Part shown: positions 1-46,118 of the stretch, in pieces
How the letters are laid out: every line of letters starts with the position of its first letter
How positions within the stretch are numbered: position 1 is the stretch's first letter
DNA from: Acidobacteriota bacterium
Lineage (GTDB): Bacteria > Acidobacteriota > Vicinamibacteria > Vicinamibacterales > UBA2999
NCBI GenBank assembly: GCA_021730945.1
Contig: JAKFYH010000050.1
Location: 1 to 46,118 of the forward strand
Reading direction: 5' to 3'
DNA: 46,118 nucleotides
Notes under the pieces: generated by a model
What the model was told of the DNA's origin: nothing
Database searches by the model: none
Seen by the model: only the letters and a program-made list of their open reading frames with translations
Made by a program: the position numbers and the translations under genes

Positions 1-40
1 CGACCCCCCGTGCTCGAACCCCCGTGCTTGAACCCCCGTG
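1..40. repeat. 14-bp tandem repeat running off the left edge
   Basis: A CCCCCGTGCTYGAA unit is present at 5-18 and 19-32, with a partial third copy at 33-40. It ends directly beside the stop codon of the minus-strand gene that follows. It is one of several short tandem arrays at gene ends in this window. Confidence 0.75.
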
Positions 41-41
41 A

Positions 42-917
42 TTAGCCCTTGGGCTTCTCCGTCGTCGTCACCGTGAACTGGCGGAAGCGGCCGTAGGTGG
101 CGCGGCCGTCGATGCGCGCCTGCGTCCGCCTCAGTTCGTAGGTCTCGCGCATTTCGGCCGGCACCAGCAGCTCGAGTCCGGCCTCGGCCTTGTACGAGAC
201 GTCGATCAACGCCCTGACGTCGGTGTCCTCACTGATCAACTCGGTGCGCAAGAAGCGGCCGGTGCGGCTGTCGAGCCAGACGCGGCCGTGCGACGGAATG
301 TCCTTGTCCCCGGCCCCGCGCACCACCGTGCTCCCTTGTGTCTCGCGGTACGAAATCAGCCAGACATCGCCCTCGGCGGCCAACCCGGCAAACCGCTTGA
401 CGTTACCGGCCTTGCCCCGCGTGTACTCGAAGCGTGGCTGGTTGACCCGGTCGAACAGGATCAACGCCAGCATCGGCATGTTGATGGTCCGCATGATCGG
501 GCCGATGTTGTAGCGCGAGCTTTCCATCTGGATGGCCGCGGCCTGCTCGGCGGCGTTGCTTGAGGCGCCGACAAACAGCTTGTAAAGGCGCTGGTCGCGG
601 TCGCGGATCGGCTTGCGGTCCACTTCAAAGACGTCGCGGAACTGCAGCCACGCGTCGCCGTTGCCGGTCTTGACCAACAACAAATCCGAGCGCAGTTCGC
701 GAAACTCCCGCAGTTGCGGTCCGCCGCGGCGCTGGTTGCCGAGCACATTCTGGCGGTAGTGCTCCTCGGCGACGATGCCGGCCAGGCGGGTCTGGTAGCT
801 GGTGACGTAGGCGGCGGCGCGGGCCAGCACCTGGTCGAGCGCCGGTTCCGGCTCCTGGCGGGCCGTCATCGCGGTCGCCGCGGCGACGACCAGCACGCCA
901 ATCCAGGCCCGCTGCAT
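42..917 (-). CDS. exported protein of unknown function, 291 aa
   Basis: The protein begins with a clear signal peptide (hydrophobic stretch at about residues 5-17 after MQRAW, then an Ala-X-Ala-type region) and should act outside the cytoplasm. The mature part is rich in charged beta-type segments, with phrases such as VWLDSRTGRFLRTEL and SYKAEAGLELLVPAEM. These resemble exported acidobacterial proteins that sit near outer-membrane components, but I do not recognise a named family. The ATG at 917 is preceded by a TATAGA hexamer 8 bp upstream that overlaps the promoter of the divergent gene at 944. No partner gene lies downstream within the window. The function is unknown; the reading frame itself is convincing. 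Confidence 0.75.
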   Translation of the reverse strand: MQRAWIGVLVVAAATAMTARQEPEPALDQVLARAAAYVTSYQTRLAGIVAEEHYRQNVLGNQRRGGPQLREFRELRSDLLLVKTGNGDAWLQFRDVFEVDRKPIRDRDQRLYKLFVGASSNAAEQAAAIQMESSRYNIGPIMRTINMPMLALILFDRVNQPRFEYTRGKAGNVKRFAGLAAEGDVWLISYRETQGSTVVRGAGDKDIPSHGRVWLDSRTGRFLRTELISEDTDVRALIDVSYKAEAGLELLVPAEMRETYELRRTQARIDGRATYGRFRQFTVTTTEKPKG

Positions 918-925
918 GCCGGAAG

Positions 926-933
926 TCTATAAT
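926..933. promoter_or_regulatory. overlapping divergent -10 elements
   Basis: TATAAT (928-933, plus strand) overlaps TATAGA read on the minus strand (926-931). The two start codons, 944 rightward and 917 leftward, lie only 10 and 8 bp beyond them. Almost no untranslated leader could be made in either direction. This is inferred from sequence; no transcription start is known. Confidence 0.5.
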
Positions 934-943
934 CGAAACCGTC

Positions 944-1381
944 ATGGAGAAAATCATCGTCACCGCGAAGTTTCACACCGGCCATCGCCAGCTGGGATAC
1001 CCGGGCAAGTGCAAGTTTGTCCACGGTCACACCTGGCAGGGCAAGGTTGCGGTGGCGGCGGAGGAGTTTCCGCGCGACGACCTCGACATGTCGATCGACT
1101 TCGGCGACATCAAGAACGTGATGCGCTTCCTGGATCACAAGATGCTGGTCACCGAGCAGGACGCGACCTTCCTGGACGCCAACCGGTTCGAGCCCGAGGG
1201 AGTGGTGATGCTGAAAGGCAAGGGGCCGAGCGTTGAAAACGTGGCGCACTACGTGTTCGACGGCGTGGTGGATTTGATCCGGCGGCAGCATCCCGGCAAG
1301 GGCGTTCGTTACACCGTGGAAGTCACCATCCAGGAGACCGAGAACAACACCTTCATCGTCGAGAAGTCAGTGACGGTCTAG
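944..1381 (+). CDS. queD: 6-carboxytetrahydropterin synthase / 6-pyruvoyl-tetrahydropterin synthase family (QueD-like)
   Basis: This 145-aa T-fold enzyme has the family's usual length. QueD converts dihydroneopterin triphosphate to 6-carboxytetrahydropterin in queuosine (7-deazaguanine) synthesis, whereas PTPS paralogues make 6-pyruvoyl-tetrahydropterin. The three zinc-ligand histidines are visible at H14, H27 and H29, with the catalytic Cys23 just before FVHGH. The DFGDIK motif and the LDH motif (catalytic Asp-His) follow, and a C-terminal ETENNTF segment carries the pterin-binding Glu. The ATG at 944 follows TATAAT by 10 bp, so the message may be nearly leaderless. No other queuosine genes are in the window, so the exact pterin product is not proven by context. 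Confidence 0.85.
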   Translation: MEKIIVTAKFHTGHRQLGYPGKCKFVHGHTWQGKVAVAAEEFPRDDLDMSIDFGDIKNVMRFLDHKMLVTEQDATFLDANRFEPEGVVMLKGKGPSVENVAHYVFDGVVDLIRRQHPGKGVRYTVEVTIQETENNTFIVEKSVTV

Positions 1382-1382
1382 T

Positions 1383-1414
1383 GGCCCGTCATGTTCATTT
1401 CGTGAACACGGGCC
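1383..1414 (+). terminator. hairpin after queD
   Basis: GGCCCGT (1383-1389) pairs with ACGGGCC (1408-1414), and GTTCA (1393-1397) pairs with TGAAC (1403-1407), leaving a three-base bulge. It starts two bases after the queD stop codon. There is no T-run, so it may stabilise the 3' end rather than terminate. Confidence 0.4.
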
Positions 1415-1480
1415 GGGCCCCCGCGCAGCGCCGAGGGGTTCGAAGAGGGTGGTCCGCCTGCAGTTGAGCTAAGCTGAACC

Positions 1481-2617
1481 GTGCGTATGACCACGATCTC
1501 GCGACTGGTGGTGGGCGCGGCCAGCCTGCTGGCGGCTACGGTCGTGCTCATGCGACAGGCCCCACTGGTGGCGCAGGACTGGGCGCCCGAGGCGTCGCTG
1601 TCGCCGGCCCCGCAGATCGCCTTCGCGTCCAACACCGATTCCAATAGCCCGTCGGTGTGGAGTCTGGTGAGCGGGCGCCAGTACCTTTACGTGTTTAATT
1701 CCGTGGCCGGACAGGCAACCCAGAGCCGCGGTCTGTCGCTCGACAAGCTGACGGCGCTTTCGAAGATCCGGTGGTCGCCGGCCGCTCCGTTCGGCGGATC
1801 CTGGATCGAGGCGATCGTGCCCGATCCGGCCGGGAGCAACTGGTACGGCTACTACCACAACGAACGGGAAGATGTGGTGTGCCCGGGGACCGGCAAGGTC
1901 ATTCCGCGCATTGGCGCCGCGCGGTCGAGCGACCGCGGCCTGACCTGGCGCGATCTGGGCACGGTGATCGAAGCCCCGCCCGGCAGCGAAAAGTGCGACA
2001 CCGTCAATCACTACTTTGTCGGCGGAGTGGGTGACTTCAGCGTGATGCTGGACAAGGATCAGCAGTATCTCTACTTCTACTACACGCAGTATTTCGAGAA
2101 GAATTCCGAAGTCGGCGTGACGGTGGCCCGCATGACCTGGGCCAACCGCAACTCGCCGGTCAACAAGGCGTCGGTCTGGAACAGTGGCGCATGGCTGCCG
2201 GGCTCGACCCAGCGGGTGTTGCAGCCCGACGGCAGGACCCTCAACCAGTTTGTCTACCGTGCCGCGACGCCCATGGCCAAGGCGCTTGACTCATGGGACG
2301 GCGGCACGCCAGCGGTCGACGTGTTTTGGGGACCGGCCATTCACTGGAACACCGAGCTCGGGATGTACGTGATGCTGCTCAATCGCGCCAAGAGTGCGAT
2401 GTGGACGCAGGAGGGCATCTACGTCTCGTACAGCCGCAGCCTCGACGACCCGCGCGCGTGGAGCCCACCCGTCAAGCTGCTCGAGGGCGGCTCGTGGTAT
2501 CCGCAGGTGGTCGGGCTGGAGTCGACCGGCACCGACAAGCTGGCCGGCGCCACCGCCAGGTTCTTCATGGGCGGCCGGTCCGACTACCTGATCCACTTCT
2601 CGCGAAGCGAACCCTAG
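1481..2617 (+). CDS. exported beta-propeller-like protein with an Asp-box, 378 aa
   Basis: A signal peptide (hydrophobic stretch at about residues 8-22) leads into a protein built of repeated short beta segments. An Asp-box is visible at about residues 147-155 (SSDRGLTWRDLG). Later blocks such as YLYFYYTQYF, GPAIHWNTELGMYVMLLN and GIYVSYSRSLDD resemble the blades of five-bladed glycoside-hydrolase-like or sialidase-like propellers. No catalytic set can be assigned, so an enzyme activity should not be assumed. The GTG at 1481 lies 5 bp after a TAAGCT hexamer; an ATG at 1487 is the alternative start. It converges with the TonB receptor gene and appears to be transcribed alone. Confidence 0.7.
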   Translation: MRMTTISRLVVGAASLLAATVVLMRQAPLVAQDWAPEASLSPAPQIAFASNTDSNSPSVWSLVSGRQYLYVFNSVAGQATQSRGLSLDKLTALSKIRWSPAAPFGGSWIEAIVPDPAGSNWYGYYHNEREDVVCPGTGKVIPRIGAARSSDRGLTWRDLGTVIEAPPGSEKCDTVNHYFVGGVGDFSVMLDKDQQYLYFYYTQYFEKNSEVGVTVARMTWANRNSPVNKASVWNSGAWLPGSTQRVLQPDGRTLNQFVYRAATPMAKALDSWDGGTPAVDVFWGPAIHWNTELGMYVMLLNRAKSAMWTQEGIYVSYSRSLDDPRAWSPPVKLLEGGSWYPQVVGLESTGTDKLAGATARFFMGGRSDYLIHFSRSEP

Positions 2618-2619
2618 CC

Positions 2620-2640
2620 GCGGCGGCGACGGGCCGCCGC
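2620..2640. terminator. GC hairpin between convergent genes
   Basis: GCGGCGGC (2620-2627) and GCCGCCGC (2633-2640) form an 8-bp stem with a 5-base loop in the 35-bp gap between two convergent genes. No T-run is present on either side, so it is at best a weak bidirectional terminator. Confidence 0.4.
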
Positions 2641-2652
2641 ACTCTGGGTCGA

Positions 2653-4860
2653 TCAGAACTTCACGGTGGCGACCAGCGACGCCGATCGCCCGGGCGCCAG
2701 CACAGTGCGCACGTCCTGGCTGGCGAAGTGTTCCTGATCCAGGAGGTTGCGCCCCTGGATCCGCAGTTCCAGCCGCCGGCTGAGCTTCACCCCCACCGCC
2801 GAATCGAGCAGTGTGTAGCCGGGAACCGCGCGTTCGGTCGGTCCGAAGTGGTCGTCATCCGAGAAGTAGGCGACCCGAATCTGGCCGAAGCCCGGCTCGC
2901 CAAACTGCTTCCGCACGACCGCCGATACCGTCGCCGGCGACATGTCGTCGAGGTAGGCCTGGTCATCGAGCGCGCGTCCTTGCGCGACCTGGGTGGCCAG
3001 TTCCAGTGAAACGCCGCCGCCCAGGTCGGCCTGGCCCTCGACTTCGAAGCCGCGAATGCGGGCGGTGCCGCGGTTGCGGAAGAAAAAGAAATCGGTGGCC
3101 GTCGAGTAGCGCTCGATCAGGTCGTGAATGCGGTACTCGTAATAAAAGGCGGCCAGCCGGAACCGCGGCGCGACGTAGCGCAGCGCGACGTCGGCCTGGA
3201 GGCTGGTTTCCGGATCGAGATCCGGGTTGCCGGTGATGAACCCACGGCCGGTCGGACCCCGGTAGTAGCGATCCGACAGCACCGGATCGCGGAAGCCGCG
3301 AGAAACCTGGCCGGTGAGGCTGATGCCCTTGAAGCTGCCGACGGTGGCCGACGCGAAACCGGAGAAGGCGCCATTACTGGTGGCACGCTGGCCGAAGTAG
3401 CCGCCGGCGTTCCGGGTGATCACGTAGTCCGCGCGGACGCCGCCGCCCAGGACCAGGCGCGGCGCCACCGCTGAATCGATGGAGATGTAGACGCCCGAAT
3501 CAGTGCGGCTGGCCGAATCCACCGATTCGGTGGGCCGAGAGCTGATGACGCGGCCGGCCGCGTCGTAGGTGATCAAATCGTCGATCGCGTGCAAGCCGAA
3601 CCGGCCATTGACGTCGAGGCCGACCTCGAGCCGCGACCGGCCGAGCAGGCGCTCGCCGAAACCGCGCACGTGGAAGTCCCTGGCCGACACCTCGGCGCGC
3701 TCGACCGTGCGGCTGGTGGTGGTGGTCGCGAACCGATCCTGATCGGTCACCTGGCTGTAGCTGCCGGCAAACCCGGTGACGCCGACCCGCTGGAACCCGG
3801 CCACCGCCCGCGCTTCGTAGCCGGCGGTCAGGCGGTGAGAGTCTTCAGTCGGATAGTAGAACCGGACCGTATGCGAGTTGTTGCGCGGCCGTTCGATGTC
3901 GCGGCCAAAATCGCTCTGCCAGCCGGCGCTGATCGTGCCGCCCCCCGCCTTATGCTCGGCGCGCACCAGGACTCCGCGGTCCGAGTACCCGGAATTGAAC
4001 ACCTCACCGGCCGGGCTGTCCCAGTCATCAGCCTGGCGGGCATGGGCGGCAATCAGGAACCCGCCCTCCGCCAGTCCTTTGGATACTTCGATCGAGCCGC
4101 GGCGATCCGGGATGCCCGCGCCCAACGTGCCCGACAGTTGCGCTGCCCACGGCGAGCCGGGCGCGACGCGCCGCGTCCGCACCGAGATCACGCCGCCAAA
4201 CGCATCCGATCCGTAGGCCACCGAACCCGGCCCCCGGGCGACATCGACCGCTTCCACGAGGGACGGATCCAGGAAGGTCGCGCTCGCGCCGGCGCGGCGC
4301 TCCGAGCTGACGCGCGCGCCGTCGATCAGAATCAAGGTGCGGCCACGGGCCAGTCCGCGAATGGCCGGCACCGCCGCCTGGCCTTCCGAGACCTGGTTGA
4401 CGCCGGCCACGTTTTCGATGGCTTGCATCAGGTTGGCCGGCTGGCGGACGGCGACGTCGCGACCGCTGATGCTGGTGGCGCCGGCCCCGGGTGTGGCCTC
4501 GATGCTCGGCGCCGATCCGGTGACCGTCACCGATTCGCTCAAGAGCGGCGTGATGGTCACCGTCAACTCCTGGCCGGCCTCGAGCCGCTCGATCAGAATG
4601 GGTCGCGAATACGTTCCCGACCGATCGATCACCAGAATCTCAAACGGTGGCGTCGGATCGGGTTGCCACTCGAACCGGCCGTCGGCGTCGGTGATCGCTT
4701 CGCCCGGCTTGCCGAGTACCGAGATGGTGGCGTTGGCAATCGGGCGGCCTTGCTGATCGACCACGCGGCCCTTGAGGGCGAACGCTGAAGACGGCAGCGC
4801 CAGCAGTGCCAGGAACAGCAGACACGAAAGTCGCACGTACCACAACGAGACGCCGCCCAC
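2653..4860 (-). CDS. TonB-dependent outer-membrane receptor
   Basis: This 735-aa outer-membrane receptor of TonB-dependent type imports ligands using proton-motive energy passed on by TonB. A signal peptide ends near ALPSSAFA. Next comes a carboxypeptidase-regulatory-like beta-sandwich (GRVVDQQGRPIANATISV to about residue 95), then the plug (about 105-215, with SVTVTGSAPSIEAT, IRGLARGRTLILIDGARV and GPGSVAYGSDAFGGVI), then a long beta-barrel. The last residues are LVATVKF, with the terminal Phe expected for barrel assembly. The ligand cannot be told: no siderophore, vitamin or SusD gene is beside it. The start is uncertain. A GTG at 4860 fits a GATAGT hexamer 6 bp upstream; an ATG at 4866 and a GTG at 4887 are also in frame. 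Confidence 0.88.
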   Translation of the reverse strand: MGGVSLWYVRLSCLLFLALLALPSSAFALKGRVVDQQGRPIANATISVLGKPGEAITDADGRFEWQPDPTPPFEILVIDRSGTYSRPILIERLEAGQELTVTITPLLSESVTVTGSAPSIEATPGAGATSISGRDVAVRQPANLMQAIENVAGVNQVSEGQAAVPAIRGLARGRTLILIDGARVSSERRAGASATFLDPSLVEAVDVARGPGSVAYGSDAFGGVISVRTRRVAPGSPWAAQLSGTLGAGIPDRRGSIEVSKGLAEGGFLIAAHARQADDWDSPAGEVFNSGYSDRGVLVRAEHKAGGGTISAGWQSDFGRDIERPRNNSHTVRFYYPTEDSHRLTAGYEARAVAGFQRVGVTGFAGSYSQVTDQDRFATTTTSRTVERAEVSARDFHVRGFGERLLGRSRLEVGLDVNGRFGLHAIDDLITYDAAGRVISSRPTESVDSASRTDSGVYISIDSAVAPRLVLGGGVRADYVITRNAGGYFGQRATSNGAFSGFASATVGSFKGISLTGQVSRGFRDPVLSDRYYRGPTGRGFITGNPDLDPETSLQADVALRYVAPRFRLAAFYYEYRIHDLIERYSTATDFFFFRNRGTARIRGFEVEGQADLGGGVSLELATQVAQGRALDDQAYLDDMSPATVSAVVRKQFGEPGFGQIRVAYFSDDDHFGPTERAVPGYTLLDSAVGVKLSRRLELRIQGRNLLDQEHFASQDVRTVLAPGRSASLVATVKF

Positions 4861-5000
4861 GGTCATACTATCGATGGGCGGGACCACAGCGCGTCGAGCA
4901 CCGGCGACTCGATCGGGCCGAGGGCTTGTGAAGGTGCGGTGTAGTGTCGAGCTGCGCCGGTGTGCATGCTCGCCAATTATATCCGCTAAGATCGCACGCG

Positions 5001-5720
5001 ATGATTATCGACACGCTCTTCCTCGACGCGGGCGGTGTACTCTGTCATCCCTCGTGGACGCGCGTTGCCGACGCACTGGTGCGCCATGGTGCGCCGGCCA
5101 CGGCGGCGGCCCTCGCGGCGGCGGAGCAGCGCGCCACCCACGAGCTCGACCAGGCCTCGGTGATCGACGCGACCGACGACCGGTCACGGGGCTGGCTCTA
5201 CTTCAACCTCGTGCTGCACCATGCGGGCGTGGCGCAGAATGCCGCCACCGACGCCGCGCTCGCCGAGTTGCGCGAGTATCACAAGGGCGAGAACCTCTGG
5301 GAACAGGTCGAACCCGACGTCGAGCCGGCACTGGCGGCGCTGCGCGCGCGCGGGTTGCGGCTGGTAGTGGTGTCAAACGCCAACGGCCGGCTGCGGCACC
5401 TGTTCGACCGGCTGCATCTCACGCGCTGGTTCGACCACCTGCTCGACTCCCACGAGTGGGGCGTCGAGAAACCGGACCCCCGGTTGTTCCACCTGGCGCT
5501 CGAACAGGCGCAAGCCGATCCCGCGCACACCGTGCACGTGGGCGATCTCTATCATGTCGACGTTATCGGGGCGCGCCGCGCGGGGTTGCGCGATGCGGTG
5601 CTGTTCGACCTGGCCGGGCTCTACGACCGCGTCGATTGCCCGCGCGTGAAGTCGTTCGGCGCCCTGGTCGAGTGGGTCGACAGCACCAATGGAAACCAGA
5701 CCCTGAAGCGGGTGCCTTGA
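5001..5720 (+). CDS. HAD-superfamily hydrolase
   Basis: This 239-aa cytoplasmic hydrolase is of the haloacid dehalogenase superfamily, probably a small-molecule phosphatase. Motif I is the DAGGVL near residue 9, which carries the nucleophile Asp, but the usual second Asp (DxD) is replaced by Gly, as in some known HAD subgroups. Motif II is VVSNANG, the conserved Lys is in GVEKPDPRLF, and motif IV is VGDLYHVDVIGARRAG. A helical cap lies between motifs I and II. The ATG at 5001 was chosen because translation begins right at the Rossmann strand and a TAAGAT hexamer lies 8 bp upstream. The last 100 bp overlap, tail to tail, the end of the histidine kinase gene on the other strand. The substrate is unknown. 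Confidence 0.8.
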   Translation: MIIDTLFLDAGGVLCHPSWTRVADALVRHGAPATAAALAAAEQRATHELDQASVIDATDDRSRGWLYFNLVLHHAGVAQNAATDAALAELREYHKGENLWEQVEPDVEPALAALRARGLRLVVVSNANGRLRHLFDRLHLTRWFDHLLDSHEWGVEKPDPRLFHLALEQAQADPAHTVHVGDLYHVDVIGARRAGLRDAVLFDLAGLYDRVDCPRVKSFGALVEWVDSTNGNQTLKRVP

Positions 5721-7474
5721 CCCTCGGCGGTCGTCACCCGCAGCGCCGCCCGATGGCTGTGGACGATGCCGCGGACCGCTGCCATGCCCAGGCCCCGCCC
5801 CTGGTCCTTGGTCGAAAAGAACGGCTCGAACATTCGCGCCAGCGTCTCGTCGTTCATGCCGACGCCGTTATCGACCACGTCGATGAACACATAGCGTCCA
5901 GGCTCCACGGTGCTGCCGAACGTCACCCGCTTGAGCAGGTCGCGGTCGAGTATTTCCTCGCCGGTCTCGACCGTGACGACGCCGCCATCATCCACCGCCT
6001 CGGTGGCGTTGACGATCAGGTTGAGCACGACCTGGCGAATCTGGGTCGGGTCGGTTTCGACCAGCGGTAACCGCCCCGGGCTCTTGTAGGTCACGGTGCA
6101 ATGGCGCGCGACCGAGGCCTCGAGCAGCTCGACCATGCCGCGCACCAGTTCGTCGAGGTCGACACGTTCGGCGACCACGCGCCCGCCGCCGGCGTAGGCC
6201 AGCATCTTCGAGACCAGGTCGGCCGCGCGCTGCCCGCCAATCACGATGGCCTCGGCGGCGCGCCGCTGGAGAGAATCGGCCGGCGCCTGCATCGCCAGCA
6301 GTTCCGCGTTGCCGAGCATGCCGGTGAGCAAATTGTTGAAGTCGTGGGCGACGCCGCCGGCCAGCACCATCAGGCTCTCCGCCTTCTGTTGCTCCTGCAC
6401 GCGGCGATCGAAGGCGTAGCGCTCCGCCTCGTTGCGGCGGCGGGTTGAGATGTCATGCACGGTCACCAGCCAGCCGGCGAAGCGTCGCCGGGTGTCGCGG
6501 GCCGCCGTCACCTTCACCTCGAAGTAGCGTGGTCCCGGTTCCGTCCGGACGACCACAGGCTGGCCTTCGCCTAGCGGCCGATCGGTCGCCACCGCCGCGG
6601 TCCACCACGCCACCACTTCGTCCACGGGCCGTCCGAGGCTGGCGGCGGTGCAGCCGGTGAAGCGCTCGGCCGCAGGGTTGAGGTCGAGGATGCGGCGCTC
6701 GGCATCGAGGACCAGCACGCCGTCGTCCATGCTGTCGATCACCATGTCGCGCGCGACCGGCACCAGGCCGAACAACTGGTAGCGGTACAGGGCCCACGTG
6801 AAGCACACGCCGGACACCGTGAAGGCCAGTGGCGTCAGATCCGGGCCACCGGCCGGCAGGGCGCCCGAGAGGTAGAGGACGTTGCCCAGCCACGGCACCA
6901 GCGCGCCCGTGATCATCATCACCGTCTGCCGTCGGTACGGCGGCGGGAACCGCCGCAGGCCGCGCACCAGGATCAAGGTGCCGAGCGCCATCGCCACGTA
7001 GCTGTAGGTGACGTGCGCCCAGTACCACGGGCCACCCGAATAGACCAGGCGGCTGCCCACCGCCGTGTCGACGCCGGTGATCGCGCGCCAATGCAGGTCG
7101 TGGTACTCGTTGGTGGCCACCAGCGCCAGCGTGATGACCGGGATGATCCAGACCGCCAGGCGCAGGCCGCGATCCGAGGGCCAGGCGGCGCGGCTGTAGT
7201 AACTGGTGAACAGCAGCCAGAGTGTCCCGATCGGCGCGACGCCGAGGTACTGGATCTTGGCAATCACGATGCGGACGCCGGTGTCGGCGGCCAGCGTGTG
7301 CAGGGCGCTGGTAAAGGTCCAGACCGCCACCGCCAGCATCAGCCAGCCGAACGGCGCACTGCCGGGCACGTCGCGGCGCGTTCGCGCGATGACGAACGCC
7401 CAAATCGACAGGCCGGTCGCCGTGAACAGGGATGCTGCCTGAAGCGTTGTGGGCCAGAACACTGAAGGTTTCAT
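5621..7474 (-). CDS. membrane sensor histidine kinase (7TM - PAS - HisKA - HATPase)
   Basis: This 617-aa sensor kinase has an N-terminal block of about seven hydrophobic helices (roughly residues 10-225) resembling the histidine-kinase N-terminal 7TM region. A PAS domain follows (about 230-340, with MVIDSMDDGVLVLDAERRI). The phospho-accepting His lies in AGGVAHDFNNLLTG, as in NtrB-like kinases. The ATPase has an N-box (NLIVNATEAV), G1 (DVVDNGVGM), F-box (FEPFFSTK) and G2 (GRGLGMAAVRGIV). No receiver domain is attached and no response regulator is adjacent, so the partner is unknown. ATG 7474 is chosen, but ATG 7489 and a downstream GTG (7462) are possible; a GATAAT overlaps this start. The C-terminal 20 or so residues lie in the antisense overlap with the HAD gene. 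Confidence 0.85.
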   Translation of the reverse strand: MKPSVFWPTTLQAASLFTATGLSIWAFVIARTRRDVPGSAPFGWLMLAVAVWTFTSALHTLAADTGVRIVIAKIQYLGVAPIGTLWLLFTSYYSRAAWPSDRGLRLAVWIIPVITLALVATNEYHDLHWRAITGVDTAVGSRLVYSGGPWYWAHVTYSYVAMALGTLILVRGLRRFPPPYRRQTVMMITGALVPWLGNVLYLSGALPAGGPDLTPLAFTVSGVCFTWALYRYQLFGLVPVARDMVIDSMDDGVLVLDAERRILDLNPAAERFTGCTAASLGRPVDEVVAWWTAAVATDRPLGEGQPVVVRTEPGPRYFEVKVTAARDTRRRFAGWLVTVHDISTRRRNEAERYAFDRRVQEQQKAESLMVLAGGVAHDFNNLLTGMLGNAELLAMQAPADSLQRRAAEAIVIGGQRAADLVSKMLAYAGGGRVVAERVDLDELVRGMVELLEASVARHCTVTYKSPGRLPLVETDPTQIRQVVLNLIVNATEAVDDGGVVTVETGEEILDRDLLKRVTFGSTVEPGRYVFIDVVDNGVGMNDETLARMFEPFFSTKDQGRGLGMAAVRGIVHSHRAALRVTTAEGQGTRFRVWFPLVLSTHSTRAPNDFTRGQSTRS

Positions 7475-7552
7475 TATCAACGATGCCATTCGTCCCAGCC
7501 CAACTGATCCCGGGCCGGCCGCCGGCCGGGCGGTCGGCCTGGCGATTTCTGG

Positions 7553-7767
7553 TAGACTGAATGGTGCTGTAGGGGAGGGCCGCCCAGGGCGGCCTTCCGT
7601 GTTTTCAGGGCCAACGGGCTTTGTGCCTCACTTGTCATGGTTTGACGACAGCCTTCAGTAACGTGCCGCCCCGACGGGTCAGTTTTGGACCGCGGGTCAC
7701 TGCCAGCGGCCGGCAGTCCGCGAGGACTGTGGCAAGCGTTCTCGCGTAGCGAGACGAGGAGAAGACG
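7553..7767 (+). promoter_or_regulatory. structured 5' leader of the RRM protein gene
   Basis: A TAGACT -10-like hexamer (7553-7558) is followed by a strong hairpin (7574-7598: GGCCGCCC paired with GGGCGGCC and extended by flanking pairs) and then GTGTTTT, which looks like an intrinsic terminator or attenuator. Further down are a perfect CAGTCC/GGACTG hairpin (7714-7729) and a perfect TCTCGC/GCGAGA hairpin (7740-7754). The last hairpin abuts the ribosome binding site GAGGAGAAG at 7756-7764. The arrangement suggests control at the RNA level, perhaps by temperature or by the encoded protein itself (inference). Confidence 0.5.
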
Positions 7768-8139
7768 ATGGGTCGGAAGTTGTACGTGGGGAATCTTCCC
7801 TACACCGCGGCGGAGCAGGATCTTCAGGAGTTGTTCGAAAAAGTCGGCCCCGTGGAATCGGTCACGGTGATGCGCGACATGGCCACTGGACGTGCCCGCG
7901 GGTTTGGGTTCGTCGAGATGGGCACCGATGAAGGCGCCCAGAAGGCCATCACCGAGCTGCATGAATCGCAGCTGGGTGGCCGGACACTGACTGTGAACGA
8001 AGCGCGTCCCAAGGAAGCCCGCGGCGGCGGTGGCTTCGGTGGCGGCGGCGGCGGCCGTGGCGGCGGTGGCTTCGGTGGCGGCGGCGGCAACCGTGGTGGC
8101 GGTGGTGGTGGCGGCGGACGGCGCGAGCCGCGCTGGTAG
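7768..8139 (+). CDS. RRM-type glycine-rich RNA-binding protein
   Basis: This 123-aa protein has one RNA recognition motif (residues 2-82) and a glycine-rich tail. RNP2 is LYVGNL at residues 4-9 and RNP1 is RGFGFVEM near residue 45, each with the expected aromatic residues. The tail repeats GGGGFGG/GGRGGGG blocks and ends with RREPRW. Such proteins bind single-stranded RNA and in other bacteria are often cold-induced (known for the family in cyanobacteria; not shown here). The ATG at 7768 has a strong GAGGAGAAG ribosome site. The unusual leader with three hairpins is described separately. The small gene at 8151 follows after 11 bp and may be cotranscribed. Confidence 0.9.
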   Translation: MGRKLYVGNLPYTAAEQDLQELFEKVGPVESVTVMRDMATGRARGFGFVEMGTDEGAQKAITELHESQLGGRTLTVNEARPKEARGGGGFGGGGGGRGGGGFGGGGGNRGGGGGGGGRREPRW

Positions 8140-8150
8140 GCCCACGCTAA

Positions 8151-8405
8151 ATGGCTACGCGAGGACCCCTCGGCAGAGGTAAACGCGAGCGCGAACGCGC
8201 CCGCGTTGAAAAGCAGAAGCAAAAAGTGGTTCGCCGCGAGGAAACCAAGCAGCGGCGCAGCCAGGTTGGCCCGAACGAACCGGGAGTGGATCCGGACATC
8301 GCGGGCATCGTGCCCGGACCGCAGCCCAATCCGTGGCTCGATGACCTGGACGACGAGCCAACCGAGGACTCAGACACTTCCGACACCGACGAAGGCCGGG
8401 GCTAA
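8151..8405 (+). CDS. small charged protein, 84 aa
   Basis: The first half is strongly basic (KRERERARVEKQKQKVVRREE) and the last quarter is strongly acidic (DDLDDEPTEDSDTSDTDE), with a Pro/Gly-rich centre between. No hydrophobic core, signal or known domain is visible, so it is probably disordered. It lies 11 bp after the RRM gene and its stop codon is inside the loop of the terminator that closes the unit, which supports a real two-gene transcript. It may be a nucleic-acid-binding accessory of the RRM protein, but this is only suggested by charge and position. Confidence 0.6.
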   Translation: MATRGPLGRGKRERERARVEKQKQKVVRREETKQRRSQVGPNEPGVDPDIAGIVPGPQPNPWLDDLDDEPTEDSDTSDTDEGRG

Positions 8406-8423
8406 CCCCCGGCCTTTCGTTTT
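8392..8423 (+). terminator. Rho-independent terminator of the RRM unit
   Basis: A perfect 10-bp stem (8392-8401 with 8407-8416, AAGGCCGGGG and its complement) has a 5-base loop and is followed by TCGTTTT. It overlaps the stop codon of the 84-aa gene. The minus-strand peptidase gene ends at 8425, so it may serve both directions. Confidence 0.85.
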
Positions 8424-8424
8424 G

Positions 8425-9639
8425 CTACTTCAGCTTCGCGCCGGTTAACTGCGCCACGCCCGCCAGGGTGGTCTGCGCCGCATTCAGTCCCAGTCGAAAG
8501 TCTTTGTCGGAGTAGGTCGCGAACACGTCGGTCGGCTGGTGCCAATGCGGGTTCCAGCCGCTGCCGGTGTGGATGCCACGTTCGTTCTCGCGCAGGCTGA
8601 TCGATGGCACCAGGTCCATGAACGCAGTGGAGTCGGTGTTGGTCATGTGCTCGCCGACGTTGGAAGGGTAGTCGGTGGCGTATTTTTCATTCGCGGCGTG
8701 CAGCGCGAACGCCAGTTCCCTCGCGCCGGTCATGAACTTGGAACTGACCTGGAACTCGATGTTGACGTCGGCCTCCGGACGCTGCTCGGGGCTGAGCGTG
8801 CCGTCGGCGCGCGGCATGCCGTGGTCGAACATCATCATGTCGTGCTGGATCATGCCCAGCCACTTCGGTTCCGGGTAGCGGCCCGAGCCCGGCGGTTCCT
8901 CCTTGCCCTGCAGCGCCGCGCGCTGCTCGGCGTAGGCGTAGGCGCCGTTGAGGCCGGTCTCTTCGTTGTTCCACAGCGCGAAGCGGATCGAGCGGTCGGT
9001 GACCACGTCGGGCGCGCTGAAGATGCGCGCCAGTTCCATCACCAGCGCCGTGCCCGAGCCGTTGTCATTGGCCGCCTCGCCCCAGCCGTGGCCGTCCATG
9101 TGCGCGCCGATGATGTACATCTCGCCGGGGCGGGTGGCGCCGATCTTGGTGCAGTAGACCTCTTCACGCGGGCCGTCGGTGGCCGGCTCGGAGTTGAGCG
9201 CGCGCAGTTTCTCGTCCGGCTGCTTCAGCGGGTCGTTGTTGACGCCGGTCGGCGCGCGCAGGCCGCGCGGCCGCCCGCCGCCCGAGGCCGTGGGAATGGC
9301 ATTGGGATCCGGCGCCGGCCGCTGCCCCTGTCCGGCGTTCGGGTTGCGGGGCGGCGTCGTGTAGGTGTACTTGAGGCGTTCGGTGTTGGTGCAGCCGTAG
9401 CTCTTGAGCTGCGCCTCAATCCAGTCCACCGCCTTGCGGTTGCGCTCGGTGCCCTGTCGGCGGTCGCCAAACTGCGTGAGGCCCTTGACCGTGGCCTTGT
9501 ACTTCTCGAGATCGAGCCGGCCCACCAGGGCGCGGATGGGATCGGCAGCGGTGGGCGCGGCCGTGGCCGCGGGTTGTTGCGCGTGCAGTGAAGCCGTCAA
9601 CACGACGACGGCGCCCAGACCCATGATGATGCGTGGCAT
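8425..9639 (-). CDS. exported M28-family zinc peptidase
   Basis: This 404-aa protein has an N-terminal signal peptide (cleavage near SLHAQ) and an M28 (aminopeptidase Y/S-like) zinc-peptidase fold. The zinc site is visible as GAHMDGHGWG with the Asp of ANDNGSG, then NNEETGLNG with the catalytic and ligand Glu, and a C-terminal HWHQPTD. It should release N-terminal residues or dipeptides in the periplasm or outside the cell. The Pro/Gly-rich insert at about residues 95-130 (PPRNPNAGQGQRPAPDPN) is unlikely to be structured. The ATG at 9639 has GAGGG upstream. The DUF4159 gene diverges from it with a 79-bp gap, which should hold both promoters. Confidence 0.87.
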   Translation of the reverse strand: MPRIIMGLGAVVVLTASLHAQQPAATAAPTAADPIRALVGRLDLEKYKATVKGLTQFGDRRQGTERNRKAVDWIEAQLKSYGCTNTERLKYTYTTPPRNPNAGQGQRPAPDPNAIPTASGGGRPRGLRAPTGVNNDPLKQPDEKLRALNSEPATDGPREEVYCTKIGATRPGEMYIIGAHMDGHGWGEAANDNGSGTALVMELARIFSAPDVVTDRSIRFALWNNEETGLNGAYAYAEQRAALQGKEEPPGSGRYPEPKWLGMIQHDMMMFDHGMPRADGTLSPEQRPEADVNIEFQVSSKFMTGARELAFALHAANEKYATDYPSNVGEHMTNTDSTAFMDLVPSISLRENERGIHTGSGWNPHWHQPTDVFATYSDKDFRLGLNAAQTTLAGVAQLTGAKLK

Positions 9640-9718
9640 GTTTCAACCCTCTGAACGGACCGTGCCCGGCGCACGGAAACCACGGAAAGCTTACCTTGTC
9701 TTGAGCGAGAATAGCCGG

Positions 9719-10531
9719 GTGCGACGCGCTGCCTTCGTCCTGCTCATGATCCTGGCGCTTGGCCTGAGCGGCGAGGCGCAGCGCCGGGGCGGCGGCGGCC
9801 GCGGATTCAACCTCGTGTTTGCCACCGAAGCCGATTTCGACGGCCGCTTCCAGTTCTGCCGCGCGGCGTTCCGCCAGAACCGCGCCGGCGACGGCGGCAA
9901 CTGGGCCGTGGACTTCCCGCGCGCCGACATCAACATGTCGATTCGGCTGTCGGAGCTCACCAAAACGCATGTCTCGTTTGAAAGTCCGCAGAACCCGCGG
10001 CACGCCGTGGTCCGCCTGACCGACGAAGCCCTGTTCCAGTGCCCGTTCGTGATGATGACCGAGGTCGGCGCCGCCTACCTCGACGAAGCCGAGGCCGCGG
10101 CGCTGCGCACATATGTCGACAAGGGCGGCTTCCTGTGGGCCGACGATTTCTGGGGCGAATACGCCTGGCAGGTGTGGGTCGAGCAACTGGCCAAGGCCCT
10201 GCCGCCGGCGCAGTTTCCCATCACCGACCTGCCGCCGGATCACCCGCTGTTTCGCGCCCAGTTCATCATGACCGGCGTGCCGCAGATTGCCTCGATCGGC
10301 CACTGGTTCAACAGCGGCGGCGGCACCTCGGAGCGTGGCGCCGACAGCGCCGTGCCGCACGCCCGCGCCATCACCGACGCGCACGGGCGCATCCTCGTGC
10401 TGATGACGCACAACACCGACGTCGGCGATTCGTGGGAAGAGGAAGCGTCGAACCCGCAGTACTTCTACGAGATGTCGAGCAAGGGCTACGCCTTTGGCAT
10501 CAATGTGCTCGTCTACGCGATGTCGCACTAG
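9719..10531 (+). CDS. exported DUF4159-domain protein
   Basis: This 270-aa protein has a signal peptide (RRAAFVLLMILALGLSGEAQ) followed by the DUF4159 domain. The domain is typified by FVFATEADFDGRFQFCR-like, ADINMSIRLSELT and the KGGFLWADDFWG segment, and looks like a glutamine-amidotransferase-like or ThuA-like alpha/beta fold. No enzymatic activity is established for the family. The GTG at 9719 was chosen because it opens directly on the signal peptide and a GAGAAT hexamer lies 6 bp upstream. The open frame extends to 9404, but that part is antisense to the M28 gene and is not credible. In other genomes DUF4159 proteins accompany MoxR/DUF58 clusters; none is seen here. Confidence 0.82.
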   Translation: MRRAAFVLLMILALGLSGEAQRRGGGGRGFNLVFATEADFDGRFQFCRAAFRQNRAGDGGNWAVDFPRADINMSIRLSELTKTHVSFESPQNPRHAVVRLTDEALFQCPFVMMTEVGAAYLDEAEAAALRTYVDKGGFLWADDFWGEYAWQVWVEQLAKALPPAQFPITDLPPDHPLFRAQFIMTGVPQIASIGHWFNSGGGTSERGADSAVPHARAITDAHGRILVLMTHNTDVGDSWEEEASNPQYFYEMSSKGYAFGINVLVYAMSH

Positions 10532-10533
10532 GG

Positions 10534-10603
10534 TCCTGAGTCCTGACTCCTGACTCCTGAGTCCTGACTCCTGACTCCTGAGTCCTGACTCCTGACTCCT
10601 GGG
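10534..10603. repeat. 7-bp tandem array, ten units
   Basis: Ten heptamers of TCCTGAG/TCCTGAC follow the DUF4159 stop codon and fill the gap to the convergent DUF3014 gene. The variants alternate in a 21-bp higher-order unit (one GAG, two GAC) repeated three times, which implies amplification in 21-bp steps. Confidence 0.9.
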
Positions 10604-10610
10604 GCCTTGC

Positions 10611-11369
10611 CTATTCCAGGCCGGCCTTCAGCGCGCGCAGCCACACCAGCATGGCTTCGGTGTGCGCGGGGCCCATGCGCACCAGTTGCTTCTGCGTCGG
10701 GGTCAGCCCCTCCAATTTCGGATCCTCGTAGGCCCATCGCGCTCCCGACCCTTCAACCAGCATTACCGGCGCCGGAACCACCGGCGTCTCGAGCAGCAGG
10801 GCCAGCGCCTGTTGTACGGCGGCGTCGATGTCGCCGCCAGGGTGGCCCATGTTCTGGTAGGCCTGGTTCAGCCGCGGCCGGATCGTCTTGTAGATGCGGG
10901 CCACCGCCGAGGCATCGATCGAGGTCACGGTGGTCACTAATCCGTCGAAGCGGCGATAGCTGGCCGGATCGATGCTGCGGCGCGCGCCGCGGCGGACCAC
11001 CGCCATGCCTGAACGCGGTGCCAGTTCGCGAAAGCCGTTGGCCGGGTTGTCGCCCTGCGATGCGCGATCGATGGCGGCCGCCAACTGGCGGATCAGATCG
11101 TCGGTCGCCAGCCATCGCGCCAGCTCCGGCCGGTTCGACAGCGCTTGCAGCAGCGGCCGCAGGAACGCGTCCATCTCGTCGAGCGGCGGCAGCGGCACCG
11201 CCGGCGCCGCTGGCGGCGTGATCGGCGCTTCGGTCGCGGTGACCGCCACCGGCGAGCTGTTGGTGGCCGGCGGTGTGCGCCACATCCACCAGGCGCCGCC
11301 GCCGAGCAATGCCACGATCACGACGCCGCCGGCGGCCATCGGGACGATCGATCGGTCCTGTGTTTCCAT
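10611..11369 (-). CDS. DUF3014-domain membrane-anchored protein
   Basis: This 252-aa protein has one N-terminal transmembrane helix (about residues 12-30, VVIVALLGGGAWWMW), a Pro/Ala-rich linker, and a DUF3014 domain starting at PPLDEMDAFLRPLLQAL. The conserved WLATDDLIRQLAAAIDR stretch is clear. The domain faces the periplasm if the anchor behaves as a signal anchor. Its function is not known in any organism I can cite. The ATG at 11369 has GAGGT 8 bp upstream. It lies 27 bp downstream of the amidase lipoprotein gene and is probably cotranscribed with it. Confidence 0.8.
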   Translation of the reverse strand: METQDRSIVPMAAGGVVIVALLGGGAWWMWRTPPATNSSPVAVTATEAPITPPAAPAVPLPPLDEMDAFLRPLLQALSNRPELARWLATDDLIRQLAAAIDRASQGDNPANGFRELAPRSGMAVVRRGARRSIDPASYRRFDGLVTTVTSIDASAVARIYKTIRPRLNQAYQNMGHPGGDIDAAVQQALALLLETPVVPAPVMLVEGSGARWAYEDPKLEGLTPTQKQLVRMGPAHTEAMLVWLRALKAGLE

Positions 11370-11396
11370 CGTCGTGACCTCAGTGGCGGACCCTGG

Positions 11397-13145
11397 TTAC
11401 TTCGCGATCGCCGGCGGTACGCGGCGCTTCGACGCCTGCTCAAACGCGTATGCCAGTTCGATCAAGCGCGGCTCGCTGCAGGCCATGCCGGTAAAGCTCA
11501 CGCCGTACGGCGCCGGCGCGAGTTTGAAGCCGTCCGGATATGGCGATGGCGTGGGACCGGCGCCGATCGTGGGCCGCGCCGGTGTGCCGGCCGGCGGCGG
11601 CTGCGGCACAAACAGGCCGAAGGGCACGATCACGGTGGGGTAGCCCGGCTTGGCGGCGATGCCGGCGCCGCTGGCGCCCGGGAAGAGCAGCGCATCGAGC
11701 TTGTGCGCCTTCATGACTTCGTCGATGCCGTGGGTCGCGGCCAGTCGGATGTCTTTCTCGCGGTCGGCCTGCCACTTGGCGCGGTCCTTCTCGAGGTCAA
11801 GCAGGTCCGAGTTGTCGAGGTTCACCTGCGCGTACTTGATCGCGTTGCGATTGGCGTGCGCGGTGTTGAACGCGCGCAGTTCGGCCAGGGTCTTCACCGG
11901 CGCGCTCGGGCCGAGCGAGGCCAGCCACGCGTTGAAGTCGCGCTTCATGCCGTACCACAACACCGACGAACAATTCGGATCGCGCGGCCCCTGGTCGCAG
12001 GCGCCGCCCCACAGCAGGAAGTTGTTCTTCGGATCCGGATCGACCACGCTCGGAATGTCGGCGTCGACGATGGTCGCGCCTTCCTGCTTGAGGACCTCGA
12101 TCGCATCGGCCATCGACTTGGCCTGCGCCTCGTTCAGCCCGCCGCGCGGGTTTTTCTCGCCCGGCGGCGTAATGCGGTCGTAGTAGTTCGCGCGCGGAAT
12201 GCCGATCCGCGCCCCCTTCAGGCCCTCGCGCTTGAGGAACGCCGTGTAGTCGCGGTTGGGCGGCGCCTGGCACACCGTGGTCGCGGCATCGTTGGCATCC
12301 GGCGCGGCACTTTCCAGTGCGCCCATCAGGATCGCGGCGTCGGTCACCGACTTGGCCATCGGTCCCGCCGTGTCCTGATCGGCGGTGATCGGAATGACAC
12401 CGTAGCGGCTAATGCGGCCCACCGTGGGCTTGATGCCGGCCAGCATGTTCTGGTTGGACGGGCTCAGGATCGATCCCGAGGTCTCGGTCCCGACATTGGC
12501 GGCCCACAAATTGGCGGCTGTCCCGCCGCCGGAGCTTGAGCCGCCCGTGTTGAGCACGCCGCGGCCGTCACCGGTGGCCGGCCGCGGGTCGCGCCGCGGG
12601 TCGTACGGGTTGAGGGCGTAGCCGACGACGGCGTTGTAGTTGCCGGGCATGCCGTTGGTCACGAAGTTGGCCAGCTCGCTGAGGGTGGTCTTGGCGATGA
12701 TCACGGCGCCGGCCTCGCGCAGGTTGCTGGTCAGGGTGGCGTCGTAGGGCGGCATCAGGTTCTCGAACGCGATCGCGCCGCCCGTGGTGCGGATGTCGGT
12801 GGTGTGGATGTTGTCCTTGAGGGCAATCGGAATGCCGTGCAGCGGACCACGGACCTTGCCCGCCTTGCGCTCCTGGTCGAGCCGGTCGGCTTCCGCGAGC
12901 GCGTTCGGATTCACGGTCACCACGGTGTTGAGCTTGTCGTTGTAGAGCGCGATGCGGACCAGGTACTGCTCGACGATCTGGCGGGACGTGGTGCGCCCGT
13001 CCTGCATCGCCTGTTGCATGTCGGGGATGGTCGCTTCGACGACGGAGAAGGGCGCTGCCGGCGGCGGCGCCGCGGGCGCGCAGGCGGCAACAAAAGCTGT
13101 GGTGAGCAGGACGGCAATGGCAAACGGTCTCATGACCGGCATCAT
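11397..13145 (-). CDS. amidase-signature lipoprotein
   Basis: This 582-aa protein is made as a lipoprotein: the signal LLTTAFVAAC carries a lipobox with Cys22. The amidase signature family uses a Ser-cisSer-Lys triad, here K110 (PIALKDN), a cis-Ser in GGSSSGGG (about 203-205) and the nucleophile S225 in TETSGSI. It should hydrolyse an amide bond in the periplasm; the substrate is unknown. The ATG at 13145 is fixed by AAGGAGGT with a 7-bp spacer. The open frame runs on to 14054, but that is antisense to the DUF5916 gene. A large insert around residues 340-480 separates the core from a C-terminal segment (PYGVSFTGMACSEPRLIELAYAFEQ) typical of exported amidases. Confidence 0.88.
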   Translation of the reverse strand: MMPVMRPFAIAVLLTTAFVAACAPAAPPPAAPFSVVEATIPDMQQAMQDGRTTSRQIVEQYLVRIALYNDKLNTVVTVNPNALAEADRLDQERKAGKVRGPLHGIPIALKDNIHTTDIRTTGGAIAFENLMPPYDATLTSNLREAGAVIIAKTTLSELANFVTNGMPGNYNAVVGYALNPYDPRRDPRPATGDGRGVLNTGGSSSGGGTAANLWAANVGTETSGSILSPSNQNMLAGIKPTVGRISRYGVIPITADQDTAGPMAKSVTDAAILMGALESAAPDANDAATTVCQAPPNRDYTAFLKREGLKGARIGIPRANYYDRITPPGEKNPRGGLNEAQAKSMADAIEVLKQEGATIVDADIPSVVDPDPKNNFLLWGGACDQGPRDPNCSSVLWYGMKRDFNAWLASLGPSAPVKTLAELRAFNTAHANRNAIKYAQVNLDNSDLLDLEKDRAKWQADREKDIRLAATHGIDEVMKAHKLDALLFPGASGAGIAAKPGYPTVIVPFGLFVPQPPPAGTPARPTIGAGPTPSPYPDGFKLAPAPYGVSFTGMACSEPRLIELAYAFEQASKRRVPPAIAK

Positions 13146-13180
13146 GGGCCGAACCTCCTTCGCACCGCAAGCGGTTCGGT

Positions 13181-13251
13181 CCGGCTCGCGCCTTCGGCGC
13201 TCGTGGGGCTCGGCTGCTTCGCCGCCTCGTGGGGTCGGGCGCCTGGCGCCC
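13181..13251. repeat. cluster of short GC hairpins with a repeated flank
   Basis: Between the DUF5916 and amidase genes lie GCGCC-TTC-GGCGC (13188-13200), an imperfect GGCTGC-TTC-GCCGCC (13212-13226) and GGGCGCC-T-GGCGCCC (13237-13251). TCGTGGGG recurs at 13201-13208 and 13227-13234, 26 bp apart. Read leftward, the cluster lies just after the DUF5916 stop and before the amidase ribosome site, so it could act as a processing or REP-like element. Confidence 0.5.
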
Positions 13252-13258
13252 GCAACCG

Positions 13259-15466
13259 TCAGAACGAAAACATCTGGGTGTACTTCACCACCACGCCCCG
13301 TCCTGCCGTTTGCATCGTCTCGGTGAACTGCGACTCGTTGTAGACGATGAAGAAGTCGCTGAGCGGCCGATGGATGAGGTTGAAGCGGAGGTTGGCCGAG
13401 AATTGCCGCACGTCGCTGCGGTACTGCACCAGCGCATCCAGGAACATGCTCGAGCTGAACGAGTAGCCGCTCCGGAAATTGACCAGCGTCGTCGTGAACG
13501 ATGCCACCGGCGCCTGCAAGGCGATCTTGCTGACCTGGACGCCGAGGTCGAAGACCACCTTGTAGGTCGGGCGGTAGAGCAGGCTGAGCTGGTAGGTGTT
13601 CTGCCGGCCACTCCAGAAGTCGCCCAGTGTCGCGCGGATCGATCCAGAGAAGGGGCGGCTGTGATCGCCCTCGTAGAGCAGCAGGTGCTGAATCCAGTCG
13701 TAGCGTCCGACCGGAATGGCGACGCCCGGTGAAATGAGGAAGGGCTTGCTGATGGTTTCGGTGCGTGGTTCGAAGGCGTACTCGAAATACGAACCGTTGT
13801 TCCAGGTGGTCTGATTGGCAATGTGCACGGTCCGCGAGACCAGCGCCCCGTCCGGGTCGTGGTAGATCCAGGTTCGCGCGTGCGGCTGGAGCTGGCGGAT
13901 GCCACGCCCGCGCAGGGCCGCGGACTGCCAGAACAGCGCGCCGTCGTAGAACTGCCGGGTCACGCCCGATCGCCGCACGAATCCCAGGTCGTCCTTGAAG
14001 CCGTCGCCGATCGTCATGATCGAGGCCTGCAGCCGTTTCTGGCTGTCTTCCCATCCGACCGAGGCCTTGGCGGCATTCTGGTTGCCGGTGACGCCAGGCG
14101 AATCGGATCGTGACGCGAAGCCGTTGAGGCTGAGGCTGCGGAAGAAACGGAAGTTCGCATCGATGCCGGCTACGCGGTTGAAATCGCGACTGTCGCCGGA
14201 GGGCTGGCGCGACAGCACGATGGCGCCGATGTCGGAGCTCTTGAAGATGTCCCGGCGCACCCGCGCCACGGTGTAGTTGTTGCCGGGGCGGCCGCCGTCC
14301 GCCTCGCTTTGCATGGTCATCAGGCCCACACCAAACGCGCCGGCGCGGCCGGTGACCCGCACGCCGCCGTACAGCGGTTCCTGCTCACCGCTGCTGCCGA
14401 GGCCGATCCGGCGGCTGAAGAAAAGCAGCAGGTCCTCCTCGGGCGGACGGAAGCGGCTGGTTTGCCGCTGGTTGCGCGGAATGTCGCCGAAGTAGAAGAT
14501 GCCGGCATTCTCGAGGAAGAACTCGCGCTTCTCCGGAAAGAACAAACTGAACTGGGTGAGGTTGACTTGCTGTTCGTCGGCTTCGGCCTGGGCGAAGTCG
14601 GGATTGATGGTGGCGTCGACGGTCAGCGAGGGCGTGATGCCGGCCTTGAAATCGACGCCACCGCTGAGGTCGCCGCGAAACTTCGGTTCGCCGACCGCCC
14701 GCACCGCGCCGCCGACCATGAACGGCTTGAGACGGATGTTGCGGCCCGGCCGCAGCGACGGCAACCCGAGCAACGAGCCGGCCGCCGACGCGCGATAGAT
14801 GCTGTAGGCGCGCGAGACCGGCGACCAGTAGCTCACTTCGTTCTTGCGGCGGATGCGGCGCGCAAAATTCACGCCCCAGGTGCGGCCGTCGCCCGCCTCG
14901 AAGCGCAGCGTCTTGAAGGGGATCCGGAACTCGGCCGTCCAGCCGTCGGCCGTGGTCCGCGCCTGGACCCACCACACCGCATCCCAGTTGGGATTGACGT
15001 CGCGACCTTCGTTGGCAATCTGGGTATCGGCCTTGGCACCCCGGGCGTTGGTGGAGAACACAAACCCGTTGCGGCGATCGCTGAAGGTGTCGAGCAGGAC
15101 TTCGAACGTGTCCTGGTCGCGCCCGGCGAAGTCCTTGCGGATCTCGTTGACGACAATGGCGGACGGGGTGGTGTCGCGGCAGTGCACGCCGATGTAGAGG
15201 TAGTCGGCGTCGTAGGCGAGACGGACCTCGGTGTCTTCGCTGGCCGGCTGTCCTTCGAGCGGGTCGGCCTGGATGAAGCCGCTGGCGGGCGCCGCCAGTT
15301 GCCAGACGCCGTCATCGAGCGCGCCGTCGACGACGACCGGGCTGGCCGCCGAGACCGCGACGACCTGCTTGCGGCCGTCGGGAGAGGAAATCGTTGCCTG
15401 GGCAAAGGCCGATGGGGATGAGACCAGGAGGAAACATCCGAAAATGACCGGCCGAGGCGGGAACAT
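13259..15466 (-). CDS. DUF5916 outer-membrane-type protein with a CBM9-like N-terminal domain
   Basis: This 735-aa exported protein has a signal ending near SAFAQA. Residues about 35-230 form a CBM9-like beta-sandwich (VVDGALDDGVWQLA, DTEVRLAYDADYLYIGVHC, DQDTFEVLLDTF, GWTAEFRIPFKTLRF). The DUF5916 region follows, with LTVDATINPDFAQAEADEQQVNLTQFSLFFPEKREFFLEN. The rest is rich in alternating beta segments and ends in TQMFSF, as expected for an outer-membrane barrel. The function is unknown; some relatives sit near TonB receptors. The ATG at 15466 lies 6 bp after TACACT, back to back with the kinase promoter. Amidase and DUF3014 genes follow on the same strand. Confidence 0.85.
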   Translation of the reverse strand: MFPPRPVIFGCFLLVSSPSAFAQATISSPDGRKQVVAVSAASPVVVDGALDDGVWQLAAPASGFIQADPLEGQPASEDTEVRLAYDADYLYIGVHCRDTTPSAIVVNEIRKDFAGRDQDTFEVLLDTFSDRRNGFVFSTNARGAKADTQIANEGRDVNPNWDAVWWVQARTTADGWTAEFRIPFKTLRFEAGDGRTWGVNFARRIRRKNEVSYWSPVSRAYSIYRASAAGSLLGLPSLRPGRNIRLKPFMVGGAVRAVGEPKFRGDLSGGVDFKAGITPSLTVDATINPDFAQAEADEQQVNLTQFSLFFPEKREFFLENAGIFYFGDIPRNQRQTSRFRPPEEDLLLFFSRRIGLGSSGEQEPLYGGVRVTGRAGAFGVGLMTMQSEADGGRPGNNYTVARVRRDIFKSSDIGAIVLSRQPSGDSRDFNRVAGIDANFRFFRSLSLNGFASRSDSPGVTGNQNAAKASVGWEDSQKRLQASIMTIGDGFKDDLGFVRRSGVTRQFYDGALFWQSAALRGRGIRQLQPHARTWIYHDPDGALVSRTVHIANQTTWNNGSYFEYAFEPRTETISKPFLISPGVAIPVGRYDWIQHLLLYEGDHSRPFSGSIRATLGDFWSGRQNTYQLSLLYRPTYKVVFDLGVQVSKIALQAPVASFTTTLVNFRSGYSFSSSMFLDALVQYRSDVRQFSANLRFNLIHRPLSDFFIVYNESQFTETMQTAGRGVVVKYTQMFSF

Positions 15467-15472
15467 CCGTGC

Positions 15473-15501
15473 AGTGTAACCCGGCGACCGGCGCCTATAA
15501 T
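15473..15501. promoter_or_regulatory. compact divergent promoter pair
   Basis: TATAAT (15496-15501) lies 5 bp before the GTG at 15507. TACACT on the minus strand (15478-15473) lies 6 bp before the ATG at 15466. Only 40 bp separate the two genes. Both spacings would place transcription starts at or next to the start codons, so both messages are predicted to be leaderless. Confidence 0.5.
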
Positions 15502-15506
15502 CCGCC

Positions 15507-17999
15507 GTGCCAATCTGGGCGCGGACAATTGTAGTGGCGGCGGGCCTTCGCGTGGCGGCCGCGCTGGTGCTGTACCTCTCAGGGAGTCATGCGCACGGTG
15601 AGCCTCCGCCGCTGCCCTGGCTGATCTACGCGGCGTTGGCCGCCTGCTTCGGCGTACTCGGAGCGGCATTGACCGTCGTCAACCGGCATGACATTCGCTG
15701 CGCGTGGCTCGGTGGCACCTTCGTTCTGGTGGCCGCGCCGTTGACCTCGCCGTTCTTCACCGACCTGCCGCCAAGGGAGTTTGGCTGGTTGTGGTTCGTG
15801 CGTCCGGACGCCCTTCTTCCCGCGTTTCTCTGGCGGTTCGCGGCGGAATTCCCGTCGCCCCTGGTCGGCCGGCCCTCGCGTGTGTTCCATGTCGTCGCGC
15901 ACACGGCGACCGCGGTCGGTTTCCTGATCGCGGCCGTGAACCTCTCTCTCGCCGCGTGGCCGGCGGCGGTCACCGATCCGAGAATGTGGCTGCGCCCGCC
16001 AGGTGCCGCCGCCGTCAGCTTGTACTACCCGTTACTTTACGGACTGACCGCCGGCGCATTCGCCGCGCTGATCTGGCGGGCCTCGCGAGGCCGTGCCGAC
16101 GAGCAACGGCGCTTGCTGCTGTTCGCCGTTGGCCTGACCGCGGGCGCGGCGCCGCTGTTGTTGCAGGTCCTGCTCGAAACGATTCCTGCCTACTACACCT
16201 TCGTGCATCGACCAGGCATTGAACAAGCGGTGGGTCTGGTCGTGTTCGGGGCGCTGGTGTTGATTCCCTTCGTGACGGCGTACTCGGTCTTGTTTGATCA
16301 CGTCGTGGACATCAAGGTCGTGTTGCGGGCGGCACTGCAGTACGCCCTGGCGCGCTATACCATCCTGATCGTGGCGGCGCTGCCGTTTGCGGCGCTGCTG
16401 GTGCTGCTCTACCGCGAGCGCACACAGCCGCTGGTGGCCTTCGTCAGCGGCACCCGCCCCCTGATGCTCGGCGGGACGGTCGTGTTTGGCTTGCTGGCGC
16501 TCCGCCTGCGGCATCGGCTGATCGGGATGCTCAACCGGCGATATTTCCGCGAGCCTTACGACACCCGCAAGCTGCTCGACCAGATCATGAGCGACGCCGT
16601 GCGAGCCGTCTCGGCGGCCGACCTGCAGGAGCGCCTGCGCGGGTCGATCGCGCGCGCGATGTACGCGGACGCGTGGTTGCTGGTCCACGACCACACTTCA
16701 GGGATGCTGGCCCGGCCGGACCGGACCTGGCCGATCCCAGCGTCTGGTGTGCTGATCACCCTGGCACAGGGCGACAGCGTCGCCATGGATGTCGACCCCA
16801 GCGACCGGCGTTCGCCATTTCGGCGGCTCCCCCCCGACGAGCAACGTTGGCTGCTCGATGGAGGCTTCGTCCTGATCGTGCCGTTGCTGCTGGCCGACGG
16901 CCGCCTCCTGGGGCTGCTCGGACTGGCCGCGAAGCGAAGCGGGTTGCCGTATTCGACCGACGACCGGCAGCTCCTCGGCGCCGTCGCGACCTCGGCGGCG
17001 CTCACCCTCGATAACCTGCGCCTGCGGTCTGCCGCTGGTGACTCCTCCGATCGGGCTGCCCGGGAGTGTCAGTCGTGTTCGAAGTTGAATGGCCCCGATG
17101 CCGAGAAGTGCGTGTGCGGCGGTCCCGTGACCCCCTGTGCGGCGCCTCACTCCCTGCGCGGGATCTACCGGTTCGATCGGAAGATCGGCGCCGGTGGCAT
17201 GGGAGTGGTCTACCTGGCCCGCGACCTGAACCTTGATCGCCCCGTCGCCATCAAGACATTGCCGACGGTCTCGGCCGAGCACTCGGCACGCCTGCGCACG
17301 GAGGCGCGCGCGATGGCCGCCGTTCAGCATCACAACCTGGCCGTGATTCACGGCATCGAAACGTGGCAGGGCACGCCGTTCCTGGTGCAGGAGTTCCTGG
17401 CCGGCGGCACCCTGGCCGAACGCCTGCGCGGGCAGCCTATGGGGGTGAACGACGCCCTGCAGCTCGTGGCAACCATCGCGCTGGCGTTGGAGCACCTGCA
17501 TGCGGCGGGTATCGTGCACTGTGACGTGAAGCCGTCGAACATCGGATTTACCGACCACGACGTGCCCAAACTGCTCGACTTCGGACTCGCCCGGCTGCCC
17601 AAGCTGGTCGATCCCGAGACGCACACCGGCAGTGAGACCCGAAGCGACGCGCCGGTGAAATTTGGCGACACGGCCGTCCATGGTGGTACGCCGGCGTACA
17701 TGTCGCCGGAAGCGCTTGATGGCGTGGTGGCACCCAGGCCGGCGCTCGACTTGTGGGCGCTCGGAGTGGTGTGCTTTGAATGCCTCACCGGGCGACGGCC
17801 GTTTGGCGGCGCCTCGCGCGACGAGATCAAGGCGAGCGTCAGCGGCGGCCTGTTGGAGCCGCCGAGCCGGCTGAACGACCGCTGTTCACCGGCGCTGGAC
17901 GGATTCCTGACGGCCTGGTTGCACGCGCAACCGGCCCGCCGGCCCGCTTCCGCGAGGGAGATATGGAACCAACTGGAACGCTTGCGCGTCACTCTCTGA
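15507..17999 (+). CDS. membrane-bound GAF serine/threonine protein kinase
   Basis: This 830-aa protein has an N-terminal membrane domain (about eight to ten hydrophobic helices, residues 1-350) and a GAF-like domain (about 365-510, ending TSAALTLDNLRLR). A four-Cys C-x2-C-x10-C-x-C segment (about 521-537, probably a zinc ribbon) and a Hanks-type kinase domain (about 552-825) follow. The kinase shows GAGGMGVVYLA, the Lys in VAIKTL, HCDVKPSN in the catalytic loop (Cys replaces the common Arg), LLDFGLARL, GTPAYMSPEAL and DLWALGVVCFE. It should phosphorylate Ser/Thr targets in response to a membrane or GAF signal. An HCD rather than HRD loop suggests it is not activated by ordinary activation-loop phosphorylation (family knowledge). 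It is followed by a small protein and a protease that look cotranscribed. Confidence 0.87.
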   Translation: MPIWARTIVVAAGLRVAAALVLYLSGSHAHGEPPPLPWLIYAALAACFGVLGAALTVVNRHDIRCAWLGGTFVLVAAPLTSPFFTDLPPREFGWLWFVRPDALLPAFLWRFAAEFPSPLVGRPSRVFHVVAHTATAVGFLIAAVNLSLAAWPAAVTDPRMWLRPPGAAAVSLYYPLLYGLTAGAFAALIWRASRGRADEQRRLLLFAVGLTAGAAPLLLQVLLETIPAYYTFVHRPGIEQAVGLVVFGALVLIPFVTAYSVLFDHVVDIKVVLRAALQYALARYTILIVAALPFAALLVLLYRERTQPLVAFVSGTRPLMLGGTVVFGLLALRLRHRLIGMLNRRYFREPYDTRKLLDQIMSDAVRAVSAADLQERLRGSIARAMYADAWLLVHDHTSGMLARPDRTWPIPASGVLITLAQGDSVAMDVDPSDRRSPFRRLPPDEQRWLLDGGFVLIVPLLLADGRLLGLLGLAAKRSGLPYSTDDRQLLGAVATSAALTLDNLRLRSAAGDSSDRAARECQSCSKLNGPDAEKCVCGGPVTPCAAPHSLRGIYRFDRKIGAGGMGVVYLARDLNLDRPVAIKTLPTVSAEHSARLRTEARAMAAVQHHNLAVIHGIETWQGTPFLVQEFLAGGTLAERLRGQPMGVNDALQLVATIALALEHLHAAGIVHCDVKPSNIGFTDHDVPKLLDFGLARLPKLVDPETHTGSETRSDAPVKFGDTAVHGGTPAYMSPEALDGVVAPRPALDLWALGVVCFECLTGRRPFGGASRDEIKASVSGGLLEPPSRLNDRCSPALDGFLTAWLHAQPARRPASAREIWNQLERLRVTL

Positions 18000-18053
18000 T
18001 AGCAATAGAGTGTGGCTTCTCCGATTCGTACCCCCGCTGAGTAGGAGGCTGTT

Positions 18054-18407
18054 GTGGCAAAGAAATCCGCACGGAAGAAGTCGCCGCCCACCGTCGAGTC
18101 CATCCTCAAGGAGTGCATCAAGGAAGTGAAGAAAGGCCTCGGCGCCAAGCGCCCGTCGGCTGACGCGCGCAAGTTCTGGATTGACAAGTGCCGCGTCAGC
18201 ATCGCGACGCAACTCTCCGCCGGCGGCAACTGGGAGGCCGACAAGAAGAACGTGCTGCCGACTGCTCGCAAGATGGGCAAGGTGGCGGCGGCGCTGGCCA
18301 CCGGCAAGATCGTGTTGATGTGGGCAGCCGCCGCAGCGGCCGACGCGGTGCAGGCTGACCCCCGCTGCCCCGGGGGACCCGGCGGTGGCGGTTACTGTGA
18401 CTTCTAG
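18054..18407 (+). CDS. small Lys-rich protein with an Ala-rich hydrophobic segment, 117 aa
   Basis: The N-terminus is very basic (KKSARKKS) and a helical region follows (SILKECIKEVKKGLG). Then comes an Ala-rich hydrophobic stretch at about residues 76-99 (VAAALATGKIVLMWAAAAAADAV) and a short tail with two Cys and a Gly run (CPGGPGGGGYC) before the final DF. GTG 18054 is supported by AGGAGG at 18043-18048. No family is recognised. The gene lies 54 bp after the kinase gene and 8 bp before a papain-like protease, so it could be the protease's substrate, or a kinase target, or a peptide precursor. None of these is shown. Confidence 0.65.
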   Translation: MAKKSARKKSPPTVESILKECIKEVKKGLGAKRPSADARKFWIDKCRVSIATQLSAGGNWEADKKNVLPTARKMGKVAAALATGKIVLMWAAAAAADAVQADPRCPGGPGGGGYCDF

Positions 18408-18415
18408 GCCGCGCC

Positions 18416-19660
18416 ATGCCGGACGTCTTCGTCGCGGTACCATTCGTCAAGCAGGAGACGCTGTTCTATTGCGGACCTGCGACCCTGCAGATGTTGCTGA
18501 CGTCGCTCGGCGTGGCCTCTCCGGCCACGCCGCCGTCGTGGCAGGAAGCGCTGTGGGCAGAGGTTGAGGCCAACACCGGAGCGGTTCGTCCGCCCGGCGC
18601 GCCGAGTACCCCTACTGCCCCCTACTTTCCCACTCAAAAGTGCGAATCATGCGGCTCCACCGTCGGGTGGAAGTGCTGGTCGACGACTCCCGACGTACTG
18701 GAGGACCTCGCTAATGCTCACCAGAGCGTCGCGCGATATTCCATCTCCACCCACGTCGGCGAGTCCACGGCCACTGGCGTGCTCATGGACACCATCGATG
18801 CCAACCTGCCAGGCGTCGTTCTGATCCGAGGGTGGCAACACTGGGTGGCGATTGACGGTTATTTGCACAGCGAACCAGGCGCCACCGCCGTCGCCGGCCG
18901 CAACTTGAACGGCGTCTACATCCGAGACCCATGGACATCCGCGGCGACCCACTATGTCGATTGGAGTACGTGGAAGGTCTCCTACCTGAAGATTGTGCCC
19001 TGTGGCGCCTATGCCGGCACGATGGTCGCCATCGGCGGGGTTCGTCTCGGATCGCCGGCCCCTCCGGCCCGGCCGGCTCCACGAGCGCCCACGGGCCTGC
19101 GAATCATCGACCCACTTGACGATCCGCTGCGGTTCTCCACCCGCGAGGTAAAGATGATCGTGTCGCCGGCGCTCGCCATTGAGCATGCTCAACAAGGGGT
19201 CACCGGGCTCGCCGGCGCCGCGCGCCTGCGTCCCGGCTTCGATGCGGCCAGGGCCACCAAGGCGCTCCTGGTGCAGCGACTCGACGGCCACGATCGCTAC
19301 TACTACATCGTGACGTTCGAGGCCGGCGATCGCGAAACCGCCCGCGTGATCGTTGAGGCCGACGACGGCCGCGTGACCGAAGTGCAGGCGGTGCAGGAGA
19401 CCGGCCAGTCGCTCGCGCCGTATCCGACCGCGGATTCCGGCCGCCGCCGGCTGGTGGCAGCGGTTGAAGGTCTGTCGCCGCCACTGCACTACCGGATTCG
19501 TGAAGGGACGGTCGGCGAACACCCGGTGCCGGTCTGGAAGCCGTGCGGCCAATCGTCGTCGCCGTTCCTGCCGTTCTGGCAGTACTCGGTCGGCGATTCG
19601 TTCGTCTACTACCGCTTCGACGGCCTGCGCTTCGACGAACTGACGGAAGGCCCCGCTTAG
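18416..19660 (+). CDS. papain-like / C39-type cysteine protease family protein
   Basis: The first about 200 residues of this 414-aa protein are a papain-like fold of the C39-like type. PFVKQETLFYCGPATLQMLL carries the predicted catalytic Cys19, the His is in GWQHWVAIDGY (about residue 142), and the Asp is in GVYIRDPW. A Cys-rich insert (KCESCGSTVGWKCW, about residues 79-92) is unusual. The C-terminal half (after a Pro-rich linker at about 215-225) has no recognised domain and ends in FRFDELTEGPA-like beta-rich sequence. There is no signal peptide and no ABC transporter, so it is not a classical bacteriocin C39 exporter. It lies 8 bp after the 117-aa gene. Its last four bases overlap the convergent pseudouridine synthase gene. 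Confidence 0.75.
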   Translation: MPDVFVAVPFVKQETLFYCGPATLQMLLTSLGVASPATPPSWQEALWAEVEANTGAVRPPGAPSTPTAPYFPTQKCESCGSTVGWKCWSTTPDVLEDLANAHQSVARYSISTHVGESTATGVLMDTIDANLPGVVLIRGWQHWVAIDGYLHSEPGATAVAGRNLNGVYIRDPWTSAATHYVDWSTWKVSYLKIVPCGAYAGTMVAIGGVRLGSPAPPARPAPRAPTGLRIIDPLDDPLRFSTREVKMIVSPALAIEHAQQGVTGLAGAARLRPGFDAARATKALLVQRLDGHDRYYYIVTFEAGDRETARVIVEADDGRVTEVQAVQETGQSLAPYPTADSGRRRLVAAVEGLSPPLHYRIREGTVGEHPVPVWKPCGQSSSPFLPFWQYSVGDSFVYYRFDGLRFDELTEGPA

Positions 19661-20559
19661 GCGCGGTTGGGACGCAGGCGCGCCAGCACCGCCGCGAAAT
19701 CCTCCGGCAAGGGCGCCTCCACGGCAATGGGTTCCCCCGTCAACGGATGGGGGAACGCCAGCGTCCAGGCGTGCAGCATGTTGCGCCTGGCATCCACCTT
19801 GGCCCGGCCGACCCGCGACTGCCGCGCATCGCCCTCGGCGTAGACCCGCTCGCCAAGCAGCGGGTGGCCAAGTTGCTCAAGGTGCAGGCGAATCTGGTGC
19901 TGCCGGCCGGTATGCAGCCGCAGTTCAAGCAGCGCGGCATTCTTCAGCCGCTCCTTCACCCGGTAGTCGGTCGCCGACTCAAGCCCCTCTTCGTCATCGT
20001 CGACCAGCTTGCGGCGCCCGCTGCGGTAGCCGGTGGAGATCTTCGCTTCGATCGTGCCCTGCGGCGGGTTGGGAATGCCCTGGACGATGGCGAGGTAGTG
20101 GCGCTCGAAAGCATGGCGCTTGAACATTTCGCGCCCGGCGGCGTGCGCGTCTTTCGACAGCGCCACCGCGAGCGCGCCCGAGGTGTCGCGGTCGAGCCGA
20201 TGCAGCATGCCGACGTAACTCTTGTGGCCCAGCTTGAAGGCGATGTACTCGCGCACGCGCTTGAGCACGGTGTCCTCGGAGCTGCCCGCGTCAGGACTTG
20301 ACGGAATCGAGAGCAGGCCGGCGGGCTTGTTGAGCACGATCAGGTGCTCGTCTTCGTGGAGGATCTCGAAATTGGCGCGGGCGCGGGACTGGGCGGGACG
20401 ATTCCGGTTGGCTTCGACCTCGTCTCCGGCTGATGCCTCGAACGCTTCGTCGCGCTGGATCACGCCGTTGACGGTGACCTGCCCCTTGGCAATCGCCTCG
20501 CGGATCTGACGCCAGGACAAGTCGGGATGCGCCTCTTTAAGGCGCTTATCGAGGCGCAT
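19657..20559 (-). CDS. RluD-family 23S rRNA pseudouridine synthase
   Basis: This 300-aa protein has an N-terminal S4 RNA-binding domain (residues 1-60, RLDKRLKEAHPDLSWRQIREAI). The pseudouridine synthase core of the RluA/RluC/RluD group follows, with the catalytic Asp123 in HRLDRDTSGAL. The downstream motifs ELRLHTGRQHQIRLHL and LGHPLLGERVY are intact. It converts specific uridines in RNA, most likely large-subunit rRNA, to pseudouridine; the exact position cannot be told. The ATG at 20559 is 9 bp after the HtrA gene stop codon, so the two are probably cotranscribed. Confidence 0.9.
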   Translation of the reverse strand: MRLDKRLKEAHPDLSWRQIREAIAKGQVTVNGVIQRDEAFEASAGDEVEANRNRPAQSRARANFEILHEDEHLIVLNKPAGLLSIPSSPDAGSSEDTVLKRVREYIAFKLGHKSYVGMLHRLDRDTSGALAVALSKDAHAAGREMFKRHAFERHYLAIVQGIPNPPQGTIEAKISTGYRSGRRKLVDDDEEGLESATDYRVKERLKNAALLELRLHTGRQHQIRLHLEQLGHPLLGERVYAEGDARQSRVGRAKVDARRNMLHAWTLAFPHPLTGEPIAVEAPLPEDFAAVLARLRPNRA

Positions 20560-20568
20560 CCCTTCATG

Positions 20569-22056
20569 TTACCCGCGCGGGGCGCGCAGCGGCACGAAGA
20601 ACGACCCGCTGCCGCGGGTGACCAGCAGGACCACCGGCTTGTCCGATGCCGCCTCCAACCCTTCCCGCACCTGGTCGGTCGAGCGCACGGTCTTTCCGTT
20701 GACCTGCTGAATGACATCGCCTTCGCGCAAGCCGGCGGAGGCTGCCACGCCGGATGGGTCGATGTCGGATATCACCACGCCCTCGACGTCTCGCCCAAGC
20801 TCAAGCTGGTTGGCGATCTGCGGCGTCAGCGGCTCGATGGTGATGCCGAACTTGCCGGCTCCTCTCGGTGCCGCACTGCCAGCGCGATTGGCCGCTTCTT
20901 TAGCCGGCACCATCTCCTCGAGCGTAGCCTTCACCTCGTTCGACTTGCCCTCGCGCAGGACCTGCAGCGTGATGGTGCTGCCCGGCTTGGTGGCGGCAAT
21001 CTCGTTGCGGAACGCGTTGGTGTCGACCACCGGACGGCCCTGGTAGCTCAGGATCACGTCGCCGCGCTTGAGACCCGCCCGCGATGCCGCGCCGCCGGGT
21101 GTGACGTCGCCGACCAGCGCGCCTTCAGCCTTGGCCAGCCCAAGGCCAGCCGCCAGATCTCCGGTGACGCCCTGCACCGTCACGCCCAGGCGCCCGCGCT
21201 GCACGCGGCCGTTGCTGATCAACTGGTCCATCACGTTCTTCGCCATGTTCGACGGCACCGCGAAGCCAATGCCGATGCTGCCACCCGAGGGCGAGAGAAT
21301 CTGCGAGTTGATGCCGACCAGTTCACCGACGGTATTCACCAGGGCGCCCCCCGAGTTGCCCTGGTTGATCGGCGCGTCGGTCTGCAGGAAGTCCTCGTAG
21401 CTGCCATCGCCCAGGCCCGTGGCCCGGCCCTTGGCGCTGACGATCCCCATGGTCACGGTCTGTCCCACTCCAAGCGGGTTGCCCACCGCCAGCACCAGGT
21501 CGCCCACTCGCATCGCGGTCGAGTCGCCCACCGCCAACACCGGCAGCGCCGCCGCATCGACCTTGATCACGGCCAGGTCACTCGGTTCGTCGGCGCCAAT
21601 CAGCCTGGCGTCGAGCACCCGGCGATCCGACAGCTCCACCTGGATCCGCGACGACTGCTCGACGACGTGATTGTTGGTGAGGATGTAGCCGTCGCTGCTC
21701 AGGATGACGCCGGAGCCCAGCCCGCGCTGCAGCGGCGATGGCATGGGGCGGCCGCGCTGCCCGCGCTGGCCGAACAGCTCGCCGAAGAGGCCGTCTGGCA
21801 ACTGCGGCATCTGCGTCAGTTGCGGCGAGGCGTTGCGCTCGGTGCGAATGGTCACCACGGCCGGGGTGACCTTCGACACGATGTCGGCGAAACCCTGAGT
21901 GACGACGCGGCTCGGCGACGTCTGGGTCAGGACCGCGTCGGTCGCGGAATTTGCGGCCTGGGCAACCGGGCTGGACGGCAGGCCGATCCAGGCCCCCAGG
22001 CTGGCGGCGCTAAGCGCCAACACCACGGCTCCAATTCTCAAGTGTGAACGGGTCAT
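20569..22056 (-). CDS. htrA: Do/HtrA-type periplasmic serine protease
   Basis: This 495-aa protein is a DegP/DegQ-like quality-control protease. A signal peptide or anchor occupies residues 8-35. The trypsin-like domain has the triad H130 (LTNNHVV), D160 (PSDLAVIKV) and S235 (NQGNSGGAL). A Gln/Gly/Arg-rich LA-loop lies between residues 75 and 110. Two PDZ domains follow (about 280-375, GRLGVTVQ, and 395-490, KFGITIEPL), the number typical of DegP. It degrades or refolds damaged envelope proteins. It is downstream of a two-component pair in the same orientation, and the gap upstream holds direct repeats and a palindrome that may be its operator. AGGAGA precedes the ATG. Confidence 0.93.
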   Translation of the reverse strand: MTRSHLRIGAVVLALSAASLGAWIGLPSSPVAQAANSATDAVLTQTSPSRVVTQGFADIVSKVTPAVVTIRTERNASPQLTQMPQLPDGLFGELFGQRGQRGRPMPSPLQRGLGSGVILSSDGYILTNNHVVEQSSRIQVELSDRRVLDARLIGADEPSDLAVIKVDAAALPVLAVGDSTAMRVGDLVLAVGNPLGVGQTVTMGIVSAKGRATGLGDGSYEDFLQTDAPINQGNSGGALVNTVGELVGINSQILSPSGGSIGIGFAVPSNMAKNVMDQLISNGRVQRGRLGVTVQGVTGDLAAGLGLAKAEGALVGDVTPGGAASRAGLKRGDVILSYQGRPVVDTNAFRNEIAATKPGSTITLQVLREGKSNEVKATLEEMVPAKEAANRAGSAAPRGAGKFGITIEPLTPQIANQLELGRDVEGVVISDIDPSGVAASAGLREGDVIQQVNGKTVRSTDQVREGLEAASDKPVVLLVTRGSGSFFVPLRAPRG

Positions 22057-22156
22057 CTCAAGTTCTCCTGATAATGGGCATTGCGGCCCAACCCCAAGCC
22101 TCAGGCCCCAAGCCCCAAGTCTTAGGACCTAAACACTTAGTAAGACGTCGGAGAGC

Positions 22157-22172
22157 CTTGCAGAAGTCTTGC
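22157..22172 (-). promoter_or_regulatory. direct repeat upstream of htrA, OmpR-type box
   Basis: Read on the minus strand, GCAAG occurs twice (22172-22168 and 22161-22157), with starts 11 bp apart, about one helical turn. OmpR-family regulators bind such tandem half-sites, so the response regulator encoded at 23580 is a natural candidate. A TACTAA -10-like hexamer lies further downstream. The rest of this 160-bp gap holds degenerate CCCCAAGC-like repeats (22087-22118). Confidence 0.4.
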
Positions 22173-22174
22173 GT

Positions 22175-22198
22175 GGGCATTACAAGTGTGTAATGCCC
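22175..22198. promoter_or_regulatory. 24-bp palindrome between the histidine kinase and htrA genes
   Basis: GGGCATTACA (22175-22184) and TGTAATGCCC (22189-22198) are perfect inverted repeats with a 4-base spacer. It lies 19 bp beyond the kinase stop codon and just upstream of the direct repeat. It could be a dimeric operator or a transcript-end hairpin for the kinase; no T-run follows. Confidence 0.55.
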
Positions 22199-22216
22199 GG
22201 GATCCGGGGTCCGGGA

Positions 22217-23599
22217 TCAGGGGAGGTCGATCGTGAACGTCGAGCCTTTGCCGGGTTCGCTGCTGACCGACACCGTTCCGCCCTGGGCTTCGACCGAGGC
22301 GCGGACCAGACTCAGGCCCAGGCCCAGGCCGCGGGTGGTGCGGCTTTGGTCGCCACGGTAGAGGCGATCCCAGATGCGCGGGATTTCGTGTTCGGCGATA
22401 CCGGCGCCGGTGTCGCGGACGTGGATGCGGACGCGGCCGCCGGCGTGGCCCGCATCGACCTCGACGCGGCCGCCGCGCGGGGTGTACTTGATGGCGTTAT
22501 CGACCAGGTTGGCGAGCGCCTGGCGCAGCCGGTCGCGGTCGGCATTGACCACCAGGCCTTGTGAGACCCGGGCCGCGAGGCCGACGCCGGCATCCTCGGC
22601 CGTGTCCTCGTAAATCGCGGTCACTTCCGACACCAGTTCGGCGAGGTCCACCGCGGAGACGTGCAGCTTCATCGTGCCGGCCTCGGCCTCCGAGATGTCC
22701 ATCAGCGTCGTCAGCATCGACAGCACGCGGTCAGATTCCTCGAGGCAGTCCGAGAGCGCCTCGCGGTGCCGCGCCGGGTCGTTGGTGGCGAGCGCCGATT
22801 CAGCGGTGACGCGCAAACGGGTCATGGGCGTCCGCAGGTCGTGGGCGACATGATCGAGGGCGTTGCGCATGCCGTGGATGAGCGTCGTAATCCGCGCCAG
22901 CATGGCGTTGAACAACCCGCTCAACTCATCCGCCGCATCGTCGGTACCGTAGACCGGGACGCGGTCGTCGGTCTGGCCGGTGCGCAGGATGCGCTGGACG
23001 GCATCGCGCAGGTCGCGCAGCGGCTTGAGCGTGGAGCGGGTGAGGAAGATGCCGCCGATGATGCCGATGGCGACCGCGGCGCCGGCTCCCATCAGCAGGA
23101 CGCGGCGGAAGTTCGACAACAGTTGATCGCGCGACTCGCTGGTCTTGCCGACCTGCAGGACCGTGCCGCCCCCGAGCGGCAGCGTTGCCACTTCGAGCAC
23201 CGCATTGCGATCGCGCGCGCGCACCTGGCCCCAGATGTCGTTGGGCCCGCCCGGCAGTTCCGCCAGGTCGAACGCGCCCCAGGTTTCCGGGAGTGAGTAG
23301 AGCAGCACGTCCTGGAAGGGTCCGACCAGGCGGACGAACAGGGGCTCGCGCAGGCCCGAGCGCTGCTCGATCTCGATCGCCCGCGCCAGCGCCGGCAGGC
23401 CGCCGGCTTGATAGCGCGTGGCGTATTCGCGCAGTGTTGATTGGATAATGTCGTGGTCGCGTGTCTCGAGCGACGAGGCCAGCAGGCCGTAGGTGAGGCC
23501 GACGATCACGAACGTGCTGGCGAGAAAGGTGCCGAGGTACCAGGCGGCCAGCCGCAAGCCGAGCGCCTGGCTGACGCGTTCAATCCAGCTTGAGGACAT
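22217..23599 (-). CDS. envelope-sensor histidine kinase (HAMP)
   Basis: This 460-aa kinase has two transmembrane helices (about residues 18-40 and 165-187) flanking a periplasmic loop of about 120 residues, then a HAMP domain. The HisKA has its His254 in ALDHVAHDLRTPMTRLR. The ATPase has an N-box LANLVDNAIKYTP, G1 VRDTGAGI and G2 GLGLGLSLV. It should phosphorylate the response regulator encoded just upstream. The start is ATG 23599 or GTG 23608; either overlaps the regulator's 3' end by 20-29 bp, indicating translational coupling. The htrA gene downstream suggests it reports on envelope protein damage, by analogy with CpxA and CiaH. Confidence 0.88.
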   Translation of the reverse strand: MSSSWIERVSQALGLRLAAWYLGTFLASTFVIVGLTYGLLASSLETRDHDIIQSTLREYATRYQAGGLPALARAIEIEQRSGLREPLFVRLVGPFQDVLLYSLPETWGAFDLAELPGGPNDIWGQVRARDRNAVLEVATLPLGGGTVLQVGKTSESRDQLLSNFRRVLLMGAGAAVAIGIIGGIFLTRSTLKPLRDLRDAVQRILRTGQTDDRVPVYGTDDAADELSGLFNAMLARITTLIHGMRNALDHVAHDLRTPMTRLRVTAESALATNDPARHREALSDCLEESDRVLSMLTTLMDISEAEAGTMKLHVSAVDLAELVSEVTAIYEDTAEDAGVGLAARVSQGLVVNADRDRLRQALANLVDNAIKYTPRGGRVEVDAGHAGGRVRIHVRDTGAGIAEHEIPRIWDRLYRGDQSRTTRGLGLGLSLVRASVEAQGGTVSVSSEPGKGSTFTIDLP

Positions 23600-24254
23600 A
23601 GCCGGCACCTCGCACCGTGTGGATCATCTTCGATGCGAAACCTTCGTCAACCTTGTCGCGCAGGCGCGACACCAGCACGTCCACCACATTGGTGCCGGGG
23701 TCGAACGAGTAACCCCACACATGCGACAGGATCATGGTCTTCGACAGGACGCGGCCGGGATGGCGCATCAGGTACTCCAGCAGCGCGAACTCCCGTGGGC
23801 GAAGGTCAATGGCGGTGCCCGCCCGCTCGACCTTGCGCGACAGCAGGTCGAGGGACAACTCGCCGGCCACCAGCCGGGTCGGCTCGGCCGAGCCGCTGGC
23901 GCGGCGCACGAGGGCCTGGACGCGGGCGAGCAGTTCGGCGAACGCGAATGGCTTGGTCAGGTAATCGTCGCCGCCGGCCTGCAGGCCCTTGACGCGGTCG
24001 TCCACGCTGTGGCGGGCGCTCAGGATCAGGACCGGCGTCTGGATTTTCCTGGCTCGCAGCGACTCGATCAGGGCCAGGCCATCGAGGCCGGGCAACATGA
24101 CGTCGATCACCGCGGCATCGTAGCTGCCGCTGGCGGCCTGCTTCAGGCCATCCGGACCGGTGGCTGCGACATCGACGGCGAAGCCGGCCTCACGCAGCCC
24201 CTGCGCCACGAAATCGGCGATCACCGTATCGTCTTCGGCGACGAGGATGCGCAT
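23580..24254 (-). CDS. OmpR-family response regulator
   Basis: This 224-aa protein has a receiver domain (acidic residues D8/D9, phospho-acceptor D51 in VIDVMLPG, Lys near 101 in LTKPFAF). A C-terminal winged helix of the OmpR/PhoB type follows (about residues 125-224, with LRPREFALLEYLMRHPGRV and RGAGYVLKL). Once phosphorylated by the overlapping kinase gene's product it should bind direct-repeat DNA. The ATG at 24254 lies 4 bp beyond the stop of the solute-binding lipoprotein gene, so the two are tightly linked. A longer in-frame start at 24293 would overlap that gene and is not favoured. Confidence 0.9.
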   Translation of the reverse strand: MRILVAEDDTVIADFVAQGLREAGFAVDVAATGPDGLKQAASGSYDAAVIDVMLPGLDGLALIESLRARKIQTPVLILSARHSVDDRVKGLQAGGDDYLTKPFAFAELLARVQALVRRASGSAEPTRLVAGELSLDLLSRKVERAGTAIDLRPREFALLEYLMRHPGRVLSKTMILSHVWGYSFDPGTNVVDVLVSRLRDKVDEGFASKMIHTVRGAGYVLKLD

Positions 24255-24258
24255 GGCG

Positions 24259-25173
24259 TCAGGGCTTCGGCCGATGGGCGGCGAAGAATGCATTCATCAT
24301 CGCCAGCAGTTCCGGCGCGTCCTTGCGCGTGACCCAGGCGATCACGCCGTCCTGGCTGACGGCCACGTCCTTGTTGGCGGCGACGCTGGTCAATTCGCGC
24401 TGGCGCAGGTCGAAGATGTAGTCGTCGGCGAGCGTGGCGGGAAATGTGCCCTCGTTCACGCGGTCCAGCAGGTCTTCGTCCGTGAGGGTTTCGTCGGCCA
24501 GTACCACCCGAGCCGGCGGGCGGTCGATCTTCTTCAGTTGTTCGTTCAGGCGCAGCAGGCTGGCGTAGTGGTCGCTGCTCTTGCGCACGTGAATGGCGCG
24601 GCCGCCGATGTCTTCCAGGCTGACCACCGGCCGCTCCCCTGAGCCGGTCACGATCAGCTCGCGGATGCCGGAGCGCGTCGGTGCCGCGAATGCGACTTGG
24701 TCGTCGCGCTCGAAGGTCTGCCTGAGGTTGGCGGCAATGTCGCCGCGGCCCGCCAGCAGGTCCTTGACCAGCGCGTCCTCCGGAGTGGGAATGAACACCA
24801 CCGAAATCGGGGCGCTGGTTGGTCCGCGCCTGGCGTTGACGAACCGCGCGAAGGCGATGCCGGTGTCGTAGGTGGCGCCGCGCTGGCGATTGCTGCGGGG
24901 CGAGTAGTAGGTGCGGCTGCGGGTGACGAGAATGCGAATGCGTCCGCGTTCGATCATCGCGGCGAGGTCGCCGGCCGCGGGCATCCGGAGTGTCGCCAAG
25001 GCGCCGGCCGGCGGCGGTGGTTCGGAGTCGGCCTCGGGAATGATGGTTCGCGCGGGTGCCGGTGGCTCCACGACGGCGGGCGCCGCTGCGTCCGCGGGCG
25101 CATCGGGCGGGTTGCCGCAACCAACCAGCGCGGCCAGCGCGAAAGCCGCCGCGATTCGCCCGACCCAGGTCAT
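24259..25173 (-). CDS. solute-binding (SBP family 3 / MltF-N-like) lipoprotein
   Basis: This 304-aa protein has a lipoprotein signal with the lipobox ALVGC (Cys near residue 17) and a Pro/Ala-rich linker. An extracellular solute-binding family 3 fold follows (IRILVTRSRTYYS, TYDTGIAFARFVN, VVFIPTPEDALVKDLLAGRGDIAA, FAAPTRSGIRELIV, SLEDIGGRAIHVRKSS). It resembles the N-terminal half of membrane-bound lytic transglycosylase F, but no transglycosylase domain and no ABC permease are present. Being 4 bp upstream of a response regulator and kinase, it may be a ligand-binding input for that kinase (inference). ATG 25173 was chosen for the signal peptide; the frame extends to 25425 without support. 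Confidence 0.82.
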   Translation of the reverse strand: MTWVGRIAAAFALAALVGCGNPPDAPADAAAPAVVEPPAPARTIIPEADSEPPPPAGALATLRMPAAGDLAAMIERGRIRILVTRSRTYYSPRSNRQRGATYDTGIAFARFVNARRGPTSAPISVVFIPTPEDALVKDLLAGRGDIAANLRQTFERDDQVAFAAPTRSGIRELIVTGSGERPVVSLEDIGGRAIHVRKSSDHYASLLRLNEQLKKIDRPPARVVLADETLTDEDLLDRVNEGTFPATLADDYIFDLRQRELTSVAANKDVAVSQDGVIAWVTRKDAPELLAMMNAFFAAHRPKP

Positions 25174-25303
25174 GTCCGCGATTTTCTCACGGCCTGCGCT
25201 AGGATGGGACGCAAATGGACCGCGCGCTCGCGACCGGAGACGACGACCCCGGTCACGCGGCGTCGCGGCGCGGCGAAGCCGCCAACGCAGCCAGGTCGCC
25301 ATT

Positions 25304-26350
25304 ATGAATCGCCGAGAATTTCTCGCCACTCTTCCCGTCATGCCGGACGCTTTGCGGCAGACCGCCACTGCCAGCGTCTGGCGTACATTCGAGATCGTCA
25401 CCACGATTGATCTGGGTGTCGCCACCGGCCCGTCCCGCGTGTGGGTGCCCCTTTCGCTCGCGCGGCCGGCCGCCTATCAGCGCCACCTCGGCCACACCAT
25501 CAGCGGCAACGCCACCCGTTCCCAGGTGGTCCGCGATGCCGCCTCGGGCGCGCAGTTCGTTTCGGCCGAATGGATCGGCCAGGCGACGCCAAAGCTGGCC
25601 GTGACGATCAAGGTGGCGACCGCCGGACACGTGGTTCGCCTTGATCGTCCCACGGCGGCGCCTCGCCCGGCCGATCTTGCGCGCTATCTCAAGCCCACTG
25701 CGCTCATTCCGATCGATGGCATCGTGCGCGAGACGGCCCAAACCATCACCCGAGGACACGGCACGGACTTGTCGCGCGCCCGCGCCATCTACGACTGGAT
25801 TGTCGAGCGTACGGTTCGTGATCCCGAAGTGAAGGGCTGCGGTCTGGGCGATATCCGGTGGATGCTTGAGTCCGGGAACCTGGCGGGCAAGTGCGCGGAC
25901 CTGAACGCACTGTTTGTCGGTCTGTCCCGGGCCTCGGGACTGCCGGCGCGCGATCTCTATGGCATCCGGGTCGCGCCGTCGCGGCAGTTTGCCAGCCTCG
26001 GCCGCGCTGGCGGCGACATCACGACGGCACAGCATTGCCGAGCGGAGGTGTTCGTCGACGGCTATGGCTGGGTTCCGGTCGACCCCGCCGACGTGCGCAA
26101 GGTGATCCTGGAAGAGCGCGCGGAGGCGACCTTGGCCGATCCGGACGTGGCGAGGGCGCGCGCGGCGCTGTTTGGCTCGTGGGAAATGAACTGGTTCGCC
26201 TTCAACGATGCGCACGACCTGGTGTTGCCGGGATCGCGCGGTAAGCCGCTGCCGTTCCTGATGTATCCGCAGGCAGAGACCGCCGGCGAGCGGCGCGACA
26301 GCCTGGATCCGGAGCGATTCCACTACCGCATCACCGCGCACGAGCTGTGA
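25304..26350 (+). CDS. transglutaminase-like (cysteine protease-fold) exported protein
   Basis: This 348-aa protein begins MNRREFLATL, which could be a twin-arginine signal, though the hydrophobic stretch after it is short. The transglutaminase-like domain is clear. ARAIYDWIVERT precedes GKCADLNALFVGLSRASGLPAR with the catalytic Cys (about 196), then HCRAEVFVDGYGWVPVDPAD with the His (about 244) and Asp (about 259). The catalytic triad is complete, so a peptidase or transamidase activity is plausible; the substrate is unknown. An upstream extension of the frame to 24911 is antisense to the lipoprotein gene and was rejected. The 130-bp gap to the divergent lipoprotein gene should hold both promoters. 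Confidence 0.83.
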   Translation: MNRREFLATLPVMPDALRQTATASVWRTFEIVTTIDLGVATGPSRVWVPLSLARPAAYQRHLGHTISGNATRSQVVRDAASGAQFVSAEWIGQATPKLAVTIKVATAGHVVRLDRPTAAPRPADLARYLKPTALIPIDGIVRETAQTITRGHGTDLSRARAIYDWIVERTVRDPEVKGCGLGDIRWMLESGNLAGKCADLNALFVGLSRASGLPARDLYGIRVAPSRQFASLGRAGGDITTAQHCRAEVFVDGYGWVPVDPADVRKVILEERAEATLADPDVARARAALFGSWEMNWFAFNDAHDLVLPGSRGKPLPFLMYPQAETAGERRDSLDPERFHYRITAHEL

Positions 26351-26380
26351 CGAAAGGGCAAGGTGGCTTGCCATGAGCGA

Positions 26381-26411
26381 ACCTACGGTTCGCCGAAGGC
26401 GGACCGTAGGT
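26381..26411. repeat. REP-like hairpin
   Basis: ACCTACGGT (26381-26389) pairs with ACCGTAGGT (26403-26411), then a T-G pair, then CGCC with GGCG around a GAA loop. This gives about 14 paired positions. It sits between the transglutaminase-like gene and the end of the tRNA-Leu gene, which converge, and may be a bidirectional end signal or a dispersed palindromic repeat. Confidence 0.6.
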
Positions 26412-26419
26412 GTGTCGAA

Positions 26420-26506
26420 TGGTGCGGAAGAGAGGACTCGAACCTCCACGGGATTGCTCCCGCTAGCACCTCAAGCTAGTGCGTCTGCCAATTCCGCCAC
26501 TCCCGC
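26420..26506 (-). tRNA. tRNA-Leu(GAG)
   Basis: Read leftward from 26506, GCGGGAG pairs with CTTCCGC of the acceptor stem (one G-U), followed by A73 and an encoded CCA (26422-26420). The anticodon stem CTAGC/GCTAG holds the loop TTGAGGT, giving anticodon GAG. A long class II variable arm (GCGGGAGCAATCCCGT) is as expected for leucine. It lies 25 bp downstream of secG. The same secG-tRNA-Leu(GAG) pairing is known in E. coli (leuU). Confidence 0.95.
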
Positions 26507-26531
26507 AGGCAGATAGAAAGTATAGAACAAA

Positions 26532-26888
26532 CTAGGGCGTGGTGTTACCCGGTGCCGGCGTGGCCGCCGGTGCGGCCGGAGCTTCAGTTGCCGCGGGCAC
26601 CGCCGCTGCGGGCGCCGGAGCCGGCGCGTCGATGCCGCCGACGACCGAGCTGGGTCCGCGCTGGCCAAAAACCGTAAGGGTGATGGCGAGCACCACAAAC
26701 AGCGCCGCCAGCACCGAGGTGGCCCGCGTCAGCAAGGTGGCGCCCGAACGCGCGCCGAACACCGCCTGGCTGCTGCCGCCGCCAAAGGCGCTCGCAATAT
26801 CGCCGCCTTTGCCCTGCTGCAGCAGAATCGTGATGATCAGCAGCGCACAGACAATGACGTAAACCGTGACAATGACGTAATACACCAT
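26532..26888 (-). CDS. secG: preprotein translocase subunit SecG
   Basis: This 118-aa inner-membrane protein supports SecYEG export. It has two transmembrane helices (about residues 3-24 and 53-73) separated by the typical cytoplasmic loop with LLQQGKGGDIASAFGGGSSQAVFGARSG. The C-terminal tail is an Ala/Pro-rich extension (PAPAPAAAVPAATEAPAAPAA), longer than in enterobacteria. The ATG at 26888 lies 15 bp after the tpiA stop codon, so it is in the glycolytic operon. A TATAAT overlaps the tpiA stop and could give secG its own promoter. Confidence 0.93.
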   Translation of the reverse strand: MVYYVIVTVYVIVCALLIITILLQQGKGGDIASAFGGGSSQAVFGARSGATLLTRATSVLAALFVVLAITLTVFGQRGPSSVVGGIDAPAPAPAAAVPAATEAPAAPAATPAPGNTTP

Positions 26889-26903
26889 GGTAAGAACTTC
26901 CGA

Positions 26904-27662
26904 TTATATCGCCGCGCCTTTGACGATGGCAAGGAAGCTCTTGGGGTCGAGACTGGCGCCGCCCACCAGGGCGCCATCCACATCCGGTTGCGCGATGAGC
27001 CTGGCAATATTGTCCGGCTTCACACTTCCGCCATACAAAATGCGGCAGCGCCCGGCCGAATCGAGCCCAAACCACTGCTTGAGCCGCTGTCGGATGTGAA
27101 AGTGGGCCTCGCCAGCCTGCGCCGGCGTGGCGTTTCGCCCCGTGCCAATCGCCCACACCGGTTCGTAGGCCAGCACCATGGCGGCCAGCTGCTCGCCGGT
27201 CGCGCCGTCCAGGCCTTCCTTGATCTGCCGATCGAGCACCGCCAGCGTCTCGTTGCGATCGCGCTGCTCGAGGGTTTCGCCGATGCACACGATCGGTGTC
27301 ATGCCCGCGGCGACAACCGCGTTCATCTTCTTGTTGACCGTGGCATTGGTCTCGCCAAACAGCGTCCGGCGTTCCGAGTGGCCGACGATGACGAAACGCG
27401 CGCCGGCCTCGCGCACCATGCCGGCGCTCACTTCGCCGGTGAACGCGCCCTCGCGCTCCCAGTGGATGTTCTGGGCGCCGACGCCGATCGCGCTGCCGCT
27501 GGCCGCCGCGGCTGCCGCCGCTAGCGACGTGAAGGGCGGCGCAATCAGCACGTCGACCCCGCGCGCGTCCGCCAGCAACCCGCGCAGCTCCACGACATAC
27601 GCCGTGGTCTCGGCCGCGGTCTTGAACATCTTGAAGTTGCCGGCGATCAGTGGTGTCCGCAT
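26904..27662 (-). CDS. tpiA: triosephosphate isomerase
   Basis: This 252-aa TIM-barrel enzyme interconverts dihydroxyacetone phosphate and glyceraldehyde 3-phosphate in the cytoplasm. It has catalytic Lys11 (AGNFKMFKT), His95 (VIVGHSERR) and Glu167 (LAYEPVWAIGTG), followed by the phosphate-binding loop YGGSVKPDN. The length is normal. ATG 27662 is preferred over the in-frame TTG at 27671. It follows pgk by 59 bp and precedes secG, giving the order gap-pgk-tpiA-secG. Confidence 0.96.
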   Translation of the reverse strand: MRTPLIAGNFKMFKTAAETTAYVVELRGLLADARGVDVLIAPPFTSLAAAAAAASGSAIGVGAQNIHWEREGAFTGEVSAGMVREAGARFVIVGHSERRTLFGETNATVNKKMNAVVAAGMTPIVCIGETLEQRDRNETLAVLDRQIKEGLDGATGEQLAAMVLAYEPVWAIGTGRNATPAQAGEAHFHIRQRLKQWFGLDSAGRCRILYGGSVKPDNIARLIAQPDVDGALVGGASLDPKSFLAIVKGAAI

Positions 27663-27721
27663 GGCGCTCAAATCAGCTTAACTCTTCTTCTCTTGAACTC
27701 CTGTATTACCGGCGGGCAGCG

Positions 27722-28921
27722 CTACCTCTTGTCTGGCAGGGCCGCGACGCCTGGTAACACCGCGCCGCCGAGAAACTCCAGCGAGGCGCCGCCGCCGGTG
27801 GAGATGTGCGTCATCTTGTCCGCCACCTGCGCGGCGTTGATCGCGGCCACCGAGTCGCCGCCGCCGATGATGGTCGTGCCCCGCACCGCCGCGACCGCAT
27901 TGGCCACCGCGAGCGTGCCCTTGGCGAACGGTGCCACTTCGAACACGCCCATTGGGCCGTTCCACACCACGGTCTTCGCATCGGCCAGCAGGCCCGCATA
28001 GAGCCGCGCGCTCTCGGGGCCGATGTCGAGGCCCATGCGATCGCCAATCGCCGCGTCGCCGACCTTCAGGACTTCGACCGGGGTGTCGGCGGCAATCTTC
28101 GCCGCCACCACGTGATCAACCGGCAACTGCAACACCACGCCGCGCGCCTGGGCGTGCGCGATGATGGCGCGCGCTTCATCCAGCTTGTTGTCTTCCACCA
28201 GCGACGTGCCCACCGGCATGCCCAACGCCTTGAAGAAGGTGTAGGCCATGGCGCCGCCAATCAGCAGGCGGTCGACGCGGCTCAGCATGCTGTCGATCAC
28301 GTCGATCTTGTCCGAGACCTTGGCGCCGCCAATCACGGCCACAAACGGCCGATCCGGATCGCCGAGTGCCATGCCGAGGTAGGTGAGCTCCTTCTCCATG
28401 AGGAGCCCGGCGCCGGCGTCGGTGAAGTGACTGACCATGCCCGAGACTGACGCATGCGCCCGGTGCGCGGCGCCAAACGCATCGTCCACATAGACATCGG
28501 CCAGCGAGGCCAGTGCCGCGGCGAAGGCCGGCTCGTTCTTCTCTTCCTCGGCGTGAAATCGCAGGTTCTCGAGTAACACCAGTTTCGATCCGCCCGGCGC
28601 ATGCGCGGCGGCCACGGCCTCGGTCGCCGCCGGGCCGATGCAGTCATCGGCGAACGTGACCGGCCGCTTCAAGAGATCGGCCAGCCGCGCGGCGGCCGGC
28701 TTCAGGCTGAACGCCGGCGACAACTTGCCCTTGGGCCGCCCAAGGTGCGAGGCGAGCACCACGGTGCCGCCGTGATCGAGCACGTACTGAATGGTCGGCA
28801 GCGACGAGGTGATGCGGGTGTCGTCGGTGATGACGCCGTCCTTCAACGGCACGTTGAAGTCGACGCGAATGAAGACGCGCCGGCCGGAGACAGAGAAATC
28901 TCTGAGCGAGTATTTGGCCAT
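27722..28921 (-). CDS. pgk: phosphoglycerate kinase
   Basis: This 399-aa enzyme transfers phosphate between 1,3-bisphosphoglycerate and ADP. The N-terminal domain shows RVDFNVPLKDG, SHLGRPKG and LLENLRFHAEEE. The C-terminal domain shows VIGGAKVSDKIDV, WNGPMGVFEV and GGGDSVAAI for nucleotide binding. It begins MAKYSLRDF at ATG 28921. The frame stays open upstream through a 9-bp repeat that would encode (PDQ) units, but no family member has such a leader. It lies between gap and tpiA. Confidence 0.96.
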   Translation of the reverse strand: MAKYSLRDFSVSGRRVFIRVDFNVPLKDGVITDDTRITSSLPTIQYVLDHGGTVVLASHLGRPKGKLSPAFSLKPAAARLADLLKRPVTFADDCIGPAATEAVAAAHAPGGSKLVLLENLRFHAEEEKNEPAFAAALASLADVYVDDAFGAAHRAHASVSGMVSHFTDAGAGLLMEKELTYLGMALGDPDRPFVAVIGGAKVSDKIDVIDSMLSRVDRLLIGGAMAYTFFKALGMPVGTSLVEDNKLDEARAIIAHAQARGVVLQLPVDHVVAAKIAADTPVEVLKVGDAAIGDRMGLDIGPESARLYAGLLADAKTVVWNGPMGVFEVAPFAKGTLAVANAVAAVRGTTIIGGGDSVAAINAAQVADKMTHISTGGGASLEFLGGAVLPGVAALPDKR

Positions 28922-28924
28922 ATA

Positions 28925-28967
28925 GGGCTGGTCGGGCTGGTCGGGCTGGTCGGGCTGGTCGGGCTGG
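28925..28967. repeat. 9-bp tandem array between gap and pgk
   Basis: Four copies of GGGCTGGTC plus GGGCTGG fill the space just before the pgk start codon. An inverted copy of the edge (TAGGGCTGGT at 28923-28932 and ACCAGCCCTA at 28982-28991) flanks the array, so the message here could fold into a hairpin between the two genes. Confidence 0.85.
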
Positions 28968-29009
28968 CTCGTAACCCGCCCCACCAGCCCTACGCCGCCT
29001 GACTTGCCA

Positions 29010-30005
<996 letters not shown>

Positions 30006-30079
30006 TCACATCCTCCGCAGTGCGCTCACAGTACGCTTTCCTGCGGCGCGTCCAAAACGGCAAATTGTACAACCCTGTT

Positions 30080-30101
30080 CGACAAACCCCAAGGTTTGTC
30101 G
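30080..30101. promoter_or_regulatory. 22-bp palindrome between gap and waaA
   Basis: CGACAAACC (30080-30088) and GGTTTGTCG (30093-30101) are perfect inverted repeats around CCAA. It lies one base upstream of a TACAAT -10-like hexamer (30103-30108) for the LPS cluster and so overlaps its -35 region. It could be an operator for either divergent operon, or a dispersed palindromic repeat. Confidence 0.55.
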
Positions 30102-30125
30102 CTACAATCCTTCTTAAGTCCTTTA

Positions 30126-31466
30126 ATGTATAGCCTTTACAGCGTCCTCGTGCTGGCGATTGTCGTGGTCGCCTCCCCGTGGTTCGTTTACCAGGCGCTG
30201 CGCTACAAGAAATATGTCGGCAGCCTGGGACAACGCATGGGCTACCTGCCCATGACGTTCAACCTGGACGGCGACCCGTCGATCTGGATTCACGCCGTGT
30301 CGGTTGGTGAAGTGCTGACGGCGAGGCCGCTGATCAGTGACCTCAAGCGCCGGCATCCCGGCCTGCGCATGTTCCTTTCCACCACCACGCTGGCCGGCCA
30401 GCAACTGGCGCGCCGCAGCGTGCAGGACGTCGACGCGGTGTTCTATTTCCCGTTCGACCTGGGCCTCTTCGTGAGGCGCACGCTGGACCTGGTGCGGCCC
30501 AGGCTCTTCATCATGATGGAGACCGAGATCTGGCCCAACCTGCTGCGCGAATGCCGGGCCCGCGGCGTGAAGACGGCGGTGGTGAACGGCCGGCTCTCGC
30601 CCCGATCGTTCCCGCGCTACCAGCTGGTGCGCCCGATGATGCGGCGCGTGCTCGACCACATCGATCGCTTCTGCGTGCAGAGCGAAGAGTCGGCGCGGCG
30701 CTTCATCGACCTCGGCGCCGACCCGGCCCGGGTGGTCGTGACCGGCAGCCTGAAGTTCGATTCGCTCGACCATCCGGCGAGCGCGCCGCAGGCGCGCGCC
30801 CGCGACCGCGTGCTGCGCTACTTCCGGATGCCGGCCGCGCGGCCCGTGATCGTGTCGGGCAGCACCATGAAGGGCGAAGAAGCGCTGGTGTTGCGCGCGT
30901 TTCGCAAGGTGCGCGCCAGTGCTCCCAACGCCCTGCTCGTGATGGCGCCGCGCCACCCGGAACGTTTCGGCGAAGTTGAGCAACTGGCGCGCGGCGAAGG
31001 CTGGAAGGTGACGCGCCGCAGCGACCTGGCCATCGATGCCGAACCGCGGGGCGACGTGGTCATTCTTGACACCATCGGCGAACTGGCCACCGTCTACCAG
31101 ATCGCCACCGTGGTGTTCGTCGGCGGCAGCCTGGTGGCCACCGGCGGTCACAACGTGCTCGAACCCGCGGTCTTCGGCAAGCCGATCGTGTTCGGCCCGC
31201 ACATGGAGAACTTCTTCGAGATCGCCGACGCCTTCATGAGCAACGGCGCCGGCGTCCAGGTGCGCGACGAGCGCGAACTCGAGGAGGCATTGGTCTCGCT
31301 GATGGGCGATCCGGTGCGCCGCGCCCGGCTCGGCGCGGCGGCGCGGGCGCTGGTGGAAGCCAATCGTGGCGCCAAGGAGAAGAGCGTGGCCGTACTGGCG
31401 GCGCTGCTTCCACCGGAAGTGCGCGCCTATCCGGCCAACGTCCGGCCCTTTAGACCCCTTGCTTGA
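30126..31466 (+). CDS. waaA: 3-deoxy-D-manno-octulosonic acid (Kdo) transferase
   Basis: This 446-aa GT30 glycosyltransferase attaches Kdo to lipid IVA at the inner face of the inner membrane. An N-terminal membrane anchor (residues 1-22) is followed by IWIHAVSVGEVLTARPL with the catalytic Glu, then ETEIWPNLLRECRARG. The C-terminal sugar-nucleotide domain has VTGSLKFDS, IVSGSTMKGEE and GGHNVLEPAVFGKPIVFGPHMENF. The ATG at 30126 is chosen; the frame is open further upstream only as antisense to gap. It opens the lipid A/inner-core cluster, and its end overlaps the start of lpxK. Confidence 0.95.
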   Translation: MYSLYSVLVLAIVVVASPWFVYQALRYKKYVGSLGQRMGYLPMTFNLDGDPSIWIHAVSVGEVLTARPLISDLKRRHPGLRMFLSTTTLAGQQLARRSVQDVDAVFYFPFDLGLFVRRTLDLVRPRLFIMMETEIWPNLLRECRARGVKTAVVNGRLSPRSFPRYQLVRPMMRRVLDHIDRFCVQSEESARRFIDLGADPARVVVTGSLKFDSLDHPASAPQARARDRVLRYFRMPAARPVIVSGSTMKGEEALVLRAFRKVRASAPNALLVMAPRHPERFGEVEQLARGEGWKVTRRSDLAIDAEPRGDVVILDTIGELATVYQIATVVFVGGSLVATGGHNVLEPAVFGKPIVFGPHMENFFEIADAFMSNGAGVQVRDERELEEALVSLMGDPVRRARLGAAARALVEANRGAKEKSVAVLAALLPPEVRAYPANVRPFRPLA

Positions 31467-32448
31467 TTCCCTCTACGGGCAGGTGATGCGCGTGCGGCGG
31501 CGATGGGTGGGCCAACACCCCGGCCGCCGCCAGCGCCTTGCGCGCCCGGTGATCAGCGTCGGCAACCTGTCGATGGGCGGCACCGGCAAGTCACCGGTGG
31601 TGGCGGCGATCGCCCAGTGGCTCGTCGCGCAGGGCCATCGGCCGGCGATCCTGAGCCGCGGCTACGGCCGGGCAGATGCCGCCGATGGCGTGGTCGTGGT
31701 CGCCGACGGCACCCGCATCCTCGCCGGTCTCGATCGATCCGGTGACGAGCCCTTGATGCTGGCGCGGCAGGTGCCCGGCGCCGTCGTCTGCGTCTCGCCC
31801 GATCGGCATCTCGCCGGCACGCTGGCCGAACGCCGGCTCGGCTGCACGGTTCACATCCTCGACGATGGCTTTCAGCACCTGCAATTGGCGCGCGACCTCG
31901 ACGTGCTGGTGACGACGATGGGTGAGATCGGGCAGGGGCGGGTGATCCCGATGGGGCGCCTGCGCGAACCAATGGACGCCGCCGCCCACGCTCAAGTGCT
32001 GGTCGTGACCGACGCCACCGCCGGCGCCGCGTCGGCGGAGGCCTGGGCGCTGGGGATCTCGCAGTCCTGTGGTGCGATCCGGAGGTTGGGCGACCCCGTC
32101 CCCGTAGCCTCGACTCCCGACTCCCGACTCCCGACTCTCGACTCCCCAATCCTGGCCGTCGCCGGCATCGCCAATCCGGCACGGTTCACCGGCGCGCTGC
32201 GCGAGGCTGACTGGCGGGTGGCCGACACCCTGACGTTTGCCGACCACCATCGCTACACGTCAAGCGACGTCGAGCGGATCGGGAGCAAGTTCCAGCAGAG
32301 CGGCGCCGACGCGGTGTTCACCACCGACAAGGATGCGGTGCGGTTCGAGGCCCTCGGCGCGCTGCCGTTCCCGTTGTATCGGTTGCCGCTGGTGGTGACG
32401 TTCGACCCGGCCGACACTTTGTTCGCATCCGTGCGGGCCATTCTCTGA
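31459..32448 (+). CDS. lpxK: tetraacyldisaccharide 4'-kinase
   Basis: This 329-aa kinase phosphorylates the 4' position of the lipid A precursor. SVGNLSMGGTGKSP is the Walker A region (about residues 33-46), followed by RGYGR, DDGFQHLQLARD and, near the C-terminus, GIANPARF, FADHHRYT and TTDKDAVRF. The start is uncertain: TTG 31459 gives the usual LLDSLYGQVMRVRRR opening, while GTG 31483 or ATG 31486 would drop it. A 35-bp run of five CGACTCC-type heptamers lies in frame at 32111-32145 and encodes STPDSRLPTLDSP. It sits in a loop just before the conserved ILAVAGIANP. The stop overlaps the next start by one base (TGATG). Confidence 0.92.
   Translation: MLDSLYGQVMRVRRRWVGQHPGRRQRLARPVISVGNLSMGGTGKSPVVAAIAQWLVAQGHRPAILSRGYGRADAADGVVVVADGTRILAGLDRSGDEPLMLARQVPGAVVCVSPDRHLAGTLAERRLGCTVHILDDGFQHLQLARDLDVLVTTMGEIGQGRVIPMGRLREPMDAAAHAQVLVVTDATAGAASAEAWALGISQSCGAIRRLGDPVPVASTPDSRLPTLDSPILAVAGIANPARFTGALREADWRVADTLTFADHHRYTSSDVERIGSKFQQSGADAVFTTDKDAVRFEALGALPFPLYRLPLVVTFDPADTLFASVRAIL
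32111..32145 (+). repeat. 7-bp tandem array inside lpxK
   Basis: Five units, CGACTCC three times, then CGACTCT, then CGACTCC, lie inside the lpxK reading frame. Because 7 is not a multiple of 3, gain or loss of one unit would shift the frame and remove the C-terminal third of the enzyme. Confidence 0.85.
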
Positions 32449-33404
32449 TGCGCGAAACCCTGGAGTACTGGGCCGTCGTCTCGGTGAGAGGGCTGGCGCG
32501 CCGGTTGCCCGACAGAATGGTACGCGCGTGGGGCAGTGCGCTCGGCCTGCTGTTCTATGCCTTCGACGCGCCGCATCGGCGAGTGGCGCTGGCCAATCTC
32601 GAGCAGTGTTTTCCGAACCGGACCGCTCGCGATCGACGGACCATTGCCAGGGCGACGTTCGCGCACTTTGGGCAAGTACTGCTGAAGCTGCTCACGTTCA
32701 GCGCGCTCACGCCGGAGCAGATGCTCGCCGCGGCGGAGTACGAAGGCGACGAACGCGTGCGCCTGGCCTATGCCAACGGCAAGGGCGTGCTGTTCTTCAC
32801 CGGGCATTTCGGTTTCTGGGAACTGCAGGCGATGGCGCACGGCGCCCAGCTGCGGCCGATCGGCGTGCTGGCGCGGGCGCTCGACAACGCGCCGCTGAAC
32901 GACCTGCTCGAACGCATGCGGACGGGCACCGGCAACACGGTGATCTATCGCCAGGGCGCGGTGCGCCGGGTGATGCGGCTGCTGGCGGCCGGCGAAGGCG
33001 TGGCGATGCTGATCGATCAGCACATGCACAGCCCCGATGCGATCTGGGTGAATTTCTTCCGCCGTCCCGCGGCCACCACCTCGACGCTGGCGGCACTCGC
33101 GCTCAGGACCGGCGCGGCCGTGATTCCCGTGTTTGCCCTGCCGCTGCCGGGCGGGCGCTATCGCTTCATCTACGAGTCGCCGGTCGAACCGCCCCCGGCT
33201 GACCATCCCGACGCCATCCGCGAGTTTACCCAGCGGTGCACCGACGTGCTGGAGATGCACGTGCGCAAGCATCCGGAGCTGTGGTTGTGGATGCATCGCC
33301 GGTGGCGCGACGCGCCGATTCCGGAGACGCCTGGGATGTTTCCGAAGGCGAAGCACGAAGGACGAATAACGAAGATCGAAAGCGGCCGGGCCGATGGCGA
33401 CTGA
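32448..33404 (+). CDS. lpxL: LpxL/HtrB-family lipid A acyltransferase
   Basis: This 318-aa membrane-associated acyltransferase should add a secondary acyl chain to Kdo-lipid A. The HX4E catalytic motif is in FFTGHFGFWE (about residues 122-128), followed by IYRQGAVRRVMRLLAAGEGVAMLIDQ and FFRRPAATTSTLAALALRTGAAVIPVF. The usual N-terminal hydrophobic helix is present (ALGLLFYAF). It cannot be decided whether it acts like LpxL or LpxM. The ATG overlaps the lpxK stop by one base, and waaF starts 11 bp before its end. Confidence 0.88.
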   Translation: MRETLEYWAVVSVRGLARRLPDRMVRAWGSALGLLFYAFDAPHRRVALANLEQCFPNRTARDRRTIARATFAHFGQVLLKLLTFSALTPEQMLAAAEYEGDERVRLAYANGKGVLFFTGHFGFWELQAMAHGAQLRPIGVLARALDNAPLNDLLERMRTGTGNTVIYRQGAVRRVMRLLAAGEGVAMLIDQHMHSPDAIWVNFFRRPAATTSTLAALALRTGAAVIPVFALPLPGGRYRFIYESPVEPPPADHPDAIREFTQRCTDVLEMHVRKHPELWLWMHRRWRDAPIPETPGMFPKAKHEGRITKIESGRADGD

Positions 33405-34449
33405 GCGACTGGTGGTCGTGTCGCCCAACTGGCTCGGAGACGCGATCATGGCGTTGCCGGCGCTGGCCGACCTGCGCCGGCACTACCCGGCATCGCACCT
33501 CGCCGTGGCGGCGCGTGGTTCAGTCGCACCGCTGTTCACCATGGTCGCGGGCGTGGATGAAGTGGTAACGCTGCCGGGTCGCGGCGGCATCCGAGGGGTC
33601 ACGAGCTGGCGCCGGGACGCCGCGACTCTGGCGGCCGGCCGGTTCGATGCGGCACTGCTGCTGCCTAATTCATTTGCCACGGCGCTCACGGCAGCGCGGG
33701 CCGGGATTGCCGAGCGCTGGGGCTACGCCACCGACTGGCGTGGCCGGCTGCTGACGCGCCCGGTGCCCAGGCCCAGGGCGGCACTGCATCAAGGCGCCTA
33801 CTATCAGGCCTTGACTGCGGCGCTTGGCGTGTCCCCCGGCCCCTTGCATGCGCGGGTGTGGCCCAATCGCGATCGGGCGCGAGACGTGCTGCGCGAGATT
33901 GGTCTCGATGTCGATGAGCCGATTGCCGTGTTCGCGCCTGGCGCCGCCTACGGCCGCGCCAAGCAGTGGCTGCCCGAGCGGTTCGCTGAACTGGCGCACC
34001 TGCTGATCGAGCAGCGCGGCTGGAGCGTCGTGATGGTAGGGGCCCCCGCCGATCGCGCGGCCTGTCAGGAGGTCGCCTTCCACCTTCGCCGGGGCTACGG
34101 TGGACAGGCCCGTGCCACCGGGAGCAACCGGCTGAATCGTCTGATCGATTTCAGCGGCAAGACCGATTTGGCGACGCTGGCCGGCATTCTCGCGGTTGCG
34201 AGCGCGGTGGTCGCCAACGATTCCGGCGCCATGCACCTGGCCGGCGCGGTCGGCACCCGCGTGATCGCGCCGTTTGGCGCCACCAACGAATTGCGGACCT
34301 CGCCGCTGCTGGCCGGGCCCGAGGCGCCGGCGGCGGCCATCCTGACTCACCCGGTGTTCTGCCGCCCGTGCATGCTGCGCGAGTGCCCGATCGATCACCG
34401 TTGCATGCGCGGCATCACCGCGGAGAGGGCGTTTCAATCGCTGCCATGA
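33394..34449 (+). CDS. waaF: ADP-heptose:LPS heptosyltransferase II
   Basis: This 351-aa GT9 enzyme adds the second heptose to the inner core. It begins with VVVSPNWLGDAIMALPALADLRR and contains FAPGAAYGRAKQWLPERFAEL for ADP-heptose binding. NDSGAMHLAGAVGTRVIAPFGAT follows, and a C-terminal PVFCRPCMLRECPIDHRCM with a Cys cluster typical of WaaF. The start at 33394 overlaps the acyltransferase gene by 11 bp, and its stop overlaps gmhB (ATGA). Confidence 0.93.
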   Translation: MATERLVVVSPNWLGDAIMALPALADLRRHYPASHLAVAARGSVAPLFTMVAGVDEVVTLPGRGGIRGVTSWRRDAATLAAGRFDAALLLPNSFATALTAARAGIAERWGYATDWRGRLLTRPVPRPRAALHQGAYYQALTAALGVSPGPLHARVWPNRDRARDVLREIGLDVDEPIAVFAPGAAYGRAKQWLPERFAELAHLLIEQRGWSVVMVGAPADRAACQEVAFHLRRGYGGQARATGSNRLNRLIDFSGKTDLATLAGILAVASAVVANDSGAMHLAGAVGTRVIAPFGATNELRTSPLLAGPEAPAAAILTHPVFCRPCMLRECPIDHRCMRGITAERAFQSLP

Positions 34450-35009
34450 AGAAAGCCATTTTCCTCGACCGCGACGGCACGGTGAACGTCGATGTCGGTT
34501 ACCTGCATCAACTCAAGGATCTGGAGCTGTTCCCCTGGACGGTGGACGCGCTGCGGCTGCTCAAGCGCGCCGGCTACGAGCTCATCATCGTGACCAACCA
34601 GTCGGGCATGGCGCGCGGCCTGATTGCGCCGGGCTTTGTCGAGATCTGCCACGACGAGATGCGCAGGCGCCTGCAGGCGGGCGGGACCGACCTTGATGGG
34701 TTGTACTACTGCCCGCATCACCCGGGCGGGTCGGTGCCGGGTCTCGACATCGATTGCCGCTGCCGCAAGCCGTCGCCGGGAATGATCGAGGATGCGGTGC
34801 GCGACCATGGCATCGATCCGGCGGCCTCGTGGGTGATTGGCGACAAGTGGCTGGACGTGCAACTGGGCCACGCCGTCGGTGCGCGTTCCATTCTCGTGCG
34901 CACGGGCTGGGGCGAGGAACAGGAGCAGAAGCGGCCGGCCGGACAGCAGGTCGAGGCGGTGTGCGACAATCTCATCCACGCCGTGTCTGTGATCCTGGCG
35001 GAACGTTGA
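34446..35009 (+). CDS. gmhB: D-glycero-beta-D-manno-heptose 1,7-bisphosphate 7-phosphatase
   Basis: This 187-aa HAD phosphatase removes the 7-phosphate in ADP-heptose synthesis. The nucleophile motif FLDRDGT (D8/D10) opens the protein, then VTNQSGMARG. The zinc-binding loop CPHHPGGSVPG plus CRCRKP is typical of GmhB, and VIGDKWLDVQLGHAVG supplies the Mg-binding Asp. It shares ATGA with the waaF stop and overlaps the kinase gene by one base (TGATG), so translation is likely coupled. Confidence 0.95.
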   Translation: MKKAIFLDRDGTVNVDVGYLHQLKDLELFPWTVDALRLLKRAGYELIIVTNQSGMARGLIAPGFVEICHDEMRRRLQAGGTDLDGLYYCPHHPGGSVPGLDIDCRCRKPSPGMIEDAVRDHGIDPAASWVIGDKWLDVQLGHAVGARSILVRTGWGEEQEQKRPAGQQVEAVCDNLIHAVSVILAER

Positions 35010-36001
35010 TGCCCACCGATCGCCTGTCCACCCTCATCGCCTCGTTCCGCGGCAAGCGGCTCGTGGTCTTTGGCGACCTGATCGCCGACGAATACGTGTA
35101 CGGCCGCGTGACCCGCGTCTCGCGCGAAGCGCCGGTGCTGATTCTCGAATACGACGCCACCGAGATCGTTCCCGGCGGCGCCGGCAATGCCGCCAGCAAC
35201 GCCGCCAGCCTCGGTGCCACCGTCGCGCTGGTGTCGGTGGTCGGCCGCGACGAGCCGGGCCGCCGGCTGTTCAAGACCTTGCCGCGCGGCATCGAGCGCG
35301 CCGGCCTGGCCCGTCCGGGCCATTACCGCACGCCGGTCAAGACCCGCATCCTGGCCGGCGGCATTCACTCCGCCAAGCAACAGGTGGTCCGCATCGACCG
35401 CTTTACCGGCGAGCCGATGGCGGAAGCCCATCGACTGGCGACAGAAAAATTGGCGCGCAAGGCGGTGAAGTTCGCCGACGCCGTTCTGGTTTCCGATTAC
35501 GGCTCCGGGTTGGTGACGCCGAAGTTTGTTCACGAGCTGGCCGGCCTGGTCAGGAAGCAGACTCCGATCCTGATCGACTCCCGCTACGCGCTCACCAAGT
35601 ACCGTGGGCTGACCGCCTGCACGCCCAATGAATCGGAAGTGGAGCAGGTGCTGGGCGTGACCATCGACGACCAGGCCCAGGTCCTTGAACGGGCGGGGCG
35701 CGAGTTGCTGAAGCGCACCCGTATGAAAGCCGTGCTGATCACGCGCGGCAGCCGCGGGATGGCGCTGTTCGAGGCGGGCCGGCCGACGGTCCATATTCCA
35801 ATCTTTGGGTCCGACCAGATTGCCGATGTCACCGGCGCCGGCGATACCGTGATGGCGACCATGACCCTGGCGCTGGCCGCGGGCGCCTCGTTTGAAGAGG
35901 CGGCCCGGCTCGCCAATTTCGCCGGCGGCCTGGTCGTGATGAAGCGCGGTACGGCCACGGTGTCTGCCGCCGAACTGCGCCGCGCCGTCACTCATGGGTG
36001 A
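35009..36001 (+). CDS. rfaE1: D-glycero-beta-D-manno-heptose-7-phosphate kinase (HldE kinase domain as a separate protein)
   Basis: This 330-aa PfkB/ribokinase-type enzyme forms heptose 1,7-bisphosphate. It shows [42 protein letters not shown] and the catalytic anion hole/Asp motif [12 protein letters not shown] near the C-terminus. In E. coli this is the N-terminal half of HldE. Here the nucleotidyltransferase half is a separate gene that overlaps the kinase gene by 8 bp, a common arrangement outside the enterics. Confidence 0.94.
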
Positions 36002-36470
36002 GCTGCTCAGCCGCGCGGCGCTCTTGGAACGGGTGGCCGCCGATCGCCGGGCCGGCCTGACCCTGGCGTTCGCCAACGGCGGGTTTGACCTGCTGCACGT
36101 CGGCCATGTGCGCTATCTCGAGGCCGCCCGCCGCGAAGCCGACCGGCTGATCGTGGCGGTCAACGACGACCGATCGATTCAAGGCCTGAAGGGGCCGAAC
36201 CGGCCGGTGTTGCCCGAGGCCGATCGCGCTGAACTGGTGGCGGCACTGAGGGCGGTGGACTACGTCGTGATCTTCTCCGAACCGACGGTGACGCCGCTAT
36301 TGGAACTGCTCAAGCCCGACGTGCACTGCAAGGGCACCGACTACACGGTCGACACCGTGCCCGAGAAGGACACCGTCCGCGCCTACGGCGGCCGCATCGC
36401 GATTGTCGGCGACCCGAAGAATCACTCCACGACCGACTTGCTGACCCGGCTGCGACCGTCGCGCACCTAA
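35994..36470 (+). CDS. rfaE2: heptose 1-phosphate adenylyltransferase (HldE cytidylyltransferase-like domain)
   Basis: This 158-aa enzyme activates heptose 1-phosphate to ADP-heptose. The nucleotidyltransferase signature is [21 protein letters not shown] (HxGH-type: LHVGH), then [14 protein letters not shown] and the C-terminal [11 protein letters not shown] with the SST-like motif. It is the separate counterpart of the C-terminal half of HldE. Its TAA stop is supplied by the first unit of the 8-bp repeat array that follows. Confidence 0.94.
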
Positions 36471-36514
36471 GCACCTAAGCACCTAAGCACCTAAGCACCT
36501 GAGCACTTGAGCAC
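36463..36514 (+). repeat. 8-bp tandem array bridging rfaE2 and waaC
   Basis: Four GCACCTAA units, then GCACCTGA, GCACTTGA and GCAC run without a break from the last codons of rfaE2 to the base before the waaC start codon. The array supplies the rfaE2 stop codon and leaves no visible Shine-Dalgarno site for waaC. Confidence 0.9.
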
Positions 36515-37585
36515 ATGCATCGCATCCTAATCGTCCGCATGAGCGCCCTTGGCGACATTGTCCACGCACTGCCGGTGCTGGCGGCGCTCACCCGCGCATG
36601 GCCAGCGGCGCAGGTGGATTGGATTGTCGATGAAGCGTACGCGCCGATTCTCTCGCTGGCCGAAGGCCTGCATGGTCGCGTGATCGTGCGGGCGTCCGCC
36701 AACGCCGGGCCGGCCAAGAACATCGCCGGGTCCCGGCACGGCACGGTCTCGTTTGGCGGTGGGACGGGATTTGTCCACGCCGTGCGATACCTGCGCGCAC
36801 AACGCTACGACGTGGCGCTCGACCTGCAAGGCCTGCTCAAGTCGGCGGTGTGGGCGCGGCTGTCGGGGGCCGCGCGGGTAATCGGGTTTGATCGCGCGCA
36901 CTTGCGCGAGCCGCTGGCCGCGCACTTCTACAGCGAATCCGTGGTGCCGATCGATGCGCCGCACGTGATCCAGAAGAACCTGTCGATTCTGAACGCGCTC
37001 GGCATCCCCGGGGCCGAGGTCGCGTTGCCGCTCCACCCCACGGCGAGTGCCGGCGTCATGAGCGCGATCGCCGAGATCGGCGGAGCCGGGCGGTATGTGG
37101 TGCTCAATCCCGGCGCGGCCTGGCCCAACAAGCGATGGCCGGCCGACCGGTTCGGGTCGCTGGCGGCGCAGATCAAGGAGAAGACCGGCTTGGCGACGAT
37201 GGTGACCTGGGGACCGAACGAGCGATCGTTGGCCGAGCAGGTGGCGGCGGCGTCGGGTGATGCCGCGCGGCTCGCGCCGGCCACCGCGATTGCCGACCTG
37301 TCGGTGATCATGCGCGAGGCGGCGTTGGTGGTGTCGGGCGACACCGGGCCGTTGCACATTGCCGCCGCCATGGGCGCGCCGCTCGTCGGTCTGTATGGTC
37401 CGACCTGGCCCGAGCGCAACGGGCCGTGGGATCCGGCCGACCGGGTGATTTCGCGTGCCGATGGATGCGTGTGTCACCACAAGCGCCAATGCTTGCGAGG
37501 GGCGCCGTGCATCAATGAGATCGAGGTGGCCGACGTGCTGGCTGCGTGTGAGCGGCGGCTGGCGGTCGGGAGGCGCGCATCATGA
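36515..37585 (+). CDS. waaC: LPS heptosyltransferase I
   Basis: This 356-aa GT9 enzyme adds the first heptose to Kdo. It starts HRILIVRMSALGDIVHALPVLAAL, carries LDLQGLLKSAVWARLSGA, and then the ADP-heptose-binding LNPGAAWPNKRWPADRFG. SGDTGPLHIAAAMGAPLVGLYGPTWPERNGPW follows. The C-terminal CVCHHKRQC cluster is notable. The ATG at 36515 lies straight after an 8-bp repeat array and has no clear ribosome site. The stop overlaps the next gene by 4 bp (ATGA). Confidence 0.93.
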   Translation: MHRILIVRMSALGDIVHALPVLAALTRAWPAAQVDWIVDEAYAPILSLAEGLHGRVIVRASANAGPAKNIAGSRHGTVSFGGGTGFVHAVRYLRAQRYDVALDLQGLLKSAVWARLSGAARVIGFDRAHLREPLAAHFYSESVVPIDAPHVIQKNLSILNALGIPGAEVALPLHPTASAGVMSAIAEIGGAGRYVVLNPGAAWPNKRWPADRFGSLAAQIKEKTGLATMVTWGPNERSLAEQVAAASGDAARLAPATAIADLSVIMREAALVVSGDTGPLHIAAAMGAPLVGLYGPTWPERNGPWDPADRVISRADGCVCHHKRQCLRGAPCINEIEVADVLAACERRLAVGRRAS

Positions 37586-38088
37586 GGCGCCTGCTGACAC
37601 GCTGGCGCGTGACCCTGGGCTTCGTGTTCGCGGTGCTGGTGGTCTGGCTCGCGGAGCCGACTCGCGACTCGCTGCTGCTGGGCGCTGCGATCGCCGTGCT
37701 CGGCGAGGGCTTGCGGCTATGGGCGGCCGGGCATCTTGAGAAGAGCCGCGAAGTGACGCGGTCGGGGCCGTACCGCTACACCCGGCATCCGTTGTATCTC
37801 GGCTCGGCGACCATTGGTCTGGGCATCGCCGTGGCCTCGCACAACTGGATCGTGGCGGTCATGGTGGTGAGCTACATGGCGTTGACGCTGACGGCGGCGA
37901 TCGGCAGCGAGGAAGCGCACCTGCGCGAGAAGTTCGGCGATGAGTACGACGCCTATGCGGAGAGGCGCGCGGCGCCGATGGACCGCCCGTTCAGCTGGGC
38001 GCGCGCGATCGGCAACCGCGAGCATCACACGATGCTGGGACTGGCCTCGGGCCTGACGATGCTGGCGCTGAAGATGTGGGGACGGTAG
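37582..38088 (+). CDS. isoprenylcysteine carboxyl methyltransferase / PEMT-family membrane methyltransferase
   Basis: This 168-aa protein has four to five hydrophobic helices and the ICMT/PEMT motif SGPYRYTRHPLYLGSATIGLG (about residues 55-75) followed by EEAHLREKFGDEYDAYAERR. Such enzymes methylate lipids or other membrane substrates with S-adenosylmethionine. It ends the LPS cluster and starts inside the waaC stop, so a lipid or LPS substrate is conceivable, but none is known. The last about 25 residues include another hydrophobic helix. Confidence 0.83.
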   Translation: MRRLLTRWRVTLGFVFAVLVVWLAEPTRDSLLLGAAIAVLGEGLRLWAAGHLEKSREVTRSGPYRYTRHPLYLGSATIGLGIAVASHNWIVAVMVVSYMALTLTAAIGSEEAHLREKFGDEYDAYAERRAAPMDRPFSWARAIGNREHHTMLGLASGLTMLALKMWGR

Positions 38089-38235
38089 GAGGACTCGCGC
38101 TGTCGGGCGACGAGCGAAGCGAAGTGAGGATGGCGGGGTGGACGGGACTCGCACTGTCTGGCGCGGAGCGAAGCTCCGGGCTGATTGAGCCCGAGGCCGG
38201 GCACCCAGCGCGAATGAGGTTGAAAACCGAATGAG
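38089..38235. repeat. intergenic region with tandem junction scars
   Basis: No gene is seen here. A 30-bp block at 38091-38120 recurs at 38145-38174 with four mismatches. A 21-bp stretch at 38131-38151 is identical to 38236-38256, the 3' end of a tRNA. Inverted repeats GGAGCGAAGCTCC and GGGCTGATTGAGCCC follow. The layout looks like remains of repeated integration at the same tRNA end. Confidence 0.6.
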
Positions 38236-38262
38236 TGGCGGGGTGGACGGGACTCGAACCCG
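38236..38262 (-). other. tRNA 3'-end fragment (left attachment half-site of the island)
   Basis: Read leftward this has the T-arm (CGGG-TTCGAGT-CCCG), the acceptor 3' strand CCACCCC, then G and CCA, but the expected anticodon and D arms are missing to its right. A fragment of this kind is what tRNA-targeting integrases leave at one edge of an integrated element. Everything to the right differs in composition from the LPS cluster. The intact tRNA would lie at the other edge, beyond the window. Confidence 0.75.
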
Positions 38263-38463
38263 AAGCAGTGACTTTTTCTAAGTTGGTGATGGCGCGCAAC
38301 TTCTGGCTTAAGCACTTCAATCACAGGCGGTTACGTCGCTTCGCTTCGTTCACTGCCGTCTACCCGTGTGCTCGCGAATCTCCCGGCGTCATGGAGACAT
38401 TTTGGAGACGGGGCCGGCTCCTCGGGGCTCGGAGCTGCTACTGATTCAACCGAGCCCGTAACA
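38263..38463. other. non-coding edge of the island
   Basis: No gene is supported in these 200 bp. The phrase GGAGACATTT recurs at 38393-38402 and 38707-38716. An apparent frame starting MAGWTGLEPEA crosses the tRNA fragment and is not credible. No integrase gene is seen; it may be at the other end. Confidence 0.5.
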
Positions 38464-38664
38464 TCACTGTGGATCGGACCAGTGACCGTGCAGCTCAGAT
38501 TTGAGCGCCTGATAAGGGTCTGCGCCGCCTTTCGTTTTCGGCACTAAGTCCGGGCGGTGCTCCTGCAGCCACATGTAGAACTTCAGAACGTTGTTGCCTG
38601 TGCGCTGTAGATCTTCCGTGTACTGCTGATACCAGAGCTTCCGGACTTCCGCTCGTCGATCCAT
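38464..38664 (-). CDS. small hypothetical protein, 66 aa
   Basis: This acidic-basic helical protein begins MDRRAEVRKLWYQQYTEDLQ and contains NNVLKFYMWLQEHRPDLVP followed by a short polar tail. The WYQQY...FYMWLQEHRP pattern looks like a compact helical domain and reads as real coding sequence, but I do not recognise a family. It is the first gene inside the island on this side. No ribosome site or partner clarifies its job. Confidence 0.55.
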   Translation of the reverse strand: MDRRAEVRKLWYQQYTEDLQRTGNNVLKFYMWLQEHRPDLVPKTKGGADPYQALKSELHGHWSDPQ

Positions 38665-38743
38665 CGCTCCATTTTACGTCGTTGCTCAAACGGAGCCCGC
38701 GTCGTGGAGACATTTCTGAGCCGCCAAGTGACGGCAGCTATTG

Positions 38744-39436
38744 TCATGCCTTCGGTGTCGGTGGCGCCACGGCAGGGTGCCCAACCCCGTAAGTGACCTT
38801 GCTATTGTCGATGTTAATACCCGGTGCCTCTCTGAGCATCTCTGCGTACGAACGGATTCGGTAATCGCGCAGCCGACGCAGGCCGTAGATCGCGCCACCT
38901 GCGGCAATGTAGGGCAGCACCCGTGGCGGCTGGAATTGAGACAGTGTTTCGCCGAACCCTGGAGCGACTTGTTCTAGGAAGTGATACAGAAGGGCAATAC
39001 TGCCAACCGCCGCTGCAAAGTACCACTGGATGCTCAAATGCGTCAGCATCTTGTTCTTGTCGCGGTGCGCGCCGAAGTAGTAGTGAATGTCCTGAAGGTC
39101 CGAAGATTTCAGGAATTGCCGCTCGATGTTCGCAATGATGATCAGGTTCCGGTTATACCAATAAGCCGAATCGTACGCGTGCGACATCGACCACGCACAG
39201 ACGACGATGATCAGGGCCACGGCCATGTCCATCGAGACGACCTTCTTTTCGACTAGCCCAAGCAGCGCCACTGCGCCCGCGATGGTGCCAATCGTCTGCC
39301 AGACCGTCAGGATGTGACGATTGATGTCGTTGAACATCTGGTCGTACATCTTGAGCAGCAACTCATGGCGATGGTCTTTCGCCAGCGGCCCCTCGGTTAA
39401 GACTCCGCCGTTACGAGACGGTTCAGTTCCGCCCAT
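38744..39436 (-). CDS. hypothetical membrane protein, 230 aa
   Basis: After a polar N-terminus there are three clear transmembrane segments (about residues 40-62, 68-88 and 140-160) and a weaker fourth (about 172-190). Between the second and third lies a soluble segment with NRNLIIIANIERQFLKSSDLQDIHYYF. It resembles the 3-4TM accessory proteins found in defence islands, but no family is recognised. The ATG at 39436 overlaps the 3' end of the DUF6610-type gene by 40 bp, so the two are coupled. An in-frame start at 39511 is less likely. Confidence 0.65.
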   Translation of the reverse strand: MGGTEPSRNGGVLTEGPLAKDHRHELLLKMYDQMFNDINRHILTVWQTIGTIAGAVALLGLVEKKVVSMDMAVALIIVVCAWSMSHAYDSAYWYNRNLIIIANIERQFLKSSDLQDIHYYFGAHRDKNKMLTHLSIQWYFAAAVGSIALLYHFLEQVAPGFGETLSQFQPPRVLPYIAAGGAIYGLRRLRDYRIRSYAEMLREAPGINIDNSKVTYGVGHPAVAPPTPKA

Positions 39437-40083
39437 TTGCGTTTCGCCCCTGACTTTAGTTTGTAGCCGTCCCACAGGGCATTGATGTTTCGTACCGATT
39501 CCCGGAGACAACGACGATAGCCACCGCGCGGATGCGGCCGAAATGTTTCGCCGTCAAAATAATCGCCAAACGCCGCATCAAGTGTGAACCGGTTACAGTC
39601 CATGCTCAACACATGCAGGCTGTCGCCAAGCTGGCGTTGCACGTCGGGGCGTCCGCCCAATAGATGAACAGCGCGATTCCCAAATGCCGACAGGGGCAGA
39701 CGCGTCGAGCCGTAATTGGTCGGCACACTGTAGCCCAGAACGAACTTGCCCGGAATCATGTCAATCCGGTCGGCTAGTCGCCTTGCTTTAGGGACCACGA
39801 TCACCAGGCCTGCGTACTGTCGCAATTCTTCCGCCTCATCGAGCACCCGATTCAAGTCCGACATTCTGACTAGGTCACGCGCCACTGTCATGGCTGGCCT
39901 TGTCGCCCGCACCGCACTAAGGTGCCGCCGAAACTGATAGTTCTTCCAATCGATATCGAGAAACCCGAGTTGATTGAACCGCCGAACGTCGCGAAGGTTG
40001 GTGTACCGGGCAGCCGGCAGCCACCCCTCACGGATGGCGATTTGCCCGACAGTCGCACTGTGGGCGACAAACTTAAACACCAT
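39397..40083 (-). CDS. DUF6610-type protein (possibly TGT-like fold)
   Basis: The sequence matches my recollection of DUF6610 proteins: ARYTNLRDVRRFNQLGFLDIDWKNY, PAMTVARDL, LVIVVPKARRLADRIDMIP, LGYSVPTNYG, AVHLLGGRPDVQRQL, VLSMDCNRFTLDAAFGDYFDGETFRPHPRGGY. The GYSVPT and HLLGG segments recall tRNA-guanine transglycosylase-like proteins of the DpdA type that act on nucleic acid bases, but this link is inference. ATG 40083 is chosen over TTG 40086; TACACT upstream could be its promoter. It is coupled to the membrane protein gene downstream and separated by 126 bp from the ubiquitin-like cassette. Confidence 0.65.
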   Translation of the reverse strand: MVFKFVAHSATVGQIAIREGWLPAARYTNLRDVRRFNQLGFLDIDWKNYQFRRHLSAVRATRPAMTVARDLVRMSDLNRVLDEAEELRQYAGLVIVVPKARRLADRIDMIPGKFVLGYSVPTNYGSTRLPLSAFGNRAVHLLGGRPDVQRQLGDSLHVLSMDCNRFTLDAAFGDYFDGETFRPHPRGGYRRCLRESVRNINALWDGYKLKSGAKRKWAELNRLVTAES

Positions 40084-40209
40084 CAAACGTGTCAGCTTGG
40101 CTCAGTGTACACAAGAGCAGCGTGCCAGTGTGAGAGGCGAGGTCTCTCGTCCGGCCGTGGCCGGTGCGGCGCTGTTGCCGCTCGGCCCCGACGTTCGGTG
40201 CCGCGAAGC

Positions 40210-41013
40210 CTATAGCTGGACGAGCACCGGGTCGCCAAGGTCGGCGTCGGTGAAATGCGTGCAGGCCCGCTTCTCGATGTTGATTAGCGTCTTGCTGGGG
40301 GTGAGGGTGCCCTCGTTGCCGTCATACGACAAATAGGCGTGCGTGCGGCGTTTGCGCGTCCAGCCGGCCACGAGATCGACGGCGATGCCAACGGCGGTGG
40401 AGGCGAGCACGCCGTTGGGCCAGACGACCTGCGGACGTCCACCGGCGTTGCCGTACAGCGCGGCCTCCGCCGCCAGCTTCTCCTCGGCCAAAAATCCCAT
40501 GCACGTCATGCACGGGCCGCCCGGCGACGAGAGGATCACTTGGCCGCCGATCACTGGCCGCTCATCGCCATGTACGTCCATGCCGATGTCGATGTAGTGC
40601 ATCAGGTAGCGCCGGCAGGCGATTTCGAGTTCGCGCCGCCCCCGATAGCTGTCGACGGCCCCGATCACGATCTGGCTCGCACGCAGTGGCTCTGGCTTCT
40701 CCTGCCACTTGCAGGCGTAGCCCCTGATAATGGCGTTGGGCTGCAGGCTCAGAATCCTCATCTTGGCGATGTGCAGCTTGGGGGTCGCAGCGACGGCGTC
40801 TCGCGCCTCGGCGCCGACGAGGCGGTTGAGGTTCGACTCCTCGACGACGTCATCGTCGTAGAGCACGTAGCGCTGAAAGCCGATGTGGGCCAGCTGCTGG
40901 ACGATGTGCGAGCCGCCGCCGCCTAGGCCCGGCACGCCGATGGTCACGCGGGCGATCAGCGCCTCCGCATCCGCGCCCAGGAACGACTGGCGCGCAAACC
41001 TCTCGGCGGTCAT
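40210..41013 (-). CDS. ThiF/E1-like adenylyltransferase of the multi-ubiquitin cassette
   Basis: This 267-aa E1-like enzyme should adenylate the C-terminus of a ubiquitin-like protein. It has the Gly-rich ATP loop GLGGGGSH (29-36), YDDDVVEESNLNRL (52-65) with the conserved Asp and NLNR, K84 and the VDSYRGRREL segment (120-129). A PCMTCMGF motif (C168, C171) could be a catalytic or zinc Cys pair. It is a stand-alone E1 with no E2 domain fused, unlike Cap2 of type II CBASS. Its ATG overlaps the protease stop (ATGA). It is the last gene of the locus. Confidence 0.88.
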   Translation of the reverse strand: MTAERFARQSFLGADAEALIARVTIGVPGLGGGGSHIVQQLAHIGFQRYVLYDDDVVEESNLNRLVGAEARDAVAATPKLHIAKMRILSLQPNAIIRGYACKWQEKPEPLRASQIVIGAVDSYRGRRELEIACRRYLMHYIDIGMDVHGDERPVIGGQVILSSPGGPCMTCMGFLAEEKLAAEAALYGNAGGRPQVVWPNGVLASTAVGIAVDLVAGWTRKRRTHAYLSYDGNEGTLTPSKTLINIEKRACTHFTDADLGDPVLVQL

Positions 41014-41534
41014 AAGCTTCTGCTCCGATCAAACACCTGCACTGGCGCTCCGACGACGGCGATGTTGCCGCACGGCACCAGCGTCGCATCGCCCGGAAGG
41101 CAGACCCAGGCTGAGCCGTGGTCGAGGCTGAGGATGATGATCCCGTGTGGCGCATCACGCCCCACGGATTGAAGGCCCGGCATCATCAGCGGAATTTCTT
41201 CCCGGTCGGTCCTGCTCATACCGGTTTCGCCCTTATAGCCATGGAGGTGAATGTGGAATAGGCCCTCACGCGCGACTCGGCCGTGATAGACCGCCTGCAT
41301 CGCCCAAGTCATCGCGTCGGAGCCGATTCGCGCGCCGACAGTCGGGTCGTTGATGTACTGCTTGTCGGGAATCGCGTGGTACCGAGTGAGGAGCACGAGC
41401 TTGCCGCTGGCGTCGCCGGTGCCGACGCGGCCGAAGACGAAGCCCACGCGCTCATGGGCGAAAGCATGCGGCCGCTCCAGATCGCGCCGAATCTCACCGT
41501 ACAGCCTGCCGGTCAGCTTGATGGCGACGGTCAT
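41010..41534 (-). CDS. JAB/MPN (JAMM) metalloprotease, deubiquitinase-like
   Basis: This 174-aa protein has a complete JAMM zinc site: Glu28 in HERVGFVFG, then HIHLHGYKGETGMSRTD giving the His pair (H96/H98, or H94/H96), Ser107 and Asp110. Such enzymes cleave after the C-terminal Gly of ubiquitin-like proteins. Here it should trim the GG-SS tail of the multi-ubiquitin protein or remove it from targets. ATG 41534 overlaps the E2-like stop by four bases (ATGA) and is preferred over an upstream start at 41609. Confidence 0.86.
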   Translation of the reverse strand: MTVAIKLTGRLYGEIRRDLERPHAFAHERVGFVFGRVGTGDASGKLVLLTRYHAIPDKQYINDPTVGARIGSDAMTWAMQAVYHGRVAREGLFHIHLHGYKGETGMSRTDREEIPLMMPGLQSVGRDAPHGIIILSLDHGSAWVCLPGDATLVPCGNIAVVGAPVQVFDRSRSL

Positions 41535-41881
41535 TTTTCCTTCGTGAACCCCAAGAGGTGTGCCAACAGCATTTGCGCGAGGGTCAAATTCGCGCCGTCG
41601 ACCTTCCACGAGAAGGCAAACCAGTTCTTCTCGCCGATACGCGCGTTCTCGCAGTTCCAGTTCCGGTCGAAGGGCGACTTCACCTTGGCCGAGAGGTACA
41701 GGCGCGACGGGTAGTTGTCGCGACTGACCGGGCAGAGCAGCGCGTCACAGATCTGCGGCTCGCAGCCGGCCGGAAGGCGGAGTCCCTCGAGACTGAAGAA
41801 GGGCATCCCGCCTTCCGTGAACGTGCTCAGCTTCGAGCAGTAAGGTTTGAGCTCGTCGGTCTGTGCGCGGGGATATTCCAT
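41531..41881 (-). CDS. E2-like protein candidate of the multi-ubiquitin cassette, 116 aa
   Basis: This small protein lies exactly where an E2-type enzyme is found in multi-ubiquitin operons. It has the E2-like progression of beta strands: FFSLEGLRLPAGCEP, DALLCPVSRDNYPSRLYLS, NWFAFSWKV and a C-terminal LTLAQMLLAHLLGF helix. The LP..C.P and YPSRL phrases recall divergent prokaryotic E2 families. Cysteines are at C15, C40, C45, C50 and C76; I cannot say which, if any, is catalytic. No HPN motif is visible. It follows the ubiquitin-like gene by 14 bp and shares ATGA with the protease gene. Confidence 0.6.
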   Translation of the reverse strand: MEYPRAQTDELKPYCSKLSTFTEGGMPFFSLEGLRLPAGCEPQICDALLCPVSRDNYPSRLYLSAKVKSPFDRNWNCENARIGEKNWFAFSWKVDGANLTLAQMLLAHLLGFTKEK

Positions 41882-41895
41882 GACGAGCAGTTCCT

Positions 41896-42393
41896 CTACG
41901 ATGAGCCGCCCGACTGCACCTGGTAATGGAAGACCTCGCAGCCTTGGATGTCGACCGGCTGATTGGCCGGCAGCGGCAGCGGCGGGCCGTCCTTCTCCTC
42001 GAGCAGCGCGTAGGCGTCTGGCGTTTTCCCGACCTTTCCAAGAATCTCGGCCACGGTGCGCTGACCGCGTTCGATGGCGTACGGGTCGCCCTCGATGTAG
42101 ATGGTGACGATTTCCTTGTGCGCGGTGATGAAGCGCTTGAGGTGTTGGTCAGCCAGGTCCACGGTCTCCTGCGGCTCGATGACGTCGTTCTCGTGGTGCT
42201 TGAACTCGGCGATCAGTTCGAAGGCGCAAGACTTCTTGCCGACGAGCCCCAGCAGCGCCTCGCCGCTCGGGTGCTGTTCGTGGACATCGATGTTGTCGCC
42301 GTCGATGTGCACGTGGTAGGTGGTCGTGTGCGGCCCGCCGTGCGGCTTGGCGCCAGTGTCGCTGCCATTTTCTACAGAATCAGGACTATTCAC
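41896..42393 (-). CDS. multi-ubiquitin protein with two beta-grasp repeats
   Basis: This 165-aa protein has a short disordered start and two tandem ubiquitin-like domains (about 25-92 starting TTYHVHIDG, and 95-160 starting IVTIYIEGDPYAIERG). It ends SGGSS. The di-Gly at 162-163 followed by two residues implies processing by the JAMM protease before activation by the E1. The GTG at 42393 is supported by AAGGGAG with a 6-bp spacer; an ATG at 42429 is the alternative. It matches the Multi_ubiq family known from comparative genomics. The 226-bp gap before it suggests its own promoter apart from the CBASS genes. Confidence 0.85.
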   Translation of the reverse strand: MNSPDSVENGSDTGAKPHGGPHTTTYHVHIDGDNIDVHEQHPSGEALLGLVGKKSCAFELIAEFKHHENDVIEPQETVDLADQHLKRFITAHKEIVTIYIEGDPYAIERGQRTVAEILGKVGKTPDAYALLEEKDGPPLPLPANQPVDIQGCEVFHYQVQSGGSS

Positions 42394-42619
42394 TTGAAAC
42401 TCCCTTCTCACGCCGTGGCCCGACGACATTCGCGGACCGACATGATGTGAACCATTGTGCCGGCTGCGGGACGCGAGGGATGTGGACGGAGCCGACCAAA
42501 GATGTGAGCGGGAAATCTCAAGATCAGCGACTTTATTCGCGGAGAAGAACGAACATGTGAGTTCTCAGCGAAGAGACGTGAGCGCCTATGCCGGAACCTG
42601 AAGCGCCGGCGCGATCCTG
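42394..42619. other. gap between CBASS effector and ubiquitin cassette
   Basis: No gene is supported. It holds the ribosome site of the multi-ubiquitin gene. On the minus strand there are weak promoter-like elements (for example TTGAGA around 42521 and a TAAAGT around 42535), none convincing. It may carry a separate promoter for the cassette or a transcript break. Confidence 0.4.
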
Positions 42620-44080
42620 TCATCCGGGAAACTCGAACGTGGCGACGTAGCCGGGGCTGAGGTCCTCGTAGACGATGGTCGTTCCAACCCGGTTCCATAT
42701 ATGACCGAGTAGGAGTGCAGCGCCGGCCGGTGCAGACATGAATAGGTGAACCCGTCGCGCGCCTAAATCACGAACAGCAGCACGAATACTGTCACGCGTG
42801 GCGTGGGCCCACCCGACAGCCGCACCCGCGTCAGGTAGCGACAGCGGTCCAACACCGCCTTGTGGAGATAAGTCGACGTACCGTGCCACCGGCAGGCTCA
42901 CCTGCTTGCAATACGAGACCACGTCCGCGGTGATACCGTTGGTTACGCTAAGCCCGACTGCGAGATCTGGCCCCTGCGAAAGGTCAACGACTGCGGCAGC
43001 GAGATTGAATGCTGTTGGCGGAATCTCGCTCGCCCAGAGTTGGCCCTTCTGTTTGCATGCGACCCGGTGCTGCCGGATATCGGGAAGCTCCACACCGCAC
43101 ATGAACCAAACGGCGAGTCGCATGTATCCGCGAACCATGACGCGCTCGTTCCCGGTCGCCTTGAGCGTTTTCGCAGCGGCGATGAGGTCAGGGCGAAGGC
43201 GTCCATTCCAGTTCTTCGGATCTCGAAGCTGGCGGCGTGCCCGCGGTTCATCTCCGCTAAAGAGGTCGACCCAGTCGAGCCGCACTTGGCCGGCGTCTGC
43301 CCACGGCGCTCGATCGATCGCTTCAACGACGAGGGTGGAGTAGCTGTTGTCGCCGGAGAGGCCGCGCCTTTCAATCTCAGCGCACAGCTCATCGCGATTC
43401 AACGTGCGCTTTCCGCCCTTCACCATCGCCCGAATGACCGCAACGCCGATCTCTACGTCAGTGTCTGAAGTGCGAAGCCCGGCGTAGCCCATGCGATCCG
43501 AGGCCACATTCACGAGGTCACTCCACGGACCTTGGTCGGTCTTGAGTCCCAGCCGGCAAAGCAGTTCCAGAAGCTCCTCCTCGGGGACGCCTGCGTGACT
43601 CACCCACTCTGCGATCGCCTTCCTCGCCGCCGAACGAGGTCTTTCAGTTGCGAGACGTTGGCCCAGCGTGCCCGTCGTACCACACCGGAGCTTTAGGACT
43701 GGATCAGTTGGGTCAAGGACGCGATTCGTGAAGAGGAGGAGATCGGGCGCCATCCCCTTTGACTTCAGCAGATGCCAGCTGGCCATGAATCGCTCGAGGG
43801 GACTCTTTGAGCCAGCCCCAGGCCCTCGGGTTGTGAACCACTCCGATGACACTGGCTTACTTGCATCGACGGAGTACTTCACCTGCGTATATTCGTCGGG
43901 ACCGCTCGTCCGTCGCACCACGACGTCGTCGACGTTTCCGGCGCTGAGGGCTTCGACCTCGATCCGCGTGACGTCCGTCCGCGGCGTGAGTAACCTCAAG
44001 GCCTGCCACCACGCGTAGAGGTGCTGATAGTCGTCGCCCTGGATGCGCGCGCCGCTGGCCGATGTGAGTGTTGCGGTCAT
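42620..44080 (-). CDS. cap4: Cap4-type CBASS effector: DUF4297 nuclease with SAVED sensor domain
   Basis: This 486-aa protein has an N-terminal DUF4297 (PD-(D/E)xK) dsDNA endonuclease domain: GDDYQHLYAWWQALRLL, the acidic residues E41/E43 and D51/D52, and the QVK of YTQVKY (Q66, K68). The C-terminal SAVED domain (about 270-486) ends HLFMSAPAGAALLLGHIWNRVG and YVATFEF. SAVED binds the cyclic oligonucleotide made by the CD-NTase and switches on DNA cleavage, killing the infected cell (established for Cap4). The ATG at 44080 lies 7 bp after the CD-NTase stop; an upstream extension to 44209 is antisense-like overlap and was dropped. Confidence 0.88.
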   Translation of the reverse strand: MTATLTSASGARIQGDDYQHLYAWWQALRLLTPRTDVTRIEVEALSAGNVDDVVVRRTSGPDEYTQVKYSVDASKPVSSEWFTTRGPGAGSKSPLERFMASWHLLKSKGMAPDLLLFTNRVLDPTDPVLKLRCGTTGTLGQRLATERPRSAARKAIAEWVSHAGVPEEELLELLCRLGLKTDQGPWSDLVNVASDRMGYAGLRTSDTDVEIGVAVIRAMVKGGKRTLNRDELCAEIERRGLSGDNSYSTLVVEAIDRAPWADAGQVRLDWVDLFSGDEPRARRQLRDPKNWNGRLRPDLIAAAKTLKATGNERVMVRGYMRLAVWFMCGVELPDIRQHRVACKQKGQLWASEIPPTAFNLAAAVVDLSQGPDLAVGLSVTNGITADVVSYCKQVSLPVARYVDLSPQGGVGPLSLPDAGAAVGWAHATRDSIRAAVRDLGARRVHLFMSAPAGAALLLGHIWNRVGTTIVYEDLSPGYVATFEFPG

Positions 44081-44087
44081 GTTGGCC

Positions 44088-44975
44088 TCACGCCGATGGA
44101 AAGTACCGCCCGAGGATGTCGCGCCACAGCGCGAGCGCTTCGCCTTGTCGGCCTTCCTTCTCGAAACGCACGGCTCTAGTCGCATCGACCTCGGCCTTTC
44201 GAAGTGCAACGGCGGCGGTCGTACGCTTTTCGCTTGTCATCTGATCGGATACGGGCGGCCCGTAGCCCGCCGGATCCGGCCACTCTTGGCTGATGCCGTT
44301 TAGCGCGGCGGCGAAAAAGCGGCGCACCTCGCTCGGGTAGCTCGTGAACGGCCCGTCGACGAGTTCTTGCGCCATCACCTCGACAAGGAAGGATGGTTCG
44401 ATGGGCTTTCCTGCCTGGCGGTTCCACGCCTTCAACATCTTGACGAGGGGAACCCACTTGCAGTCGAGGGACTTGTTCTTGGCGGTCGACTCCGTCGCGT
44501 GCACGTCGGGATTGCTCTTGATCCATCTGCCCAGGTGGCCGTCGGCGATCTCGTAGCAGTCGCTCAATGCGATGGCGGGGACAGCGTCGATCGACAACAC
44601 CTTCCCGTCCTCTGTCACGGTAGGGTTCTTCTTGTCGAAGGTGACAGTGACGCAACGGCGCCCGCGCTCGACGGCGTCGCTGCCATAAGCCTTGACGAGG
44701 CAGTCCTCAAACGCCTCGAGGACTGCACTGGGTGCCTTTTCGCGCCACTTCTTCTTCGAGTCGCCGACGAGCGGGAAGAAGATGTCAACGTCCTTGAGCG
44801 GCTTTGTTTTCGTGTATCGCGCGTAGGAGCCGGTCAGGAAGTCGCCCTCGACGTCGAAGACGGCTCTGATCTCGTCGCGAACGCTCTTGTGTCTGCGCTG
44901 CGCGTCCTCAGCCTCTGTCTGGCTGAGCTCGAGGCGCTGACGGAAGCTCTCGAAGGCTTCAGTAGTCGTTTTCAT
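44088..44975 (-). CDS. CD-NTase (CBASS cyclic oligonucleotide synthase)
   Basis: This 295-aa SMODS-type nucleotidyltransferase has the GS motif at residues 49-50 (LTGSYARYTKTKPL), the metal-binding Asp pair D62/D64 (KDVDIFF) and the third acidic residue D130 (LSIDAVPAI). The helical C-terminal half contains VKMLKAWNRQAGKPIEPSFLVEVM. It should make a cyclic di- or trinucleotide when activated by infection. The Cap4 partner and the HORMA neighbour fit clades C or D, but the clade and the product cannot be fixed from sequence alone. The ATG overlaps the HORMA stop (ATGA). Confidence 0.92.
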   Translation of the reverse strand: MKTTTEAFESFRQRLELSQTEAEDAQRRHKSVRDEIRAVFDVEGDFLTGSYARYTKTKPLKDVDIFFPLVGDSKKKWREKAPSAVLEAFEDCLVKAYGSDAVERGRRCVTVTFDKKNPTVTEDGKVLSIDAVPAIALSDCYEIADGHLGRWIKSNPDVHATESTAKNKSLDCKWVPLVKMLKAWNRQAGKPIEPSFLVEVMAQELVDGPFTSYPSEVRRFFAAALNGISQEWPDPAGYGPPVSDQMTSEKRTTAAVALRKAEVDATRAVRFEKEGRQGEALALWRDILGRYFPSA

Positions 44976-45472
44976 TTTCTGTAGTACCTCGCGGATGCCA
45001 TGAGATCGGGAGTGACGATGACGCTGCCCGCCTCGCGCGCAGTGAGTGTTCCCATCGAGAAGGCCGGCGCGTCGCCGACTCCCTTGACCGGAGGAGCGCC
45101 AGGGCTCGTCGCCAGAACGATTCGGTAGAGCGCTCCCGCAGGCGGCCTCTCAGCCTTCGCGATGGACTCGCGAAAATGGTCCTCGTCAACGTAAAGATCG
45201 GCCTCGCCGTTGCCGTCGTAGCGGATTGGAAACTCGAATCCGCCGCGGACGAGCGTTTCCCCAGGCATGTGAAATTGGATCTTGAACGCAATTAGGTGGC
45301 CGCTTTCCATCCACGTGCGAGCGGCGAGATCGATCCATTCGGTCCACGCATCGGCAACGCCGCGCGGGTCGAAGCCGAACGCGTTAACAAGTCGCTTCAT
45401 CAGACCGGCGATCTTGTCCGACACATAGGCGGCGGTGTGCGTGCGGGCGTAAGCGAGAGTCCTGGTGGTCAT
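44972..45472 (-). CDS. bacterial HORMA-domain protein (Cap7-like)
   Basis: This 166-aa protein matches the known CBASS HORMA proteins of E. coli and Pseudomonas in layout: ARTHTAAYVSDKIAGLMKRL near the N-terminus, GFDPRGVADAWTEW, TWMESGHLIAFKIQFHMPG, FEFPIRYDG, YRIVLATSPGAPPV, and a C-terminal ARYYRK. HORMA proteins close around peptide motifs and then activate the CD-NTase; TRIP13-type ATPases reopen them. ATG 45472 overlaps the upstream stop (ATGA). No TRIP13 gene is visible; the gene that may have encoded it is truncated by an IS element next to the 154-aa gene. Confidence 0.85.
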   Translation of the reverse strand: MTTRTLAYARTHTAAYVSDKIAGLMKRLVNAFGFDPRGVADAWTEWIDLAARTWMESGHLIAFKIQFHMPGETLVRGGFEFPIRYDGNGEADLYVDEDHFRESIAKAERPPAGALYRIVLATSPGAPPVKGVGDAPAFSMGTLTAREAGSVIVTPDLMASARYYRK

Positions 45473-45933
45473 GCCTTCTCCATCGCGGTCCAATCAATCT
45501 GGACCTCGGCGACCTTTCGAGTTGGTTCGACATCGGCGTCCGGTGTCCCGTTGACGTCGTGCACCGTGATACGTGGCGCGCGCTCCTTGAGCGCCTTTGA
45601 CATCCAGCCGACGTCTTCGTAGGAGCACGGTACCGTGATCGCCCAGGCCTCGCTTGCGGTCGGGTTCCAGCTCAGCTTGTCGACCTCGAGCTCCATCTCC
45701 ATCGCGTCGGAGCCGTGCACGGTGTAGATCACTAGGCGCGAAGCGCCGCCCTTCACGACGATTGGGACTGACGCGGAGTGTTCGTCAGCGATCGCTGAGC
45801 ACAGAACACTGGTAGCGGCCTGGAGCTGTACAGTTTCGACGGAGTCAGCGCCGGTGATGAGCTTGAGGATGGCGTCCCACGTTTCCTTTGACGTACGCGC
45901 GGGGAGCGACGCGATATCACGCCTGATCTTCAC
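45469..45933 (-). CDS. unknown CBASS-linked protein, 154 aa
   Basis: The family is not recognised with confidence. The protein begins KIRRDIASLPARTSKETWDAILKLITG and has a beta-rich middle (PIVVKGGASRLVIYTVHG). A TVPCSYEDVGWMSKALKERAPRITVHDV segment follows, and the C-terminus, VQIDWTAMEKA, is acidic to neutral. By position it could be the second HORMA-like regulator (Cap8-type) or an E2-like remnant; I cannot decide. The GTG at 45933 is fixed by AAGGAGG and a GTGA overlap with the broken upstream gene, and its stop overlaps the HORMA start (ATGA). Coupling on both sides makes it an integral part of the defence operon. Confidence 0.75.
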   Translation of the reverse strand: MKIRRDIASLPARTSKETWDAILKLITGADSVETVQLQAATSVLCSAIADEHSASVPIVVKGGASRLVIYTVHGSDAMEMELEVDKLSWNPTASEAWAITVPCSYEDVGWMSKALKERAPRITVHDVNGTPDADVEPTRKVAEVQIDWTAMEKA

Positions 45934-45991
45934 GCCGCCTCCTTCGCCTCAGAAGCGACGGTCGCGAGCGTGGCGATGACATGCTCGGCTG
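45930..45991 (-). pseudogene. C-terminal remnant of a gene cut by the IS element
   Basis: About 19-20 codons remain, reading AEHVIATLATVASEAKEAA and then TGA. The stop shares GTGA with the 154-aa gene, and the AAGGAGG for that gene lies inside this remnant. So it was the first or an earlier gene of the defence operon before insertion. The short helical end resembles the C-terminal lid of AAA+ ATPases, which would suit a TRIP13 protein, but so little is left that this is a guess. Confidence 0.6.
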
Positions 45992-46118
45992 TGAGCTTGA
46001 CCCGATTTCGTGGACACCTTCCGAAAGGTGGATACGATGGCACGTATGGGATCAAGCAAGGCCGGCCGACGAGTCCGGCGGCAGTTCAGTGACGAGTTTC
46101 GAGCCGGCGCCGTTCGGC
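45992..46118 (+). mobile_element. left end of an IS3-family insertion sequence (runs off the window)
   Basis: The end starts TGAGCTTGACCC and reaches GTGGACACC at 46010-46018, matching the layout of the IS3 terminal repeat (TGA, then CTT, ACCC and GTGGACAC at the same spacing). A small hairpin CACCTT-ccga-AAGGTG (46015-46030) covers the ribosome site of the transposase gene. The right end and the target duplication are outside the window. Confidence 0.8.
46037..46118 (+). CDS. IS3-family transposase OrfA (5' part only)
   Basis: The first 27 codons are visible: MARMGSSKAGRRVRRQF, then SDEFRAGAVR. The RRQFSDEFRAGAV phrase is typical of the helix-turn-helix start of IS3-family OrfA, which binds the terminal repeats. 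The AAGGTGG ribosome site at 46025-46031 is part of the hairpin at the IS end. The gene continues past 46118, so its integrity and the presence of OrfB cannot be judged. Confidence 0.8.
   Translation, partial: MARMGSSKAGRRVRRQFSDEFRAGAVR

Follow-up and report, generated by a model that had tools for sequence, protein, structure and literature searches.

A membrane GAF kinase, a small predicted four-helix protein and a papain-like enzyme encoded side by side in Acidobacteriota: a possible signalling pair with exchangeable output

The window, a 46,118-nucleotide stretch of an Acidobacteriota genome (assembly GCA_021730945.1, contig JAKFYH010000050.1), harbors three consecutive genes on its forward strand: a membrane Ser/Thr kinase, a 117-aa partner protein and a papain-like (C39-like) enzyme. 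The same arrangement recurs in three further genomes of the family, so that a few soil-type bacteria share it, and near its C-terminus the small protein of the four loci has a Gly-rich aromatic-Cys motif seen in no other of the 45 small-protein matches. In sister loci, the kinase and the small protein are mostly accompanied by an ECF sigma gene. We tentatively propose, at somewhat less than even confidence, that the kinase signals together with the small protein as a pair, and that the enzyme replaces the ECF sigma output and acts on the tail of the small protein under kinase control.

Organization of the locus and the kinase

The kinase ORF (15507-17999, 830 aa) and the small ORF (18054-18407, 117 aa) both begin with GTG, the latter preceded by AGGAGG, while the third ORF (18416-19660, 414 aa) begins with ATG. 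The intervals are 54 bp and 8 bp. GC3 is 0.79-0.86 across the three ORFs, a coding signal is present, and for the small and third ORFs the own frame scores best. ORFs, gaps and coding signal thus confirm the three genes as real and correctly placed, as in the earlier note, which had described a GAF kinase followed by a 117-aa protein and a third gene at these spacings. A scan of the locus for promoters and terminators found nothing. A TATAAT sequence (15496-15501) is located immediately upstream of the kinase GTG at 15507. This start is uncertain, the gene caller having chosen the GTG at 15534; with TATAAT directly before the first GTG, a later kinase start or a leaderless transcript are both conceivable.

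The kinase (15507..17999, +, or from 15534) has a hydrophobic N-terminus with several hydrophobic spans, followed by a GAF domain (about 16695-17012, +), a zinc-ribbon-like CxxC-x(10)-CxC motif (17067-17117, +) and the kinase domain (about 17166-17963, +). Family matches are to Pkinase (E 3.3e-41), GAF_2 (7.2e-7) and GAF (1.8e-6), and the Gly loop, VAIK, HCDVKPSN, DFG and SPE motifs can be recognized. Its closest relative is the kinase of genome G087 (43-44% identity), and this pair is supported at 100/99 to 100/100 across trees. The G107 kinase reaches 43% identity in its kinase part and 32% along a portion of the N-terminus, and that of G084 is 29% identical. As read from the sequences, the main Hanks-type catalytic motifs are kept in the window, G087 and G107 kinases. 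The G084 kinase has a shortened domain, matching only the first 147 of 263 Pkinase model positions; this protein (L117:4033-6216) has HGDIASRN, and its domain ends early.

The small partner protein and its tail

The small protein (18054..18407, +) is predicted to fold into a soluble bundle of four helices followed by a flexible tail with Cys residues, the modelled helices spanning residues 14-29, 36-55, 60-81 and 88-101 (mean pLDDT 81.3, pTM 0.70, tail at low confidence). The features mentioned in the earlier note are present as described: a head rich in Lys, an Ala-rich segment and the CPGGPGGGGYC tail. The hydropathy of the Ala-rich stretch peaks at 1.72 (residues 77-95), and the stretch is modelled within helices 3 and 4; a role as membrane anchor was rejected because the segment is predicted to be part of the soluble bundle.

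No family in Pfam or NCBIfam, anti-sigma families included, matches the small protein at a meaningful E-value. Foldseek gave no fold match at E<=0.001 (best E 1.5), and a viral library nothing at the same threshold. Structural matches resembling AAA+ lids (VIA Z up to 7.0; Foldseek E 1.5) are at the level expected by chance for helical bundles, PDB sequence matches (E 0.018 and above, 0.83) were also judged to be chance, and among solved structures none matches convincingly. A sigma mimic was rejected, there being no profile similarity to the sigma factor, and profile comparison with the enzyme likewise gave no similarity. A literature search, for which subscription journals were mostly outside reach, did not find the trio or the small-protein family. 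Judged by its sequence relatives, the small protein is a member of a wider family without a name. Identity to the window copy is 29% in G087, 28% in G084 and 33% in G107. A 20-row profile detects the family in 22 of 162 genomes of the order, and adding G007, G084 and G107 brings this to at least 25 of 162. Whole-genome tallies are lower bounds (at least 7/396, 22/162, 2/162 and 1/396, the last without G087 among its matches), since only a capped number of candidates is scored in each genome search; this may explain why the searches behind the 22/162 and 2/162 tallies passed over G084 and G107.

The tail (C105-PGGPGGGGY-C115; 18366..18398, +) contains GGGGYC, a version of the form G[GAS]G[GK][FYW]C shared by the trio loci (GGGGYC, GSGKWC, GAGKFC and GAGGYC). 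The aromatic-Cys pair itself is widespread: in one set of 39 proteins, 27 of the 28 that are single or second copies have it, and the 11 first tandem copies all lack it. The full motif occurs in 4 of 45 small-protein matches, exactly the four that precede an enzyme gene, an exclusivity that is partly circular because the motif was read off these four tails; with the rows also related to one another, it is suggestive and not proof. Two variants (L066:6137-6757, L073:3207-3800) carry an extra C-terminal extension with two more cysteines.

The papain-like enzyme

The enzyme (18416..19660, +) resembles papain-like peptidases in its N-terminal part. In its first 198 residues it matches Peptidase_C39_2 (PF13529; E 1.8e-4, 22.5 bits against a cut-off of 24) and DUF3335 (E 1.5e-4, 21.8 bits against 25). 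The G107 enzyme also matches Peptidase_C39_2 below the cut-off (E 4.9e-4, 21.1 bits against 24), and those of G087 and G084 do not match this family. In the alignment of the four, C19, G20, A22, H142, W143 and G148 are invariant. D171 is the likely third catalytic residue, read as Asp in the window and G107 and as Asn in G084, the G087 sequence giving no clear reading at this position. Identity to the window copy is 26% (G087), 17% (G084) and 32% (G107). A Cys insert, CESCGSTVGWKCW (18641..18679, +), has cysteines in common with G087 only, and these are absent in G084 and G107. The C-terminal part (19010..19657, +) has a weak PepSY-like match (E 0.057) and no convincing homologue, and structure prediction of the enzyme (pLDDT 32.6) is too low for a fold. 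On reading the sequence and the called genes, neither a signal peptide nor a neighbouring transporter gene was recognized. The earlier description as a C39-like protease lacking signal and transporter holds for the Cys and His residues and for these two features as read, while the family matches stay below threshold.

The enzyme has no match in the collection of genome contigs. A match in G117 was judged spurious, being antisense to a called gene, and weak matches in L006, L009, L010, L012, L014, L015 and L017 were dropped. Other proteases adjoining a small gene are single cases, a C1 peptidase in G152 and an M4 peptidase in G134.

Recurrence of the trio and distribution of its parts

The order kinase, small protein, enzyme is found in 4 of 43 family genomes, namely the window, G087, G084 and G107. 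The gaps between kinase and small gene and between small gene and enzyme are, respectively, 54 and 8 bp in the window, 45 and 14 bp in G087, 21 and 13 bp in G084 (taking an ATG further downstream as enzyme start, because the earliest ATG in the frame overlaps the small gene) and 78 and 11 bp in G107. The G087 enzyme gene is cut by the contig end, and the G107 contig has only 43 bp ahead of the kinase. The earlier note had suggested looking for the trio in other genomes, with lack of co-occurrence counting against it; the three genes do co-occur in three further genomes. In the 43 family genomes, a four-row small-protein profile gives the four at E below 1e-46; next come relatives from tandem pairs, none better than 1.2e-9, and two stop-containing matches at E 0.01 to 0.03. 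A four-row enzyme profile gives nothing beyond the four at E<=0.05. As the four loci themselves supplied the rows of each profile, the news in this result is that there is no fifth trio. Viral contigs, plasmids and phages gave no match. The trio evidence comprises four loci in one family.

The kinase-anchored survey covers all 111 listed kinase places (79 of 111 in an earlier pass) in 110 loci, the small protein being counted at E<=1e-4. Of the 23 loci that contain it, 17 include an ECF sigma gene, and the enzyme is absent from all 17. Altogether, 19 of the 23 lack the enzyme; G055, where the kinase is broken, and G096, at a contig start, have the small protein with neither ECF gene nor enzyme. 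Many ECF loci contain a tandem pair of small genes, and G098 is a probable further positive case split over two contigs (L026, L071). The survey places no sister-type ECF gene in the four trio loci, and searching the window and L021 (E<=1) as well as L117 and L172 with a sister ECF protein gave no match; other sigma types may occur there, since the search used one query, and the absence in G107 cannot be judged because its contig ends 43 bp upstream of the kinase. A different sigma-like gene, recognized by reading, is convergent to the G107 enzyme.

The link between kinase and small protein persists despite rearrangement, with the small gene preceding the kinase in G346, convergent to it in G007 and fused in frame to what is left of a kinase in G055. 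When 38 kinases are placed in a tree, the label for presence of the small protein changes 5 times, compared with 12.9 for shuffled labels (none of 500 shuffles gave so few), and the correctly labelled count should be lower still, since L117 was scored as lacking the protein and then proved positive (1 of the 5 changes). A tree of 26 rows separates the positive side from 5 rows at 100/100, a result valid for this limited sample only; with 12 further kinases added, as in the tree of 38, the positive kinases do not group as a single clade. The four trio kinases need 3 changes in a tree of 20, with 125 of 500 shuffles as low; they are too divergent to show one origin, though they may have one.

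Several loci depart from these arrangements. In G055 (L020:2117-2932), the reading frame of the kinase N-terminus continues into the small protein, with the GAF and kinase domains missing; this join may be a deletion, a pseudogene or an assembly join. Small proteins away from any listed kinase occur in G009, G008, G006, G002, G161 (C16) and G371. In the first four genomes the small gene adjoins, by reading, a large receptor-like gene, and such kinase-less proteins beside receptor-like genes are located at L089:7990-8415, L090:7243-7659, L122:2884-3297 and L123:1546-1971. Tandem small genes are followed by two radical SAM genes in G044 (L027:5786-7706), and a small-gene pair by a 1537-aa protein with no Pfam match in G152 (L025:2776-7389).

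Comparison with known systems

Cleavage by C39 peptidases takes place after GG, GA or GS, and double-glycine leaders have a G[GAS]-type pair at the C39 target site. The trio is similar in that Cys and His are in place, two of the four enzymes weakly match Peptidase_C39_2, and all four tails, the presumed target, contain a G[GAS] pair. A cut after G[GAS] in the tail would fit this specificity. Unlike C39 peptidases, the enzymes score below the family cut-off and no transporter gene is recognized by reading; in double-glycine leader systems the motif closes a leader, whereas here it is close to the C-terminus.

In the known ECF sigma factor-kinase modules EcfP-PknT and EcfK-PknS (ECF43; PMC8999054; PMC13147305), the kinase is reported to phosphorylate a Thr in region 2 of the sigma factor. 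Most positive sister loci likewise pair an ECF gene with a membrane kinase. Their sigma factors have an invariant Thr in a comparable region 2.2 motif (DTxD or ETAD in 7 aligned factors), to be set beside the loss of the acidic DAED motif in ECF43. The window differs from these modules in that no sister-type ECF gene was detected and in the GAF and zinc-ribbon-like regions of its kinase; as far as the available text describes the modules, the small partner and the enzyme set the trio apart as well. In conflict systems with effector-associated domains (Kaur et al., 2020, 2021; PMC7159879; PMC8195603), small helical adaptors are described with varied outputs, including peptidases. There the domains are mostly fused to NTPases or effectors, whereas here a free protein occurs beside a kinase.

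Proposed mechanism and competing explanations

In the proposed mechanism, the kinase and the small four-helix protein would form a signalling pair at the membrane, presumably through binding. In most sister loci the ECF sigma factor is the likely output, and in this lineage the neighbouring papain-like enzyme would take its place. If active, the enzyme would act on the Gly-rich aromatic-Cys tail, cutting or otherwise modifying it near G[GAS]G, and this action would be under kinase control, presumably through phosphorylation. What the data show is the gene order, its recurrence, the association of kinase and partner, and the tail motif specific to loci with the enzyme. Kinase control is the inferred part for which the shortened G084 kinase domain is a weak point. 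The earlier interpretation, in which the small protein is a substrate of the protease, is partly supported overall. Indirect support is that a G[GAS]G[GK][FYW]C tail and a following enzyme gene mark one and the same set of four small proteins; the small protein is nevertheless not dedicated to the protease, as shown by the 19 positive loci without it.

An alternative is an adaptor relay, in which the small protein binds and passes the kinase signal to the enzyme without being cut, the enzyme having other proteins as substrates. In its favor, family members serve kinases that have no such enzyme, sigma factor and enzyme look like alternatives, and the enzyme of the window has an additional, long C-terminal part. 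A relay alone would leave the enzyme-specific Gly motif of the tail unexplained, and we consider this explanation somewhat unlikely, if the strongest of the competitors. The soluble four-helix prediction, the position of the small gene next to an ECF-kinase pair in most positive loci and a flexible tail matched to the enzyme could also indicate an inhibitor or anti-sigma-like holder, which would silence the sigma factor or enzyme until phosphorylated, with the tail plugging the active site. The small protein has no anti-sigma family match, the invariant Thr of the sigma DTxD motif would allow the sigma factor to be phosphorylated directly, and profile similarity to the sigma factor is lacking (a comparison that bears on mimicry only); such a holder seems unlikely, less probable than the relay.

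Sporadic presence (4 of 43 family genomes) would fit a module for conflict or defence in which the enzyme is the effector, and the kinase domain matches the PADLOC PD-T4-6 models. These matches are confined to that domain, however, small protein and enzyme having none, and phage and plasmid records contain no match. At 40210-45933 on the reverse strand, the window has ThiF, Multi_ubiq, SMODS and bacterial HORMA matches that look like CBASS beside a ubiquitin-like module; this CBASS-like cluster shares the window with the trio but is more than 20 kb away, and a defence role appears very unlikely. That the enzyme is a chance neighbour, as 19 of 23 positive loci without it might suggest, is scarcely credible given an order and an 8-14 bp spacing kept in four loci whose enzymes are 17-32% identical to that of the window.

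Returning to the signalling pair with a substituted output, elsewhere a transcription factor accompanies this type of kinase and its small protein, so that one signalling input with exchangeable outputs may apply. In its most specific and rather doubtful form, the membrane GAF kinase and the four-helix protein would be the exchangeable input, and the output would be a sigma factor in most lineages and here a papain-like protease that releases or remodels the Gly-rich Cys tail as a signal. Signal relay from bacterial Ser/Thr kinases is known for few systems. If true, a small partner kept beside such kinases through rearrangement, with sigma factor and papain-like enzyme as apparently alternative outputs, would make the modular rewiring of kinase output directly testable with small soluble proteins.
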